Shown here piece after piece: positions 1-64,000 of a stretch of 64,000 nucleotides of DNA. A program made the translations under genes and the position numbers. Origin of the DNA: Prochlorococcus sp. AG-363-O15 (lineage in GTDB: Bacteria; Cyanobacteriota; Cyanobacteriia; PCC-6307; Cyanobiaceae); contig QCFZ01000001.1 of assembly GCA_003278255.1 (NCBI GenBank), forward strand, positions 124,001-188,000, given 5' to 3'. Below the pieces are notes generated by a model. That model saw nothing but the letters and a program-made list of their open reading frames with translations, did not search any database and was not told the DNA's origin. Position 1 is the first letter of the stretch. The number at the start of each line of letters is the position of its first letter.

Positions 1-135
1 GGTTTAGAAATGACAAATGCCTATAGGAGAGGATCCTGTGCCATGAGGACTGCACTAAGTGATTGGTGTAATGACCCTTTAGAGCCTTTAAATGAGGCTT
101 TCCTAAGCGCAGTGATCACAAAAAGTCTTACATAA
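1..135 (+). CDS. Possible 3' end of an unidentified small gene (partial)
   Basis: The frame is open from the first base of the window to a TAA at 133-135, with an internal ATG at 10. The encoded tail contains short motifs such as AYRRGSCAM and LSDWCNDP but I recognise no family. It may be the end of a gene cut by the window edge or a roughly 41-residue small protein. Support is the open frame only. The bases from 136 to 264 are AT-rich and hold nothing I can identify. Confidence 0.22.
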   Translation, partial: GLEMTNAYRRGSCAMRTALSDWCNDPLEPLNEAFLSAVITKSLT

Positions 136-264
136 GGATACATTTAACTTTATGGGTGAGATATAAAGGTCAACTAAGTCATTTGTTTCCTTTGGTTGGA
201 GTAAATCACAAATAGATAATCAGGCTTTAAATAGATTTAAATCATTATTTACTGATTTTGGTAT

Positions 265-999
265 TTAAAAGCCAATTAGGTCAAATAGTCTGCGTAAAAA
301 TAACAATCGACTCTGCAAAGTCTTATTTCCACATTCTTTTTGTTGTTTTCGCAAAATCAACTCAGCATTTTCTCCTAAAGCTGACTTGATAAATTCACTG
401 TCTTCATTAATCCATCTACTGACCATTTCGTCCTCTATTTCAACATGGAATTGAAGACCAAAAGCAGAAGGCCCAATCTTAAAGAATTGTTCTTTACAAC
501 AATGACTACTCGCAATTAATTCAGATGAAGGAGGTAATAAAATCCTGTCTCCATGCCAATGAAGAACCTTAAATGAATCTTCTGTTAAAAAATTCCTTGA
601 TTCATTTTCCCATTCATCTTTAAAAAAGATGTCCCCCCACCCAACTTCTGGCAAAGGATTAAACGAAGATTCTGCTAAAAGAATCTCAACACCCCCACCT
701 GCCGCATGAGCTAAAAGTTGAGCTCCCAAACAAACGCCAATAATTCCGATTTTCATTTTCAAAGCATCTTTTATTAAGTCAAGTTCTCCAGAGAGCCATG
801 GAAAATTTAAATTATTTATATCCTTAACTCCCATAGGTCCGCCTAAAACCAAAAGCAAATCTCCTTTCTCTAATTTTGGAAGTGACTCTTTTTCGTCCAA
901 GCGAAAAATGAACAAATCCATTCCTCTCTCTTCAGCAATCTTGCTAAATAATCCAGGGCCTTCTCGCTCCAGATGCTGAAGAGCTATTAAACGAGGCAT
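265..999 (-). CDS. Class I glutamine amidotransferase (GMP-synthase-type domain protein)
   Basis: A stand-alone class I glutamine amidotransferase of 244 residues. The nucleophile elbow GVCLGAQ places the catalytic Cys at residue 90, and LQFHVE supplies His185 and Glu187, completing the triad. An oxyanion-type GGPMG loop lies near residues 53-57. No synthetase domain follows, so it resembles the free-standing GuaA-like amidotransferases whose acceptor substrates are mostly unknown. It starts with ATG and is followed upstream by divergent or intergenic DNA, so it appears monocistronic. The true substrate (GMP synthase-like, glutamyl-polyamine or other) cannot be told from sequence alone. Confidence 0.85.
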   Translation of the reverse strand: MPRLIALQHLEREGPGLFSKIAEERGMDLFIFRLDEKESLPKLEKGDLLLVLGGPMGVKDINNLNFPWLSGELDLIKDALKMKIGIIGVCLGAQLLAHAAGGGVEILLAESSFNPLPEVGWGDIFFKDEWENESRNFLTEDSFKVLHWHGDRILLPPSSELIASSHCCKEQFFKIGPSAFGLQFHVEIEDEMVSRWINEDSEFIKSALGENAELILRKQQKECGNKTLQSRLLFLRRLFDLIGF

Positions 1000-1132
1000 T
1001 TAACTACTCCAAGCTCTGTGAATAGAACGAAACTGCTGATAATTTTAATCAATCTGAAGGGAGATTCCTCCTCTTAGAAAATTTATGAGCCTTTAATCTT
1101 TCACTAATTTCACTAAAAAGTAATCCTTGAAA

Positions 1133-2125
1133 TTACTTCCCAATTCGCTTAACGGCAGCTCGTGATTTACTAAGGATTTCACCTTTTAGTGGCACAAAGC
1201 CCAGGCTAGAAGCTTTATTTTGAGCCTTATCGCTCAATAAATAGTTCAAGGCCTCTTGAACAGCCTTGGCTTTAAAGCCATTTCCGGTCTCATAAGCCAA
1301 AATCCATGTAAGAGTTGCGATTGGATATGCACCTCTCACGCTTGGATTAGAGTTGGTGCCAGCAAGGTTTTGATCAAGATTGATGCCATTTAATGCTAAG
1401 GAACCAGTCTTTTCATTTGGCTTCACATACTCACCAGAAAGATTTTGCAAAGCGGCGGCTTTGATCTCGCCCTTTACATAAGACTGGTTGACATAACCAA
1501 TTGCTCCAGGGGTATTGCGAATAATTCCAGCAACACCAGCGTTGCCTTTGCCACCAATTCCAGCAGGCCATCTAACAGATTTACCTCTACCTAAAGTCCA
1601 TTCATTTGAAAAGGCTTCCATAGAGTTAGTAAAAGCCTTAGTTGTTCCAGAGCCATCAGACCTATGAGCCCAAGTTAACTTTCCAGCAGAGCAACCTAAA
1701 TCGCTCCAATCTGTAATTTTGCCCATAGCAACCCGAACAGCCTGCTTTTGGGTCAACTTCAAATCACAACCCAATTTGTTGTATCCGAAGGCTATCGTTC
1801 CCCCAACTACAGGGATTTGAACCAAGCCACGAGGAACTTTTGCAATGTCCTTGGCTTTCATCGGATCATCCGACGCGCCAAAATCGACAGTTTGGTCGAT
1901 AAAAGCTTTGCGACCAGATCCAGATCCAACTGCTTGGTAGTTGACCTTTGGACCAGCGGCCTTGGCCAGATCTGAAAACCAACGTGTATAAATTGTGGCC
2001 GGGAAAGTAGCACCTGCACCACTAAGTCGAACACTGGATATTGATTCAGAAGAACCACAAGCAGCTAATACTGCCCCTAGAATTAGGAGGAAGGAAGAAA
2101 GGAAGGCCTTCTTTGAGAAGGTCAT
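1133..2125 (-). CDS. pstS: Phosphate ABC transporter periplasmic binding protein PstS (copy 1)
   Basis: Periplasmic phosphate-binding lipoprotein of 330 residues that delivers phosphate to the PstCAB transporter. A positively charged N-terminus and hydrophobic segment end in a LAAC lipobox with Cys23. Typical PstS phosphate-loop motifs follow: SGAGATFPA near residue 35, GSGSGRKAF near 67, DFGASDDPM near 81, and HRSDGSGTTK in the middle of the protein. pstC, pstA and pstB are not in this window. It is closely similar to the pstS at 9145 but lies outside the repeat-bounded island and on the opposite strand. Phosphate-dependent regulation is expected from the family; I could not place a convincing Pho box here. 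Confidence 0.95.
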   Translation of the reverse strand: MTFSKKAFLSSFLLILGAVLAACGSSESISSVRLSGAGATFPATIYTRWFSDLAKAAGPKVNYQAVGSGSGRKAFIDQTVDFGASDDPMKAKDIAKVPRGLVQIPVVGGTIAFGYNKLGCDLKLTQKQAVRVAMGKITDWSDLGCSAGKLTWAHRSDGSGTTKAFTNSMEAFSNEWTLGRGKSVRWPAGIGGKGNAGVAGIIRNTPGAIGYVNQSYVKGEIKAAALQNLSGEYVKPNEKTGSLALNGINLDQNLAGTNSNPSVRGAYPIATLTWILAYETGNGFKAKAVQEALNYLLSDKAQNKASSLGFVPLKGEILSKSRAAVKRIGK

Positions 2126-2249
2126 GAGAGCCTTAAGACATCGGCAGACTTACATTAATGAAGATGCATAGTTACGGGAGTCAAGATCCTTAATTACTGA
2201 TTTTCCAATTTCTCAAGGGCTAAACTGTTCTTATTTATTCCATTAGATA

Positions 2250-2420
2250 ATGCAAAAAGAAAATCTAAAAAGGATTATTCAGAATCTTGATTCCTTACTA
2301 ATTGAATTAAAGAGTGAGGTCTACTCTGATCCAGAATCTTTCATTCATCCATGGTATGAACAAGCTGGTAATGGACCTCAGAGCATCCCAGGTGACGATG
2401 ATGATGGATACGCTGATTAA
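2250..2420 (+). CDS. Conserved-looking small acidic protein (56 aa)
   Basis: Begins with ATG, runs 56 codons and stops with TAA. The N-terminal half is predicted helical (NLKRIIQNLDSLLIELK), and the tail is acidic with a DDDD run after a proline/glycine-rich stretch. It is divergent from pstS copy 1, about 125 bp away. The composition and clean start suggest a real gene, but I recognise no domain and assign no function. Confidence 0.6.
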   Translation: MQKENLKRIIQNLDSLLIELKSEVYSDPESFIHPWYEQAGNGPQSIPGDDDDGYAD

Positions 2421-2492
2421 TTAAAATTCTTTGGCAATTTTTTTATAAAGGAGCCAAATCTTCGAAATTTATTCGAACCTATTCGCGAATTT

Positions 2493-2882
2493 CTATACCC
2501 TGCTATATCCACACCTACTCTCGAAGATTTTCACAGGAAGGCCTGTTGCCTCCATAGCAGCTTTGCATTGAACTCCAACTGTCCCATAAACCTCAATAGA
2601 GAATCCATCTCCTAACTGCTCATGACCTTGCAAATACTCTCCAACTGATGGATTAGCTAAGTGTGCAAGAAAAGCATCATCATTTTTGTAGACCTCTGAC
2701 CATGTAAAGCAAAGAGAATTCTCTGGGTCTTGATCAAAGGTATGATGCAACATCCCTGGCTCAAAAGCCTCTACAGCAGCGTCAGTTTGATTGGCAAGTT
2801 CTAAATATTCCTGAACTTTTCCTGGCTTAACTTTTATACGAGCAATAAGGATAAATGGAGTTGAAGCATCAAATGCAGTCAT
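2493..2882 (-). CDS. Antibiotic biosynthesis monooxygenase (ABM) domain protein
   Basis: A 129-residue protein with the small ferredoxin-like ABM fold. The first strand reads PFILIARIKVKPGK, followed by a helix (EYLELANQTDAAVEAFEPGMLHH) and the typical FTWSEVYKNDDAFLAHL segment, where such proteins carry E-x-Y and the partner helix. Members include cofactor-free quinone monooxygenases and stress-related proteins of unknown substrate. It begins with ATG and stands alone on the minus strand. The family is a confident match; the substrate is not known. Confidence 0.8.
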   Translation of the reverse strand: MTAFDASTPFILIARIKVKPGKVQEYLELANQTDAAVEAFEPGMLHHTFDQDPENSLCFTWSEVYKNDDAFLAHLANPSVGEYLQGHEQLGDGFSIEVYGTVGVQCKAAMEATGLPVKIFESRCGYSRV

Positions 2883-3462
2883 GCGTAAATCTCATATGAA
2901 TTGAAGGTTCCCATATCAGAAAACATATTGCCTTAAAAAAAAACAATCTTTGAGCAGTTACTGACAAGCTGAGTAACTAGAAACAAATTGATGTTTAGCT
3001 CAGCGGCATTTGCCACTAAAGGAGCCATAAACCATAAAACAGCAGGCACTACAAGCAAATGCCGGGAAAATTTCATCGTTTCATTTGTCAAACAAGGATA
3101 TATTCCTAAGTGCTTATACTTAATACCTGTGCCAAGTTCATCTATATCGCAAAAAAAGACACTAATTGCTGCTCAATATCCTATTTACTTCACTCATAAG
3201 AAATATTTGGCACCTATTTTTGACACGCCTTCCCTTTGATTGAGTATCTGAAAAGTCAAAATACTTTCAAAGGCCAATGGCTATAGCAGACACTTCTTAC
3301 CTGCTAGCGACAAGTACATTTGAACCACTGGAGTGTTCTTAAAGGGTTTAAAAATTGCATTTACGCTGTATTCACACTTATTGATTCTTATCCATGCGAC
3401 TCATCAAACATAGATATTTTGGTGAAAACCACTAGAATTAAAATACAAAGTTCCCTTTCAGG
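2883..3462. other. Intergenic stretch with no convincing gene
   Basis: About 580 bp between the ABM gene and the 98-residue protein. An 83-codon frame on the plus strand starting at 2988 has poor protein character and no family. I see no hairpin with a T-run, no tRNA and no copy of the island repeat here. Confidence 0.5.
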
Positions 3463-3759
3463 ATGACTGTACATCACGATTACGAAATTAAAATCAACAT
3501 AAATGAGTTAATAGAAAAAAGAATTCCATGTTGTGATTTGCTTCATCCTGATCATTGTTTAACAGAGCAACAAATTGCAGAAATAGCACATGATATTCGT
3601 CAGGACTTAAATCTACATGATATTTACAAACAAGTAGATCAGCATATTATGAATTATGCGACTGCGGCTGGTATTGAGAATAAAGATCATTGGATAGAAC
3701 CACATCTTCCAGATTTAGATAGGGATATTAAAGAGGAAGTTGAAATTGACTTTGAGTAA
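3463..3759 (+). CDS. Hypothetical acidic protein (98 aa)
   Basis: An ATG-started 98-residue protein rich in Asp, Glu and His, with CCDLLHPDHC in the first half and an acidic tail ending EEVEIDFE. Mostly helical segments are expected. The clustered Cys and His could bind a metal, but I do not recognise a domain. It is the last gene before the first island repeat copy at 3785. Real-gene status rests on length, start codon and composition. Confidence 0.6.
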   Translation: MTVHHDYEIKININELIEKRIPCCDLLHPDHCLTEQQIAEIAHDIRQDLNLHDIYKQVDQHIMNYATAAGIENKDHWIEPHLPDLDRDIKEEVEIDFE

Positions 3760-3784
3760 AAACTAGGAATTTCTTTAAACCTTT

Positions 3785-3870
3785 TTGATATAACTAAAAT
3801 CAACTACTAGCCAATGAAAAAGTGGCATTTGATTGATAGCAAGCACTCCCGGGCAGTCCTCGAGATTCAC
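3785..3870 (+). repeat. Island repeat copy a (EVE-start-like core)
   Basis: A degenerate copy of the island repeat. It carries the in-frame equivalent of the EVE gene start with the conserved Trp codon mutated to TAG (ACTACTAGCCAATGAAAA), followed by the usual GGCATTTGA. It continues with a GAGATTCACT segment matching the downstream arm of copies g and i. It marks the left edge of the array. Confidence 0.7.
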
Positions 3871-3908
3871 TAAACTTTCTCTCACTTATTTCTCTTGACT
3901 TATAACCA

Positions 3909-4556
3909 TCAATCTTTAGCAGTTGCTAAACGCGAAAGATAGGCCTCTCTCGTACCTGCATTGATCCACCCTGTAGCAATTGTTTTAGTCCCTTTAGTAT
4001 TCACTTGCCCACGATGAATATGAGATGGACCTGCCGGAAAAATCAAGAGTTTCCCTCTTTCAGCAGATTCATTATGTTCTTGCCAATAGAACTCAGTGGC
4101 AGCTGAATCAATATCATTGCAATACAGTATCCAAGCAAGAACTCTATGAACAGGCTCTGTCAACTCATCGCTAATAGTCCAATCACAATGCCAGCGCTTG
4201 AAGCCCTCCCCAGCGGCATAACGTTGAATATTGAAAATCGGAATTACAAATAAAGACTGATCTGGAACACACTCTCTAAATAAAGGACGGTCTTGAAGGT
4301 ATTTATTGAGAGCAGCAGTAACACCTCGAACTATTACATCTGAAAGAGCGTATGCCTCTGGATCTGAACGATCAAGTGCAACCATGCTTATATCTGTAGA
4401 GACTTTAGCTGGTTCTGACTCAGCTGAAGATGAATGATTCCCGAATGCAATACCACTACGATGAAGATCATGACGGCGATCGAAGAATGACACAACTCCA
4501 TCGGCAAGAGATTCAAAACCAGGGTTGCGATAAGAAGCAATCAGGTCCAAAGACAT
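3909..4556 (-). CDS. 2-oxoglutarate/Fe(II)-dependent dioxygenase
   Basis: A 215-residue enzyme with the double-stranded beta-helix iron site: HCD at residues 123-125, a distal His in HIHRG near 179-181, and a basic residue just downstream in KGTKTIATGW for the 2-oxoglutarate carboxylate. This resembles prolyl-4-hydroxylase-like P4Hc proteins common in marine cyanobacteria and cyanophages. The substrate is unknown. It starts with ATG and is the only cargo between repeat copies a and b, pointing the opposite way to most of the island, so it reads as a one-gene cassette. Confidence 0.82.
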   Translation of the reverse strand: MSLDLIASYRNPGFESLADGVVSFFDRRHDLHRSGIAFGNHSSSAESEPAKVSTDISMVALDRSDPEAYALSDVIVRGVTAALNKYLQDRPLFRECVPDQSLFVIPIFNIQRYAAGEGFKRWHCDWTISDELTEPVHRVLAWILYCNDIDSAATEFYWQEHNESAERGKLLIFPAGPSHIHRGQVNTKGTKTIATGWINAGTREAYLSRLATAKD

Positions 4557-4643
4557 TCCTTTTCTATAGTGGTTTATATCAAATCAAATAGCTTTTCAAA
4601 GCTATACCTCTATAGGTCAATGAGCTAGAAAGTAGAAAAAGGG

Positions 4644-4791
4644 TCTACTCAATCTTTACTCAAACCGCCCATTTTCGCCTAAACCCCTTTATATGACTGA
4701 AATAAACTACTAGCCAATGAAAAGCAACATTTGAGTGACTGAAAGCAATTACAAGAAATTTGAAAAATCCATACATACCAAATACACACCT
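4644..4791 (+). repeat. Island repeat copy b with 11-bp direct repeats
   Basis: Two adjacent 11-mers, TCTACTCAATC (4644-4654) and TTTACTCAAAC (4655-4665), precede the core, where ATGACTGA and ACTACTAGCCAATGAAAAG correspond to the start of the EVE gene with Trp changed to TAG. Downstream are ATTACAAGAAATT and a second 11-bp-spaced pair, ATACATACC and ATACACACC. Confidence 0.8.
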
Positions 4792-4829
4792 CTTTTTCTT
4801 TAATAAGTACTAATTGATGAATAAGTAAA

Positions 4830-4943
4830 ATGGAACAAGAAAAGCCACTCACCAATAAAGAAAAGAAAAAAGAAAAAGATGATAACTCTCTACTGAATTA
4901 TGAATGCGACGAAGATGACGATGGTGTCGACTGGGAGACCTAA
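4830..4943 (+). CDS. Very small charged protein (37 aa) upstream of arfB
   Basis: An ATG-started 37-codon frame ending TAA three bases before the arfB start. The peptide is Lys/Glu-rich at the start and acidic at the end (ECDEDDDGVDWET). The tight coupling to arfB suggests one transcript, possibly with translational coupling. No family recognised. Confidence 0.5.
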   Translation: MEQEKPLTNKEKKKEKDDNSLLNYECDEDDDGVDWET

Positions 4944-4946
4944 TGA

Positions 4947-5375
4947 ATGGATTTAACTATCAATTCTCGTTTGGTTATTCCTTCTAACGAACTCAAATGG
5001 CGCTTTTCTAAATCTTCCGGTCCTGGAGGACAAGGCGTAAATAAAACTGACAGCCGAGTTGAGCTTGTTTTCGATATAAAGCGTTCGTCTGTATTTGACC
5101 CTTTTCACAAAAAGAGATTGCTTGAACGACTTGAGATTCGATGTGTCAATGGTTGCCTAAACATCGTTGCGTCGGAAGAACGTTCCCAATATCAGAACAG
5201 ACAATTAGCCATGGCTCGTTTGGCAGACCTTTTGCAAAAGGGTTTAAAACCTCCTCCAAAAACAAGGAAAGCAACTAAGCCAACTCGTGCATCTCAAAAA
5301 CGTCGAGTTGCCGCCAAGAAGCACCGAAGTGTGCTTAAGCAAACACGTCAAAGCAAACCTTCAACAGATGACTGA
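4947..5375 (+). CDS. arfB: Peptidyl-tRNA hydrolase ArfB-type ribosome rescue factor
   Basis: A 142-residue release-factor-like protein with the catalytic loop SSGPGGQGVNK; GGQ is at residues 27-29. This is the class that hydrolyses peptidyl-tRNA on stalled ribosomes without a stop codon. The tail after residue 95 is strongly basic (RKATKPTRAS, KKRRVAAKK-like runs), as in ArfB/YaeJ, where it threads into the empty mRNA channel. It lacks the codon-recognition domains of RF1 and RF2. It lies between repeat copies b and c, so it may be an accessory rather than core copy. Confidence 0.9.
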   Translation: MDLTINSRLVIPSNELKWRFSKSSGPGGQGVNKTDSRVELVFDIKRSSVFDPFHKKRLLERLEIRCVNGCLNIVASEERSQYQNRQLAMARLADLLQKGLKPPPKTRKATKPTRASQKRRVAAKKHRSVLKQTRQSKPSTDD

Positions 5376-5614
5376 AATCTCGTATTGTTTAGAGAAAAGC
5401 GAACCACCTGGGTATCACACGCAATTTATGAAAAGTTGTAATCAGGTCTAATCACTTCGTCTGATATCGACTAGCAAAACTGACTTTCTCACTTAGGGGG
5501 GCTTGCTGAAAAACAAATCCAAAGAATATTTATTTGCACATAAAGAGTATTTGTCCTCATCCCAAAATTGAAATTCCTAACTATGTATCTAATAGAAGAT
5601 AAGTTCATTCATTA

Positions 5615-5809
5615 ATGGATGCTGATTCACAACTAAAAGAGATCTTAAAGATAGCTGTGGAAAATGCTGTATCAAGAATGGAAGCATTAGAAGAACCTTC
5701 TGATCGACGTTGCATTTTCCATGAATACAAGGAATGGTTAGGAGAAAATATTAATAACGAAGTTTGGGCAATCCCGACAGAGCCCATTGAGAAAGATCTC
5801 AATGGGTAG
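5615..5809 (+). CDS. Hypothetical small protein (64 aa)
   Basis: An ATG-started 64-residue acidic protein, largely helical (LKEILKIAVENAVSRMEALEEP), then FHEYKEWLGENINNEVWAIP. No family recognised. Its last codons form a perfect 10-bp inverted repeat that ends right at the TAG stop. It precedes repeat copy c. Bases 5376-5614 upstream show no gene or clear signal. Confidence 0.5.
   Translation: MDADSQLKEILKIAVENAVSRMEALEEPSDRRCIFHEYKEWLGENINNEVWAIPTEPIEKDLNG
5783..5806 (+). terminator. Perfect 10-bp hairpin at the end of the 64-aa gene
   Basis: CCCATTGAGA (5783-5792) and TCTCAATGGG (5797-5806) are perfect complements around a 4-base loop, ending immediately before the stop codon. No T-run follows, so it may be a processing or stability element rather than an intrinsic terminator. 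Confidence 0.4.
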
Positions 5810-5864
5810 ATCTTGCACTGAATAGGGATTTGTTCATTCAGCCTTTAGAAATAGATAAAAAGGG

Positions 5865-5990
5865 TTTGCTCAAACCTTAACCAAACCGCCCACTTTCACT
5901 CAAACTCCTTGATATAATTGAGATTAATCACTGGCCAATGAACAAGTGTATTTGGGTGAGTGAAAGTGATTACAAGCAATTTGCAGAATC
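5865..5990 (+). repeat. Island repeat copy c
   Basis: 11-bp direct repeats TTTGCTCAAAC (5865-5875) and CTTAACCAAAC (5876-5886) are followed by CGCCCACTTTC and a diverged core (CACTGGCCAATGAACAAG) matching the EVE start. The downstream arm GAAAGTGATTACAAGCAATTTG is present. Confidence 0.75.
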
Positions 5991-6013
5991 AGTTCACACT
6001 GTTGAGGTTCTAA

Positions 6014-6154
6014 ATGACTAAAGAAAAGAAACCAAATCCTATGAAGGAGTTTCTAGACAAGTTCTTTGATTTATGTAAGGAATATCAGCAGGAAATACCA
6101 CCACACAAAATTGCAGAGGTTTTAAGAGACTATGCAGACAGACTGGATGGGTGA
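6014..6154 (+). CDS. Hypothetical small protein (46 aa)
   Basis: An ATG-started 46-residue frame with an amphipathic helical middle (MKEFLDKFFDLCKEYQQE) and the segment IAEVLRDYADRLDG. The codon pattern looks coding. It is 45 bp upstream of the integrase-like fragment on the same strand and could be co-transcribed. No function can be assigned. Confidence 0.5.
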   Translation: MTKEKKPNPMKEFLDKFFDLCKEYQQEIPPHKIAEVLRDYADRLDG

Positions 6155-6198
6155 TGAAAGACCTACCACTTCTCCTGTCTTGTATTCAATAAAAAATA

Positions 6199-6867
6199 AT
6201 GCCCGATAAACCTTCGAAATGGATTGCCTCCCTGCGCGAAGAAATTCGACAGGAATGTGGCGAGGGATGGATGGTCCGCGGCATTGGGAAAGGCCTTGTT
6301 CAAAAGGTTCAGCTGACAGTTCGTTTTGAGGATGGAAACCGAACCTGCATTGTTCTTGGGCCAAAGGCCAAGAACAATGCAGATTTTGTTCCATGGGTAG
6401 GAACAAGTGCCGGATGGATATTGAAAATCTCCACAGACATTTCGCTAATAATGAAATCTCAAGGAAAAGGGTTGGCTGAAGCATATGAGCTAGTGAAACA
6501 AAAGAACGAATCTGGATTAAATGCTGCACTCGACTGGGAACAACTAGCTAGAAAATTCAAATCACATAAAACAAGTAATGGGAAGAAAGGATCACGAGTT
6601 TGGAACCGAAACTACCGAACTCCTATTGCCCGCACATTGCTTATCCTTACTGGCGACACTTCTGTATCAAGTGGCCACTCTGTTTTAAAAACCCTCGTTA
6701 AACATCACGGAGGAGAACCTGGCTCAGCAAGCCGACGACTACGAGTCCAATACGCAGCAGAATTCCTACGCTTTGCCTTTAAGAATGGGGCTAATAGAAG
6801 TTGGCTACCACCAGAGGATTTAAATACATTCATTGGAGAGAAGGTAACTATGGATCAACTGAATTAG
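6199..6867 (+). CDS. N-terminal half of a cyanobacterial phage-type integrase (catalytic domain absent)
   Basis: A 222-residue protein. Residues about 30-110 (KVQLTVRFEDGNRTCIVL, IMKSQGKGLAEAYELV) and 115-190 (WEQLARKFKSHK, WNRNYRTPIARTLLIL, GEPGSASRRLRVQYAAEFLRFA, WLPPEDLNTFIG) resemble the arm-binding and core-binding N-terminal domains of the tyrosine integrases of marine picocyanobacteria. Those proteins continue into a catalytic domain with R-H-R-Y residues; this frame stops before it, and no continuation precedes repeat copy d at 6911. It may be a truncated remnant or a stand-alone DNA-binding regulator. Identification is from remembered family resemblance, not a search. Confidence 0.6.
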   Translation: MPDKPSKWIASLREEIRQECGEGWMVRGIGKGLVQKVQLTVRFEDGNRTCIVLGPKAKNNADFVPWVGTSAGWILKISTDISLIMKSQGKGLAEAYELVKQKNESGLNAALDWEQLARKFKSHKTSNGKKGSRVWNRNYRTPIARTLLILTGDTSVSSGHSVLKTLVKHHGGEPGSASRRLRVQYAAEFLRFAFKNGANRSWLPPEDLNTFIGEKVTMDQLN

Positions 6868-6910
6868 AAGGGGAACACGAGTGACTGGATAAACTGCTTC
6901 TATTTACCCC

Positions 6911-7033
6911 TTTTTTCGCCCAAATCCCATGCTATAACTGACATCTTATATTGGTTAATGAAAAGCGGCATTTGAGTGAATGAAAGCGATTACAAGAAAT
7001 TCCTAAAATCCATACACACCAAATACACAACCC
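6911..7033 (+). repeat. Island repeat copy d
   Basis: The core reads TATATTGGTTAATGAAAAGC, encoding Y-W-L-M-K-S in frame with the EVE start, followed by GGCATTTGA (G-I-stop). ATTACAAGAAATT and the pair ATACACACC/ATACACAAC (11-bp spacing) lie downstream. It sits 44 bp after the integrase fragment. Confidence 0.8.
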
Positions 7034-7098
7034 TCTTATTTGATCAATAATGATACTCATCAATATTTATTCCTAGTTTCTTAGTAATTAGTAGATCC

Positions 7099-8001
7099 TC
7101 ATTTTTTCTTGCGGCTAGAAACACAACCTAATTTAAATCTTCTTATTCTTCCATCATCCCAAACCCAGAAAACAGGGTCGGCTGCTTTTGCTTTGCGCAA
7201 ATCATCCCTATCTCGCAAACTAACCGGAATAAATTCCTTATTTGGATCAAAATCCCTATCTCTTATAGCTTGATTCAACACCATGCTGCCCTCAGTCCCT
7301 GAAACAGATTTATGAAAAGTCCCAATAGGTATTTGAAGAGCACCCATTTTTTGATTGAGGTAAATGACATGATGGGGCTCATCCCATGCAGGGTTGAGAA
7401 GGGTAAAAGTACGGCTTCCATCTAAAACCAAGTTGTGATCAATCTGATGGTGATGAACGTAATACTGCTCAAATTCGTCATCATTAGGAGGAGAAATTGC
7501 AGCTCCATGATGAATTACCACATCAGCCCCATTAGAGCCGTTGACTCCTGCATCAAAGAACGTGACTTGTGGAGTTTCACGAAAGGTATTAGTAGGAAAA
7601 AATTTTATAGATGTCTTTTTTTTCTTTTTTGATTGATTCCACTTAACTTTGATTCTGATTGAATCATTTAAACTTCTCAAAACGGGACAGTCCTTCGTTG
7701 CCTTTTGAAGAATCTTTAATTGATCAACTCCTAAATTAGATGGCATATCAATTTGAAGGAATAAAGATCCAATCTTTCGAGGACCCTTAGTTGTCATCTT
7801 CTTATCAATCTCAACTCTTATCTCATCTAATTTCCAACCTTTTTCTTTAGCGGTAATTCCCATCACTGTAAGGAAACACGTCCCTACAGCTGTAGCCAAT
7901 AAGTCTGTAGGGGCGAAGTTTTCTCCTTTACCTGCATGGTCTACAGGTGCATCGGTTCTAAGTTTTCCTCCAGAATTCTCATGCTTAGCTTCTGTATGCA
8001 A
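7099..8001 (-). CDS. OsmC-like peroxidase fused to a cupin-like domain
   Basis: A two-part protein. Residues 1-125 are OsmC-like: TDAPVDHAGKGENFAPTDLLATAVGTC contributes Cys42 and DCP contributes Cys105, the reactive cysteine pair that reduces organic hydroperoxides. After a lysine-rich linker (residues 125-129), the rest (FETPQ-type start, HHGAAISPPNDDEFEQYYVHHHQIDHNL) is a cupin-like domain usually seen as a separate protein. The called start is TTG at 8001, but the family N-terminus (C-R-Y-L-G-D-L) continues upstream in frame to a stop near 8037, with no ATG, GTG or TTG there; ATT near 8019 is a candidate. The gene follows the 54-aa gene at 8031 on the same strand. Confidence 0.75.
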   Translation of the reverse strand: MHTEAKHENSGGKLRTDAPVDHAGKGENFAPTDLLATAVGTCFLTVMGITAKEKGWKLDEIRVEIDKKMTTKGPRKIGSLFLQIDMPSNLGVDQLKILQKATKDCPVLRSLNDSIRIKVKWNQSKKKKKTSIKFFPTNTFRETPQVTFFDAGVNGSNGADVVIHHGAAISPPNDDEFEQYYVHHHQIDHNLVLDGSRTFTLLNPAWDEPHHVIYLNQKMGALQIPIGTFHKSVSGTEGSMVLNQAIRDRDFDPNKEFIPVSLRDRDDLRKAKAADPVFWVWDDGRIRRFKLGCVSSRKKK

Positions 8002-8030
8002 GTCTCCTAAATAACGGCAAAGAATCCTGT

Positions 8031-8195
8031 CTACACTTCATAGAGTTTACAAGTAGATTTAGTGGGGTGAAGTTTGCACTCCTGTTCCCAAAAGCCACCT
8101 TCATTCTCATTGGGCAACTTATAATTGAAATCGTGGATTCGGTCAAGATCTCTCAGTGGACTTGCAACTACAGTGAAAGGGGTTTTTAGTTTCAT
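8031..8195 (-). CDS. Small protein with CxxHPTxxxCK motif (54 aa)
   Basis: An ATG-started 54-residue protein ending GFWEQECKLHPTKSTCKLYEV. Two cysteines with the HPT spacer recall the C-terminal redox cysteine pair of CP12-like proteins, but the rest does not match CP12 convincingly. A good purine-rich site (GGAG) precedes the start. It is directly upstream of the OsmC fusion on the same strand and probably shares its transcript. Confidence 0.6.
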   Translation of the reverse strand: MKLKTPFTVVASPLRDLDRIHDFNYKLPNENEGGFWEQECKLHPTKSTCKLYEV

Positions 8196-8404
8196 TTTTC
8201 TCCTATTCGGCTAATTCAATTCCAACACATTTGTGTGAATTGTATATAGAGCTTTTACGAAAGTATTTAGGCTCTTCGGTTCTCACTACCTAAAGTGTTA
8301 TTAACCGAATCAGGTGACATTTACCGTATACATTCCTTCGGTTTACAGCATTATTTCTTACTGAAACTGTAGGCAGAATAATCATTGTTCCCGCATAGAA
8401 CATC

Positions 8405-8698
8405 ATGTACACATCTTTATTCGAAAATGTTTTTACCGACTCATTCTTTTCTCCAATGAGGACTATTTATGTTGTCTCTCATAGCCAACTAGAGGAGATC
8501 AAGCGTAAGCAGCGGCAAGATGAACTGGAAAATCTTGAAACTTCTCGTAAGAGGCTTGAAGAGACCTATCAATCACGTATCAAAATCATTGATGAACGTG
8601 AGCACGAACTTTATGAAGAACTTAAAGCCCTAGCTCCAGCAGAAAAAAAAACTGAACTCACTGCTGAAGAAACTGAACAACGCTCTGTCAAGACTTAA
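8405..8698 (+). CDS. Coiled-coil hypothetical protein (97 aa)
   Basis: An ATG-started 97-residue protein. Residues 25-80 form a strongly charged coiled coil (QLEEIKRKQRQDELENLETSR onward), followed by an acidic and threonine-rich tail. There is no signal peptide. A strong intrinsic terminator follows at 8744, supporting a real transcription unit. The 210 bp upstream separate it from the divergent 54-aa gene. Function unknown. Confidence 0.65.
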   Translation: MYTSLFENVFTDSFFSPMRTIYVVSHSQLEEIKRKQRQDELENLETSRKRLEETYQSRIKIIDEREHELYEELKALAPAEKKTELTAEETEQRSVKT

Positions 8699-8743
8699 TC
8701 CTTTCGGCTAGCTGAGTAATGGGAATCAATAAGGACGTCTAGA

Positions 8744-8767
8744 GGGGCCAGACAAGGCCCCTTTTTT
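8744..8767 (+). terminator. Rho-independent terminator
   Basis: GGGGCC (8744-8749) pairs with GGCCCC (8756-8761) around a 6-base loop and is followed by TTTTTT. It ends the coiled-coil protein transcript. Confidence 0.85.
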
Positions 8768-8877
8768 CTTTCAAAGTACACAGTCATTGCTTCACACCTA
8801 AGAGAAAATAAAGGCCCGCAGGAACCTTGTTAAGCAGTCTCCCTACACAATGAATTCACACAGACCATTCACCGAGA

Positions 8878-8998
8878 ACCCTTGCTATAGCTGACATCTT
8901 ATATTGGCTAATGAAAAGCAAATCAACTGTCTAAAAGCTAGTTATAGTAAGAATCCAGGAGAAAACCTGGTTAATTTATTCTAACCTTTATTCTAACC
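8878..8998 (+). repeat. Island repeat copy e with a 12-bp tandem repeat upstream of pstS
   Basis: The core ACATCTTATATTGGCTAATG lies at about 8893-8912 and again encodes Y-W-L-M-K-S. Unlike other copies, GGCATTTGA does not follow. About 55 bp further on, TTTATTCTAACC occurs twice in tandem (8975-8986 and 8987-8998), with an inverted CCAGG/CCTGG pair at 8956-8970. Confidence 0.7.
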
Positions 8999-9047
8999 AG
9001 CTTCTAAGTATTTACGCCTAAGATCCTAGATCGAAGGACCGTCTTGG

Positions 9048-9055
9048 GCGATCGC
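9048..9055. repeat. HIP1 octamer GCGATCGC
   Basis: A single HIP1 palindrome, within GGCGATCGCC at 9047-9056. HIP1 is abundant in many cyanobacteria but rare here; a second copy is at 41153-41160. Confidence 0.7.
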
Positions 9056-9144
9056 CGGATGGTTGTTACACCTGCATTCATCAACAAAACTTGATTAAAT
9101 CAATATTATTTGATTAATGTAACTAGGTCAATGCTTCTAGGTCA

Positions 9145-10146
9145 ATGATCTTCGCAAAGAAGGCTTTCATTTTCTCTTCTGTCCTTGCCACTAGCACAGG
9201 ACTAATTGCTTGTGGGCCTTCTGATTCAACCTCCAGTGTTCGCCTAAGTGGTGCAGGTGCAACCTTCCCCGCAAAGGTTTACACACGCTGGTTTTCTGAT
9301 CTAGCTAAATCTGGCGGGCCAAAGGTTAATTATCAAGCAGTTGGTTCGGGCTCTGGACGCAAAGCTTTTATTGATGAAACCGTGGATTTTGGTGCCTCGG
9401 ATGATCCAATGAAAGCGAAAGACATCGCCAAAGTCACTCGTGGCCTAGTTCAAATTCCTATGGTGGGAGGCACCATCGCCTTTGGCTACAACAAGCCAGA
9501 TTGTGATCTCAAGTTGACTCAGAAGCAAGCAGTCAGGATCGCAATGGGCAACATCAAAGACTGGAGTGAACTGGGTTGTCCTGCTGAAAAACTCACTTGG
9601 GTCCATCGTTCTGATGGTTCAGGTACTACCAAAGCCTTCACCAATTCAATGCAAGCTTTCTCAAATGACTCCAGTGAATGGTCTCTAGGTACTGGAAAAT
9701 CAGTTAAATGGCCTGCTGGAATTGGCGGCAAAGGGAATGCTGGTGTGGCGGGTTATATCCGCAACACACCTGGTGCCATTGGCTATGTCAACCAGTCATA
9801 TATCAAAGGTGTAGTCAAGGCTGCTGCTCTTCAAAACTTGTCTGGCGAGTATTTGAAGCCAACCACCGCTACAGGTGCTACCGCACTCAACGGCATTCGA
9901 CTAGACCAAAACTTGGCTGGTCAAAATCCCAATCCAACTGCAAAAGGTGCTTATCCAATTGCTACGTTGACCTGGGTCTTAGCCTATGAGACAGGTAATG
10001 GCTCTAAGACGGAAGCCATTAAAGAAGCTTTAAACTACCTATTAAGCGATAAGGCTCAAAACAAAGCCCCTTCACTTGGCTTTGTTCCTCTGAAGGGTGA
10101 CATCCTTAATAAGGCACGCGCTGCCGTAAATAGGATAGGAAACTGA
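9145..10146 (+). CDS. pstS: Phosphate ABC transporter periplasmic binding protein PstS (copy 2)
   Basis: A 333-residue lipoprotein paralogue of the pstS at 1133. It has an N-terminal signal with an IAC lipobox (Cys23), then SGAGATFPA, GSGSGRKAFID, DFGASDDPMKAKD and HRSDGSGTTKAF in the same order. Most of the chain matches copy 1; the signal peptide and a two- to three-residue insertion near NDSSEWS differ. It starts with ATG and is followed by a strong terminator. It lies within the repeat-bounded island next to the arsenate detoxification genes, which suggests joint use under low phosphate. The tandem repeat at 8975-8998 is a candidate control site. Confidence 0.95.
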   Translation: MIFAKKAFIFSSVLATSTGLIACGPSDSTSSVRLSGAGATFPAKVYTRWFSDLAKSGGPKVNYQAVGSGSGRKAFIDETVDFGASDDPMKAKDIAKVTRGLVQIPMVGGTIAFGYNKPDCDLKLTQKQAVRIAMGNIKDWSELGCPAEKLTWVHRSDGSGTTKAFTNSMQAFSNDSSEWSLGTGKSVKWPAGIGGKGNAGVAGYIRNTPGAIGYVNQSYIKGVVKAAALQNLSGEYLKPTTATGATALNGIRLDQNLAGQNPNPTAKGAYPIATLTWVLAYETGNGSKTEAIKEALNYLLSDKAQNKAPSLGFVPLKGDILNKARAAVNRIGN

Positions 10147-10193
10147 GTTTTAGGGTCAATTTAATAGGAGCTTTGATCAACTCCAAAATTTTT

Positions 10194-10223
10194 AAGAGGG
10201 GTATTTTTTAACCCCTCTTTTTA
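10194..10223 (+). terminator. Rho-independent terminator after pstS copy 2
   Basis: AAGAGGGGT (10194-10202) pairs with ACCCCTCTT (10211-10219), followed by a T-run. The stem is flanked by A and T tracts, so it may also work for the convergent arsJ transcript. Confidence 0.85.
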
Positions 10224-10261
10224 TTGGCTATATAAAGATTTGAAATCATTTAATTATGGAC

Positions 10262-11533
10262 TTATAGCGAACTTCCTTTAAGCGATACAGGGTTAATTAA
10301 TGATGGTAGACGTAAGCTACTTAACCATGAGAAGAGCACGAGTACACTGGAGCACCATAAACAAAGTTGCATCCCTATAGTTGCATTCTCTCCAAGCATA
10401 AATAAAGCTCCTGAAAGTAATGTTCCTAGAAGCCTGCCGGCTGCATTCGCCATGTAATAGAAACCAACATTCAGGCTCACGCTATCTGCATCGGTATAAG
10501 CCAACACCATGTAGGAATGGATAGATGAGTTCATTGCAAAAACCACTCCAAAAGCAATTAAGCCAGCGGTAATAGCAATGCCTGGATCACTCTGCCTCCA
10601 CAACGCAATAGCGATGAGTCCAGGAATTGCAGTAAGAACAGAACTCCAAAACTTAATTGTAGAAACTCCTGGACTGGATTTTTTGCCCCAGACATTCCTT
10701 AAAGTAGGCGCTAACGCCTGCACAAAGCCGTAACCAATAATCCATAGGCCTAGGAAAGCTCCAATCTCAGAGAAGTTCCAATCCAGCGATGTCTCAAGAA
10801 AAACAGGCAATGCGACTACAAACCACACATCTCTAGCTCCAAAAAGAAAAAAACGTGCCATAGAAAGTGCGTTGATCCCTTTGGATTTTGAAAATAGATC
10901 TTTAAACATCGGCTTCTTCTTCATACGCCCCATATCACCAGGCAAGACCAGAGTCAAAACAAAAGACAGAGCCAGGCCAAATGCCATTACTCCAACGGCC
11001 TTATTGAAACCAAAACTAATCAGTAAAACTCCACCCAGAAAAAATCCCACACCCTTGAGAGCATTTTTGGAACCTGTTAGAACCGCAACCCATTTAAATA
11101 ATTGCTTTTTACCTTTCTGTTCTTCTTCCGGCGTTTCAGGAACAACTGTTTTGATTGCACTCTTTGCACTCATTTTGTTGAGGTCTTTGGCGATGCCACT
11201 GATTGCTTGCGCAACCATGACATAACTAACGCTTAACAACTTTGGCCAACTAGCAGCAACAGGAACCAACATCAGTAGAGCACCTATCTGCAGAAGAGTT
11301 CCTGCCCATAGGGTTAGTCGTAAGCCATAGCGAGCACCAATCCAGCCGCCATACAAATTGGTAATGATGCCAAAGAACTCATAAAAGAGAAAAAGAAAAG
11401 CAATTTCTAAAGCTGTATATCCAAGCTGATGGAAATGAAAGACCACCAACATACGCAGAGCGCCATCAGTAAGAGTGAACGCCCAATAGTTGGCTGTGAC
11501 GATCCCGTATTGCTGCAGAGACGACAATTTCAT
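10262..11533 (-). CDS. arsJ: Organoarsenical efflux MFS transporter ArsJ
   Basis: A 423-residue polytopic membrane protein with about twelve hydrophobic segments and a major-facilitator layout, including a GWIGARYGLRLTLW loop between helices 2 and 3. ArsJ exports 1-arseno-3-phosphoglycerate, formed when GAPDH uses arsenate in place of phosphate, so arsenate leaves the cell in a labile organic form. Identification rests strongly on context: it lies 11 bp downstream of a GAPDH gene, with a divergent arsR next to that, the known arsR-gapdh-arsJ arrangement. Alternative: another MFS carrier. The start is ATG. Confidence 0.85.
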   Translation of the reverse strand: MKLSSLQQYGIVTANYWAFTLTDGALRMLVVFHFHQLGYTALEIAFLFLFYEFFGIITNLYGGWIGARYGLRLTLWAGTLLQIGALLMLVPVAASWPKLLSVSYVMVAQAISGIAKDLNKMSAKSAIKTVVPETPEEEQKGKKQLFKWVAVLTGSKNALKGVGFFLGGVLLISFGFNKAVGVMAFGLALSFVLTLVLPGDMGRMKKKPMFKDLFSKSKGINALSMARFFLFGARDVWFVVALPVFLETSLDWNFSEIGAFLGLWIIGYGFVQALAPTLRNVWGKKSSPGVSTIKFWSSVLTAIPGLIAIALWRQSDPGIAITAGLIAFGVVFAMNSSIHSYMVLAYTDADSVSLNVGFYYMANAAGRLLGTLLSGALFMLGENATIGMQLCLWCSSVLVLFSWLSSLRLPSLINPVSLKGSSL

Positions 11534-11544
11534 TTGGTTATCTT

Positions 11545-12573
11545 TTAACCTTTGCTATCTAGATTCACGACATAAGAAGTTAGGTCTGCCATACGACAGC
11601 TGTAACCCCATTCATTGTCATACCAGGCAAAAACTTTTAATTGATTCCCATCTATAACCATTGTGGACAAAGCATCAATAATTGAACTGCGTGAATCATT
11701 GACGTAGTCAATGGAGACTAAGGGCCTTTCTTCATAGCCAAGAATGCCTTTCAAATCTCCTTCGGAGGCACTTTTAAAAGCTTGGTTCGCTTCTTCTACG
11801 GAGATTTTGCGATTTAATTCAAAGACAGCATCCGTGAGAGAAGCATTAAGGAGTGGAACACGAACAGCATGTCCGTTTAATTTGCCTTGAAGCTCGGGGA
11901 AAATCATTCCTATAGCTTTAGCCGAACCAGTTGTAGTGGGGATGAGGCTTTGAATACTGCTGCGTGCTCGCCTTAAGTCGCTTTTAAAAGAGTCAATTGG
12001 AACCTGTGTATTGGTGATGTCATGAAGAGTGGTAATGGCTCCATGCATGATTCCAAAGTTTTCATTGACGACTTTTACGATTGGCGCCAAGCAGTTAGTT
12101 GTGCAAGAAGCAGCTGTGACAACACGATGAATGTTTGGGTCATACAGATTGTGGTTAATTCCATAGACGATGTTGAGTGCTTCTTCTCCTGCAACTTGTC
12201 CTGTTACTGGACAAGCAACGATGACCTTACTTAGCCCGAGTTTGTCGAAATACGGGCTAAGGGCTTCTGGAGTTTTGTTCTTACCCGAGCAATCCAAGAC
12301 AATATCTACCCCTGCATCTCTCCATGGGCAAAGGGTGAAATCACTTTCCTGGGCGTAGCTCAAAACATGTTCATCAATCAGTATTTGAGACAGGTCAGAT
12401 CGAATCGAATGAGTCCAACGCCCATGAACAGAATCAAACTCAAGCAAATGCGCAGCAACTTTTGCATCACCAGCAGGATCATTAATCTGAACTAACTCAA
12501 TATTTGGTCGACCCCATAAAGCACGAAAAACAAGACGACCTATGCGCCCAAATCCATTGATTCCAATTCGCAT
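11545..12573 (-). CDS. gap: Glyceraldehyde-3-phosphate dehydrogenase (arsenate-detoxification type)
   Basis: A GAPDH of 342 residues counted from the ATG at 12573; a TTG three codons upstream is also in frame but adds a non-homologous [13 protein letters not shown] opens the NAD-binding fold, and [11 protein letters not shown] carries the catalytic Cys (residue 157), with TGSAKAIG and the YDNEWGYS C-terminal motif present. In an arsJ operon the enzyme makes 1-arseno-3-phosphoglycerate from glyceraldehyde 3-phosphate and arsenate. It lies upstream of arsJ and divergent from arsR. The main glycolytic or Calvin-cycle GAPDH is not in this window, so this is likely an accessory gap1-type copy. Confidence 0.93.
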
Positions 12574-12627
12574 GCAAGACAATTGCAGAAAAACCGAAGA
12601 GCCCCAAGAGGCGACTCATCAACTTAT

Positions 12628-12651
12628 TTTGATATATCAAATCCACTTGAT
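12628..12651. promoter_or_regulatory. Candidate ArsR operator in the gap/arsR divergent region
   Basis: A perfect 14-bp palindrome TTTGATATATCAAA (12628-12641) overlaps a second inverted repeat, ATCAA (12636-12640), six bases, TTGAT (12647-12651). The latter arrangement resembles ArsR/SmtB operators. It lies about 60 bp from each start codon, suited to repressing both directions until arsenite appears. Confidence 0.6.
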
Positions 12652-12710
12652 GAAAGCAAATTCTCAAATTCTTATAAAATGAAATCGATATTTCTTTGGC
12701 TGCTTCGTTA

Positions 12711-13031
12711 ATGGGTTCAGTCGTAGCCCAATCACAGGCGAGAGACCTGCTTAAAGCTTTGGCGGATCCTCTGAGATTGCAAATCATTGAATCCTTGTCT
12801 AGCGGAGAAAAATGTGTCTGCGATCTCATTCAAGAGATAGGTCTTGCTCAATCCAAGATTTCCTTTCACCTTAAGGTCCTTAAAGAATCTGGCCTTATCA
12901 CTGATAGGCAAAGTGGGCGCTGGGTTTACTACAAACTCGATATAGGCGCATTAACTGAATTACAACTTTGGCTAAAACAACTCACACAAGACTGTCAGAA
13001 ATCATCAGCTAGCTGTGAAAACAATGCGTAA
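12711..13031 (+). CDS. arsR: ArsR/SmtB-family metalloregulator
   Basis: A winged-helix repressor of 106 residues from the ATG at 12711; a TTG five codons upstream is possible but less likely. LADPLRLQIIESL opens the fold. KCVCDL carries Cys35 and Cys37, the classic alpha-3 arsenite-binding pair. QSKISFHLKVLKESGLI is the recognition helix, and RWVYYKLD the wing. Extra cysteines occur in the tail (DCQKSSASCENN). It is divergent from gap-arsJ, with candidate operators between, so it is expected to repress that operon and itself and to release on binding As(III). Confidence 0.92.
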   Translation: MGSVVAQSQARDLLKALADPLRLQIIESLSSGEKCVCDLIQEIGLAQSKISFHLKVLKESGLITDRQSGRWVYYKLDIGALTELQLWLKQLTQDCQKSSASCENNA

Positions 13032-13075
13032 TGCTGAGGCACAATGAAGGCAGGATTAAGAACTGCTAGCCGGTT

Positions 13076-13222
13076 CCATACACACCAAATACACACCCTG
13101 TAATCCACTAAAAACCCTTGCTATGACTGAGAATATCTCCTATTGGCTAATGAAAAGTGAAAAACCAGTTATACCAACGGTTCCTTGAGAACAGCATGAT
13201 TTTGTTCCAACTTTGTTCCAAC
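13076..13222 (+). repeat. Island repeat copy f (hybrid junction)
   Basis: Here the ATACACACC pair (11-bp spacing, starting about 13079) lies upstream of the core instead of downstream. The core at about 13126-13158 reads ATGACTGA, then TCCTATTGGCTAATG, then AAAAGTGAA, matching the EVE gene into its Glu12 codon. Two perfect tandem 11-mers TTTGTTCCAAC follow at 13201-13211 and 13212-13222. Confidence 0.75.
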
Positions 13223-13321
13223 TAGAGAAATGAAAGAAGAAAAAATCAGGGTTACACAATGAACATGGTTATCGTTCTCATGTTTTGATATTTTCGTAGG
13301 GCGATTGTCATTGTTCAAAGA

Positions 13322-14107
13322 ATGAGCCAGACATGGCTGATCTCGGGTTCGCCAGGCTGTGGCAAAACCAGCTGGATACTCAAAGCAATGCGAAGCCATC
13401 AAGGCAAATGCGGATATTTGCGACTAGATGGCTATTCCTCTAACGGGCTAGAGCAGGTATCTAACTCAGGAATCGATAAGACATTTCTCAAGGATCAATT
13501 CCCTGAACTAATAGATCTATCGGATTCCCATCATGCCTCCAGATCGCAACAAGGCGACCTGCTCGCATTGATTGAGCTTCCCCAGTTCCAGGCTCCTCAG
13601 CATGCAGGCCTAACGGGTATGGATCCTCGCGTCAAAAATCAGCTTGAAGCCTTGCAACTGCATCCTGACAGGCATCTCCACTTTGGTCGGGATCCTGAAT
13701 TACCAAACAAAGACACATTGGAATTCAAAAAACTTGAATCTTTCAGCCTCAGTCTTAATGCCAGCGTCTGGGATCCACCCAGTCTGAATACCTTGTGGTT
13801 CGAGCTAGTGAACGGAGCATATGGCGACGTCTATCGAGCTAAGGCCTTGATGAACTTGCCAGATGGGCGCTCTATGTTCTTCAACTGGATCGTGAGTCAA
13901 GAAAGCTCACAGTTCCTTCCACTTGAAGAAATTTCAGCTCCAAATGGCAGGCCTGCCAGCTTGTCTGAGCTTGTCGTGCAAGGAAAACATCTTGATGGCT
14001 TACGTATTCAATCAACGATCGACCTCTGCCTACTAAACGATGCCGTACTTGAGATGCATCAAATGCCTCTTAGAGATCGACAAAAAGAAGCTATTCCCTC
14101 AACTTAA
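13322..14107 (+). CDS. CobW/G3E-like P-loop GTPase
   Basis: A 261-residue protein with Walker A GSPGCGKT at residues 9-16 and a short N-terminal fold resembling COG0523 (CobW) metallochaperone GTPases. The rest diverges: I cannot see the family's CxCC metal motif or a clean NKxD, and the C-terminal half (FELVNGAYGDVYRAKALMNLPDGR) resembles the CobW C-terminal domain. It may be a specialised or degenerate member handling metal insertion. It is followed after 5 bp by a metallophosphoesterase gene and then a second one, so all three are likely one operon within a single island segment. Confidence 0.7.
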   Translation: MSQTWLISGSPGCGKTSWILKAMRSHQGKCGYLRLDGYSSNGLEQVSNSGIDKTFLKDQFPELIDLSDSHHASRSQQGDLLALIELPQFQAPQHAGLTGMDPRVKNQLEALQLHPDRHLHFGRDPELPNKDTLEFKKLESFSLSLNASVWDPPSLNTLWFELVNGAYGDVYRAKALMNLPDGRSMFFNWIVSQESSQFLPLEEISAPNGRPASLSELVVQGKHLDGLRIQSTIDLCLLNDAVLEMHQMPLRDRQKEAIPST

Positions 14108-14112
14108 TCGCC

Positions 14113-14928
14113 ATGAATCACGCAATTATCTCCTGTTTACACGCCAATCTCCCTGCAGCGGAAGCTGTCTTGAATGACATTGATAGGCAAGGGATTGGCA
14201 CCATCACCTGTCTTGGTGATCTAGTGGGCTATGGCCCCCAGCCCAACGAAGTAGTTGAGCTGATACGAAAGCGTGGCATCGCAACCTGCCAGGGCTGCTG
14301 GGATGAAGATATCATCGATGGTCTTAATGCCTGCGAGTGCAGCTACCCTTCTCAGCTAGCAGAAAGGCGTGGGCACCTAGCTCACCAATGGACAGATGAT
14401 CAGCTAACAGACGAAAACAAAAGTTTTTTAGCCAGCCTTCCAACCTCATTACGTCGTGATCGACTTCTCTTCGTGCATGGCAGTCCCAACAGTCAGCATG
14501 AGTATCTTCTGCCAGACATGGATGCATTTGCGGCTCTCGAGCGAGTAGAAACAGCGGGGGCCGATATTCTGTTTTGCGGGCATACCCACCAGCCTTATGT
14601 ACGTGAGTTGAGAGATGGATCTATTCGTGTGCGTTTACAAAATGCTGACCATGAATGCGATCAGGGTGAAGAACTGACCCTGCCTATGCGCAAAATCGTC
14701 AATGCTGGATCAGTGGGCGAGCCACGTCATGGAAGTACCAATGCCACCTATGTAATTCACAACGATGCAACTGATGAAGTTGAGATAAAAGAGGTGCCCT
14801 ATGACGTTGATCGAACCTGTCAAGCGATTGTCGAAGCGGGGCTACCGAAAGTCTTCGCATGGCGACTGAGTCATGGTTTTGAATTCGCCGAACAGGCCGA
14901 AGATGCAAGTCATGTGTGTGAAAGATGA
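14113..14928 (+). CDS. Calcineurin-like metallophosphoesterase (YfcE/MJ0936 type)
   Basis: A 271-residue metallophosphoesterase with GDLVGYGPQP near residue 36, LLFVHGSPN near 118 and CGHTHQP near 154, which supply most metal ligands. The first motif is SCLHANLPA instead of S-D-x-H, and the GNHD position reads GCWDED, so two usual ligands are changed. It may bind different metals or have altered activity. It is 5 bp downstream of the CobW-like gene and overlaps the next gene by the ATGA stop-start junction, suggesting coupled translation. Confidence 0.8.
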   Translation: MNHAIISCLHANLPAAEAVLNDIDRQGIGTITCLGDLVGYGPQPNEVVELIRKRGIATCQGCWDEDIIDGLNACECSYPSQLAERRGHLAHQWTDDQLTDENKSFLASLPTSLRRDRLLFVHGSPNSQHEYLLPDMDAFAALERVETAGADILFCGHTHQPYVRELRDGSIRVRLQNADHECDQGEELTLPMRKIVNAGSVGEPRHGSTNATYVIHNDATDEVEIKEVPYDVDRTCQAIVEAGLPKVFAWRLSHGFEFAEQAEDASHVCER

Positions 14929-15638
14929 TTGAAAGATGGGCACTAGTAAGTGGTCTACGCGGAGATCTCGAGACCTATGACCTAATTCAACGGGATCTAA
15001 AGAAGACTCGTGGAGTTACATCCTTATTTGTCCTTGGAGACCTAGTCGGACCCGAACGCAACTGTGACGCATTATTGGATCGACTAAAAAATCCCCATCG
15101 CGGCGATTTAAAACCAGATTGCATCTATGGCTGGTGGGAAGAGCAATTACTTGCAGAGAGTGGGTTTCGTGGTGAACGCAAAGCTGATGCTCTGCGGCTC
15201 AGCCAAGGTGAAGACGCAGTCAGCGCACTGCTGAATACGGTTAATCCTTCTCACCTGAAATGGCTGGCATCACTGCAATTTGGCTTCATTGAACTTGACT
15301 GTGCACTCATCCATGGGAGCTCTTCAGACGTGGGTGACAACCTCACATCTGAAACATCTCCCTTGATCCTCCTTGATCGACTCACCCGTCTCAATGTGAA
15401 CAGACTATTCACAGCGCGCAGTACTAAACAATTTCATCTTGAACTGACTGGAGGAGGGATCAATTCACAAGTAAAGGATCTGAACGGTAAACGTGAACAA
15501 CAACAGGCAGTTCCCAAGCGAAGCGTGATTGGAATTGGAGCTGGCTTGAATTACACCCTTTATGACATTGGTAGCGATAAAACGCACTTCCTTACCGCCG
15601 GCAGCAAAACAAATCCCAAAGGGAAGGGTTTCGCATAA
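14925..15638 (+). CDS. Degenerate metallophosphoesterase paralogue
   Basis: A 237-residue protein related to its upstream neighbour: VLGDLVGPERN and ALIHGSSS align with the phosphoesterase motifs. The first motif is SGLRGD, the middle one YGWWEE, and the terminal GHTH is replaced by FTARSTKQ, so most metal ligands are missing. It is probably not a working phosphatase; it may be a regulatory or binding partner of the active paralogue. Its start overlaps the previous stop by four bases. Confidence 0.7.
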   Translation: MIERWALVSGLRGDLETYDLIQRDLKKTRGVTSLFVLGDLVGPERNCDALLDRLKNPHRGDLKPDCIYGWWEEQLLAESGFRGERKADALRLSQGEDAVSALLNTVNPSHLKWLASLQFGFIELDCALIHGSSSDVGDNLTSETSPLILLDRLTRLNVNRLFTARSTKQFHLELTGGGINSQVKDLNGKREQQQAVPKRSVIGIGAGLNYTLYDIGSDKTHFLTAGSKTNPKGKGFA

Positions 15639-15650
15639 AAACCTTCCTTC

Positions 15651-15711
15651 TTTATTCAAACTTGCATCCAAGAGATTAATCACAAGATAAGTATTACTAA
15701 GAATTATTGAA
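15651..15711 (+). repeat. 60-bp dispersed repeat, copy 1
   Basis: Begins TTTATTCAAACTTGCATCC and continues with AAGAGATTAATCACAAG and an AAGTATTACTAAGAATTA segment. It matches 25610-25669 with only a few differences and shares its first 11-mer with the island iterons. Confidence 0.8.
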
Positions 15712-15808
15712 ACGCGAAGGTGTTTTTATAGATCAGGAATTAAAGATTCAACTACGCAGGTATTTATGGAAACCAGATCTATTGAAAGATTCGGAATAGA
15801 AAGGCGAT

Positions 15809-16180
15809 ATGGCAACTAAAGAGAGTAATGAAGAAAGGAAAAAACTCTTCAAGGCAATGTCTAGTGCTGATAGGAAAGCATTAATAAGAGCAAAAATGAA
15901 AGCCGAAGGATTGGAAGAGGGGAGTGGAGTTCCAGGGAAAAACTTGTCTTCATATGACCGAGATGAGATCTGGGACCTAATCCAAGTGACTAGTTGTTTC
16001 CCTGAGATGAAAACCAAACCAAGGACAATGAAAGCTAAGACTCCAAGCAAAAAAAACTCTTTAATTACTTTGATACTTATTGCACTAGCTCTGACCGCTG
16101 GAATGGTCTTCTATTACAAGCAATATCCATCACCAGATACAAGAAGAGAGCTATCAGTAGATGGAATGTTTGCCGATTAA
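15809..16180 (+). CDS. Membrane-anchored hypothetical protein (123 aa)
   Basis: An ATG-started 123-residue protein. The first 80 residues are charged and soluble (ERKKLFKAMSSADRKALIRAKM, SSYDRDEIWDLIQ). A single transmembrane helix follows at about residues 84-103 (SLITLILIALALTAGMVFYY), then a short tail. With lysines before the helix, the N-terminal part should be cytoplasmic. No family recognised. Confidence 0.65.
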   Translation: MATKESNEERKKLFKAMSSADRKALIRAKMKAEGLEEGSGVPGKNLSSYDRDEIWDLIQVTSCFPEMKTKPRTMKAKTPSKKNSLITLILIALALTAGMVFYYKQYPSPDTRRELSVDGMFAD

Positions 16181-16198
16181 ATCACAAAGACTCGTGAT

Positions 16199-16385
16199 CT
16201 AGTCATCGTCCTTTCCCTTCAAACAAGCAAGTACCTGCATGAGTTTTGCAAATCCTGAGCGACCAGTTCGTGTTTCAGTCGAGCTTTTTATTCCCTTTAG
16301 TGAGTTTCTCTAGCTCAGAATGAACCTCATAGTGGTCATCTATTACAAGCCGTCTGCTGAACCCTCTTTGATAATTCTCTGACAC
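16199..16385 (-). pseudogene. Frameshifted small ORF downstream of the RHH gene
   Basis: From a GTG at 16385 a frame encodes RRLVIDDHYEVHSELEKL and then stops at a TGA. Removing one base from the T5 run on the plus strand (16285-16289) joins it to a second frame containing TGRSGFAKLMQVLACLKG and ending TAG at 16199. That gives a coherent protein of about 61 residues. It could be a pseudogene, a sequencing error or a slippage site. It lies 31 bp after the 216-aa RHH gene on the same strand. Confidence 0.45.
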
Positions 16386-16416
16386 TTAGTAATTGAAATC
16401 AAAAGTCAACAAAAAA

Positions 16417-17067
16417 TTAAATATCACCAAAGTTAAAAGTGTTGTCAGAACTATATAATTCATCGACTAATTTGGAACCCTTAATACATATAGCTTGCTG
16501 AGAAGGAAATCGGGTGTCGAAACATAAACATTTTCCTTTCTCTGAATTACTATTTATCCAATTTATTAATCCTGTTCTAATTGGAGAAGTACACACCTTA
16601 CCCTTTGCTAGTCTTTTCATCTCATCACTAGTGAAGGGGTCTCCATCCTTAATAAAAAAAATCTCCTTCAGCCTAAGAGTATAAATATCATCCCACTGAT
16701 CAAAACAATCAATATAACCAATCAAATCATTCCAAGCATCCTTCCTGGTACTAAATTGCCTCCTTTTGAACTCTCGATCAAAGATACTTTTGAAAAATTT
16801 ACTGCAATTATACGCTTCTTCCTCCGAAAAGATAGTCATTGCCTGACTCACAGAATCTGGATAAAGTTTCTCCTCAAGAAGGCTGATCCTTTCTTCAAGT
16901 AACATCATCCTAGAATCTAAAGTATCATTAGGAGAATATTTCTCTAAGTAATTAGCAATACTTTCAGAGACAAATTCAGTTGTTGTCTTTCCCGCTCTTA
17001 TTGCAGCCGTTTTCAACTCCTGCAGCAATTCAGGGTCAATATTGATGTTTAACTGCGTTCTACTCAT
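16417..17067 (-). CDS. Ribbon-helix-helix regulator with C-terminal extension (216 aa)
   Basis: Residues 1-45 are a clear RHH (CopG/Arc-type) DNA-binding domain: TQLNINIDPELLQELKTAAI forms the beta strand and first helix, and TTTEFVSESIANYLEKY the second helix. A short coiled coil follows (MLLEERISLLEEKL). The remaining 140 residues have no family I recognise and contain three or four cysteines. Full-length RHH proteins with such tails often regulate island or plasmid genes. It is divergent from another RHH-like gene, with a perfect palindrome between them. Confidence 0.75.
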   Translation of the reverse strand: MSRTQLNINIDPELLQELKTAAIRAGKTTTEFVSESIANYLEKYSPNDTLDSRMMLLEERISLLEEKLYPDSVSQAMTIFSEEEAYNCSKFFKSIFDREFKRRQFSTRKDAWNDLIGYIDCFDQWDDIYTLRLKEIFFIKDGDPFTSDEMKRLAKGKVCTSPIRTGLINWINSNSEKGKCLCFDTRFPSQQAICIKGSKLVDELYSSDNTFNFGDI

Positions 17068-17163
17068 TAACCAAGTATTTTCGTAATCATATTAAATGAA
17101 CCATAAAAAATCTATATGGCTTACAAATTTTATGTGCCTCTTGATACAACGTTAAATACCTTG

Positions 17164-17186
17164 CCAATCTAGTTTATCTAGATTGG
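17164..17186. promoter_or_regulatory. Palindromic candidate operator between two RHH genes
   Basis: CCAATCTAG (17164-17172) and CTAGATTGG (17178-17186) are perfect complements around TTTAT. The site ends 11 bp before the TTG start of the plus-strand RHH gene and about 97 bp from the minus-strand one, typical of an autoregulatory operator. Confidence 0.6.
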
Positions 17187-17197
17187 ACTAATGAATT

Positions 17198-17356
17198 TTG
17201 TCTAAAAGTTTAAAAAGCAGCTCAGAAGAAGAAGTTTTTCTAACCATCGAGCTTGAAACAAGTCTTCTGAAGAAGCTTATTGATGCTGCCGAGAAAGAAA
17301 ACTTGTCCAAAGAAGAGTTCATACATAAAATCTTCAGAGAATCTCTAGCAGAATGA
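17198..17356 (+). CDS. Small ribbon-helix-helix-like protein (52 aa, TTG start)
   Basis: Starts at TTG; the nearest ATG at 17191 is out of frame. The 52 residues contain EEVFLTIELETSLLKKLIDA, then EKENLSKEEFIHKIFRESL, which fits the strand-helix-helix pattern of RHH repressors and resembles the N-terminus of the divergent gene. The perfect 9-bp palindrome just upstream supports an autoregulator. It is too short to contain any other domain. Confidence 0.6.
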   Translation: MSKSLKSSSEEEVFLTIELETSLLKKLIDAAEKENLSKEEFIHKIFRESLAE

Positions 17357-17432
17357 GAAATAAAGGCAAGCAAATCATTCCTACCAGTATTCGATAAAAC
17401 AGCTGGAAAGAGATTGAACTCTAGATAAACAG

Positions 17433-17708
17433 TTGGAAATTTCCGTTACATCCCCTTACCCTGAAAGCACTATCAATGAGCTAGGGATTAAACAATGGCC
17501 AATCTGGTCTTGCGATTCGAGTTCATTCCCTTGGACCTATAGCGAAACGGAAACCTGCTTACTACTTGAAGGAGACGTAACCGTTACTCCCGATGGAGGT
17601 AATCCTGTCAGATTTAAGATCGGTGATCTGGTCGTTTTTCCTTCGGGGATGTCTTGTACTTGGGAGGTGCATAAGGCAGTCAGGAAGCACTATCGTTTTG
17701 GTAACTAG
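17433..17708 (+). CDS. Cupin-domain protein, copy 1 (Cupin_3 type, 91 aa)
   Basis: A single compact cupin domain resembling Cupin_3/(S)-ureidoglycine aminohydrolase-like stress proteins: WTYSETETCLLLEGDVTVTP is motif 1 and GDLVVFPSGMSCTWEV motif 2. The usual metal-binding histidines are largely replaced, so metal binding is doubtful. Starts at TTG, as do the other two copies at 25027 and 26974; no in-frame ATG is available. It is the more diverged member. Island repeat copy g follows directly, as repeat or EVE sequence follows the other copies. Confidence 0.85.
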   Translation: MEISVTSPYPESTINELGIKQWPIWSCDSSSFPWTYSETETCLLLEGDVTVTPDGGNPVRFKIGDLVVFPSGMSCTWEVHKAVRKHYRFGN

Positions 17709-17737
17709 CAAATCAATAAAAACCCCTAGATCCAAGC

Positions 17738-17895
17738 TTTACCCAAACCGCTATTTTCTCCCAAATTCATTGCTATAACTACATCTCATATTGGTTAATG
17801 AAACAGTGCACTTGAGTAATAGCAACCTTTTTCAGTGAATCGTCGAGATTTACTCAAACTCATTTTCTCTTCAATTAATAGGCGAATTTCCTAGG
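17738..17895 (+). repeat. Island repeat copy g
   Basis: TTTACCCAAAC (17738-17748), CGCTATTTTC and a core with CATATTGGTTAATGAAAC match the EVE upstream region and start, one base out of frame. A downstream arm with CGTCGAGATTTACTCAAACTC (iteron at 17849-17859) and CTTCAATTAAT-type sequence matches copy i. Confidence 0.75.
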
Positions 17896-18102
17896 AGTTC
17901 AGGCCTAGTCAAATTATTCAGGTTTGACAGTGATGCAGATAAAAAGACAAAAGGCTACTTTTGTGCTCATCTGAACTACATCTGTATTCCTTAATGGCTA
18001 TCAATAAAAAGGACATATTGTTAAAACGCTTTCCAACACTTTGCTCAAAGAGCCTCTTGCTAAACAAGGGAATGTTCTTTGCCAATCTCCATTCTCTAAA
18101 TC

Positions 18103-18498
18103 ATGGAAAAACTTCTTTATCGTGGGAACCAATATAATCAACATAAAAAGATTGTTTTTAAAAAATCTGTCCAATTAAAGTATAGGCAGAGCATTTACAC
18201 TCAAAGGAGACAATTAATATCTCAAACTCAACATTCCTTAATGTATCGTGGCAATAAATACTTGTCTAAAGAGTCTTATGCCACCAAGACAACTAGCAAA
18301 GTCTACTCTTTAGCAAAGGATCTTATTAATGCGCAATTCAATCTTGGGAATGATGAGCTAAGTCGCAAATTATGGGATGAGGTTGCAGCTCTCAAAATTG
18401 ATCCAAATCGTATTATCAATCTGATGTATAGATGCTACTTATATGAAGATGATAAGAGCATCTTAGAAGCTGATTTAGATTATTTTTCCAAAGAATAG
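18103..18498 (+). CDS. DUF4278-type protein with two YRGxxY motifs
   Basis: A 131-residue basic protein. LLYRGNQY near residue 4 and LMYRGNKY near residue 47 are the short repeat typical of DUF4278 proteins of marine cyanobacteria, whose function is unknown. The C-terminal half (LAKDLINAQFNLGNDELSRKLWDEV, LMYRCYLYEDD) is helical. Starts at ATG. It lies between repeat copy g and the nitrite genes. Family assignment is from the motif only. Confidence 0.7.
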   Translation: MEKLLYRGNQYNQHKKIVFKKSVQLKYRQSIYTQRRQLISQTQHSLMYRGNKYLSKESYATKTTSKVYSLAKDLINAQFNLGNDELSRKLWDEVAALKIDPNRIINLMYRCYLYEDDKSILEADLDYFSKE

Positions 18499-18698
18499 TT
18501 GAAAGGAATCCATCCAAATACAACAATTTAATCACAATCCAATAATCTAAATCTAAGGCTTCAATTAAGAGCCAACCCTATTTAAGAAAGGGATATTTGA
18601 TTTGAGTATTATTTTTTTTTGTAGCAACTGCAACATATAAATGACATAGATTTCTGCTCTAATGATTCATAAATTTATTTTCAAGACAACTTCTTTAA

Positions 18699-18893
18699 AT
18701 GGTTAACCGCCTCTACAGATCAAACTCAGCAAGGAAATTAAAGGCAAGGCAGTCTCAGCAAAAAAATAATTCAAGACACCCCAACAATTTCAATAATGGA
18801 CTAGATCGAGACATTGCTGCAATGAGAAAAGTTTGGAAAATGTTGCGTAAAGGCTCAGTACGCTGGCTTGGGGAAGTAGGTCGTCAGTACTAA
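18699..18893 (+). CDS. Small basic hypothetical protein (64 aa)
   Basis: An ATG-started 64-residue protein, strongly basic (LYRSNSARKLKARQSQQKN), with a C-terminal amphipathic helix containing MRKVWKMLRKGSVRWLGE. The start LYRSNS weakly echoes the YRG motif of the upstream protein. Could be a nucleic-acid-binding peptide; no family known to me. Confidence 0.45.
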   Translation: MVNRLYRSNSARKLKARQSQQKNNSRHPNNFNNGLDRDIAAMRKVWKMLRKGSVRWLGEVGRQY

Positions 18894-18997
18894 ACTTCTG
18901 GTTCAGCTTTTAACATGAGCAAGAAGAGCCAAAAGAAAGTCAATAAGTATCTATATATACAAAATGCAAGTCCCCTTACCTTATAAAGAAGGGCTGA

Positions 18998-19038
18998 TTA
19001 GGAATGTATTAAATGCATTAATTAATCCCTATTCCTAA
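18998..19038. other. Inverted repeat upstream of nirA
   Basis: TTAGGAAT (18998-19005) and ATTCCTAA (19031-19038) are complementary around a 25-base AT-rich centre. It may be the weak end of the upstream transcript or a structured leader element. The rest of 18894-19278 holds the NtcA box and no gene. Confidence 0.35.
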
Positions 19039-19054
19039 AGAAAACAATGATTCT

Positions 19055-19068
19055 GTATCACCATATAC
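19055..19068 (+). promoter_or_regulatory. NtcA-binding site upstream of nirA
   Basis: GTATCACCATATAC is an exact GTA-N8-TAC palindrome, the consensus of the cyanobacterial global nitrogen regulator NtcA. It lies 210 bp before the nirA ATG. I could not place a clean -10 box at the usual 22-base distance, so the leader length is uncertain. Confidence 0.7.
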
Positions 19069-19278
19069 TGAATTTTAAATCCAACAAATTTCCATTTTTG
19101 TCTAATCCGATACAGGGAGAGTGTGCTCCTATATGTATTAATAGCACTTGAAGTTGATCTCCTTATTTTCTTCGATGAATCAAAGTCCTGTCTTGCAAAA
19201 TTAAATCATTGAAGTATTTCTGAATTCATTATTCTCTTTTATATTCCACACAAATCAAAAGAATCACACATCTAAACT

Positions 19279-20883
19279 ATGAAATCTTATTTAGAAGGGA
19301 AGAAATTAAATAAGATAGAAAAGAATAAGGCCATGAAAGATGGTCTTCTAATTGGCAGTCAGATTGAAGAATTTGCCAAGATTGGTTGGGAGAAAATGGA
19401 CAAAACCGATTTAGAACTTCGCTTGAAATGGTATGGAATGTTCTGGCGGCCTAAGACACCGGGAAAATTCATGCTCCGTTTACGAGTAACGAATGGAATA
19501 CTAAAAGCACATCAATTAAATGTAATTGCTTCTATTGTTGCTCGCTATGCAGAAGATGGAAGTTGCGATATCACTACACGACAAAACCTCCAACTCCGTG
19601 GGGTTCTTATTAGTGACCTACCTGAAATTCTTAGACGTCTAAAAGATGCTGATATAGAAACCATCCAATCAGGATTTGATAACCCACGAAATGTCACAGG
19701 TAATCCATTAGCAGGAATCGATCCAAAGGAAATTATAGATACCAGGCCGTATACTTTCGAATTGGAAAATTTTTTAATTAAGAATGGAGAAGGAAATTCT
19801 GAATTCTCCAATTTACCAAGAAAGTGGAACACAGCAGTAGCAGGTTCTCATGACAACTTCCTTTTGCATAATGACATTATTTTCCACCCAGTCATAAAAG
19901 AAGGAGAGCTTGGTTTTAGTGTTTGGGTTGGAGGGATTCTTTCTTCTCAATTAAATAACTACGCTATTCCTCTTAATGTATGGATTAAACCAAATGAAAT
20001 CTGTCATTTCACACAAGTAGTTATATCTATTTGGCGAGATAATGGAGAACGTTATAAACGCCCTAAAGCTAGGTTTAGGTTCTATTTGAATCAAGTTGGT
20101 TTAGAAAATTTTAGGAATCTAGTTCAAGAGAAGTTTGGAACATTTCTTCCAGATCCGGGGTCTATATTTGCACAAAAGCCACGTTCATTCTTTGGTATTC
20201 ATCCTCAAAAGCAGGTAGGACTTAACTATGCAGGCATACATATTCCAGTAGGTCGGCTTACAGCAGAAGAAATCCAAGATTTAGCACGCATAAGTGCAAC
20301 ATATGGGGGCAGTGAAGTTCGTCTTACTGAAGATCAGAATGTGATCATAATTAATATCCCAGATAAGCAAATTGATAGTTTTAAATCTGATCCTTTATTA
20401 AAGAGATTTCCTCTGAATCCAAAGAAAATTGCGGCAGGGACTGTCTCATGTACAGGTAACACCTACTGTAGTTTTGCTTTGACAAATACTAAAGATCAGG
20501 CTCTAAAGATATCTAAAGAGCTTGACTCAGAGCTTGATTTACCAGAAGAACTAAAGATTCACTGGACTGGATGTCCCAATAGTTGCGGCCAAGCCTATAT
20601 GGGGGCAATAGGCCTAACCGGGACAAAAGCTAGAAATGATGACGGCAAAATGATTGAGGCTTATGACATATCCATTGGAGGTGAACAAGGAGCAAATCAA
20701 AAGATAGGAGAGTTAAAACATAAAGCCGTTCCTACTGCTGAATTAAAGAATCGAATAAAGGAACTATTGATTGAAAATTACTCTGCAATTCCCAAGGCAA
20801 AGAATTCCTCTGAGGAATTCTTTCTTTTAAAGCAGATTATCGATTGGATTCGGCAACCAATTAAAAGCAGTCAATCTCCATAA
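19279..20883 (+). CDS. nirA: Ferredoxin-nitrite reductase NirA
   Basis: Reduces nitrite to ammonium with six electrons from ferredoxin. The 534 residues contain the two siroheme/[4Fe-4S] half-domains: TRQNLQLRG near residue 100 and the cluster motifs CTGNTYC (Cys391, Cys397) and GCPNSC (Cys432, Cys436). Length is normal for cyanobacterial NirA. It starts with ATG, is preceded by an exact NtcA box and is followed by a small gene, focA and a HEAT-like gene on the same strand. No nitrate reductase or nitrate permease is present here, so this is a nitrite-only cassette. Confidence 0.96.
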   Translation: MKSYLEGKKLNKIEKNKAMKDGLLIGSQIEEFAKIGWEKMDKTDLELRLKWYGMFWRPKTPGKFMLRLRVTNGILKAHQLNVIASIVARYAEDGSCDITTRQNLQLRGVLISDLPEILRRLKDADIETIQSGFDNPRNVTGNPLAGIDPKEIIDTRPYTFELENFLIKNGEGNSEFSNLPRKWNTAVAGSHDNFLLHNDIIFHPVIKEGELGFSVWVGGILSSQLNNYAIPLNVWIKPNEICHFTQVVISIWRDNGERYKRPKARFRFYLNQVGLENFRNLVQEKFGTFLPDPGSIFAQKPRSFFGIHPQKQVGLNYAGIHIPVGRLTAEEIQDLARISATYGGSEVRLTEDQNVIIINIPDKQIDSFKSDPLLKRFPLNPKKIAAGTVSCTGNTYCSFALTNTKDQALKISKELDSELDLPEELKIHWTGCPNSCGQAYMGAIGLTGTKARNDDGKMIEAYDISIGGEQGANQKIGELKHKAVPTAELKNRIKELLIENYSAIPKAKNSSEEFFLLKQIIDWIRQPIKSSQSP

Positions 20884-20922
20884 GCTGCTTGTACCAAAAC
20901 CACAATCATTTTTAACTTCTCC

Positions 20923-21066
20923 ATGAAATTTAAATCGAATTCAACTGATTTCTTTAGTCGCATCGTCAATTGGCTAAGTGAATTGGGAAGTGACCGTCCA
21001 CTTATTAATCGAAAAGGAGGAAGTCAAGATCCTTTTTCAAAGCTAATGAATCGGATTAGCAGATAA
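20923..21066 (+). CDS. Small hypothetical protein between nirA and focA (47 aa)
   Basis: An ATG-started 47-codon frame, basic, containing FFSRIVNWLSELGSDRPLI and ending FSKLMNRISR. It sits 39 bp after nirA and 45 bp before focA in the same direction, so it is likely in the nitrite operon. No family recognised. Confidence 0.5.
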   Translation: MKFKSNSTDFFSRIVNWLSELGSDRPLINRKGGSQDPFSKLMNRISR

Positions 21067-21111
21067 ATAAATCAATTTAAAAACATCTCCAACACACTTA
21101 TTTCCCCAACC

Positions 21112-22023
21112 ATGGATGCAAACACCTCACAAATGGATTATGTCCTTCCCAATGAATTAGTGGATGGAATGATTGCAGCTGGTGGCAAAAAATCTACTGT
21201 AAGCACAAAAAACTTACTGGTAAGAGGTTTTTACTCTGGAGCAATACTTGGTTTAGCAACATGTCTAGCAATAACTGTAGGTATTCAATCTGGGATGCCT
21301 TTCCTTGGATCAGTTATTTTCCCGTTTGGATTTGCAAGCATAGTACTTTTTGGTATGGAGCTAGTTACTGGAAATTTTGCTCTATTACCTATGGCAACTT
21401 GGGCAGGGAAATCCTCCTGGAAAGCCACATTCAGAAATTGGGGTTGGGTCTGGATAGGTAATTTCTTAGGCACATTTCTTGTAGCAGTTTTACTTTCAAT
21501 TAGTTTGACAAGCGCAGGAACTATTGATCCTTTATCTGCCGCTGAAGGAGGGAAAGGGTGGGCCGTTGTTGCATCCAAACTTATATCTATCAATCAATCA
21601 AATGTTCTTACCAAATATGAATCCCTAGGAAGTACAGGATTTTTCCTAGCATTTCTAAGAGGTATTATTGCTAACTGGCTAGTATGTCTTGGAGTCACAA
21701 TGGCTCTAGTAAGTAAAAGTGTTCCAGGAAAACTTCTTGCTTGTTGGCTACCAATTACTGCATTCCAAACAATGGGAATGGAGCACATTGTTGTAAATAT
21801 GTTTTTGCATACAGCGGGTCCTCTTCTTGGCTCAGGAGTGCCCTTCACTAAGGTTATTTTTTGGAATTTCCTACCAGTGACTGTTGGCAACATTATTGGA
21901 GGAATGGTTTTTATAGGCATGCTCTTCTACAGCACCCATCGCACAAAGATGTCTAATGTCTTGCCAACAATTCATGATGAAAAGTTAGAGCGAGAACTAG
22001 CCGCAGAACTTGGTGCACGCTAA
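21112..22023 (+). CDS. focA: Formate/nitrite transporter family channel (FocA/NirC)
   Basis: A 303-residue inner-membrane protein with about six hydrophobic helices and the FNT signature in the order seen in FocA and NirC: GFYSGAILGLATCL, FGMELVTGNFALLP, then NWLVCLGVTMALVSKS and MEHIVVNMFLH. Next to nirA it should import nitrite at low concentration. Starts at ATG. FNT transporters are of bacterial, not typical cyanobacterial, origin and in Prochlorococcus are linked to nitrite-using strains. The next gene may overlap its end by 14 bp or start 16 bp after it. Confidence 0.94.
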   Translation: MDANTSQMDYVLPNELVDGMIAAGGKKSTVSTKNLLVRGFYSGAILGLATCLAITVGIQSGMPFLGSVIFPFGFASIVLFGMELVTGNFALLPMATWAGKSSWKATFRNWGWVWIGNFLGTFLVAVLLSISLTSAGTIDPLSAAEGGKGWAVVASKLISINQSNVLTKYESLGSTGFFLAFLRGIIANWLVCLGVTMALVSKSVPGKLLACWLPITAFQTMGMEHIVVNMFLHTAGPLLGSGVPFTKVIFWNFLPVTVGNIIGGMVFIGMLFYSTHRTKMSNVLPTIHDEKLERELAAELGAR

Positions 22024-22039
22024 GCACAAAAAACTATCT

Positions 22040-22759
22040 ATGGCCATCCATGAAGAGTCAATCTGGGAAAAGCTCAACCAATCCCGCAGGGTTCCCCTCG
22101 AGCCTTGCTGGTTGGGTGAGGTTTATTCACTCAATCTTCAGGCAGATCTTCGCTTCGCGATAACTGAAAAACTAGGTTTGCTAAGCGATAAAGGTTGGCC
22201 AGTTTTAGAGTTGCTAATCAAAAAAGCAGGGGTTCAACCAGAGTTGATTCGTGCAGCAGGACTTTGTCATCAGACTGAAGCGAAAAATTGGTTACTAAAG
22301 CTGCTCAAAGAACAGGAAGAACTAAAGCTTCAAGTTCTGCAAGCACTTACCTGTTGGGGAGGTGAACTGCCAATCACTCTCATTAGGAATGTCTTAAGCG
22401 AAAAATCCCAACCGCTTCTCATAACAGGCTTGGAATTACTCAAATTCAAAATTCATCAACTCAGCGATGAACTTCTTCTTGATCTTGTTCAGAAACCATT
22501 AAGGGATTTTCGTGATCCAGTTGTGTTATCAACTATTAGGGTTTTACAGCGACGAAATAGTGCCGTCGTTAACTCAAAAATTGCAGAAATTGCTAAGAAC
22601 GGATCAGAAACAACTGCTCGTGCAGCACTTCTTGCCCTCAGTTGTATCGCTACTTCGCATAGCCTTGCTACCCTGACAAATCTTCTAAATGAGCTCCCTC
22701 AAGGGTCCTTGAGAGAGATGGCCCAAAAGCAACTGGAACTGCAGCTGAGATACAAATAG
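22040..22759 (+). CDS. HEAT-repeat-like protein of the nitrite cassette (NirX-like candidate)
   Basis: A helical-repeat protein of 239 residues from the ATG at 22040; a GTG at 22010 would overlap focA. Leucine-rich helix pairs repeat through the chain (LLKLLKEQEELKLQVLQAL, VLSTIRVLQRRNSAVVNSKI, AALLALSCIATSHSLATLTN), as in HEAT/PBS-lyase-like proteins. Its place behind nirA and focA suggests the NirX-type protein linked to nitrite assimilation in some cyanobacteria. That link is inference from context; the biochemical role is unknown. Confidence 0.65.
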   Translation: MAIHEESIWEKLNQSRRVPLEPCWLGEVYSLNLQADLRFAITEKLGLLSDKGWPVLELLIKKAGVQPELIRAAGLCHQTEAKNWLLKLLKEQEELKLQVLQALTCWGGELPITLIRNVLSEKSQPLLITGLELLKFKIHQLSDELLLDLVQKPLRDFRDPVVLSTIRVLQRRNSAVVNSKIAEIAKNGSETTARAALLALSCIATSHSLATLTNLLNELPQGSLREMAQKQLELQLRYK

Positions 22760-22796
22760 GTCAAGATAAAAAAAGCAAAAATCCACTGAGATCTAG

Positions 22797-22935
22797 GGTT
22801 TCCCAAAACCGCCCATTTCCACCAAAATCCATTGCTATGACTGACATAAACTACTGAATCATGAAGAGCGGCATTTGAGTGGTGGACAGGGATTTCAAGG
22901 GAACGCTGAAATAAATACCAACTAAATACACACAC
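22797..22935 (+). repeat. Island repeat copy h (tandem with copy i)
   Basis: AACCGCCCATTTCCACC, CATTGCTATGACTGACAT and AAACTACTGAATCATGAAGAGC match the EVE region with Trp changed to TGA. GGCATTTGAGTGGTGGA follows, and an 11-bp-spaced AAATACACACAC end runs straight into copy i with no cargo between. Confidence 0.75.
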
Positions 22936-22937
22936 TC

Positions 22938-23085
22938 CAATTCGCCCAAATCCATTGCTATGACAGAGATCAATTAGTGGCTAATGAAAAGCGGTATTTG
23001 AATGATGGCAACTACTCTCAGCGAATCGTCGAGATTTACTCAAACTTTACTCAAACTCCTATTCACTTCAATTAAGAGGCGCATT
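22938..23085 (+). repeat. Island repeat copy i (tandem with copy h)
   Basis: TTCGCCCAAATCCATTGCTATG and ATTAGTGGCTAATGAAAAGC match the EVE start with Tyr changed to TAG. Downstream, CGTCGAGA precedes two perfect 11-mers TTTACTCAAAC (23035-23045 and 23046-23056) and CTTCAATTAAGAGGCG, shared with copy g. Confidence 0.8.
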
Positions 23086-23183
23086 CTCTGGGAACAAAGA
23101 AATGCAGTCCAACAAAAAGCCAAAATATCTACTTAAGAGTTTCAGCGCTGCTATCTTAATAAGGATTTCTATTAGAAAGAATT

Positions 23184-23753
23184 TTGCCAAAAGGGAAAAA
23201 ATCTTCTAGGGATCCAAGAGGAATTGACTCGTCGACACTTGAAAAGATTCAGGTTTTTTGTAATGCTTATAACTCCCCAGAAGACAAAGTAATTGAATTA
23301 ATTAAGTTTGCACTTTCTCCACCTCCTTTAACTCTTGTAGAGATGCCATTAAAAGATATAAAAACTGCTGTTGCAATTGCATGGAATAAAACCAACTATA
23401 CTCAGCTCAAAGAAGATCCGGAGTGGAAGATATACCATAAAAATACAGGTCTTAGCGCTTCCAAAAGGCTTACTTGGGAGCACTATTTCCGAGAATGGGT
23501 TGAACTTCCAGGAGAAGAAAAAAACCTTACTTCCGGCTATGGAGTTATCAATGGCATTGATATCTTTAAGAACTTTAGACCTTGGGAAGTTTTCAATGTC
23601 GACAAAAATACAGGTACTAAACAAGACATTCAAAGCGCATTTAAGAAATTATCTTTCAAATATCATCCAGATACAGGCTACAACGGTGGTGATAGGAATA
23701 TCTTTGAAAAGTTAAAAGAAATGAGAGATTCTTTGTTGGTAATCTTTAATTAA
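23184..23753 (+). CDS. J-domain-containing protein (189 aa)
   Basis: The C-terminal 50 residues form a J domain: AFKKLSFKYHPDTGYNGGD carries the HPD tripeptide (residues 161-163) that stimulates Hsp70 ATPase. The first 130 residues are unrelated to DnaJ and contain a conserved-looking WEHYFREWVELPGEE segment. Placing the J domain last is unusual. Starts at TTG. The next gene begins at the base after this stop codon, so the two are very likely translated from one message and act together. Confidence 0.75.
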   Translation: MPKGKKSSRDPRGIDSSTLEKIQVFCNAYNSPEDKVIELIKFALSPPPLTLVEMPLKDIKTAVAIAWNKTNYTQLKEDPEWKIYHKNTGLSASKRLTWEHYFREWVELPGEEKNLTSGYGVINGIDIFKNFRPWEVFNVDKNTGTKQDIQSAFKKLSFKYHPDTGYNGGDRNIFEKLKEMRDSLLVIFN

Positions 23754-24842
23754 ATGAATAAAGTTTCTAGTCAGCCTAAATCAACTCTGATATCTGCCGA
23801 GAAATTAGCAGATATATTAAGAGTAAGTGTCAAAGATATTTATAGATTTTGTGATTTCTTTGATGAAGATCCTGATGACGATTGGGCACTGAATGTGCAA
23901 GAACATTTTATCTATATAAATAAAAAACATGGTGCAAGAAAGTTCACAAAGGCAGGCGCACTTGAATTAGCTAAGTATGTCGAAGAAACTGTTGACAAGA
24001 AGAGTCCATGGAGGAAGCTGATAAAAACTTTTTTTGATCGAAGACACAAAAAATATGTCAGGTCATGTGTAATGGAAAGAGTGGCTGATATTGGTGGCCT
24101 TAAAAAAGGGGTGACCATACACAGTGGAAAAGCATTTGTTAATACTCAGCAAACTCGCTATATCCTTCGTTTAGCAAATAGGCAGGATCTATTAAAAGCT
24201 GCATTGGAACATGAGCAAAGAGGGGAAGAACATGGAAGGCCTCCAATGAAACATGATGATCATTTTATTGATTTACCTGATGAAACTGGTCTTAGTTATT
24301 CCGCTAATGGGATAAAGCGCTTATCCATGGCTTTACAAAGTATTTGCAAAAGTAGATCAACAAAGTCATGGAATTCAGCAGTCTCTGAATCTATTCTTCA
24401 AACACTAAAAGAAGTTTCAAAACCACTAATAGCTGACAATAAGAAACTTTCAGAGATAACTAAATTAGCCAAAAAAAAAGCGAAACAATATTGCGAGGTA
24501 ACCAAAAGAAAAAAAAGCAATACAAACCTAGACTTTTCCCTAACTGCGCATCATTTATATGACAAAAGTAATTATGATTTTTTTCAATATGAAATTAATA
24601 ATGTAATTGCGATTGACTCTAAGCTCCACAACGCCTTTCACTCATGGATGGGAGGGTTTAACAAGTCATGTACAGCCGAAGACTTTTTAAAATGGCTAAA
24701 AGTTCAATCAGATGAAATCTTTGAGGGTTGCGATGACGAAGTGACTCAAGAAGCTGCCGCAATAGCCAACATTAAAAGGCGAATCCAACTACTAAGACCG
24801 GTTCTTGATGCAAGAGAAGAAGTCTCTGAAGTCAGTGAATAG
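23754..24842 (+). CDS. Putative DNA-binding protein with HNH-like nuclease motif (362 aa)
   Basis: The N-terminus (SAEKLADILRVSVKDIYRF) looks like a helix-turn-helix, and residues 50-75 (HFIYINKKHGARKFTKAGAL) recall phage antirepressor-type DNA-binding regions. Near residues 262-297, TAHHLYDK, NNVIAI and LHNAFHSWMGG give an H-H, N, H spacing that resembles a beta-beta-alpha metal (HNH) nuclease. The middle is helical and lysine-rich. It directly follows the J-domain gene. I know no named family for the whole protein; nuclease activity is inference from the motif. Confidence 0.55.
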   Translation: MNKVSSQPKSTLISAEKLADILRVSVKDIYRFCDFFDEDPDDDWALNVQEHFIYINKKHGARKFTKAGALELAKYVEETVDKKSPWRKLIKTFFDRRHKKYVRSCVMERVADIGGLKKGVTIHSGKAFVNTQQTRYILRLANRQDLLKAALEHEQRGEEHGRPPMKHDDHFIDLPDETGLSYSANGIKRLSMALQSICKSRSTKSWNSAVSESILQTLKEVSKPLIADNKKLSEITKLAKKKAKQYCEVTKRKKSNTNLDFSLTAHHLYDKSNYDFFQYEINNVIAIDSKLHNAFHSWMGGFNKSCTAEDFLKWLKVQSDEIFEGCDDEVTQEAAAIANIKRRIQLLRPVLDAREEVSEVSE

Positions 24843-24844
24843 CT

Positions 24845-25000
24845 ATGGAGATCAGTTGCTTTTTCTTGCTTGGAATCGCAGCATTGCTTCTAAATGCTGG
24901 ACTCTCTTCTCAAGCTCTTCCACTCTTTTGGTTAATTCTTCCATTGGTCATAAAAATCAGCTTCGATGCTATTCAAAGACGCGCTGCTAAAAACAGCTAG
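24845..25000 (+). CDS. Small membrane protein (51 aa)
   Basis: Starts at ATG two bases after the preceding stop codon. Two hydrophobic segments (FFLLGIAALLLNAGL and LPLFWLILPLVIKISF) make a likely two-helix membrane hairpin, with a basic tail QRRAAKNS. It lies between the HNH-like gene and cupin copy 2. The close junction suggests co-transcription with the J-domain/HNH pair. No family recognised. Confidence 0.55.
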   Translation: MEISCFFLLGIAALLLNAGLSSQALPLFWLILPLVIKISFDAIQRRAAKNS

Positions 25001-25026
25001 AAAGAGGTTGAGCTCAAGATAATTAA

Positions 25027-25302
25027 TTGGAAATCTCCCTAACATCACCCTGCCCTGAAAGCACTATCAACGAGTTAGGGATAAAGGAATGGCCAATATG
25101 GACTTGTGATCCAAGTTCATTTCCTTGGACATATAGCGATAAGGAGACTTGTTTAATTCTGGAAGGAGATGTGACGGTGACGCCTAACGAAGGTCAGCCT
25201 GTCAGGTTTGGGGTCGGGGATCTAGTTGTCTTTCCCAAAGGGATGTCTTGTACATGGGAAGTACATAAAGCAGTCCGAAAGCACTATCGTTTTGGTGACT
25301 AG
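25027..25302 (+). CDS. Cupin-domain protein, copy 2 (91 aa)
   Basis: The same compact Cupin_3-type fold as copies 1 and 3 (WTYSDKETCLILEGDVTVTP, GDLVVFPKGMSCTWEV), starting at TTG. Its protein differs from copy 3 at 26974 only in the first few residues, and DNA identity continues past the stop to about 25330. It then diverges into island repeat copy j. This is a recent duplication or gene conversion. Confidence 0.87.
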   Translation: MEISLTSPCPESTINELGIKEWPIWTCDPSSFPWTYSDKETCLILEGDVTVTPNEGQPVRFGVGDLVVFPKGMSCTWEVHKAVRKHYRFGD

Positions 25303-25330
25303 AAAATCCATGAACCCCTGAGATCGAGGG

Positions 25331-25480
25331 TTTATTCAAACTTTGTTCAAACCGTCCATTTTCACCCAAACCCCTTGATATGACTGAGATAAACTACTGG
25401 CTAATGAAAAGAGGCATTTGAGTGGTGGAAAGCGATTACAAGGAATTGGAAAAATCCATACAAACTAAATACACACTTTT
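25331..25480 (+). repeat. Island repeat copy j (best preserved)
   Basis: TTTATTCAAAC (25331-25341) and TTTGTTCAAAC (25342-25352) precede CGTCCATTTTCACCCAAAC and the core. The core encodes M-T-E-I-N-Y-W-L-M-K-R-G-I-stop in frame with the EVE protein. GAAAGCGATTACAAGGAATT and ATACAAACTAAATACACAC follow. Confidence 0.85.
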
Positions 25481-25833
25481 CGTTGATTTCTAAAGAGTAG
25501 AAAAAAGCCGCCATTCAACACTTAGGAAAATTTGATTCTTGATCATTCCTTGTCAGTGCAGGGTTTTGATAGCAACCGATCGCAGCTAATCAAGAATTTC
25601 TATTCAAACTTTATTCAAACTTGCATCCAAGAGATTAATCACAAGTAAGTATCACTAAGAATTAGGGAACTCGACAAGTATTAGAGAATACTTAAATCCA
25701 GTATTATGTATTTATTGAGACTCAATATAGTTAAGACATCAAGATAAAGCTCTATTTTAGTTGAAAATGTACCAAAAGAAACAATAAGTATCTTCATTAA
25801 TCTATATGTTTAAATCACTTTTATAAGGTTCAC
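25481..25833. other. Intergenic region with the second copy of the 60-bp repeat
   Basis: No gene. It contains a tandem 11-mer pair TCTATTCAAAC/TTTATTCAAAC at 25599-25620, leading into the 60-bp repeat (25610-25669) also found at 15651. The rest is AT-rich leader sequence before the 60-aa gene. Confidence 0.6.
25610..25669 (+). repeat. 60-bp dispersed repeat, copy 2
   Basis: Near-identical to 15651-15711, starting TTTATTCAAACTTGCATCC; one base is missing and a few substituted. Here it is preceded by an additional 11-mer of the same type. Confidence 0.8.
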
Positions 25834-26016
25834 ATGAAAAACTCCATCAGCACAAAACAGCTAAATAGAGTTAAAGCAATCATTAGGCATTTTAAAAATT
25901 TTCCTCCACAAGGATATAGCTATATATCTTCATCGATAATGCGACCTCTTGAAAATAGAATCGATGACTATTGGAGCCGTGAGATTAGACTTCACAATAG
26001 AGAATATGAAATATAA
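25834..26016 (+). CDS. Small basic hypothetical protein (60 aa)
   Basis: An ATG-started 60-residue frame with a good GGT-rich leader, containing QLNRVKAIIRHFKNFPPQGYS and RIDDYWSREIRLHNRE. Basic and probably helical. No family recognised; support is start codon, length and composition. Confidence 0.42.
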   Translation: MKNSISTKQLNRVKAIIRHFKNFPPQGYSYISSSIMRPLENRIDDYWSREIRLHNREYEI

Positions 26017-26038
26017 ATATTTTAATCACAATTATTTT

Positions 26039-26206
26039 CTAAAAGATTTCTTGACCAACCTTGAATCTTGATGGTCTCGCAATTTCTAATGTCTCTTTCT
26101 TTGGAAGAACTTCAATCAAACTTTCATACGGATCAAGCTCGTTGGCTATCAAACAAGATTCATATGGTTCTAATTCTACAAAACATTGCTCATCATGAGA
26201 ATTCAT
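26039..26206 (-). CDS. Small acidic hypothetical protein (55 aa)
   Basis: Counted from the ATG at 26206. A TTG at 26257 would extend it through the hairpin at 26245-26270, which is unlikely. The peptide has an internal echo, VELEPYESCLIA and ANELDPYESLIE, suggesting a small duplication, and ends ARPSRFKVGQEIF. It follows hli on the same strand. Function unknown. Confidence 0.42.
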   Translation of the reverse strand: MNSHDEQCFVELEPYESCLIANELDPYESLIEVLPKKETLEIARPSRFKVGQEIF

Positions 26207-26244
26207 AAATAATTGATAGAGACTATTGATTGAAAAAGAAGAAT

Positions 26245-26270
26245 TTATAGGAGCCAAAAGGCTCCTATAA
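26245..26270 (-). terminator. Perfect 11-bp hairpin after hli
   Basis: TTATAGGAGCC (26245-26255) and GGCTCCTATAA (26260-26270) pair perfectly around AAAA. On the minus strand it lies 7 bp after the hli stop and is followed by a pyrimidine-rich tract, fitting an hli terminator or attenuator. Confidence 0.65.
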
Positions 26271-26276
26271 AGGTAA

Positions 26277-26402
26277 TTAAAATATGCCTGGAACTATTTG
26301 CCCTGTAGTTGCATATGTTCCAATTGCCACTAGAAACCCAAGCATTGCTGCCCATCCATTATATTTTTCAGCTTTCTCACTCATCAGGTCTTTAGCAGTC
26401 AT
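26277..26402 (-). CDS. hli: High-light-inducible protein (HLIP, one-helix Lhc-like)
   Basis: A 41-residue protein whose single membrane helix carries the chlorophyll-binding Lhc signature: EKYNGWAAMLGFLVAIGTYA followed by TTGQIVPGIF. HLIPs bind chlorophyll and carotenoid in the thylakoid membrane, protecting photosystem assembly intermediates under light and nutrient stress. The start is ATG, with a GGAG ribosome site just upstream. It is among the shortest of the family, as in the many island- and phage-associated hli copies of Prochlorococcus. A perfect hairpin follows. Confidence 0.93.
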   Translation of the reverse strand: MTAKDLMSEKAEKYNGWAAMLGFLVAIGTYATTGQIVPGIF

Positions 26403-26682
26403 AAGAAATCTCCAAAAAAAGGATAATCAAAAGATATCAAAATAAGCACTTAGTCACTGTAATTAAAAATACATTTCATATCGATTGATCAAGTTTTTAT
26501 TCATTCTCTAGTTTGGAATGATATCAATAGCTACAAACTGCTTCAAATTAGTATAAATTATAGCCAATAGTGTTCAGGCTTCAAAAGCTTTCATAGAGAT
26601 CATCTTTGACAGTGTAAATAACTACATAATTGAACGATTAATTGCTTTAAATTAGTTTAGTTGAAAGAAATTATTTTTACGA

Positions 26683-26883
26683 ATGGCATCAGAAGCAGGT
26701 ACACAAGAATGTTATGCATTACTAAAAGCCAAGGTAAATATTGAAGAGGCAATAAAATTGATAGCAAAACTAAAGCCTGCAGAACATATAAAACAGCAAT
26801 TACTAGCTTTTCACAACCAGCTTGAAGGCATGCATGAACTTAAAAGACGCGTTGTTCAGTCAAATGCTGAATCTTCAATCTAA
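26683..26883 (+). CDS. Helical hypothetical protein (66 aa)
   Basis: An ATG-started 66-residue protein that should be almost entirely helical (ECYALLKAKVNIEEAIKLIA, AEHIKQQLLAFHNQLEGMHELK). No membrane segment or cysteine motif. It precedes cupin copy 3. Composition looks coding; no family recognised. Confidence 0.5.
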   Translation: MASEAGTQECYALLKAKVNIEEAIKLIAKLKPAEHIKQQLLAFHNQLEGMHELKRRVVQSNAESSI

Positions 26884-26973
26884 GGAATTTGACCTTATAG
26901 ACCTGAGAGAGAGATTAAAGACTGTTCAACAGATCTCAATAAGCTAAAAAGAAGTTGAGCTCGAAAAAATTAA

Positions 26974-27249
26974 TTGGCAATCTCAATCACATCACCCTGC
27001 CCTGAAAGCACTATCAACGAGTTAGGGATAAAGGAATGGCCAATATGGACTTGTGATCCAAGTTCATTTCCTTGGACATATAGCGATAAGGAGACTTGTT
27101 TAATTCTGGAAGGAGATGTGACGGTGACGCCTAACGAAGGTCAGCCTGTCAGGTTTGGGGTCGGGGATCTAGTTGTCTTTCCCAAAGGAATGTCTTGTAC
27201 ATGGGAAGTACATAAAGCAGTCCGAAAGCACTATCGTTTTGGTGACTAG
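26974..27249 (+). CDS. Cupin-domain protein, copy 3, next to the EVE gene (91 aa)
   Basis: The same TTG-started cupin as copy 2, almost identical at DNA level from about 26990 to 27277. This copy is followed by the intact EVE gene only 66 bp downstream, so cupin-EVE is probably the original arrangement from which the repeat copies derive. Its substrate is unknown; Cupin_3 proteins are small stress-linked beta barrels. Confidence 0.87.
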   Translation: MAISITSPCPESTINELGIKEWPIWTCDPSSFPWTYSDKETCLILEGDVTVTPNEGQPVRFGVGDLVVFPKGMSCTWEVHKAVRKHYRFGD

Positions 27250-27277
27250 AAAATCTATGAACCCCTGAGATCGAAGG

Positions 27278-27348
27278 TTTACCCAAACCGCCCATTTTCG
27301 CCCAAATCCATTGATATGACTGAATGTAACTACTGGCTAATGAAAAGT
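27278..27348 (+). repeat. Island repeat copy k: the intact source at the EVE gene start
   Basis: TTTACCCAAAC (27278-27288), CGCCCATTTTCGCCCAAATCC and ATGACTGA lead into AACTACTGGCTAATGAAAAG, which here continues into a full EVE gene. All other copies match this stretch and then leave it within about 12 codons. Confidence 0.85.
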
Positions 27349-27777
27349 GAACCAGATGTTTACGGGATTCATCAGCTTCAAAAAGAAAAAAGTACTTTAT
27401 GGGATGGCATCAGAAACTATCAGGCTCGAAACTTTATGCGATCAATGCATATAGGAGATAAAGCTTTTTTTTATCACTCTAATTGTAAGCCGCCTGGAAT
27501 AGTAGGCCTAATGATTGTACAAGAAACGCTAATAATTGATCCATCTCAATTTGATCGCAACTCAAAATATTTTGATCCAAAGTCTTCTCAGGAAAAACCT
27601 AGGTGGGATTGTGTAAAGGTTGGATATTTAAAGACATTTAAATCACAAATTTCTTTAAATGAATTGCGAGAACTTTATACAGCCGAAGAATTGCGGGTTG
27701 TGCGACAAGGCAATCGCCTTTCAATAATGCCTGTACCAAGATACACTGCACAAGATATATTAGGCCACCTTGATTAA
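27316..27777 (+). CDS. EVE-domain (PUA-like) protein
   Basis: A 153-residue protein consisting of one EVE domain: YWLMKSEPDVYGI (residues 6-18) is the family's hallmark start, followed by WDGIRNYQARNFMRSMHIGDKAFFYHS and the central PPGIVGLM. EVE proteins resemble PUA domains and bind modified nucleic-acid bases; they are often linked to RNA metabolism or phage defence. The ATG at 27316 lies inside the repeat unit, and the same start sequence, cut short, occurs ten more times upstream. This makes the gene's 5' end the likely target of whatever built the island. Confidence 0.92.
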   Translation: MTECNYWLMKSEPDVYGIHQLQKEKSTLWDGIRNYQARNFMRSMHIGDKAFFYHSNCKPPGIVGLMIVQETLIIDPSQFDRNSKYFDPKSSQEKPRWDCVKVGYLKTFKSQISLNELRELYTAEELRVVRQGNRLSIMPVPRYTAQDILGHLD

Positions 27778-27859
27778 AAAAAATTCTTATCGCAAACGGA
27801 AGTTAATCGAGCCTAATTGTTTTCTTAAACAGCATTAATATTAACTTAACATTAATTAT

Positions 27860-28201
27860 TTACAGTCCCTGAATCATAGACTCACACCCAAACATATTAC
27901 CAACGTAAAGACGTGTTATAGATCTTGATTTAACTCCATTTTGAACAAGAAATCCAGCCAAAGCTGCTTGTATCAATCTGTACTGATCCCAATTCGGATA
28001 CTTCTCAATAAAACTTGCCATTGCAGCTTGCAATGGCAGTGGTAATTCAGCCTGAAAGCTAACTACACCATCTGCTGATGAGGCAGATTCACCATCTGCT
28101 GATGAGGCAGATTCATCATCTCTATCAATTGCCTCATCACCTGTTAAAGCCGTTCCTAAGGCTGTTGAGTAAAAAGCTTGAAAATTTTCTACCTGATGCA
28201 T
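27860..28201 (-). CDS. DUF2811 family protein
   Basis: From the ATG at 28201 (113 residues; a GTG-type extension to 28237 is possible). VSFQAELPLPLQAAMASFIE, YPNWDQYRLIQAALAGFL and SRSITRLYVGNMF match the cyanobacterial DUF2811 domain, of unknown function. The N-terminal part contains two tandem copies of ESASSADG encoded by a perfect 24-bp DNA duplication. It begins the core-genome side of the window. Confidence 0.8.
   Translation of the reverse strand: MHQVENFQAFYSTALGTALTGDEAIDRDDESASSADGESASSADGVVSFQAELPLPLQAAMASFIEKYPNWDQYRLIQAALAGFLVQNGVKSRSITRLYVGNMFGCESMIQGL
28067..28114. repeat. 24-bp perfect tandem duplication inside the DUF2811 gene
   Basis: ACCATCTGCTGATGAGGCAG plus ATTC occurs twice without mismatch (28067-28090 and 28091-28114), keeping the reading frame and adding eight residues. 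It should be variable in number between strains. Confidence 0.9.
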
Positions 28202-28509
28202 CAAAAATCCCTCTGTATCGACACTAGTTCTCCACATGTAAAGCCAATAGTCAAGAGGGCATTAGGCTGGGAATCTCAAACCCTCTCCTTTTAAGACACT
28301 CACCACAGCAATGATTCTCAAAGAATCAAAATGCAATGTTCAATATACCAAGAGCATATTTTCGTCAAGTGGAAGAACACTTTGAAGCATGTTTTCCACA
28401 GGTTTAATCTCTGTCATGGTTTTCAAGGTTAATCCCGTGGAGAAACTGTGTAATAAACATCTTCAAGGAGGGGAAAATCAATGACTGCAGGATGCATTAA
28501 AAAAGCTAA

Positions 28510-28887
28510 TCAATTGAGAGAATCCCAGATGGTTCTCATTTCATTTGTAACGTATTGGGCAGAAGGGGTGGGCCAATACGCTTCAACGCCTCGTTTGTGT
28601 ATTCCATCTCCTTCAAGGATCAAATGAAGACTCCATTCTTTTCTGTCCCCATCGATACAGGCCCACCAAGGATGACGTTCTAACTCCAAGCTGACAGTCT
28701 CTTCTTTCATTAATTGGTTTTGTAGTTTTTTATGTTCATCAACTAAATCAATAACAAGCTGCAGCAGATCAATCCACTCATTCTCTGTTAATTCTATTGC
28801 CCAATATTTGCCACCAATAAGAACTGGGAAATTTTTTCTTGAAGAATCCCTGGCCAATCGCCAGCCTGAGCCTTCCTTTTCAAGCAT
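28510..28887 (-). CDS. DUF1818 family protein
   Basis: A 125-residue protein: GSGWRLARDSSRKNFPVLIG at the start and GGKYWAIELTENEWIDLLQL are typical of the cyanobacterial/plastid DUF1818 family. HPWWACIDGD and AYWPTPSAQ follow. Its ATG is 3 bp from the rpoZ stop codon, so both are co-transcribed. Function unknown. Confidence 0.85.
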   Translation of the reverse strand: MLEKEGSGWRLARDSSRKNFPVLIGGKYWAIELTENEWIDLLQLVIDLVDEHKKLQNQLMKEETVSLELERHPWWACIDGDRKEWSLHLILEGDGIHKRGVEAYWPTPSAQYVTNEMRTIWDSLN

Positions 28888-28890
28888 TGA

Positions 28891-29118
28891 TCACCCAGGT
28901 AATAAGTCTGGTTGATCTTGTTCATCACTAAGTTCAACTATGGCGCGCTGAACTGGTTTAACACTTGATTCTTCAAGGAGACCATCAAAATCATCAAAGC
29001 GTCGTTGCTTTGCACGGAAAGCAATCCGCACTGTAGTCAAATATCGATTGCTCGATTGACGAATGAGGCTCTCGCCTCTCTTGGCAAGATCTTTTGAATC
29101 CAAACCGGATTTAATCAC
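28891..29118 (-). CDS. rpoZ: RNA polymerase omega subunit
   Basis: A 75-residue subunit that helps assemble RNA polymerase by binding beta'. [21 protein letters not shown] is the cyanobacterial omega signature. It starts with GTG at 29118. DUF1818 follows after 3 bp, the usual cyanobacterial order. Confidence 0.92.
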
Positions 29119-29447
29119 TCAGTGTTCCATTGCTATGTTTTAAACACTTTAGTTCAAGAAGCTGACAAGCTGAAAAACTTTGATCTAAACAAAATCCACT
29201 TACTCATACATCAGTTGACATCCTCCTGGCAATATATTCAATTTGACCTGTATTTACTAATGCAAAGTCACTTGAGACTTGAGAAAAACTCACATTACGC
29301 TCACGTCCAGAATGCTCAACAAAACACATTCTTGGCGCATAATCTCCTGTAATCCCAATCATTCTCTCTGAATAGGCAAAAGTTCTCATCTATTGAGATC
29401 TATTCAAGGTCCAAGCCCTTTACTCTTTAATTGCTCACAACCTGACT

Positions 29448-31043
29448 ATGGCTATAGAGAAGCTTCAGGTTCCTTATCAAACAGGTACCCTTGCAATAGA
29501 TCTAGGAAACTCAACAACAGTAGTTGCTTTTCAAGGAGAGAAAGAACAAACCCCTAACCTTTTAGATTTGGGAAACATAAACCGTTCTAAAGGGGAAATT
29601 CCTACTCTCATATGGCAAATTCCTGAAGAGAATAAACTAATAATTGGTCAAGAAGTAATTAATTTAGGTCTATCTAATAAAGAAAGCCCACACCTTAATA
29701 GAGATTTCAAAAGACTAATTGGCAATAAAGATTTTTCTGAACTAAGCATTTCGACTCTTAGTCCTGAACAAGCTGGTGAGTTATTTATTCAAGAAATCTG
29801 GAAGCGAATACCAAAAAATCTTTCCATTCAGAGATTAGTTCTAACTGCACCAGTAGAAACATATAGAGCATATAGATCTTGGCTTCAAAAGGTCTGCGAA
29901 ACTTTTCCAATTGAAGAAATTGCTCTTGTAGACGAACCAACTGCTGCTGCAATGGGAGCAGGCTTACCTGCTGGTTCTAAATTACTTGTTATAGATATCG
30001 GAGGGAGCACAATAGATTTTTCATTGGTAGCTTTAGAAGGAGGAGAAGGAAAAGCAGCACCAATTGCACAATTAATGCGTTTTGGTGGCAAAGATCTAAA
30101 TGAAACAAGTAAGCAAGTTCTCAGATGCGCAAAGGTATTAGGAAAAGCTGGTTTTAGGCTTGGGGGAAGAGATTTTGATCGCTGGATAGCAAGTTATTTA
30201 TGTCCTGGTACTCCATTAACAGAATCAATTCTCAATGCAGCCGAGAGACTCAAATGCCGACTAAGCGACAGCAGAATAGAAAAGAAAGATACTCTTTTAG
30301 AAATATCGAATGAATCCTCTTCCAGTCCAGCTAAAAACCTCATTTTGTCTAGAATTGAACTCGAGAATCTTCTCTTAAATCGTGGTTTATTAAATAGCTT
30401 AAATATTTTACTTGAAAAGACACTTGCGAAAGGAAGAGCCAATGGATGTGAACTAAATAACTTAAATGGGGTTGTAATCGTAGGAGGTGGATCAAGAATT
30501 CCTCTCCTTAGACGCTGGGTAGAAGAAAAGACTAAACCGGCACCCCTATTAACACCTCCTCCAATTGAAGCAATAGCAATAGGGGCGTTAAATTTAACTC
30601 CAGGTGTGACCATTAAAGATATTTTGCAACGTGGTGTTTCACTTCGCTGTTGGGATCAAAGAACCAAACAACATATATGGCATCCAATTTTTCTAGCTGG
30701 GCAACCTTGGCCTACATCAAATGATCTTGAAGTAGTTCTAGCTGGAAGCAAAGTTAATCAAAAAGAGATTGAAATAGTACTTGGAGAACCTGATCTTGAG
30801 GAAGCACATGAAGTGATTTATATCAATGGTATTCCAACATTAAAAAATGAACGTACCTCCCAAAAAGTTATCCCTTGGGAGAATTCTACAAACTCATTAA
30901 TATTAAATCCTGAAGGCCAACCAGGTGAAGACTGTCTACGTTTACAATTTAAAATCAACTCAGATGCTCAGCTTGAGATGAAGGGCATTGATATTCGTAA
31001 TGGGCAAGAAATAAATACAAAAATCCTTGGTCCAGTTAGATAA
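29448..31043 (+). CDS. Hsp70/DnaK-like protein with shortened substrate domain
   Basis: The 531 residues cover the Hsp70 nucleotide-binding domain: LAIDLGNSTTVVAFQG (phosphate 1), LVDEPTAAAMGAGLP and LVIDIGGSTIDFSLV (phosphate 2), and VVIVGGGSRIPLLRRW (adenosine). A beta-rich part of about 140 residues replaces the usual substrate domain, and there is no helical lid or EEVD-type tail. It is one of the divergent DnaK homologues of cyanobacteria, probably not the housekeeping chaperone. It is divergent from the rpoZ operon. Confidence 0.85.
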   Translation: MAIEKLQVPYQTGTLAIDLGNSTTVVAFQGEKEQTPNLLDLGNINRSKGEIPTLIWQIPEENKLIIGQEVINLGLSNKESPHLNRDFKRLIGNKDFSELSISTLSPEQAGELFIQEIWKRIPKNLSIQRLVLTAPVETYRAYRSWLQKVCETFPIEEIALVDEPTAAAMGAGLPAGSKLLVIDIGGSTIDFSLVALEGGEGKAAPIAQLMRFGGKDLNETSKQVLRCAKVLGKAGFRLGGRDFDRWIASYLCPGTPLTESILNAAERLKCRLSDSRIEKKDTLLEISNESSSSPAKNLILSRIELENLLLNRGLLNSLNILLEKTLAKGRANGCELNNLNGVVIVGGGSRIPLLRRWVEEKTKPAPLLTPPPIEAIAIGALNLTPGVTIKDILQRGVSLRCWDQRTKQHIWHPIFLAGQPWPTSNDLEVVLAGSKVNQKEIEIVLGEPDLEEAHEVIYINGIPTLKNERTSQKVIPWENSTNSLILNPEGQPGEDCLRLQFKINSDAQLEMKGIDIRNGQEINTKILGPVR

Positions 31044-31070
31044 AATGAAGTAAAAGTAATTAACAAAAAC

Positions 31071-31625
31071 TTAATTTGAACATTGGCGAAGGTATATACC
31101 TTCTTCTCCATCTATATCTTTAAGACGCAATTGAATTGATTCTGAAAGGCGAGTGGGAACTTTCCTTCCACAAAAATCGGGCTGAATAGGAACTTCTCTA
31201 TGTCCACGATCCACCATTGCCAACAACATAACTCTCTCTGCACGTCCCCAGGCTTGTAATGCCTCTAAAGCTGCTCGCACTGTGCGTCCAGTGAAAATCA
31301 CATCATCAACTAAAACTACTTGACGTCCCTCAACAGTTGAAGGGAGATCTGTAGGTTCAACAATTCTGGTACCTATTCTCAAAATATCGTCCCTATGAAA
31401 TGTTGGATCAAGGCTTCCTTGATCAATGGCATGACCAGTAAGTGCTTGCAGTTCTTTAGCTAAAACTTTGGAAAGATGCACTCCTCGTGTTGGGATGCCA
31501 AGCAGCAGCAACCCTTTGCTTTCGGGAACTGTCTCAAGGACTTGAGAAGCTAGACGAGTCAGAGTTCGCCTAAGCTCCTGTTCCGAAAGAATTTCAACCC
31601 TCTCATCTCTAAGGTTGTCTTTCAT
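31071..31625 (-). CDS. pyrR: Bifunctional pyrimidine operon regulator / uracil phosphoribosyltransferase
   Basis: A 184-residue PRTase-fold protein with the PRPP loop VVLVDDVIFTGRTVRAALEAL. PyrR proteins bind pyr mRNA as attenuators in Gram-positives and have weak uracil phosphoribosyltransferase activity; in cyanobacteria the RNA role is less clear. Starts at ATG, divergent from gpmI by about 160 bp and convergent with the Hsp70-like gene. Confidence 0.9.
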   Translation of the reverse strand: MKDNLRDERVEILSEQELRRTLTRLASQVLETVPESKGLLLLGIPTRGVHLSKVLAKELQALTGHAIDQGSLDPTFHRDDILRIGTRIVEPTDLPSTVEGRQVVLVDDVIFTGRTVRAALEALQAWGRAERVMLLAMVDRGHREVPIQPDFCGRKVPTRLSESIQLRLKDIDGEEGIYLRQCSN

Positions 31626-31783
31626 TAAAGATTGTTATGGGCAAAGATTTTATGCTGAAGAAGCTCTAGAAGACAAAGAATTACATTCGCAAAAGCTGAC
31701 GGAAATCAACACAAAGCCAACTCAAGACCTTGGAGGAAGTAGTTTGTTTTCAAGGAGTCCAATAAGAAGGAATCCAGTTCAAA

Positions 31784-33406
31784 ATGCCGAACATTAGTTC
31801 CGCAGACTCCATGCGTCACAACCCAGTGGCTCCTGTGGTCCTAGCAATACTTGACGGGTGGGGACACAGTAACGAAAAGGCTCACAATGCCATTCAAAGT
31901 GCCCACACACCAATAATGGATGCCTTATGGCATGCATATCCACATACTCTTATCGAAGCAAGTGGAGCAGATGTTGGATTGCCAGATGAGCAAATGGGCA
32001 ATTCAGAAGTAGGTCATTTAACAATTGGTGCAGGTCGAGTTATTCAACAGGAGTTAGTAAGAATCACAGAGACAGTGAAAAATAATCGTCTACAACAAAA
32101 CCCTGCCCTTGTACAACTTGCATCAAGATTAAAAAATTCCAACGGGACATTGCACCTCTTAGGTCTTTGCTCTAATGGAGGGGTCCATAGCCATATAGAT
32201 CATTTATGCGGTCTTTTAGATTGGGCAAAGGCTTCAGGTATAAAAAAAGTAGCCATACATGCAATAACTGATGGGCGAGATACTCCTACAAAAAGTGCAG
32301 GGAATTTTCTAAAGCAAATTAATGAATCAATCGAAAAAAATGGCATAGGTGAGATATCTAGCCTCTGTGGAAGATATTGGGCGATGGATCGAGATCAACG
32401 ATGGGAAAGGACATTTAAAGCCTACGAGTTGTTAACCAATCCAGAATTAACGATAACCAAAGCATCTCCTGATTCGATATTGGAAAAAAGTTATGCATCA
32501 GGAATTACAGATGAATTTATTGAGCCAACTCGCCTTAACTCATCATATTTAAAACAAAATGATGGATTGATAATGTTCAACTTTCGTCCTGATAGAGCGC
32601 GTCAGCTTATTCAAGCTCTGACATTAGATGATTTTAATAGTTTTCCAAAGAATAATAATCCAAAATTAAATATTCTCACTTTCACTCAATACGAAGCAGA
32701 ACTACCAGTATTAGTTGCATTTCCACCAGAGTCACTTGATCATCTTTTAGGACAAATTGTTTCCGAACATGGCCTTAAACAATATCGAACTGCTGAAACT
32801 GAAAAGTATCCCCATGTCACTTATTTCTTAAATGGAGGGATAGAAAAACCTCTCCTTGGAGAAGATCGTCACCTTGTACCTTCTCCAAGAGTTGCCACTT
32901 ATGATTTGTCACCAGAGATGTCATCCGATGAACTCACAGAAAGTTGTACTAAAGCTATTGAAAGTGGTACTTATTCTCTAATTGTAATTAACTACGCTAA
33001 TCCAGATATGGTTGGTCATACTGGTGTTATGGAAGCAGCCAAAACTGCTATCTCTAAAGTTGATTCATGTATAGGGCGTCTTCTTACCTCTACTGGAAAA
33101 ATGAGCGGAACCTTACTAATTACTGCAGATCATGGGAATGCAGAATTAATGCAAGGCCCAGATGGACAAGCCTGGACAGCTCACACAACTAATCCTGTCC
33201 CAGTGATTCTTGTTGAAGGTGAAAAAAGAAAGATTCCTAATCAGGGTAATTCAATTCATTTACGAAATGGGGGCGGATTAGCAGATATCGCTCCAACAAT
33301 TCTTCAGTTACTTAATCTGCCTAAACCCGATGCAATGACAGGTTATTCACTAATTGAAGATGTTCAAACACCATCTGCTAAACCATTGCTAGCACAGCCC
33401 GTCTAA
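31784..33406 (+). CDS. gpmI: 2,3-bisphosphoglycerate-independent phosphoglycerate mutase
   Basis: Interconverts 3- and 2-phosphoglycerate with two metal ions. The 540 residues begin after a short extension with [11 protein letters not shown] (metal Asp). [17 protein letters not shown] carries the phosphoserine, [11 protein letters not shown] and [12 protein letters not shown] follow, and [10 protein letters not shown] near the end supplies further metal ligands. The start at 31784 gives nine residues before a second possible ATG; either is plausible. secG follows 52 bp downstream in the same direction. Confidence 0.95.
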
Positions 33407-33458
33407 AATTGTTCAAATTTGCTATTCAATTCATTGAATCAAGTATTAAAATAATTTT

Positions 33459-33695
33459 ATGACTACAACTGTTCTTTCTTGGATATGGGTTGCCTCAGGG
33501 GTTTTTCTGATGCTACTAATACTTCTTCATAGCCCCAAAGGCGATGGAATGGGCGGACTAGCAGCAAGCGGAAGTTCGATGTTTACAAGCGCCAGTAGTG
33601 CAGAGGCAACTCTAAATAGAGCCACTTGGATATGTTTATCGATTTTTCTCAGCCTTGCAATTATCCTTGGAGCTGGTTGGTTAAATCAAACATAA
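33459..33695 (+). CDS. secG: Preprotein translocase subunit SecG
   Basis: A 78-residue membrane protein with two helices (LSWIWVASGVFLMLLILLH and ATWICLSIFLSLAIILGAGW) and the conserved loop PKGDGMGGLAASGSSMFTS between them. SecG assists SecYE channel cycling. It follows gpmI, a frequent cyanobacterial pairing. Confidence 0.93.
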   Translation: MTTTVLSWIWVASGVFLMLLILLHSPKGDGMGGLAASGSSMFTSASSAEATLNRATWICLSIFLSLAIILGAGWLNQT

Positions 33696-34251
33696 ATAAG
33701 ATACTCTAACTTAAGTAATTAATGATCTATTGCAATCAGTAATAAAGGAGAATTTAAGCACACTAAACAGAAAAACCTTAATAAGATTATTTCTTCCAAT
33801 TAATTCACCAAAACACTATTCTATCTCCCAAAATTTAACGAAATAGCTAATATCTATTTTACTACTAAGCCCATAGAATACATTCATCAATCATGGTGCG
33901 GATCAATAAACCTAAACAAAAGGATATTAAAGCAATCATTTAAGAGCTCAGAGCACAAAGCATTAGTCCTTAGAGTCTCAAAGGTAAGCAATTTACCAAA
34001 ATGTACACAAACAGCTGTTCAAGTAGTTAATATCTTTACCAATAAAACCTTGAAAACACTTAATCTATAACCAATTAAATCAGCTATAAAACCGATTCAT
34101 TGAATTAAGAATTTATGAGATAAGCACCATCTTTTGAGCCAATTATTAATACTAAGCATCAATATTTTTCTTTGTTAGGGGAAATATTCTAATAATATAT
34201 AGAAGCTATTAGGTCAATAAAAACCTCAACAGTCCTTCTAAAGCCAAGTCG
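33696..34251. other. AT-rich intergenic stretch
   Basis: About 555 bp between secG and a small minus-strand gene. I find only tiny frames (the longest sensible one has 16 codons), no repeat copy and no strong hairpin. Confidence 0.5.
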
Positions 34252-34416
34252 CTAAATGGTTATTCTTCTGGTCTTATAAGACTTCCCAGTAAATGGCTGG
34301 AATCCTATAGCTGGTGGCTGATTATCTTTATAGGGATGAAAAAGTGCATCCCCCATACCCTTGACTAAATTAACAAACCATTTAAACAAGCTGTTCATAA
34401 GATTTATTGAACTCAT
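34252..34416 (-). CDS. Small conserved-looking protein (54 aa)
   Basis: An ATG-started 54-residue frame that lies alone in a long AT-rich region. It has a hydrophobic, amphipathic N-terminal part (LMNSLFKWFVNLVKGMGDAL), then HPYKDNQPPAIGFQPFTGKSY and a basic end KTRRITI. The proline/glycine-rich motif looks conserved rather than random. Function unknown. Confidence 0.6.
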   Translation of the reverse strand: MSSINLMNSLFKWFVNLVKGMGDALFHPYKDNQPPAIGFQPFTGKSYKTRRITI

Positions 34417-34566
34417 ATCTTAGTTATAGATCCTTTTTACATATTCGACCTTAAAAAAATCAATATTAAAGTCCCCTAGTGACATATTTTTATGCAGACA
34501 CAAGATATAGCGAGTGCATTTTTTGATAACTAGGTATTTGTTCATATATTTTTCAACGCTACCGAA

Positions 34567-34597
34567 CAAAAAAAAAGGCCAATTAAGGCCTTTTTTT
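34567..34597. terminator. Bidirectional intrinsic terminator after groEL
   Basis: GGCC (34577-34580) pairs with GGCC (34587-34590) with flanking A9 and T7 tracts that extend the stem on both strands. It ends the groES-groEL transcript. Confidence 0.8.
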
Positions 34598-34630
34598 GTT
34601 TAGATAGCCATTATAGGCTGTTCAGTTAGC

Positions 34631-36277
<1,647 letters not shown>

Positions 36278-36343
36278 TTACCTTTAAAAAGAGAGTGTTA
36301 GAAGTGTTAAAAATCTGAGTTGCAACTGAAATTTTGAAGAGCT

Positions 36344-36655
36344 TCAGTTAACTACTGCAAGTATGTCCTTCTCAGACAAGAGGACATACTCATCACTACC
36401 GAGTTTAATGTCGGTACCTGCGTACTTGCTGTATAGGACTTTGTCACCTACACCTACCTCTGGGGACTGACGAGAGCCATCATCATTTCGCTTACCAGGC
36501 CCAACCTGTGCTACTTCCCCAACTTGAGGTTTTTCTTTGGCGGTATCAGGCAAGAGAATCCCACCAGCCGTCTTCTCTTCTGATTCTGAGACTTTTACAA
36601 AAACGCGATCTCCTAGTGGCTTTACGGTGGAGACGCTAAGGGAAACAGCTGCCAT
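36344..36655 (-). CDS. groES: Co-chaperonin GroES
   Basis: A 103-residue cap of the GroEL chamber with [12 protein letters not shown] at the start, the mobile-loop region [19 protein letters not shown] and the C-terminal [21 protein letters not shown]. Starts at ATG. The CIRCE operator lies 53 bp upstream, so expression should be repressed by HrcA and induced by protein-folding stress. Confidence 0.97.
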
Positions 36656-36708
36656 AGATTAGGTGCAGAAGCAACAACAAGGCGCCTGAGGACCACTCTA
36701 AACAAGAG

Positions 36709-36735
36709 TTAGCACTCAAGGCTCATGAGTGCCAA
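36709..36735 (-). promoter_or_regulatory. CIRCE element (HrcA operator) of groES-groEL
   Basis: TTAGCACTC (36709-36717), nine bases, GAGTGCCAA (36727-36735): the CIRCE inverted repeat with one mismatch in the second arm. It lies between groES and divergent atpD. Confidence 0.93.
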
Positions 36736-36874
36736 CCTATTCGCAGGACCCTATAGGGCACCATAGGTAACTAGTGCGGTTGACCGAACCGTATAGCTTC
36801 CGGTCATGCAAAGTGGTAATCTTGCGCCGCTCAGGAAGGGCAAGCTTTTTTAGCGCAACCCCTCGCATTTCTAA

Positions 36875-38347
<1,473 letters not shown>

Positions 38348-38437
38348 CTAATTCCCTACAGGGTGTTTTACGGGCCATCCCTCAAAAACACCCTGAATCC
38401 CTAAACAACAAACTAATTCACACAACACCCTCTAAAA

Positions 38438-38848
38438 ATGTCCCTCACCCTGCGAGTGCTGGCACCCGACCAGAGCGTGTTCGACGGCACCGTTGAAGAA
38501 GTAATCCTTCCTAGCACTACTGGCCTTTTAGGGATTTTACCTGGCCACATTTCCATGGTCACAGCTCTCGACATTGGTGTCCTGAGGGTTCTTAATGATG
38601 GAAATTGGAACTCAATCGCTTTAATGGGTGGATTTGCTGAGGTTGAAGGTAATGATGTAACCGTTTTAGTAAATGGAGCCGAGCTAGGCAGCAAAATTGA
38701 TGCCTCAGCAGCTGAAGTTGACCTTGAACAAGCCAAAAATGAATTAAATCAATTAGAAGGGCAATCAGCTTCAACTGAGAAATTAAAAGCTCAACAAAAA
38801 TTCAATCGAGCAAGAGCAAGATTTCAAGCGACCCAAAATCAAAACTAA
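38438..38848 (+). CDS. atpC: ATP synthase F1 epsilon subunit
   Basis: A 136-residue subunit of the central stalk that couples rotation and inhibits ATP hydrolysis. LTLRVLAPDQSVFDGTVEEV, the LPSTTGLLGILPGHISMVTAL strand region and a helical C-terminus (AKNELNQLEGQSAS) match epsilon. It is 90 bp after atpD and 15 bp before the transaldolase-like gene, so all three may be co-transcribed. Confidence 0.94.
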   Translation: MSLTLRVLAPDQSVFDGTVEEVILPSTTGLLGILPGHISMVTALDIGVLRVLNDGNWNSIALMGGFAEVEGNDVTVLVNGAELGSKIDASAAEVDLEQAKNELNQLEGQSASTEKLKAQQKFNRARARFQATQNQN

Positions 38849-38863
38849 AAACAAGGAGCGTTA

Positions 38864-39535
38864 ATGAGTCTGAATCTGCTACTTGATAATGCAGATCCTA
38901 AAATATGGCAACAATGGTTCAACGTTGGAATTTTTAATGGCATAACAACTAATCCAACTCTTCTAAAAAAAGCTAATCAGCCTTGCGAAATCAACAATAT
39001 TGCTAACCTTATAAAAAATGCAGAACGATTAGGCTGTAGTGAATTTCATGTTCAAGCTTGGGGGGAAACAGATAAAAATCTCTTTGATACTGGAATAGCT
39101 TTAAACCAAATCAAAACAAAACGAATGAAAGTATATATAAAGATTCCAATCACCCTAAACGGAAGTCTTGCAGCAAAAAAGTTGATCAGCAAAAATATAC
39201 CTGTTACTTTCACTGCCTGCTATGAGGCTAAACAAGTTCTTATTGCAGAAAATATTGGTGCAAAATATATTGCACCTTATCTAACCAGAATATCCAACCT
39301 CGGCAAAGATGGTTTAGAAGAAATAATAATAATGAAGAGAATGCTTGAAGACTTAGAGAGCGACTGCAAGATCTTGGTGGCCAGTATTAAGAAAGTAGAA
39401 GAGCTGATTTGCCTTACAAAAGAAGGCTTAAACACATTTACAATTAATACAGATCTTGCAACAGAACTATTCAATGTAAACTCAACGATAGATGCAGCCA
39501 AGAAATTCGAGAAAGATGCAAAGATGTTAAATTAG
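38864..39535 (+). CDS. Short transaldolase / fructose-6-phosphate aldolase-like protein
   Basis: A 223-residue TIM-barrel of the small transaldolase family. NGITTNPTLLKK at residues 25-36 and YIKIPIT with the Schiff-base Lys93 are diagnostic, with VTFTACYEAKQ and APYLTRISNLGKDG further on. The short form resembles TalC-type enzymes, which cyanophages also carry, rather than the longer TalB. It could feed the pentose phosphate pathway. It starts with ATG 15 bp after atpC. Confidence 0.85.
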   Translation: MSLNLLLDNADPKIWQQWFNVGIFNGITTNPTLLKKANQPCEINNIANLIKNAERLGCSEFHVQAWGETDKNLFDTGIALNQIKTKRMKVYIKIPITLNGSLAAKKLISKNIPVTFTACYEAKQVLIAENIGAKYIAPYLTRISNLGKDGLEEIIIMKRMLEDLESDCKILVASIKKVEELICLTKEGLNTFTINTDLATELFNVNSTIDAAKKFEKDAKMLN

Positions 39536-39572
39536 GCTCAATCTATTAAGACTGTGATTATTTGAATCAAGC

Positions 39573-40151
<579 letters not shown>

Positions 40152-40188
40152 TCAAAGATCTAACCTAACAGTCTAGGCCTCAATTAAT

Positions 40189-40974
40189 TTGAAGAACTTT
40201 AAAGGGCTCCTTCTTTTTGACATCGACGGTGTCATAAGAGATGTAGCTAGCAGCTACCGACTAGCTATCCAAGAGACAGTTAATTTTTTCATTAACTGGC
40301 GGCCCAGTCTCGAAAACATTGATGTCTTGAAAAGTGAAGGGTGCTGGAACAATGACTGGGATGCAAGCATGGAGCTCATTAAACGAAAGCAACAAGCCAA
40401 TGGGGCATCTCAGTTGCCTGATCGCAAATATCTAGAAGAAGTTTTTAGTCATTTCTACTTTGGTGGCAGTCCAGACGGGGACCCCGAAGATTGGGATGGA
40501 TTTATCATGAATGAAGAACTTCTTGTAAAGCCTAGATTTTTCAAAAATATTTCTCAAGAAAATTTCGCTTGGGGATTTGTAAGTGGCGCAGAAGCCTCTT
40601 CAGCAAAATATGTACTGGAGAATCGACTAGGTCTAAAAAATCCTCCATTAATTGCAATGGGAGATGCTCCTGACAAACCTAATCCACAAGGTCTGCTTCA
40701 GTTAGCAAGACAACTCACAGGTAAAGAATTAGGTGACAACATTCCACCAATCGCTTATCTAGGAGACACAGTTGCTGACGTAATCACAATCAAACAAGCA
40801 AAAGAAAAAATACCTAGTCAAACTTTTCTTAGTTTTGCAATAGCACCACCTCATCTACATAATCCAAACAATCAAACAGCTAGAAAAATATATGAAGCAA
40901 AGTTGAAAGAGGCAGGGGCAGATGAGATTTTGAAATGTACCAATGAAATTCTTAAACACACCTTGAATTGGTAA
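40189..40974 (+). CDS. HAD-superfamily hydrolase (IA-type, unknown substrate)
   Basis: A 261-residue HAD phosphatase. LLLFDIDGVIRD gives the DxD nucleophile near residue 10; FVSGAEASS is motif II; KPNPQGLL with its Lys is motif III; and AYLGDTVADV is motif IV. It resembles the TIGR01548-like HAD proteins of cyanobacteria. Starts at TTG at 40189; the first codons (KNFKGLL) leave no better start. Divergent from the PSRP-3 gene by about 60 bp. Confidence 0.85.
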   Translation: MKNFKGLLLFDIDGVIRDVASSYRLAIQETVNFFINWRPSLENIDVLKSEGCWNNDWDASMELIKRKQQANGASQLPDRKYLEEVFSHFYFGGSPDGDPEDWDGFIMNEELLVKPRFFKNISQENFAWGFVSGAEASSAKYVLENRLGLKNPPLIAMGDAPDKPNPQGLLQLARQLTGKELGDNIPPIAYLGDTVADVITIKQAKEKIPSQTFLSFAIAPPHLHNPNNQTARKIYEAKLKEAGADEILKCTNEILKHTLNW

Positions 40975-40999
40975 AGATTTTTAAGATTTCCAAAAAAAT

Positions 41000-42325
41000 C
41001 TACTTGGCAAACTGCATTGATTCAACTGATTTTAATGCATTCAACGACAAAACTTCCTTTTCAAAATCTCCAACCAACACATCATCCTCGATTCGAATGC
41101 CTATGCCTTTCCAACGCTCATCAATAGATGGTTGATCTTGAGGAACAGGTAAGCGATCGCTTATGTAAATGCCTGGCTCAACAGTAAGGACCATTCCAGA
41201 TTGCAACTTAACTGGATACTCTCCAAGACGATAAGCACCCACATCATGAACATCTAAACCAAGCCAATGCCCTGTTCTATGCATATACAAATGACTATAA
41301 GCTCGTTGCTCAATTAGTGAATCTACACTTCCTCTTAACAATCCAAGATCAAGTAAGCCTTCAACAATAATACGCACTGCTGATTCATGAACATTTTCTG
41401 CATTTTGACCAGGAGAGACCAAGTCAATAGCTACCTCCTGAGCTTTTAAAACAATCTCATAAAGTGCTCTTTGTTCACCTGTAAAATGACCATTAATTGG
41501 GAAAGTACGTGTAATATCACCATTGTAATAGTCAAATAAGGAACAGCCTGCATCTATCAGTAGTAAATCACCATCAGCGAGCTGAGAGTTATTAGCTGTG
41601 TAATGCAAAACACAAGCATTATCCCCTCCTGCAACAATTGATTGATATGCAGGTCCTCTAGCCCCATGATCAAGGAAGTATTGCTCTATTAATGCTTGTA
41701 CTTGACGTTCATTCATGCCGGGACGAACAATGTTTCTAGCTAATTCATGAGCTCCTGCAGAAATTCGAGCAGCTTCGCGCATTCGATCTATTTCAATCTT
41801 CTCTTTACGAAGTCTCAATTGATGTATCAATGGACAAGGTGCAACAAGTGAAAGTGCTCCAGATCCATTTCGCTGAAATTTGTCAAGTTGTTCTGTCCAA
41901 GCTTTAAGAACTAAAGCTTGGACCTGTGGATGCTTACCAACTCTAAAAGCGATACCATCTGCCCCAACGAGGTAATCACTTAAGCGAATTGCCAACTCAT
42001 CTATTGAATGAGCAATATCCGCTCCAAATCTTCCAACTGCTCCTTCAGTACCCCATCTAAAACCAGTCCATACCTCATCTGTTGAGCGTTTAGGCAAGAC
42101 AAAAAGAATATATTGTTCACCTTTAGGTCTATAAGGCAAAAAAAGTGCAACAGCATCAGGCTCATCAAAACCTGTCAAATACCAAAAGTCGCTGTTCTGA
42201 CGAAAAGGATATTCACAATCAGAATGATGAGTAACGAGAGGAGCACCAGGTATCACCGCTGCCTTATCTCCCAATTGAGCCAAAAAGCGATCTCGACGCT
42301 TGCTAAAACAATCCAGATCAATCAC
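41000..42325 (-). CDS. pepP: Xaa-Pro aminopeptidase (PepP type)
   Basis: A 441-residue creatinase-fold metallopeptidase that removes N-terminal residues preceding proline. It has an N-terminal aminopeptidase-P domain (HHSDCEYPFRQNSDFWYLTG). The catalytic half carries the dinuclear metal ligands: DAGCSLFDYYNGDITRTFP (two Asp), HRTGHWLGLDVHDVG (His), TVEPGIYI (Glu) and GIRIEDDVLV (Glu). Starts at ATG. A HIP1 octamer lies inside the gene at 41153. Confidence 0.95.
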   Translation of the reverse strand: MIDLDCFSKRRDRFLAQLGDKAAVIPGAPLVTHHSDCEYPFRQNSDFWYLTGFDEPDAVALFLPYRPKGEQYILFVLPKRSTDEVWTGFRWGTEGAVGRFGADIAHSIDELAIRLSDYLVGADGIAFRVGKHPQVQALVLKAWTEQLDKFQRNGSGALSLVAPCPLIHQLRLRKEKIEIDRMREAARISAGAHELARNIVRPGMNERQVQALIEQYFLDHGARGPAYQSIVAGGDNACVLHYTANNSQLADGDLLLIDAGCSLFDYYNGDITRTFPINGHFTGEQRALYEIVLKAQEVAIDLVSPGQNAENVHESAVRIIVEGLLDLGLLRGSVDSLIEQRAYSHLYMHRTGHWLGLDVHDVGAYRLGEYPVKLQSGMVLTVEPGIYISDRLPVPQDQPSIDERWKGIGIRIEDDVLVGDFEKEVLSLNALKSVESMQFAK

Positions 42326-42605
42326 AACAGCAACTCATTATCAATAGGACTCCAGAATGGAAGAAGTAACAATTCATTCCTACAAACTACTGAAATCTCA
42401 TGCCACCTATCAAATGGCTTGCAAAAAGCAACTAGTAGGTAAAGATAAAAATGTCTAATTACTTGCCAAGCTCATACTGAGCAGAACCTGATCTCTTCAC
42501 TACCCAAATAAAAATAATGCTCATACCAAAAGCCTCGCCAGAGGCTAAAAATATGCAAAGTATGAATCACTTCAATCCCCAACACTCCTTGATAGGAATA
42601 AAGGC

Positions 42606-43604
42606 ATGAGCTCCGACATAGCATTGCTATCTCTTCTAATTGGCGTTGTTTTAATAGGGTCTGCTTTGTGCTCAGGGATTGAAGCAGCATTACTAGCAGT
42701 AAATCCTCTACGGGTTCATGAAATTGCAGCAAGGAAAAAACCTGTTTCAGGCGCCAAACGATTGGCAAGACTTAAACAAAGATTAGGCAGGACACTAACA
42801 GTTCTTGTTATTGCAAATAATGGTTTCAATATCTTTGGGAGTTTAATGTTGGGAGGATACGCAGCTTTTGTTTTTGAACAACGTCAAATTAGTGGAATAG
42901 CACTTCCTTTGTTCTCAATTAGTTTAACTATTCTAGTCATACTTCTAGGAGAAATACTCCCAAAATCAATTGGCAGCAGATTCGCTTTACAAGTTTCTTT
43001 AGCAAGTGCACCAATACTTCATTTACTAAGCATTTTAATGCGTCCATTATTACTTTTGCTTGAACACTTGCTCCCGGTTATAACCGCAGAAAATGAAATA
43101 AGTACTGATGAAGAGGAAATTCGTCAATTAGCTCGCCTCGGATCACAAAAAGGGCAAATCGAAGCTGATGAAGCAGCAATGATTTTAAAAGTATTCCAAC
43201 TAAACGATCTAACTGCTCGTGACCTCATGACTCCAAGAGTTGCCGCAACCACCTTGGATGGACATATAACTCTAGATGAACTTCGCCCAACACTTCTCAG
43301 AAACAATTCACAATGGTGGGTCGTACTAGGCGAAGAGGTAGATAAAGTTCTTGGGGTGGCAAACCGAGAAAGGCTTCTTACAGCCTTGCTTCAAGGAAGA
43401 GGAGATTTAACGCCTTCCGACCTAAGCGAAGCAGTTGAATTTGTTCCTGAAATGATTCGAGTCGATCGACTACTCACTGGTTTTAACCGTGACAGCACTG
43501 GGGTCAGGGTTGTTGTTGATGAATTTGGAGGATTTGTAGGAGTGATTGGAGCAGAAGCAGTACTCGCAGTACTTGCTGGTTGGTGGCGAAAATCAAGCTC
43601 ATGA
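42606..43604 (+). CDS. CNNM/CorB-type transporter with CBS domains (HlyC/MpfA family)
   Basis: A 332-residue protein. Residues 1-140 form a DUF21 (CNNM) membrane domain with about four helices (ALLSLLIGVVLIGSALCSGIEAA, ILVILLGEILPKSIGS). ARDLMTPRVAATTLDG then starts the CBS pair that senses adenine nucleotides. The family exports Mg2+ or Co2+; older annotations call it hemolysin. The next gene's ATG overlaps its stop codon (ATGA). Confidence 0.88.
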   Translation: MSSDIALLSLLIGVVLIGSALCSGIEAALLAVNPLRVHEIAARKKPVSGAKRLARLKQRLGRTLTVLVIANNGFNIFGSLMLGGYAAFVFEQRQISGIALPLFSISLTILVILLGEILPKSIGSRFALQVSLASAPILHLLSILMRPLLLLLEHLLPVITAENEISTDEEEIRQLARLGSQKGQIEADEAAMILKVFQLNDLTARDLMTPRVAATTLDGHITLDELRPTLLRNNSQWWVVLGEEVDKVLGVANRERLLTALLQGRGDLTPSDLSEAVEFVPEMIRVDRLLTGFNRDSTGVRVVVDEFGGFVGVIGAEAVLAVLAGWWRKSSS

Positions 43605-44929
43605 GAATTAGTTCTATTCCTTCAACACCAGAACGTTGCAAACTACTGCTACATCAATGGCGTACAAACTTAAATTTAAATAATCTCGAGCGTACACAAT
43701 TGGCGGGTGAACTAAATACACTTGACGAACAAATAGATCGACTAATAAACAATAATTTCCGAATAGCAGTTTTTGGTCGAGTAGGTGTTGGCAAGTCAAG
43801 TTTACTAAACGCACTGCTTGAAAAAGAAATTTTTGCAACTGATGTCGCACATGGCTGCACAAGAACTACTTCTGCCGTCGAATGGAGCTATCCAATCAAG
43901 AAATTAAATATTATTGAACTTATTGATACTCCAGGAATTGATGAAATTGCCTCAGAATGTAGAGATCGTCTCGCAAAGCGTATTGCAATAAAATCTGATT
44001 TAATAATAGTTGTTCTAGATAGCGATATAACCAGTGTGGAGCTCTCTGCAGTTAGCTGTCTCTTCAATCAAGGCAAACCAATTTTACTGGTTTTAAATCG
44101 TTGTGATCAGTGGGAACAAAAGGAACAACTTGATTTAATAAGAAGTATCCGTAATCGTTTGCCACTCCAGGCAAGAAAACTCAGCATCAAGACAGTTTCA
44201 GCTGCACCTCGTGAAGTAGAGCTTTTATCAGACGGTAGAGTAAGAAGTAAGCAATGTGCTCCAAGAATAGAAGCACTTAAAAATTCATTGATTAAACTTT
44301 TAGAAGAAGAAGGTCAATTACTTTTATCATTAAATACCCTTCGTCAAGCCGACTTCTTTTCGCAAAGATTGAATCAAAGAAGGTTAAAACGTGGAAAGAT
44401 TGCAGCACAAAACTTAATCGGACGTTTTGCTGCATTTAAAGCATCAGGTGTAGCATTAAATCCTCTTTGCATTCTAGACCTAGCAGGGGGCTTAGCTTGT
44501 GATACAGCGCTTGTCATTCAACTGAGTAAAATTTATGGAATGCACCTAAAAGGTCAAGCAGCGAGAAAACTTCTAAAGAAATTATCTATCTACAACTCTT
44601 TTCTTGGAGGTGCACAACTAAGTATTCAATTCATACTTAGTTTATTAAGACAACTTTTATTAATTAGTACTCCAATTTCAGGCGGATTAACTTTGGCACC
44701 TGCAACACCTATCGCATTAGTACAAGCAGCACTTGCTGTTCATACCACAAAACTTACAGGAAGGCTGGCCGCTCGAGAATTACTTCGAAGTAATCATCAA
44801 AATGGAGCTCAACCAAGAGCTCTTTTAATAAGACTAGCCTCCAGCGACCCAGAAGTTAAGAATTTGCTAGCCAACTGGAGATCTTCACCATCAAAAGAAA
44901 AAAATAATTTACAAGCACTACTGCCATGA
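43601..44929 (+). CDS. Era-like GTPase with C-terminal membrane segment
   Basis: 442 residues from the ATG at 43601, which overlaps the upstream stop; a TTG at 43580 adds seven residues. FGRVGVGKSSLLNALL is G1, IDTPGID G3 and LNRCDQW G4, so the GTPase should be active. The C-terminal third (GGAQLSIQFILSLLRQLLLI) is hydrophobic and recalls DUF697-type GTPases of cyanobacteria. Role unknown. It overlaps nadD by four bases, so the CNNM, GTPase, nadD and nadE genes form one operon. Confidence 0.85.
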   Translation: MRISSIPSTPERCKLLLHQWRTNLNLNNLERTQLAGELNTLDEQIDRLINNNFRIAVFGRVGVGKSSLLNALLEKEIFATDVAHGCTRTTSAVEWSYPIKKLNIIELIDTPGIDEIASECRDRLAKRIAIKSDLIIVVLDSDITSVELSAVSCLFNQGKPILLVLNRCDQWEQKEQLDLIRSIRNRLPLQARKLSIKTVSAAPREVELLSDGRVRSKQCAPRIEALKNSLIKLLEEEGQLLLSLNTLRQADFFSQRLNQRRLKRGKIAAQNLIGRFAAFKASGVALNPLCILDLAGGLACDTALVIQLSKIYGMHLKGQAARKLLKKLSIYNSFLGGAQLSIQFILSLLRQLLLISTPISGGLTLAPATPIALVQAALAVHTTKLTGRLAARELLRSNHQNGAQPRALLIRLASSDPEVKNLLANWRSSPSKEKNNLQALLP

Positions 44930-45513
44930 AAGAAAAAATTAACCAGATAGCGCTCTTAGGAACTAGTGCTGACCCTCCAACTAATGGCCATGAAGCTCTT
45001 TTAAAAGGATTATTAACTCTTTTCCCAAAAGTAGTTACTTGGGCAAGTGATAATCCTACAAAAAATCATCAGGCATCACTTAATAAGAGGTCACTATTAC
45101 TCAATACTCTTGTCAGGGGAATTGCAAATCCTCATTTAGAACTTATGCAAGATCTCAGCAGTCCCTGGACAATCACAACTTTAGAAAAAGCATCTAATAA
45201 ATGGCCTAAAGCAAAATTGATTTTTGTTATCGGCAGTGACCTCATTGAGCAAATACCAACCTGGGTTGACGTAAAGATCTTGCTTAAAAAAGCTCGCATT
45301 GGCATTACACCTAGGAAAGGCTGGCCAATAACAAAAACGTCGTTATCCAAAATTAAATCCTTAGGAGGCCAAATTGAATTACTTCCATTACAAGTTCCTC
45401 CAACAGCCAGTTCAAAAGCACGCGCGAATCTACAAACAAATCAAATCCCCAAAGCCGTGCTGGAAATTCTTCTAAAAGAAAATCTTTATAGTCTCAAAAA
45501 TTCTACAAGATGA
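44926..45513 (+). CDS. nadD: Nicotinate-nucleotide adenylyltransferase
   Basis: A 195-residue enzyme that adenylates nicotinate mononucleotide in NAD synthesis. LLGTSADPPTNGHEALL is the nucleotidyltransferase T/HxGH motif, and AKARANLQTNQIP near the end resembles the ISSTxxR signature in relaxed form. It overlaps the upstream GTPase and the downstream nadE by four bases each, and nadE performs the next step of the pathway. Confidence 0.9.
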   Translation: MKEKINQIALLGTSADPPTNGHEALLKGLLTLFPKVVTWASDNPTKNHQASLNKRSLLLNTLVRGIANPHLELMQDLSSPWTITTLEKASNKWPKAKLIFVIGSDLIEQIPTWVDVKILLKKARIGITPRKGWPITKTSLSKIKSLGGQIELLPLQVPPTASSKARANLQTNQIPKAVLEILLKENLYSLKNSTR

Positions 45514-47204
45514 AGATTGCTCTAGCGCAATTAAATCCTTTAATAGGAAACCTTGAGGGTAATGCAGATTTAATAATCTCTGCATGCAAAAAAGCAGCAA
45601 CTTTAAAAGCAAATTTATTAATTACCCCTGAACTCTCGCTATGGGGATATCCTCCTAAGGATCTACTGCTTAATTCAATTCTAATTAAAAATCAAAGAGA
45701 TTTACTTGATCATATTGCAAGTATACTTTCATTAGAAGCACCACATTTGCAAGTATTAATAGGGGTAGCAGAGTCTGCTCCAGATTTTCAATTACCACAG
45801 CTATTTAATTCTTTGGCAATTGTAGAGTCTAGTGGATGGAAAATTATAGCAAGGAAACAACTATTGCCTAGTTATGACGTTTTTGATGAGGCAAGATATT
45901 TTCGACCAGGAGATTCTCCTTCAACACTAGATCTTTTAGTGGAAGGTAAAAAATATAAACTAGGTCTAACAATTTGCGAAGATCTTTGGGTGGAAGAAGA
46001 ATTACAGGGTCAAAGAATATCTGGCCCAGATCCAATCGAGAAATTATTACCTAAAAAAATAGATTTACTTTTAAACCTTTCAGCCTCTCCTTTTGGCCAA
46101 AAAAAACAATCTCTTCGCAACAAACTAGCAACTAAAGCTGCTAAACGCCTCAAATGTCCAATAATTTATCTTAATCAAGTAGGAGGGAACGATGAACTTG
46201 TATTTGATGGTGGAAGCTTCATAATGAATTCTCAAGCAGAAATAGCATTGACCATGCATAGATATCAAGAAGACTTCGCAATATGGGATACATCATCTAG
46301 AGTTAGAAGTGACTATAATAATGATCCTATTCCAGAAGAAGAAGTCTTCAACGCTCTCGTTCTAGGTGTTAAAGACTACGCCTCAAAATGTCATTTTAAT
46401 AGTGCATTAATTGGTTTAAGCGGAGGCATTGATTCAGCCTTAGTAGCAATTATTGCTGCAGCAGCTTTAGGCCCAGAAAACATTACGGCAGTTCTAATGC
46501 CTTCTCCTTGGAGCTCAACTAATTCAGTAAAAGATGCACTAGAATTGGCTAAAAGAATAAGAATCAATACTCACATAGTACCCATTAAAAATTTGATGGA
46601 AAGCTTTGATTTAGCTCTAGAAAAGCCTCTTGGCAAATTACCTAATGGAGTAACAGCTGAGAATCTACAATCACGAATAAGAGGAACACTTCTTATGGCC
46701 TTAGCTAATCAAGAAGGTCATTTACTACTTTCAACTGGTAATAAATCTGAATTAGCAGTTGGCTACTGCACTCTTTATGGAGATATGAATGGTGGCCTAT
46801 CAGTTATTGGTGACCTCTATAAAACTACTGTCTTCGGAATTTGTAATTGGTTAGACAAAAAAAGTACTGGTCAATTCAGAGGAAGGTTAGGACTGCCTTC
46901 AAATGGAGATTTGATTGGCCAGAATATTCTAATAAAACCTCCAAGTGCTGAATTAAGTCCAGGACAGTTAGACAGTGATTCCTTGCCTGATTATTCAGTA
47001 CTTGACCCAATCTTAAAAGCACTTATTGAGGAACGCTTAAGTCCTGAACAACTAAAAGAGAGTGGCCATGATTATTTATTAGTTAATCGAATACAAAAGC
47101 TCCTACGTAAAGGAGAGTTCAAGCGTAAACAAGCACCACCTCTTCTAAAAGTCAGTCACCAAGCATTTGGTAGTGGATGGCGAGTCCCAATAGCCGCAAA
47201 ATAA
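45510..47204 (+). CDS. nadE: Glutamine-hydrolysing NAD+ synthase
   Basis: A two-domain enzyme of 564 residues. The N-terminal nitrilase-like glutaminase has TPELSLWGYPPKDL (Glu), the central Lys region and LTICEDLW (Cys nucleophile). The C-terminal synthase has LIGLSGGIDSALVAIIAA (ATP P-loop) and LSTGNKSELAVGYCTLYGDM. It turns nicotinate adenine dinucleotide into NAD using glutamine. It follows nadD with a four-base overlap. Confidence 0.95.
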   Translation: MKIALAQLNPLIGNLEGNADLIISACKKAATLKANLLITPELSLWGYPPKDLLLNSILIKNQRDLLDHIASILSLEAPHLQVLIGVAESAPDFQLPQLFNSLAIVESSGWKIIARKQLLPSYDVFDEARYFRPGDSPSTLDLLVEGKKYKLGLTICEDLWVEEELQGQRISGPDPIEKLLPKKIDLLLNLSASPFGQKKQSLRNKLATKAAKRLKCPIIYLNQVGGNDELVFDGGSFIMNSQAEIALTMHRYQEDFAIWDTSSRVRSDYNNDPIPEEEVFNALVLGVKDYASKCHFNSALIGLSGGIDSALVAIIAAAALGPENITAVLMPSPWSSTNSVKDALELAKRIRINTHIVPIKNLMESFDLALEKPLGKLPNGVTAENLQSRIRGTLLMALANQEGHLLLSTGNKSELAVGYCTLYGDMNGGLSVIGDLYKTTVFGICNWLDKKSTGQFRGRLGLPSNGDLIGQNILIKPPSAELSPGQLDSDSLPDYSVLDPILKALIEERLSPEQLKESGHDYLLVNRIQKLLRKGEFKRKQAPPLLKVSHQAFGSGWRVPIAAK

Positions 47205-47266
47205 TCGCGACAAAGTATGGTCAGTTTGTCGATAAAAGGGCAATCTAATATTAATGACTATCTCCC

Positions 47267-48406
47267 ATGCCATATTCAATTTTGTCAGCCTCTATGGCCA
47301 GTATCGGAGTCCCTGCTGAGATAAAAGCAGATGAACTAAGAGTTGCACTCACGCCTGATGGAGTCAAAGAATTAGTTACTCAAGGATTAGAAGTCCGTAT
47401 TCAAGCGGGAGCAGGAGCTGGGGCAGGAATTAAGGATGAAGCTTTTGCTTCTGCAGGAGCAAAAATTGTCAACAAAGAACAAGCTTGGGCAGCACATCTA
47501 ATAGTGAAAGTAAAAGAACCTCAAGAAGAAGAATTTCCCTTCTTAAGGGAGGATATGGTGCTATTTACATACCTACATTTAGCTGCTTATCCAAAAGTTG
47601 GAGAAGCTTTGTTAGAAGCAAAAACTACAGGTGTTGGATATGAAACTGTTCAAATGGAAAATGGCAGTTTGCCATTATTAGCTCCTATGAGTGAAATTGC
47701 AGGAAGACTAGCTGCACAAATAGGAGCTCATTTACTAGAACGACCTCATGGCGGTAGTGGAGTATTGATTGGAGGATGTACTGGTGTTAGGCCAGCGAGA
47801 GTTGTAGTTATAGGTGCAGGTACTGTTGGATGGAATGCTGCAAGACTTGCTGCTGCTATGGATGCAGAAGTAATGCTATTAGATCGATCTCCAGAACGAC
47901 TTAGAAACTTAGAAGCAGATCGTAGGGGCAGACTTACAAGTGTTGTAAGCAGTAGAGGTTTGCTAGAAAGGCTCATTCCTACTGCAGATCTTCTAATTGG
48001 AGCAGTGCTAACTCCAGGAGGTCGTGCGCCAACACTTGTAGATGAATTAATGGTAAAAGAAATGAAAGAAAGCTCTGTAATCGTTGACGTGGCAATCGAC
48101 CAAGGTGGCTGTGTTGCTACAAGCGTTGAAACCACACATACCAATCCAACAGTAAAAATTCATGGCGTACAGCACTATGCCGTCGGGAATATGCCTGGGG
48201 CTGTTCCTTTTACTTCTACTGAAGCACTTGTAAGCGTGACATTGCCTTACATACTGGGAATTGCCGGTAGAGGACTCGAAACGGCTTTTACTGAAAGACC
48301 TGAACTCCTCTCTGGATTAAATACTGTCAGGGGTTCTGTCTGCCACCCTGGAGTAGCAAAAGCATTAGGAATCCCTCCGAGACATCCAATGGCTTGCTTA
48401 CGTTAA
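47267..48406 (+). CDS. ald: Alanine dehydrogenase
   Basis: A 379-residue NAD-dependent enzyme that interconverts alanine and pyruvate plus ammonium. IGVPAEIKADELRVALTP is the typical start, VKVKEPQEEEFPFLR follows, and the Rossmann motif VVVIGAGTVGWNAARLA is central. NMPGAVPFTSTEAL and the end GLNTVRGSVCHPGVAKAL fit Ald rather than transhydrogenase. It starts with ATG at 47267; an internal ATG at 47294 is also possible. It follows nadE by 62 bp. Confidence 0.93.
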   Translation: MPYSILSASMASIGVPAEIKADELRVALTPDGVKELVTQGLEVRIQAGAGAGAGIKDEAFASAGAKIVNKEQAWAAHLIVKVKEPQEEEFPFLREDMVLFTYLHLAAYPKVGEALLEAKTTGVGYETVQMENGSLPLLAPMSEIAGRLAAQIGAHLLERPHGGSGVLIGGCTGVRPARVVVIGAGTVGWNAARLAAAMDAEVMLLDRSPERLRNLEADRRGRLTSVVSSRGLLERLIPTADLLIGAVLTPGGRAPTLVDELMVKEMKESSVIVDVAIDQGGCVATSVETTHTNPTVKIHGVQHYAVGNMPGAVPFTSTEALVSVTLPYILGIAGRGLETAFTERPELLSGLNTVRGSVCHPGVAKALGIPPRHPMACLR

Positions 48407-48470
48407 CCTTACAAAAAATATAATTAACTAAAGACTTTAATTTAATTGATTAACTCCAAAAGCAATCTGG

Positions 48471-49625
48471 TTATCTAATCAAACTTATCTGTTTAATTGG
48501 TCTACGCAAAGACTCAACCGAAATACCTTCTCTCATAGATAAAATTAAACCTGAAGCCTCTAAGTAATTCTTTGCTGTAATTACTTGTTCAATCTCACAA
48601 TTTTTCTTAATAGCATCATTTAAATCTAAATCATAACTACTTATGGACATAACCCCAGGATTTTCTACTGCAATTATAGTTATACCTCTTTCTATACATG
48701 CTAAGACTGCCTCGCCGCCTAGTGCTCCTTGTGGAGCCACTACTGCATTCACATCATCTATTGTTAAAGCATTACTAAGCATTCTCAAATTTTTAATTTG
48801 TATATTCTCTTCTATTTCTATAAGATCAGGGGCTCTGCTTAAACCAACTAGTACACAAGCAAGAAAAGTGTGACCTAATTCCTCCCCTGCAACACGAGGA
48901 TCTAAATCATCATCTATAGGTAAAGGATTAAGTGCAGGCGCATGTGCACACGGAATAGAAAGGTATCGAACTAACAAATGACTTATCACAGCTTCCGCCC
49001 CAGCTAGAAAGTCCACTCCATCACCTTGTCTATATGCAGATAAATTTGAATCTTCAATAGATTCAGGGAATTTAGTAACTATTGCTATTGCAGTAGCACC
49101 AGCAGCTTTCAATTTCTTACCTGCTTCAAGCAAAATCTCTGGATTAAGAACTTCTCCCCAACTAGATCCACTTTTACCTTTTTGCAATCGAACATCTACG
49201 GGAGCCTCAGTTATAACAACAGGTCCAACATTTAAACCGAGACTTGCTCGACAAGCATCTGCTACATGCAAATGTCTCGTCCTTAGTTCAAATTCTATTC
49301 CTACATCCAAAAGCAAACCAACTTTCTGCTGTCTTACGGGTTTCAATGCAATCTGGCCAGCCGCAAACTTATCCAGTCCATATCCTTCTACATATTGAAT
49401 GCGTGGATCATTCCAATAGAGTGCTGCACCATTCATTACATTTGGATGAGTAATTAAACAACCACTGGCTGCAGCCATTAAACGTGCAGATGGCATTGCA
49501 TCCCCAGAAAAACCACCGATTGAACAGCCAATACCGGATGGGACTATCATCAATGTAGGGAACAAAATAAAATCTCCATATAAAGTTTCCTCAAATAACA
49601 CAGATCTAACCTTAAGATCTAGCAC
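48471..49625 (-). CDS. DUF3326 family protein
   Basis: A 384-residue protein of the cyanobacterial/plant DUF3326 family: LIVPSGIGCSIGGFSGDAMP near the start, ITHPNVMNGAALYWNDPRIQ and the C-terminal AVVAPQGALGGEAVLACIERG are characteristic. Function unknown. It starts with GTG immediately after the stop of the 68-aa gene upstream, so the two are translationally coupled. The first 23 residues are additional to the usual start. Confidence 0.85.
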   Translation of the reverse strand: MLDLKVRSVLFEETLYGDFILFPTLMIVPSGIGCSIGGFSGDAMPSARLMAAASGCLITHPNVMNGAALYWNDPRIQYVEGYGLDKFAAGQIALKPVRQQKVGLLLDVGIEFELRTRHLHVADACRASLGLNVGPVVITEAPVDVRLQKGKSGSSWGEVLNPEILLEAGKKLKAAGATAIAIVTKFPESIEDSNLSAYRQGDGVDFLAGAEAVISHLLVRYLSIPCAHAPALNPLPIDDDLDPRVAGEELGHTFLACVLVGLSRAPDLIEIEENIQIKNLRMLSNALTIDDVNAVVAPQGALGGEAVLACIERGITIIAVENPGVMSISSYDLDLNDAIKKNCEIEQVITAKNYLEASGLILSMREGISVESLRRPIKQISLIR

Positions 49626-49832
49626 TTAGCGAGTGATCACTACTGCCTCTATATTAAGTTTTCGCGAGTTATCTTCTGACAATCCTTCTATTGATGTAAT
49701 TGCCCATCTAAGCGGCTCACCATACATCTTCAATTCTTGCAAAAGCCATTGCCGTAATTTTCGTGGAGGAATATTGTTAGGCCACTCCATATCAAGAGTA
49801 AGAACATTCAATTGCACGTTTAAAAATGCCAA
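49626..49832 (-). CDS. Conserved hypothetical protein coupled to the DUF3326 gene (68 aa)
   Basis: An ATG-started 68-residue protein: MEWPNNIPPRKLRQWLLQEL and EPLRWAITSIEGLSEDNSRK, ending LNIEAVVITR. It directly abuts the DUF3326 start. Looks conserved; no domain known to me. Confidence 0.7.
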   Translation of the reverse strand: MAFLNVQLNVLTLDMEWPNNIPPRKLRQWLLQELKMYGEPLRWAITSIEGLSEDNSRKLNIEAVVITR

Positions 49833-49964
49833 AACCAGAATATAAATTCAAAACTAGCTCAAAATCCATTATCATGGCAAATGCTTTATATGAAGGATCA
49901 GAATATAAACAAAATAATAATTTAGATTCCTTTTAATTAATAATCAATATGATCTACTTTAACT

Positions 49965-50915
49965 TTAGGCACAAGAGCCACCGACCACCTCTAATATTTC
50001 CTGGGTAATTGCAGCCTGACGAGCTTTATTATAATCAAGAGTCAATGTTTTTGCTAGTTCCTTAGCATTATCACTTGCATTATTCATCGCAGTCATCCTA
50101 CTTGCCAATTCTGAAGCGGCAGATTCTTGAAGTGCACGCAAGAGTTGGTTTTGCAAATAAAGCGGTAACAATGCATTCAGCAACTGCTCGGGACTTTGTT
50201 CAAAAACTATGTCAGAAGGTAGTACAGGTTGCTCATTTGCAGGAGCAACACCTTTCTCAATAGTTAAACGACTATCTTTAGTAGTCAACCTAAATATCTC
50301 ATCATCTGATTCTGCTATACCTTGAGGGTCTAAAGGAAGCAAAGTTTGAACTACAGGGTTACAACTAACAAGGTTAATAAACTTGGTATAAATCACTTCC
50401 ACCCTATCAGTACTTTCTGATAAAAATTCAGCTAATACTTCATTAGTAATTGACTCTGCATCATCAGAAGTTGGGACTTGCTCAAGCTCAGCAAAAGTGG
50501 CTCGTATTTTATATTGACTAGACCTATTCTGAAAATACCCTATTGCTTTTCTACCGATTAATACAAGGTCAGGCTCAAATCCTTGCTTCTTTAATTCAGC
50601 ATAACGAAGCTCAGCTCGCTTAATAATATTAGAATTATATCCTCCACATAGGCCTCTATCACCAGTAACAGCTAAGAGGGTAATAGTTTTAATATCACGG
50701 GATTTTAATAAAGGAGCGTCTGCTAGCTCAAAGCGCATACGAGATTGAATATTCTCAAGTACACGAGCCAATCGATCAGCAAAAGGCCTACTTCGGAGAA
50801 CTTGCTCCTGAGCCCTACGAACTTTGGCCGCTGCGACCAAGCGCATAGCCTCAGTGATTTTTCTGGTGTTTTTAACCGAAACAATTCTGTCTCGGATGTC
50901 CTTAAGGTTGGCCAT
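49965..50915 (-). CDS. atpG: ATP synthase F1 gamma subunit
   Basis: The 316-residue rotor shaft: [20 protein letters not shown] at the N-terminus, [14 protein letters not shown] and the C-terminal helix with [17 protein letters not shown] and [18 protein letters not shown]. Cyanobacterial gamma has a central insertion (around residues 195-230) without the redox cysteines of chloroplasts, as seen here. It is the last gene of the main atp operon and follows atpA after 30 bp. Confidence 0.97.
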
Positions 50916-50945
50916 GGATAGAGTTCTTCGAGATAATCGTCAGGG

Positions 50946-52511
<1,566 letters not shown>

Positions 52512-52522
52512 TTAGTAAATCG

Positions 52523-53071
52523 CTAGCTAACTTTTGCCAGCGAAAGTCCTAAACGACGAACCTGCCCAGCAAGGCTCGCATCTATGACTTTGGAACCGAC
52601 ACTAACTATGAAGCCGCCAATTAAGGAATCATCAACCTTAAGATTCAGCTCGAGATTATCGGTACCAGCAACAGACTGAATTTTTTTCAAAAGATCAGCC
52701 TGTTGGTCTTCAGTTAAAGGGGCAGCTGATGTAACTGTTGCTAGAGCAATATTGCGTTGCTCTCGATAAAGCTCAAGCAAACGCTCTAGCACTGCATCTA
52801 AAAGTCCTATGCGTTGACGATCTGCCAACAATTTCAGCAGGTTAAGGAATGAAGGAGTGACCTTATCAGCGAAAAGCTTTTCGATAGCAGCTTTTTTTGA
52901 AGAAACCTCAAGAACAGGCGAAGCCATTGCATCACTCAACTGAGGGTTGTTCTTCCATAATTCGAGAACAGCTTTTGATTGGTCTATTACTTGATCGACT
53001 TCCTTTCTACTTGTAGCGATTTGAAGAAACGCTTCTGCATAAGGAGTCGTAATCGTATTTAGAAGAGGCAT
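52523..53071 (-). CDS. atpH: ATP synthase F1 delta subunit
   Basis: A 182-residue peripheral-stalk cap: TITTPYAEAFLQIATSRKEV at the start, FLNLLKLLADRQRIGLLDAV in the middle and DDSLIGGFIVSVGSKVIDAS near the end are typical. It starts at the base where the b subunit gene ends, giving a one-base overlap. Confidence 0.95.
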   Translation of the reverse strand: MPLLNTITTPYAEAFLQIATSRKEVDQVIDQSKAVLELWKNNPQLSDAMASPVLEVSSKKAAIEKLFADKVTPSFLNLLKLLADRQRIGLLDAVLERLLELYREQRNIALATVTSAAPLTEDQQADLLKKIQSVAGTDNLELNLKVDDSLIGGFIVSVGSKVIDASLAGQVRRLGLSLAKVS

Positions 53072-53586
53072 TAAGCTTGCTCCATTCTTTTGATGGACTG
53101 ACTCAAAAATTTGGCCTGGGACTTTTCATCTAATTTTCCTTGAAGTGTGACCAAAGCCTTTTCGATTGCTAATTGAGCAGCTTCCTTGCGCAATTGAGTA
53201 CTCACTCTGGCTGCTTCAGCATTCAAATCAGAAGCAGCACCCTGCTTAATTCTAGCCATCTCTTCTACTGTTCTTTTTTCGCTTTCCAAACGAATCGCTT
53301 CAGCACGGACCTTGCAATCAGAGCGAATCTGAGAAGCTTTTTGTTCTGCAGCAGCTAACTCAATCTTCGCCTGCTCCAAAGATTTAGAAGCTTCATCAAG
53401 ACGGTCTTCAGCATCTGTAAGGTCTGCAAGAATCGCAGAACGCCTGCGCTCAAGCATTCCACCTAAAAAATTAGGGAGAAATTTATACAAACCAAAAATA
53501 ACAACTGACAAGTTGATTACATTGGTTTCAAACAAATTTAAATTCAGGCCAAAGCCTTGTGCTGCAATGATGATTGGGAAAGTCAT
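53071..53586 (-). CDS. atpF: ATP synthase F0 b subunit
   Basis: A 171-residue stator subunit. Its membrane helix lies near residues 20-42 ([20 protein letters not shown]); the remainder is a long charged coiled coil ([20 protein letters not shown]) that contacts delta. It overlaps the b' gene by four bases upstream. Confidence 0.94.
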
Positions 53587-54044
53587 TTTGCTGCTAGTAG
53601 TCGTTCTACAATCAAATCACCAAGTTGATCAGCATCTTTTTGGAGCTGATTCATGGCCATTTCTTTTTGAGAGTCAATCTCTCGCCTAGCTGCTTCTCTA
53701 GAAGCATTAGCTTCGGTAGTTGCGAGTGCCAATGCTTCTCTATAAAGCTTCTCAGAGTCCTGTTCAGCTTCAATAATTACCTTTTGTGCAGCCTGCCTAG
53801 CTTCCTTAAGCTGATCTTTTAAATCAGCTTCAAGACGCTGAGCCTGTGAGAGCTTCTCCTTAGCCTTTGCTCGGCTAGTAGTTACATAGCCCTCCCTTTC
53901 CTCAACTACTTTCCCAACAGGTTTGAAGAAAAGCGTATTGAGAACAAAAGTGAGTAAGACAACCTGAACTGCCATAAGAGGCAGAGTGGCGTCGAAGTCA
54001 AATAGACCTCCCTCACTAGTACCAAACAGGAGCAAACTGGTCAT
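53583..54044 (-). CDS. atpF': ATP synthase F0 b' subunit
   Basis: A 153-residue partner of b, found in photosynthetic bacteria and plastids. The membrane helix [20 protein letters not shown] is followed by [18 protein letters not shown] and a coiled coil. Starts at ATG. Confidence 0.93.
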
Positions 54045-54188
54045 TTGGCAGGGATACGTTCGGTTGAAGCAAGCCGCAAAGCGGTTTGAAAGCTCTGATC
54101 AAAAGACTTTGTAGAGCCTTGATCAAATTGCTGACCACATCATTTTTAAAATTTGATGCGGCCATGCTCAGTCTCTGATTTTGTTGAA

Positions 54189-54461
<273 letters not shown>

Positions 54462-54601
54462 CTAGTAAGCGCGAATAGATAGGACCGGGAGTTTATACCT
54501 GCGCGTAGGACATCTCGTTAAGTTGAGATGGGCCAGCATCATTGCGGACCTTCGCGCAGGAGTTTGTCAGACAATCTGATGAAAGCTAACAAAAGCATTA
54601 A

Positions 54602-55327
54602 TTAATGATGCTCTTCCACTGCTTCACCGATGTAGTAAGCAGCGAGAGTGGCAAAAATCAAAGCTTGAATTGCACTTGTAAATAAGCCAAGGAACATTAC
54701 TGGAACAGGTAGGACAAGGGGTACCAGAAAGACCAATACCGCAACTACCAATTCATCAGCCAATATGTTTCCAAACAAACGGAATGAAAGTGATAGAGGC
54801 TTAGTGAAGTCCTCAACAATTTTAAAAGGAAGCATTATTGGAGTCGGATGCACGTAGTACTCGAAGTACCGCAAACCCTTATTGCTCAAACCCGCATAAA
54901 AATATGAGAGTGAGACCAAAAGTGCCAATGCAACGGTTGTATTGATATCAGCCGTAGGAGCGCCTAACTCCCCACTTGGCAAATGAATCAATCTCCAAGG
55001 GACCAATGCTCCGCCCCAATTACTCACAAAAATGAACAGGAACAAAGTTCCTATAAAAGGCATCCAATCGCGATAAACCTTTTCGCCAATCTGAGTTCGA
55101 GCCAAGTCACGAATGTAATCCCATAGAAATTCCAAAAGGTTTTGGACTCCACGTGGATCACGTTCCATTTTTTTAGTCCCCACCACCACAAGGGCAAGCA
55201 AGGCACCAATCACAATCCAGGAGGTCATAAAAACCTGGCCGTGAATCCTTAAGTTTCCTATTTGCCAATAGAGATGTTGGCCAACCTCTAATTCGGCAAA
55301 AGGAAGAAAAAATGGCAAGGAACCCAT
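54602..55327 (-). CDS. atpB: ATP synthase F0 a subunit
   Basis: A 241-residue proton-channel subunit with five or six helices. The essential Arg lies in [21 protein letters not shown], and [19 protein letters not shown] precedes it. Starts at ATG, 65 bp after the AtpI-like gene. Confidence 0.96.
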
Positions 55328-55391
55328 TGGGCTTGAAGTTAGGAGTCGCTAAAGCGACGGAATTTAATGAGGCCGAAAGTCGGCTTTTAAA

Positions 55392-55889
55392 TTATTCAGA
55401 AATCACTTGAGTCTTAGAAACAAGGAATTCCTGAATAATGAGAGAAGGCTTGTAGAGCAGAAAGCCCAACATTGCTGGGAAAAACTCAAGCTGAGGCAGT
55501 TTTGAAACTGCAAGCACAAGTAATACCGGAACAATTAGCTGAACCTTGCCTACTGACTTAGTACTTTTTCCTAGTTTGCCTATGCTCCGAGCAAGAAGTC
55601 GAAGATAGAGCAACCCAGAAATACCACCTATCAGCAAGCTCATAGAGGTAGTAAAGCCATAAAAAACGGCCGACAAGGCAGCTCCAAAGAGGCATACCAC
55701 GACAGTCGTTAGGAATATGCGCTGCTGAAGCTGCACATATTCCTCAGAAGAATCCTTTAGGACTTCTTCTGACAATGGAAGGTTCAGAGTGGGCTCAGTA
55801 GCGGAACCAACTTCCACCGATGTTTCCAATATGAATTGATCCCCCTTAGAGGGGGGTAAATCAGACTGGAGCGGCGAGGATGCCGGCAA
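55392..55889 (-). CDS. AtpI-like protein at the head of the ATP synthase operon
   Basis: A 165-residue membrane protein with about four helices (IFLTTVVVCLFGAALSAVFY, SMSLLIGGISGLLYLRLL). It holds the place of cyanobacterial atp1/UncI-like protein, an assembly helper of the c-ring. It starts at TTG (55889); sequence upstream gives no ATG. It is the first gene of the eight-gene operon. Confidence 0.8.
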   Translation of the reverse strand: MPASSPLQSDLPPSKGDQFILETSVEVGSATEPTLNLPLSEEVLKDSSEEYVQLQQRIFLTTVVVCLFGAALSAVFYGFTTSMSLLIGGISGLLYLRLLARSIGKLGKSTKSVGKVQLIVPVLLVLAVSKLPQLEFFPAMLGFLLYKPSLIIQEFLVSKTQVISE

Positions 55890-55942
55890 GGGCTCCGAAG
55901 CTCTCTCTGTAAAGGCCCGCGGAATCTATCATGCAGGTGAAA

Positions 55943-57157
55943 TCACCTAGGAGAAAGGGACAAGAGTCGATTTTGCTGCAAACCTCTTGCGATGGAAGCT
56001 ATTTGGGGCAAATCCCAGCCAAGAGGAAGCCTTCCTAGTACTTCCCCAGGATTCTCATCTACTGCACGCATCAACTTATGTTCCTCAACACTAGCAAGAA
56101 TTAAGTTCATTTCTAAGTCATAAAATCTTTCACCAGGCCATCCCAAAAAGTATTGACTAATTTTTGCTTTTGCAGCCAGGACGTCCTTGTCATCTCTCCA
56201 TAGATACTTTTTAAGATGTCCTTTTGAAAGGAACAATTCAAAATGACTAATACTAGGGTCAAGGTTTTCTATCAATTCCCATTGTTTAATATCAGGAAGA
56301 CATTTAGCCCTCTCAAGAAGTTCACCATTGAGAAGTCTTTCAATCCGCCAAACATTTGGATTAGAAAAACAATTAAATTTCAATCCAGAAGCTTCTATTA
56401 AATCCAAAAGATTTACAAGAGAATAAGTCCGTTCATTTGGATGCAAATACATATCAGCAAAATGAGAGTCTGAGGAACATTCAAAAGCCCTTCTTTCCTC
56501 ATAATCAACTCTTATAGGATTATTAACTGGTAAATTATCTAATAGTTCTCTAGTCAATTTAACTCCATTCCTTTCAACAGTAATGTCCAAAGCCCTTAAT
56601 GCTGTCTGAACACGATTTATTTGCCTACGTCCGTGCTCTGCATATATAAACAAATGAATAATTCCACCATTTCTAAGACTAGCCCCAAGCGACTTTAAAC
56701 CACTTAACGGATCATCAAGATGATGAAGAACACCTACTGAATTAATATAATTAAAAAAACATTTTTTATTTATATTAAATAGGCTAATATTATCAAATTG
56801 AACAGAAGATTTCTTTAATCCTCCAGACCTCCCAAGCCTTTCCTTAGCAACTTGCAAAGCCCCCTTGGATATGTCAATAGCGAGGATCTCAGAACCAGGA
56901 TTTAAATGAGCCAAATAATCAGTACTGACCCCTGTACCGCAACCAGCGTCTAGTATTCGAATAGGTTCATCAAATTGTTCATTAAGCGGTAAAGCAGCTC
57001 CAATACAATTCTCGTATGCCATTGCAACTGACCACCTCCAATTATGCCCAGGAGGAGCTCCTTCACTTAAACCATCGTCCGGGAAAGGAAATCGATCATA
57101 AAAAGCACTTACAGCATTAGTAACTGATTCACGCTGATTAAAATCAAATTCCATCAA
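55943..57157 (-). CDS. Class I SAM-dependent methyltransferase (404 aa)
   Basis: Residues 50-170 form the SAM-binding fold: IRILDAGCGTGVSTDYLAHL (motif I), ILAIDISKGALQVAKERLG (motif II) and INSVGVLHHLDDPLSGLKSL (motif IV region). The C-terminal 200 residues have no domain I recognise. Substrate unknown; similar proteins are annotated only as methyltransferases in marine cyanobacteria. Starts at ATG. Confidence 0.85.
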   Translation of the reverse strand: MMEFDFNQRESVTNAVSAFYDRFPFPDDGLSEGAPPGHNWRWSVAMAYENCIGAALPLNEQFDEPIRILDAGCGTGVSTDYLAHLNPGSEILAIDISKGALQVAKERLGRSGGLKKSSVQFDNISLFNINKKCFFNYINSVGVLHHLDDPLSGLKSLGASLRNGGIIHLFIYAEHGRRQINRVQTALRALDITVERNGVKLTRELLDNLPVNNPIRVDYEERRAFECSSDSHFADMYLHPNERTYSLVNLLDLIEASGLKFNCFSNPNVWRIERLLNGELLERAKCLPDIKQWELIENLDPSISHFELFLSKGHLKKYLWRDDKDVLAAKAKISQYFLGWPGERFYDLEMNLILASVEEHKLMRAVDENPGEVLGRLPLGWDLPQIASIARGLQQNRLLSLSPR

Positions 57158-57390
57158 TAGTTTTTAGTTTGAATTGGAATGAAATAAATTCAACTATAGA
57201 CATAATTCTATTTTGGTTGAGTGTTGTCTTATACTATTGCCAATCACCTTAAATCTGAAAAATAAATTCTTTAAAATAATATGTTACTTCGCTCAAAGTG
57301 TTGGTTGTTCGATTTCTAACAACTTCTAATCTTCAAATACATCAAAGAAAGACTTGCAAATTCACTTTTAGGCGTCTGAATAGAAGGTAA

Positions 57391-58656
57391 TTGTTCCCAA
57401 ATCAGCTCTTGGGCAGTTTCCCCTTAATTAGAAGAAAAACTCGCCCGCAAAGACAGGTTGCTTTTAAAAAGGGAACCCTGATAGACAAATCTAAGCTTCC
57501 GTTCTTGCAAAGACTTCTGCCACTCCCTTGGGGACTATGGCCTTCAGAAGCAAGACTGCTATTAGCACTCATAGGATTTTGGAGCCTCGCAGGAATTTTT
57601 GTACTTGGTTCAGCAAGTTGGTGGGTAGCTATTAGAGAAATGGGAGATGGTGCCTATTACGTCAAAAGACAATTGATTTGGCTTCTTGCTAGCTGGAGTG
57701 TTTTAGGTTTGGCAATTTCAACAAATCTTCGTAGCTGGCTAAAGGTTGCAGGTCCAGGCCTTTTTATAGGCTCCTTACTTGTAGGAGCCACACTCTTGTT
57801 TGGAAGCACTATTAATGGTGCAAGCCGATGGCTAATACTTGGTCCTCTACAAATTCAACCTTCAGAACTTGTAAAACCTTTTTTGCTTCTTCAGTCAGCC
57901 AACCTTTTTTCTCATTGGAAAAGAATCAATCAAGATCAAAAACTTTTTTGGTTAAGCATATTTAGTGGATTATTAGTTCTAATACTTAAGCAACCAAACT
58001 TAAGCACAGCAGCACTAATAGGCATATTAATCTGGATGATAGCTCTTGCTGCTGGCGTAAAGTTTAGAAGTCTTCTTACAACAGCAATCGCAGGTGCTTT
58101 ATTAGGTACAACAAGCATACTTTTCAACGAATATCAAAGGTTAAGGGTGATTTCATTTCTTAACCCATGGGAAGACCCTCAAGGAAATGGTTATCAACTA
58201 GTTCAAAGTCTTTTAGCTATAGGATCAGGGGGATGGTTTGGAGAAGGATATGGCCTATCAACGCAAAAACTTCAATATCTACCAATACAAAGTACTGACT
58301 TCATATATGCAGTATTTGCCGAAGAATTTGGATTTGTTGGTTCACTGATGCTTTTACTATTTTTAATGTTAATTGCATTCTTGGGCATGCGAGTAGCACT
58401 TCGCTGTCGCAACAATCAAGCAAAACTAGTAGCCATTGGTAGTAGCACCTTCCTGGTAGGTCAAGCAATCTTGAACATTGCCGTAGCATCAGGATTAGTT
58501 CCAACCACAGGTTTACCTCTTCCAATGGTTAGCTATGGAGGCAATTCACTCCTCTCTAGTCTGCTAATTGCGGGGTTGTTAATTCGATGCTCTCTTGAAT
58601 CAACAGGTCTAATAGGAGGTTTCGAACTACATAAGTACCGCAACTCAAAAGCTTAA
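57391..58656 (+). CDS. ftsW: SEDS-family peptidoglycan glycosyltransferase FtsW/RodA
   Basis: A 421-residue polytopic membrane protein with about ten helices. GASRWLILGPLQIQPSELVK and the late LPMVSYGGNSLLSSLLIAG are signatures of SEDS glycosyltransferases that polymerise lipid II at division or elongation sites. The N-terminal 45 residues (RRKTRPQRQV) are basic and cytoplasmic. It starts at TTG (57391). FtsW fits the gene order common in Prochlorococcus, but RodA cannot be excluded by sequence. Confidence 0.9.
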   Translation: MFPNQLLGSFPLIRRKTRPQRQVAFKKGTLIDKSKLPFLQRLLPLPWGLWPSEARLLLALIGFWSLAGIFVLGSASWWVAIREMGDGAYYVKRQLIWLLASWSVLGLAISTNLRSWLKVAGPGLFIGSLLVGATLLFGSTINGASRWLILGPLQIQPSELVKPFLLLQSANLFSHWKRINQDQKLFWLSIFSGLLVLILKQPNLSTAALIGILIWMIALAAGVKFRSLLTTAIAGALLGTTSILFNEYQRLRVISFLNPWEDPQGNGYQLVQSLLAIGSGGWFGEGYGLSTQKLQYLPIQSTDFIYAVFAEEFGFVGSLMLLLFLMLIAFLGMRVALRCRNNQAKLVAIGSSTFLVGQAILNIAVASGLVPTTGLPLPMVSYGGNSLLSSLLIAGLLIRCSLESTGLIGGFELHKYRNSKA

Positions 58657-58665
58657 ATAGTTAAA

Positions 58666-59412
58666 ATTGCTATTAATTCAACTGCATTAGTCATACCTAT
58701 TCTTGCGCTGACAATCTCCGATCTAGCCCGCAGTAGCGAGCAACTACTTAACCATGGTCTAAATAATCCTGGTCCATCAACACTTTTTCTTGTCTTTTTC
58801 GGGGGATTATTAACAAGCTTTGGACCATGCTCATTATCTCTAATACCTGTGACATTGGCTTATTTGGCAGGTTTTCATGAAAATCAAGGCCCCTTAAGAA
58901 GAAGCAGTGCTTTTTGTGCAGGTATTGTCCTAGCTCTAGTAATGCTCGGCAGTATCAGTGGCCTAATCGGAAGGATCTATGGCCAAGTCCCTTTAATAGT
59001 GCCAACGCTAGTAGCAGTGTTAGCAATTCTTATGGGACTCAATTTGTTAGGGCTATTAAAGATTTCTATGCCCTCTGGCCCAGACTTAAATACTTGGGGG
59101 CAAGCCGTTCCTAAGCCTATAGGACCTATAGCGGCTGGTTTTGCATTTGGCCTAGCAGCATCTCCTTGCACAACACCTGTCTTGGCCGTACTTCTTGGAT
59201 GGATTGCTCAAAGTGGTAATCCAATAATAGGAATATTACTTCTAACTTCCTTTGGTCTAGGCCAAACAATCCCACTACTTATTGCAGGAACTGCCGCAGC
59301 GACAGTTCCTTCTTTATTATCAATGAGACCTATAAGTCGCTGGATACCTCCACTAAGTGGCCTTATTTTCCTAATTACTGGAATTTTAGGCCTTTTAGCA
59401 CGTTGGATATAA
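58666..59412 (+). CDS. ccdA: Cytochrome c biogenesis protein CcdA (non-AUG start)
   Basis: A membrane thiol-electron carrier that delivers reducing power to apocytochrome c. The first GTG (58849) would begin inside the family: upstream in the same frame, [18 protein letters not shown] supplies an essential first Cys, and a signal-like N-terminus extends to the TAA shared with ftsW at 58654. No ATG, GTG or TTG exists between; ATT (58666 or 58672), ATA (58657) or CTG (58708) must serve. The second Cys region is [15 protein letters not shown]. About six helices. ccs1 overlaps or abuts downstream. Confidence 0.85.
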
Positions 59413-59414
59413 CT

Positions 59415-60707
59415 ATGAATATCATTCGAAAGATAATTAAATGGATATCCGATCTAAGAGTAGCAATAGTATTACTATTAATTATTGCAATTGCAAGTGG
59501 TATTGGAACTGCAATCCCTCAAGGGGAATCTACTGCTACTTATCTAGAACGATATGCTGATCATCCCTGGATAGGGTTGATCAATGGTAAAACATTAATT
59601 CGTCTTCAATTAGATCACATCTATTCTAGTAGTTGGTTTCTCATACTCCTAACATGGCTTGGTTTAGCACTTCTTATATGTAGTTGGAGAAGACAATGGC
59701 CAACATTACAAGCTTCTCTGAAATGGATTGATTATCAAGAGCCAAGACAATTAAGTAAGCTCGCTTTAGCTGAAACAATCCAAACAAAAGATCCACAATC
59801 AAGTTTAAACAAACTTGCAATCTATTTAAAAGAAGTTGGCTGGAATATCAAAGAAAAGCCAGGACGTTTCGCAGCTAGAAAAGGCGTTATTGGAAGAGCA
59901 GGACCACTATTAGTTCACATAGGAATGATTATCCTCATGCTAGGAGCAGTTTGGGGAACATTTGGAGGGCAAAAAGTAGAAAGTTTTCTCGCTCCTGGCA
60001 GATCCTTTGAACTAGTTAATAGAGAGGGTGAAAATCAACTAACTCTGTCATTAATAGACTTTGAGATTGAACGCGATCCAGCAGGAAGGACTGAACAATT
60101 TCGTTCAAAACTTAAAATCAAAGACAAAGGAGATTCTCAAGAGAAATTACGTGAAATTAGTGTCAATCATCCTCTTCGATATAAAGGGATGACTATTTAT
60201 CAAGCCGATTGGTCTTTAGCAGCAATAACATTACAAATTGGTCAGAGTCCCAAACTACAATTACCTTTAAATAGTTTTCCAGAGTTAGGAGAACAAGTTT
60301 GGGGATTAGTTCTTCCCACTAATCCTGATGGGACAGACCCAATTGTTCTTAGTCTTACAAACGAGTCGGGACCTATTCAGTTATTTGACCCAGAAGGAGA
60401 TATTTTAAGTACTCTACTTCCTGGTGGGGAAGCATCAGAAATCAAAGGCAGATCCCTACGTGTCATTGATGTTTTACCTGCCAGTGGCTTATTACTCAAA
60501 CGTGATCCAGGGGTACCTCTCGTATATACAGGATTCTTGATTACTCTATTAGGAGCTGGTCTCAGCATCCTTGCAACACGTCAACTATGGGCCATATGTG
60601 ATTCAAATCAAACCGCAATACATGTCGGAGGGTTATGTAATAGGGACCTGCCTGGATTAGCGAATGAAATACCAAAAATACTAATCTTGGTCGCAAATCA
60701 AAGTTAA
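59415..60707 (+). CDS. ccs1: Cytochrome c biogenesis protein Ccs1 (ResB)
   Basis: 430 residues from the ATG at 59415; a TTG at 59403 is possible but overlaps ccdA. Helices near residues 10-30 ([20 protein letters not shown]) and 70-90, a helix near 165, a large lumenal domain ([15 protein letters not shown]) and a last helix fit ResB/Ccs1, which with CcsA attaches heme to c-type cytochromes. It follows ccdA as a functional pair. Confidence 0.92.
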
Positions 60708-61111
60708 TTTACAATCCTATTGCCATGACATACAGTGACCACTGTATGTACATTACCTCTTGGATTGAAATCAGCCACTAATTTCATCCAGTTTGGATTA
60801 GATGCCCTTACTAAATCATCAAGAATTTTATTTGTTACTTCTTCATGAGAAATGCATTGATCTCTATAACTATTTATATATAGCTTTATAGCCTTGAGTT
60901 CTAAGACCTTGGGACCTGGTTGATAAAAAAGTCTTAAAACTGCAAAGTCTGGATAACCAGAAAAAGGACATTTACAAGTAAACTCAGGGAGTTCTATAGA
61001 TATTTCGTAAGGGCGATCCTGATTAGGATTTTCAAAGCATAGAAGCTTTGCTGCTTCTATTACTCTTTCTCCATAGAGTGGAGATTTGGACTTAGCTTCT
61101 GAGCTATTCAC
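60704..61111 (-). CDS. queF: 7-cyano-7-deazaguanine reductase QueF
   Basis: A 135-residue tunnelling-fold enzyme that reduces preQ0 to preQ1 in queuosine tRNA modification. [14 protein letters not shown] contains the nucleophilic Cys, and [21 protein letters not shown] with PRGNVHTVV matches the short QueF class. Starts at GTG (61111). Its end overlaps the convergent ccs1 end by four bases. Confidence 0.93.
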
Positions 61112-61488
61112 GCAAATAAAAATCTCTAGAAAGAACTTAAGTCCAACTCAAGTAAAATTCACCCAACACGAACGAGAAAATATTAAAGGTCTTATCAATC
61201 CCAAAGTAAAAGGGAAACATTATTCTCAAATGCATGACTTGCAAAAAGCCTGCAAAAGTCCCCAAAAAACAAAGCAAAGCCTCTTTGCCCTTTAAGCAGA
61301 TCTGACTCAACGCAAAAGCCATCTCTTCAATGTGCTAATCCCTATAAACGCTGTTCAACACCAAATATTTAACTTTTTGATCAAAAAATGATGCGTGATG
61401 CGACCGTAAAAGCTGAATCGGTAACAAAAGCCACAACTTTTGTTTGGCTTTACCCCACTAATAGGTCTGAAAGACGTACTGAACTTTT
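61112..61488. other. Intergenic region with an orphan minus-strand terminator
   Basis: No convincing CDS. Two overlapping 60- to 70-codon frames on opposite strands (61086-61295 plus, 61137-61322 minus) show no family. An intrinsic-terminator-like hairpin points left at 61264-61288. Confidence 0.5.
61264..61288 (-). terminator. Intrinsic terminator on the minus strand with no gene before it
   Basis: On the minus strand GCAAAG-AGG-CTTTGC (61288-61274) is followed by TTTGTTTTTT. The nearest upstream minus-strand gene is tlyA, 800 bp away, so a small RNA may end here. Confidence 0.55.
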
Positions 61489-61716
61489 ATGGACATCTTG
61501 CTAATTGGGACAAAAGCAGGGACAGAAGTCCGCCCAGCAAGTGTTCATGGCATGCTTTGGCTACAAACACATTTCGAAGACTTTCATTGGGATGCACTCG
61601 CAGCAAATCAGGTAAGACTTCCAAAAAGTGATGCCAACGATCTCGCTACTGATGCTCTAAAAGCGGGCGTTAACCTGAATTTCATCCCTGAGTTGTCAGT
61701 AGTCGGTAAGTTTTGA
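61489..61716 (+). CDS. Conserved-looking hypothetical protein upstream of glnB (75 aa)
   Basis: An ATG-started 75-residue protein: MDILLIGTKAGTEVRPASVH, LWLQTHFEDFHWDALAANQ and LNFIPELSVVGKF. It is 40 bp upstream of glnB on the same strand and probably co-transcribed. Not recognised. Confidence 0.65.
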   Translation: MDILLIGTKAGTEVRPASVHGMLWLQTHFEDFHWDALAANQVRLPKSDANDLATDALKAGVNLNFIPELSVVGKF

Positions 61717-61729
61717 GAAATTCAATTAA

Positions 61730-62895
<1,166 letters not shown>

Positions 62896-63069
62896 TTGTT
62901 CACAAAAAGAGACACCAAAACCGAACAAAAACAGCTGAACTTGGGGGATTTCTCAAAGTTCCCGAGAGGATCACTGAAATTGGCCTGTAAGGAAGTGTCT
63001 TATCAGCCCAAAAATTCAAGGCACAAAAATAAAAGGCGCTTTCGCAGACGCCATCTTCATGTGGTGCCA

Positions 63070-63258
63070 ATGCTGGAATCGGCAAATGTACTTGAATTAC
63101 TGCCACCAGGGAGTTTTGTCACCTTAGAGAATCAGCCCAATGATCTTCCTCCATTTCAAGTGATCAATTGCAAAGGAGGGCGTTGCTGGGTACGCCAACA
63201 AACATGGGGAAAATACGTACATTGGGAAGTCGAACATCATCGACTCAAGTCAGCTTGA
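63070..63258 (+). CDS. Conserved hypothetical protein (62 aa)
   Basis: From the ATG at 63070; an in-frame start at 62881 would run through the divergent tlyA promoter with an arginine-rich, unlikely leader. LELLPPGSFVTLENQPNDLP and GGRCWVRQQTWGKYVHWEVEHH suggest a small SH3-like beta fold. It is 46 bp before purB. Function unknown. Confidence 0.7.
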   Translation: MLESANVLELLPPGSFVTLENQPNDLPPFQVINCKGGRCWVRQQTWGKYVHWEVEHHRLKSA

Positions 63259-63303
63259 GCAAAGGGAACTAAGTTCAAAAGCAACCCACAAATATTTGAA
63301 TCT

Positions 63304-64000
63304 TTGATCAACCGCTACACACTGCCCGAAATGGGCAACATCTGGACTGATCGAGCCAAATTTCAAAGTTGGCTCGATGTTGAGATTGCAGCCTGTGAAG
63401 CCAATTACAAACTAGGAAAAATCCCTAAAACGGCTCTAGAGGAAATCAAAGAAAAAGCTCAATTCGATCCAGAAAGAATTCTCGAAATAGAAGAAGAGGT
63501 TCGTCATGACGTAATTGCATTCCTCACCAATTTGAATGAAAACGTTGGCGAAGCAGGTCGCTTTATTCATGTAGGCATGACTAGTAGCGATGTCCTTGAC
63601 ACAGGTCTGGCTCTTCAACTGAGGGAATCAGTAAAGCTCCTCAGAAAAGAAACAAAAGAGCTTGAAGATGCAATACGCAATCTTGCCAAACAGCACAAGA
63701 GCACAGTAATGATCGGCCGATCACACGCCATTCATGGCGAACCAATAACTTTCGGATTCAAACTGGCAGGTTGGCTCGCAGAAACAATTAGAAATGGCGA
63801 ACGATTAACTCGCCTAGAAAAAGATGTAGCAATCGGACAAATAAGTGGAGCAATGGGAAATTATGCCAATACTGATCCAGAAGTAGAAAAACTTGCATGC
63901 AAACAATTGGGGCTCACGCCTGATACGGCAAGCACTCAAGTAATTTCTCGAGATCGCCATGCAGACTATGTTCAAACTATTGCACTTATTGGCGCTTCAT
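63304..64000 (+). CDS. purB: Adenylosuccinate lyase, 5' part (runs off the window)
   Basis: The first 232 codons of PurB, which acts twice in purine synthesis (SAICAR to AICAR and adenylosuccinate to AMP). INRYTLPEMGNIWTDRAKF is the typical start. HVGMTSSDVLDTGLALQLRE, GRSHAIHGEPITFGFKLAGW (catalytic His) and GAMGNYANTDP follow. It starts at TTG (63304), aligning with the usual first residue. The C-terminal half lies beyond the window. Confidence 0.96.
   Translation, partial: MINRYTLPEMGNIWTDRAKFQSWLDVEIAACEANYKLGKIPKTALEEIKEKAQFDPERILEIEEEVRHDVIAFLTNLNENVGEAGRFIHVGMTSSDVLDTGLALQLRESVKLLRKETKELEDAIRNLAKQHKSTVMIGRSHAIHGEPITFGFKLAGWLAETIRNGERLTRLEKDVAIGQISGAMGNYANTDPEVEKLACKQLGLTPDTASTQVISRDRHADYVQTIALIGAS

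Follow-up and report, generated by a model that had tools for sequence, protein, structure and literature searches.

Organization of the repeat array

The window analyzed here is a stretch of 64,000 nucleotides from the genome of Prochlorococcus sp. AG-363-O15. It contains an array of repeats that ends at a gene encoding an EVE-domain protein. A gene encoding a short integrase-like protein, designated INTN, lies within the array. The features of the locus are as follows:

3761–3871, plus strand: repeat copy, distal end of the array
4654–4778, plus strand: repeat copy
4830–4943: small ORF
5874–6001, plus strand: repeat copy c, displaced EVE 5′ end that has lost the start codon; its right arm belongs to the INTN cassette
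5925–5944, plus strand: crossover core of copy c (TAATCACTGGCCAATGAACA)
6014–6154, plus strand: 46-aa ORF of unknown function, 45 nt upstream of INTN in most main-clade loci
6199–6867, plus strand: INTN, putative 222-aa stand-alone arm-binding and core-binding part of a tyrosine integrase
6908–7019, plus strand: repeat copy d, downstream border of the INTN cassette
6945–6964, plus strand: crossover core of copy d
8854–8987, plus strand: repeat copy, weak
13091–13214, plus strand: repeat copy
17735–17860, plus strand: repeat copy
22799–22923, plus strand: repeat copy, first of a tandem pair
22926–23048, plus strand: repeat copy, second of the tandem pair
25339–25466, plus strand: repeat copy
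25565–25612, plus strand: partial repeat, right arm only
27276–27352, plus strand: left arm and core at the living EVE gene, the probable present attachment site
27316–27777, plus strand: EVE-domain gene (PF01878), putative integration target, proximal end of the array

The EVE-domain gene is intact and matches PF01878 with E = 1e-52; the last repeat copy is its start. The core of the repeat corresponds to the first EVE codons, ATG ACT GAA... AAC TAC TGG CTA ATG AAA. A start in the EVE frame (MTEINYWL, MAQQEINYW and others) is kept in 89 of the 136 repeats; the remaining frames account for 13 and 5. The repeats of the island, whose origin the initial annotation had not recognized, derive from the 5′ end of the EVE-domain gene, of which they are displaced copies. 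Three other identities of the repeat were rejected. It is not a small gene of its own, since the 13-aa peptides of the type MTEINYWLMK.. are the EVE start. It is not an RNA, as judged from the lack of any Rfam match and of a conserved structure. It is also not an integron attC site: no consensus fold was found in 52 repeats, and of four copies folded singly, three did not surpass shuffled sequences. The tandem repeats at 22799–23048 have no gene between them and apparently represent an empty cassette position. No tRNA gene was found in the window.

The same arrangement is found in other genomes. In 11 closed genomes, 108 of the 111 repeats are located upstream of the EVE gene within 120 kb, 106 of them in the orientation of this gene, and the array lies directly upstream of EVE in every array-bearing closed genome examined. 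The three remaining repeats all belong to the genome G051, where they are near integrase genes. The genome G025 has two more off-array copies, 2–5 kb from a full-length integrase. The off-array repeats and the full-length integrases near them in these two genomes are at 5453–6937 and 8785–10041 of locus L097, 5447–5544 of L098, and 1480–2766 and 8271–8335 of L099; in L097 the repeats separate tandem zinc-ribbon paralogues. The full-length integrases, L097:8785–10041 in G025 and L099:1480–2766 in G051, are candidate enzymes for the EVE site.

The genes neighboring the repeats are shuffled between strains. They include an ArfB-like release factor, an OsmC-like protein, a 2OG oxygenase, an ArsJ-Gap-ArsR block and a nitrite reductase-like block, among others; the family names of the two blocks are our own reading of the sequences. 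In the window, a gene for a PstS-like phosphate-binding protein is found beside the ArsJ-like MFS, Gap and ArsR block (9145–13031), and this block is near INTN in further genomes (L045, L047, L055).

Reassortment of the repeat arms at the core

Synteny between the loci breaks at the repeats. Of 266 alignment ends, which are not all from independent alignments, 102 fall at repeats, against about 19 expected and a maximum of 59 in 2000 circular shifts. Among 115–116 non-redundant repeats, associations between alignment columns are strong inside the left half and inside the right half of the repeat and weak across them, with the break at columns 50–70. The Mantel r is 0.215 and 0.479 within the halves, values reached in none of 999 permutations, and 0.03–0.09 between them. 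When two repeats have only the downstream gene in common, their right arms are similar (0.733, background 0.565) and their left arms are not (0.631, background 0.622). When only the upstream gene is common, the left arms reach 0.724 and the right arms 0.576. With independent pairs, the p values of the two arm similarities are 2e-12 and 7e-5, and the opposite arm is not significant. The right arm thus goes with the downstream gene and the left arm with the upstream gene, and therefore a cassette consists of a right arm, one or more genes and a left arm. The repeat has an imperfect dyad about its core, with a score of 7.8 compared to at most 5.7 in 200 column permutations. In the nhmmer set, half-sites with a sharp end at the core were not evident, 10 ending there and 44 at other positions. 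The data on the arms show that left and right arms are exchanged between repeats at a core of about 20 bp made of EVE codons. We infer that the exchange of the arms is performed by a tyrosine recombinase.

The repeats might instead be promoter duplications, dispersed by ordinary homologous recombination or gene conversion and not serving as recombination sites. The left arms do carry the EVE promoter region and start codon, and partial and inverted weak matches exist. Against this stands the switch of identity inside the core, because about 20 bp is short for RecA-dependent exchange. The arms on either side are independent, and the repeats keep one orientation and one location per genome. We regard such a duplication as improbable. 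The arrangement also fits the integration at the 5′ end of dusA (PMC4482086), which likewise speaks against it.

The dusA-associated genomic islands insert within the 5′ part of a conserved gene, possess semiconserved direct repeats and supply the gene with its 5′ sequence (PMC4482086). The EVE array resembles these islands in all three respects and is consistent with serial integration at a gene's 5′ end, in which every new insertion replaces the existing end. The EVE 5′ regions, comprising promoter and N-terminus, are of several types that are interchanged between genomes (EVE loci L119–L141) and look as if they had been replaced repeatedly by integration. The differences from the dusA islands are the target, which is EVE, and the number of joints, up to about 25–30 in tandem with small cassettes. 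Furthermore, the dusA-type integrase adjoins its target gene, whereas no full-length integrase was found in the array loci searched.

INTN, an integrase-like protein that ends before the catalytic domain

The INTN ORF begins with ATG, ends with TAG and comprises 222 codons on the plus strand. It is located directly between two repeat copies (5874–6001 and 6908–7019), as the initial annotation had stated. In tblastn searches of related genomes, residues 4–218 of the 222 matched full-length integrases with E = 5.6e-35 to 1e-17; in all, the N-terminal half of many full-length proteins, open frames of about 400–470 codons, was matched, the better ones with E = 5.6e-35 to 1e-5. The full-length relatives are picocyanobacterial tyrosine integrases of 415–421 aa, and the end of INTN coincides with the start of their catalytic domain. 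Past this point the aligned full-length proteins carry the motifs GLRPxE, a lysine, (S/G)xRHG/A and MxH(S/T)...HxxxY. On a profile built from seven full-length relatives, INTN covers positions 1–207 of 407 and never extends past about 214. The R-K-H-R-H/W-Y catalytic domain is hence absent, and no remnant of it was found within 2 kb. PDB chains of XerC-like/XerA, XerD and IntI4 are matched by the same profile; the matches lie essentially beyond model position 200 or so, in the region missing from INTN. INTN itself gave no Pfam match and only insignificant PHROGs matches, and no relative of it was found in the viral contigs searched.

The AlphaFold2 model of INTN (pLDDT 84) predicts an alpha-beta-beta-beta-alpha domain at the N-terminus followed by a helical bundle. 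The INTN model alone had no significant match in a Foldseek search. For a full-length relative, the model aligned at E of about 1e-6 with XerA, Tn1549 Int and, over 395 columns, lambda Int, so that the expected structural match to recombinases was obtained for the relative and not for INTN itself. The assignment of the INTN domains, including the core-binding domain, therefore rests on homology and on the full-length model. Judged by this homology, INTN, which lacks the catalytic domain, is predicted to correspond to the DNA-binding N-terminal portion of a picocyanobacterial tyrosine integrase, and the parent integrase is probably related to those of Synechococcus/Cyanobium-type genomes. The initial annotation had described just such a resemblance and an end before the catalytic domain; with E of about 1e-35 and the motifs following in the full-length proteins, this description holds.

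Distribution and conservation of INTN

The short form is present in at least 23 Prochlorococcus genomes, with 69–93% identity. After assignment of starts and stops, proteins of about 215–237 aa were found in some 22 other Prochlorococcus genomes, and one copy is broken; because the compared genomes are related to one another, such counts are not independent. In a maximum-likelihood tree, a branch with 100/100 support separates the 25 short sequences from all others, and they nest within the full-length enzymes, next to those of the genomes G063 and G004. Members from more than 20 genomes share a common C-terminal end. A conserved insertion (the 'GPKAKSDPDFVPW' region) and a longer hairpin are restricted to the short form in the alignment. 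The dN/dS of INTN has a median of 0.19 over 298 pairs and is similar in the N-terminal and core-binding parts; for a pair from genomes that we take to be MIT9313-like it is 0.22 (dN 0.059, dS 0.263). Both the HMM alignment and these NG86 estimates are approximate. Purifying selection has maintained the short form, a single clade, across low-light Prochlorococcus. Since this single clade is nested, the simplest history is a single loss of the catalytic domain that predates the divergence of the MIT9313-like lineages from the rest. Two further proteins, G070:C1:430853–431137 (217 aa) and G009:C1:597383–597649 (142 aa), match only the first 90 or so positions of the integrase profile and are possibly arm-domain-only proteins.

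The initial annotation had offered two readings of INTN, the first of which was a remnant of the enzyme that built the array. As the decaying integrase of an old integrated element, INTN would be expected to look much as it does in some respects: it is a truncated integrase in an island, it tends toward the EVE-distal and presumably oldest end of the array, and the broken copy, which has internal stops (L056:10399–11045, genome G015), indicates that loss does happen. However, the family is a single old clade with a constant end, and dN/dS is about 0.2 in both domains. No catalytic codons were found by profile in the 1.5–2 kb downstream of every INTN copy, a search in which the positive controls worked. 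The region 6868–7098, which the initial annotation had proposed to search for decayed catalytic codons, holds a repeat copy and no catalytic trace. In its simple form this reading is already refuted, and we give it very little credence. The initial annotation had also set the integrase origin against a widespread family of the same length without integrase links; the family is indeed widespread and nearly constant in length, and its links to integrases are clear.

INTN as a cassette of the array

Homology around INTN extends from inside the upstream repeat to just past the INTN stop codon. At the 11 joints upstream of INTN the right arms are 0.798 identical (random sets at most 0.659), whereas the left arms are 0.610 identical (random 0.614). 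The unit consisting of the right arm, the 46-aa ORF and INTN is thus one of the reassorting cassettes. Many Prochlorococcus genomes encode the conserved 46-aa protein, each one to four times and often just after a repeat, with or without INTN. An obligate partnership of the two was rejected: the 46-aa ORF occurs without INTN, and in G070 it is 110 kb away from it.

In all six closed INTN-bearing genomes that are not MIT9313-like, INTN lies within the array or close to it, in the same orientation and mostly toward the EVE-distal end. The distance between INTN and EVE is 19–44 kb, and no integrase gene was found adjoining EVE in the window. Across 673 kb of array loci, taken from the window and from other genomes and in some cases overlapping, INTN is the only match of its integrase family, always at model positions 4–216 of 409; no full-length integrase of the family was found in these loci. 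A PF00589 (Phage_integrase) search of the assembly, which is 71% complete, gave one match on another contig, a tyrosine recombinase of about 390 aa that is widespread across cyanobacteria. The earlier statement that INTN is the only recombinase-related gene of the island therefore holds for tyrosine recombinases of its own family.

A strict co-occurrence of INTN and arrays was rejected, as each occurs without the other. Arrays without INTN exist in the closed genomes G003 (19–21 repeats) and G077 (10 repeats); therefore INTN is not needed to keep an array. INTN occurs without an array in G070, where it is far from EVE, and nearly so in G028. In the MIT9313-like genomes it is kept under selection while the EVE site is almost empty, so that INTN must have some use apart from the array.

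Proposed role of INTN

The second reading of the initial annotation, a stand-alone DNA-binding accessory protein or inhibitor, fits the data best, the target being a presumed one. High-affinity binding of arm sites by lambda Int is a property of its N-terminal domain, and its core sites are contacted by the core-binding domain together with the catalytic domain (PMC4880445). Arm-binding and core-binding domains without catalysis should occupy sites uncut, and therefore a role at attachment sites is favored. We consider it somewhat probable that INTN is an intact, domesticated DNA-binding protein without catalytic activity, which would serve at attachment sites as a competitor, regulator or accessory factor.

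We propose, tentatively, the following course of events. The array would have grown through successive integrations by a tyrosine recombinase at the start of EVE, with every integration giving EVE a new promoter and first codons. The recombinase would be supplied in trans. With less certainty, INTN may bind the attachment sites, whether at the joints of the array or on incoming elements, and leave them uncut, and this binding may limit or organize recombination, INTN being a competitor, a cap or an accessory subunit. Low-light Prochlorococcus would then possess a gene-capture array without an integrase of its own, whose cassettes are stacked before EVE by recombinases acting in trans, with INTN binding the joints and governing recombination. 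This last picture, of an array governed by INTN, is possible, and we would not call it likely. If true, it would represent a system resembling an integron, in which the resident 'integrase' controls recombination and does not cut. How the streamlined Prochlorococcus gains and reshuffles its island genes is a long-standing question. The proposed course of events points to a definite place, the start of the EVE gene, to a crossover core of about 20 bp and to a candidate controlling protein, which can be tested with purified components. The selected, lineage-wide loss of the catalytic half of an integrase would also be an unusual case of domestication.

INTN might instead be a domesticated transcription regulator that has no role at attachment sites and is only cargo of the array. 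The selection on INTN in MIT9313-like genomes without an array, the arrays that exist without INTN and its behavior as an ordinary cassette agree with this, as does the small number of regulatory proteins known in Prochlorococcus (PMC2518516). However, no operator-like sequence is conserved upstream of INTN across lineages, the homology in MIT9313-like genomes stops at the gene, and in the other closed genomes INTN stays in or beside the array and co-oriented although its neighbors are shuffled. A pure regulator is conceivable, and we incline against it.

INTN might also be one part of a two-part recombinase, providing specificity or architecture by binding the arms and core at the EVE start and recruiting a catalytic partner in trans, such as the recombinase of about 390 aa. 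The latter is the only PF00589 match in G000 and in the closed genomes G030, G064 and G009, the arms plainly recombine at the core, and a full-length integrase is absent from all array loci examined. This is nevertheless unlikely. The recombinase of about 390 aa is spread over cyanobacteria without arrays and so has another job, the full-length integrases near the off-array repeats of G025 and G051 could act alone, and arrays exist without INTN.

Comparison with other recombination systems

INTN is predicted to share arm-binding and core-binding domains with the complex tyrosine recombinases that carry an arm-binding domain, such as lambda Int and Tn1549 Int, with which the model of its full-length homologues aligns. 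It differs from them in having no catalytic domain; PMC8138268 describes a core-binding and a catalytic region for all recombinases of this kind. Like chromosomal integron arrays, the EVE array has many small cassettes, one orientation of the joints, a fixed anchor at one end and an order that is shuffled between strains. Unlike in them, no IntI and no conserved folded single-strand joint were found in it, and its joints are EVE 5′ ends. A search for an integron intI beside the array gave no catalytic-domain match in the window array. The tycheposons of Prochlorococcus are likewise tyrosine-recombinase-linked cargo in genomic islands. In the description cited in PMC10872708, they have a tyrosine recombinase and a bordering tRNA gene; as far as this secondhand description goes, the array of the window differs in lacking both the tRNA gene and a full-length recombinase. 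Our literature search, which covered publications other than the original tycheposon paper and most subscription papers, retrieved none naming the INTN family or the EVE-gene array. Outside the array, an ATPC RNA motif (RF01067) was detected on the minus strand at 54502–54589, scoring just over the gathering score.
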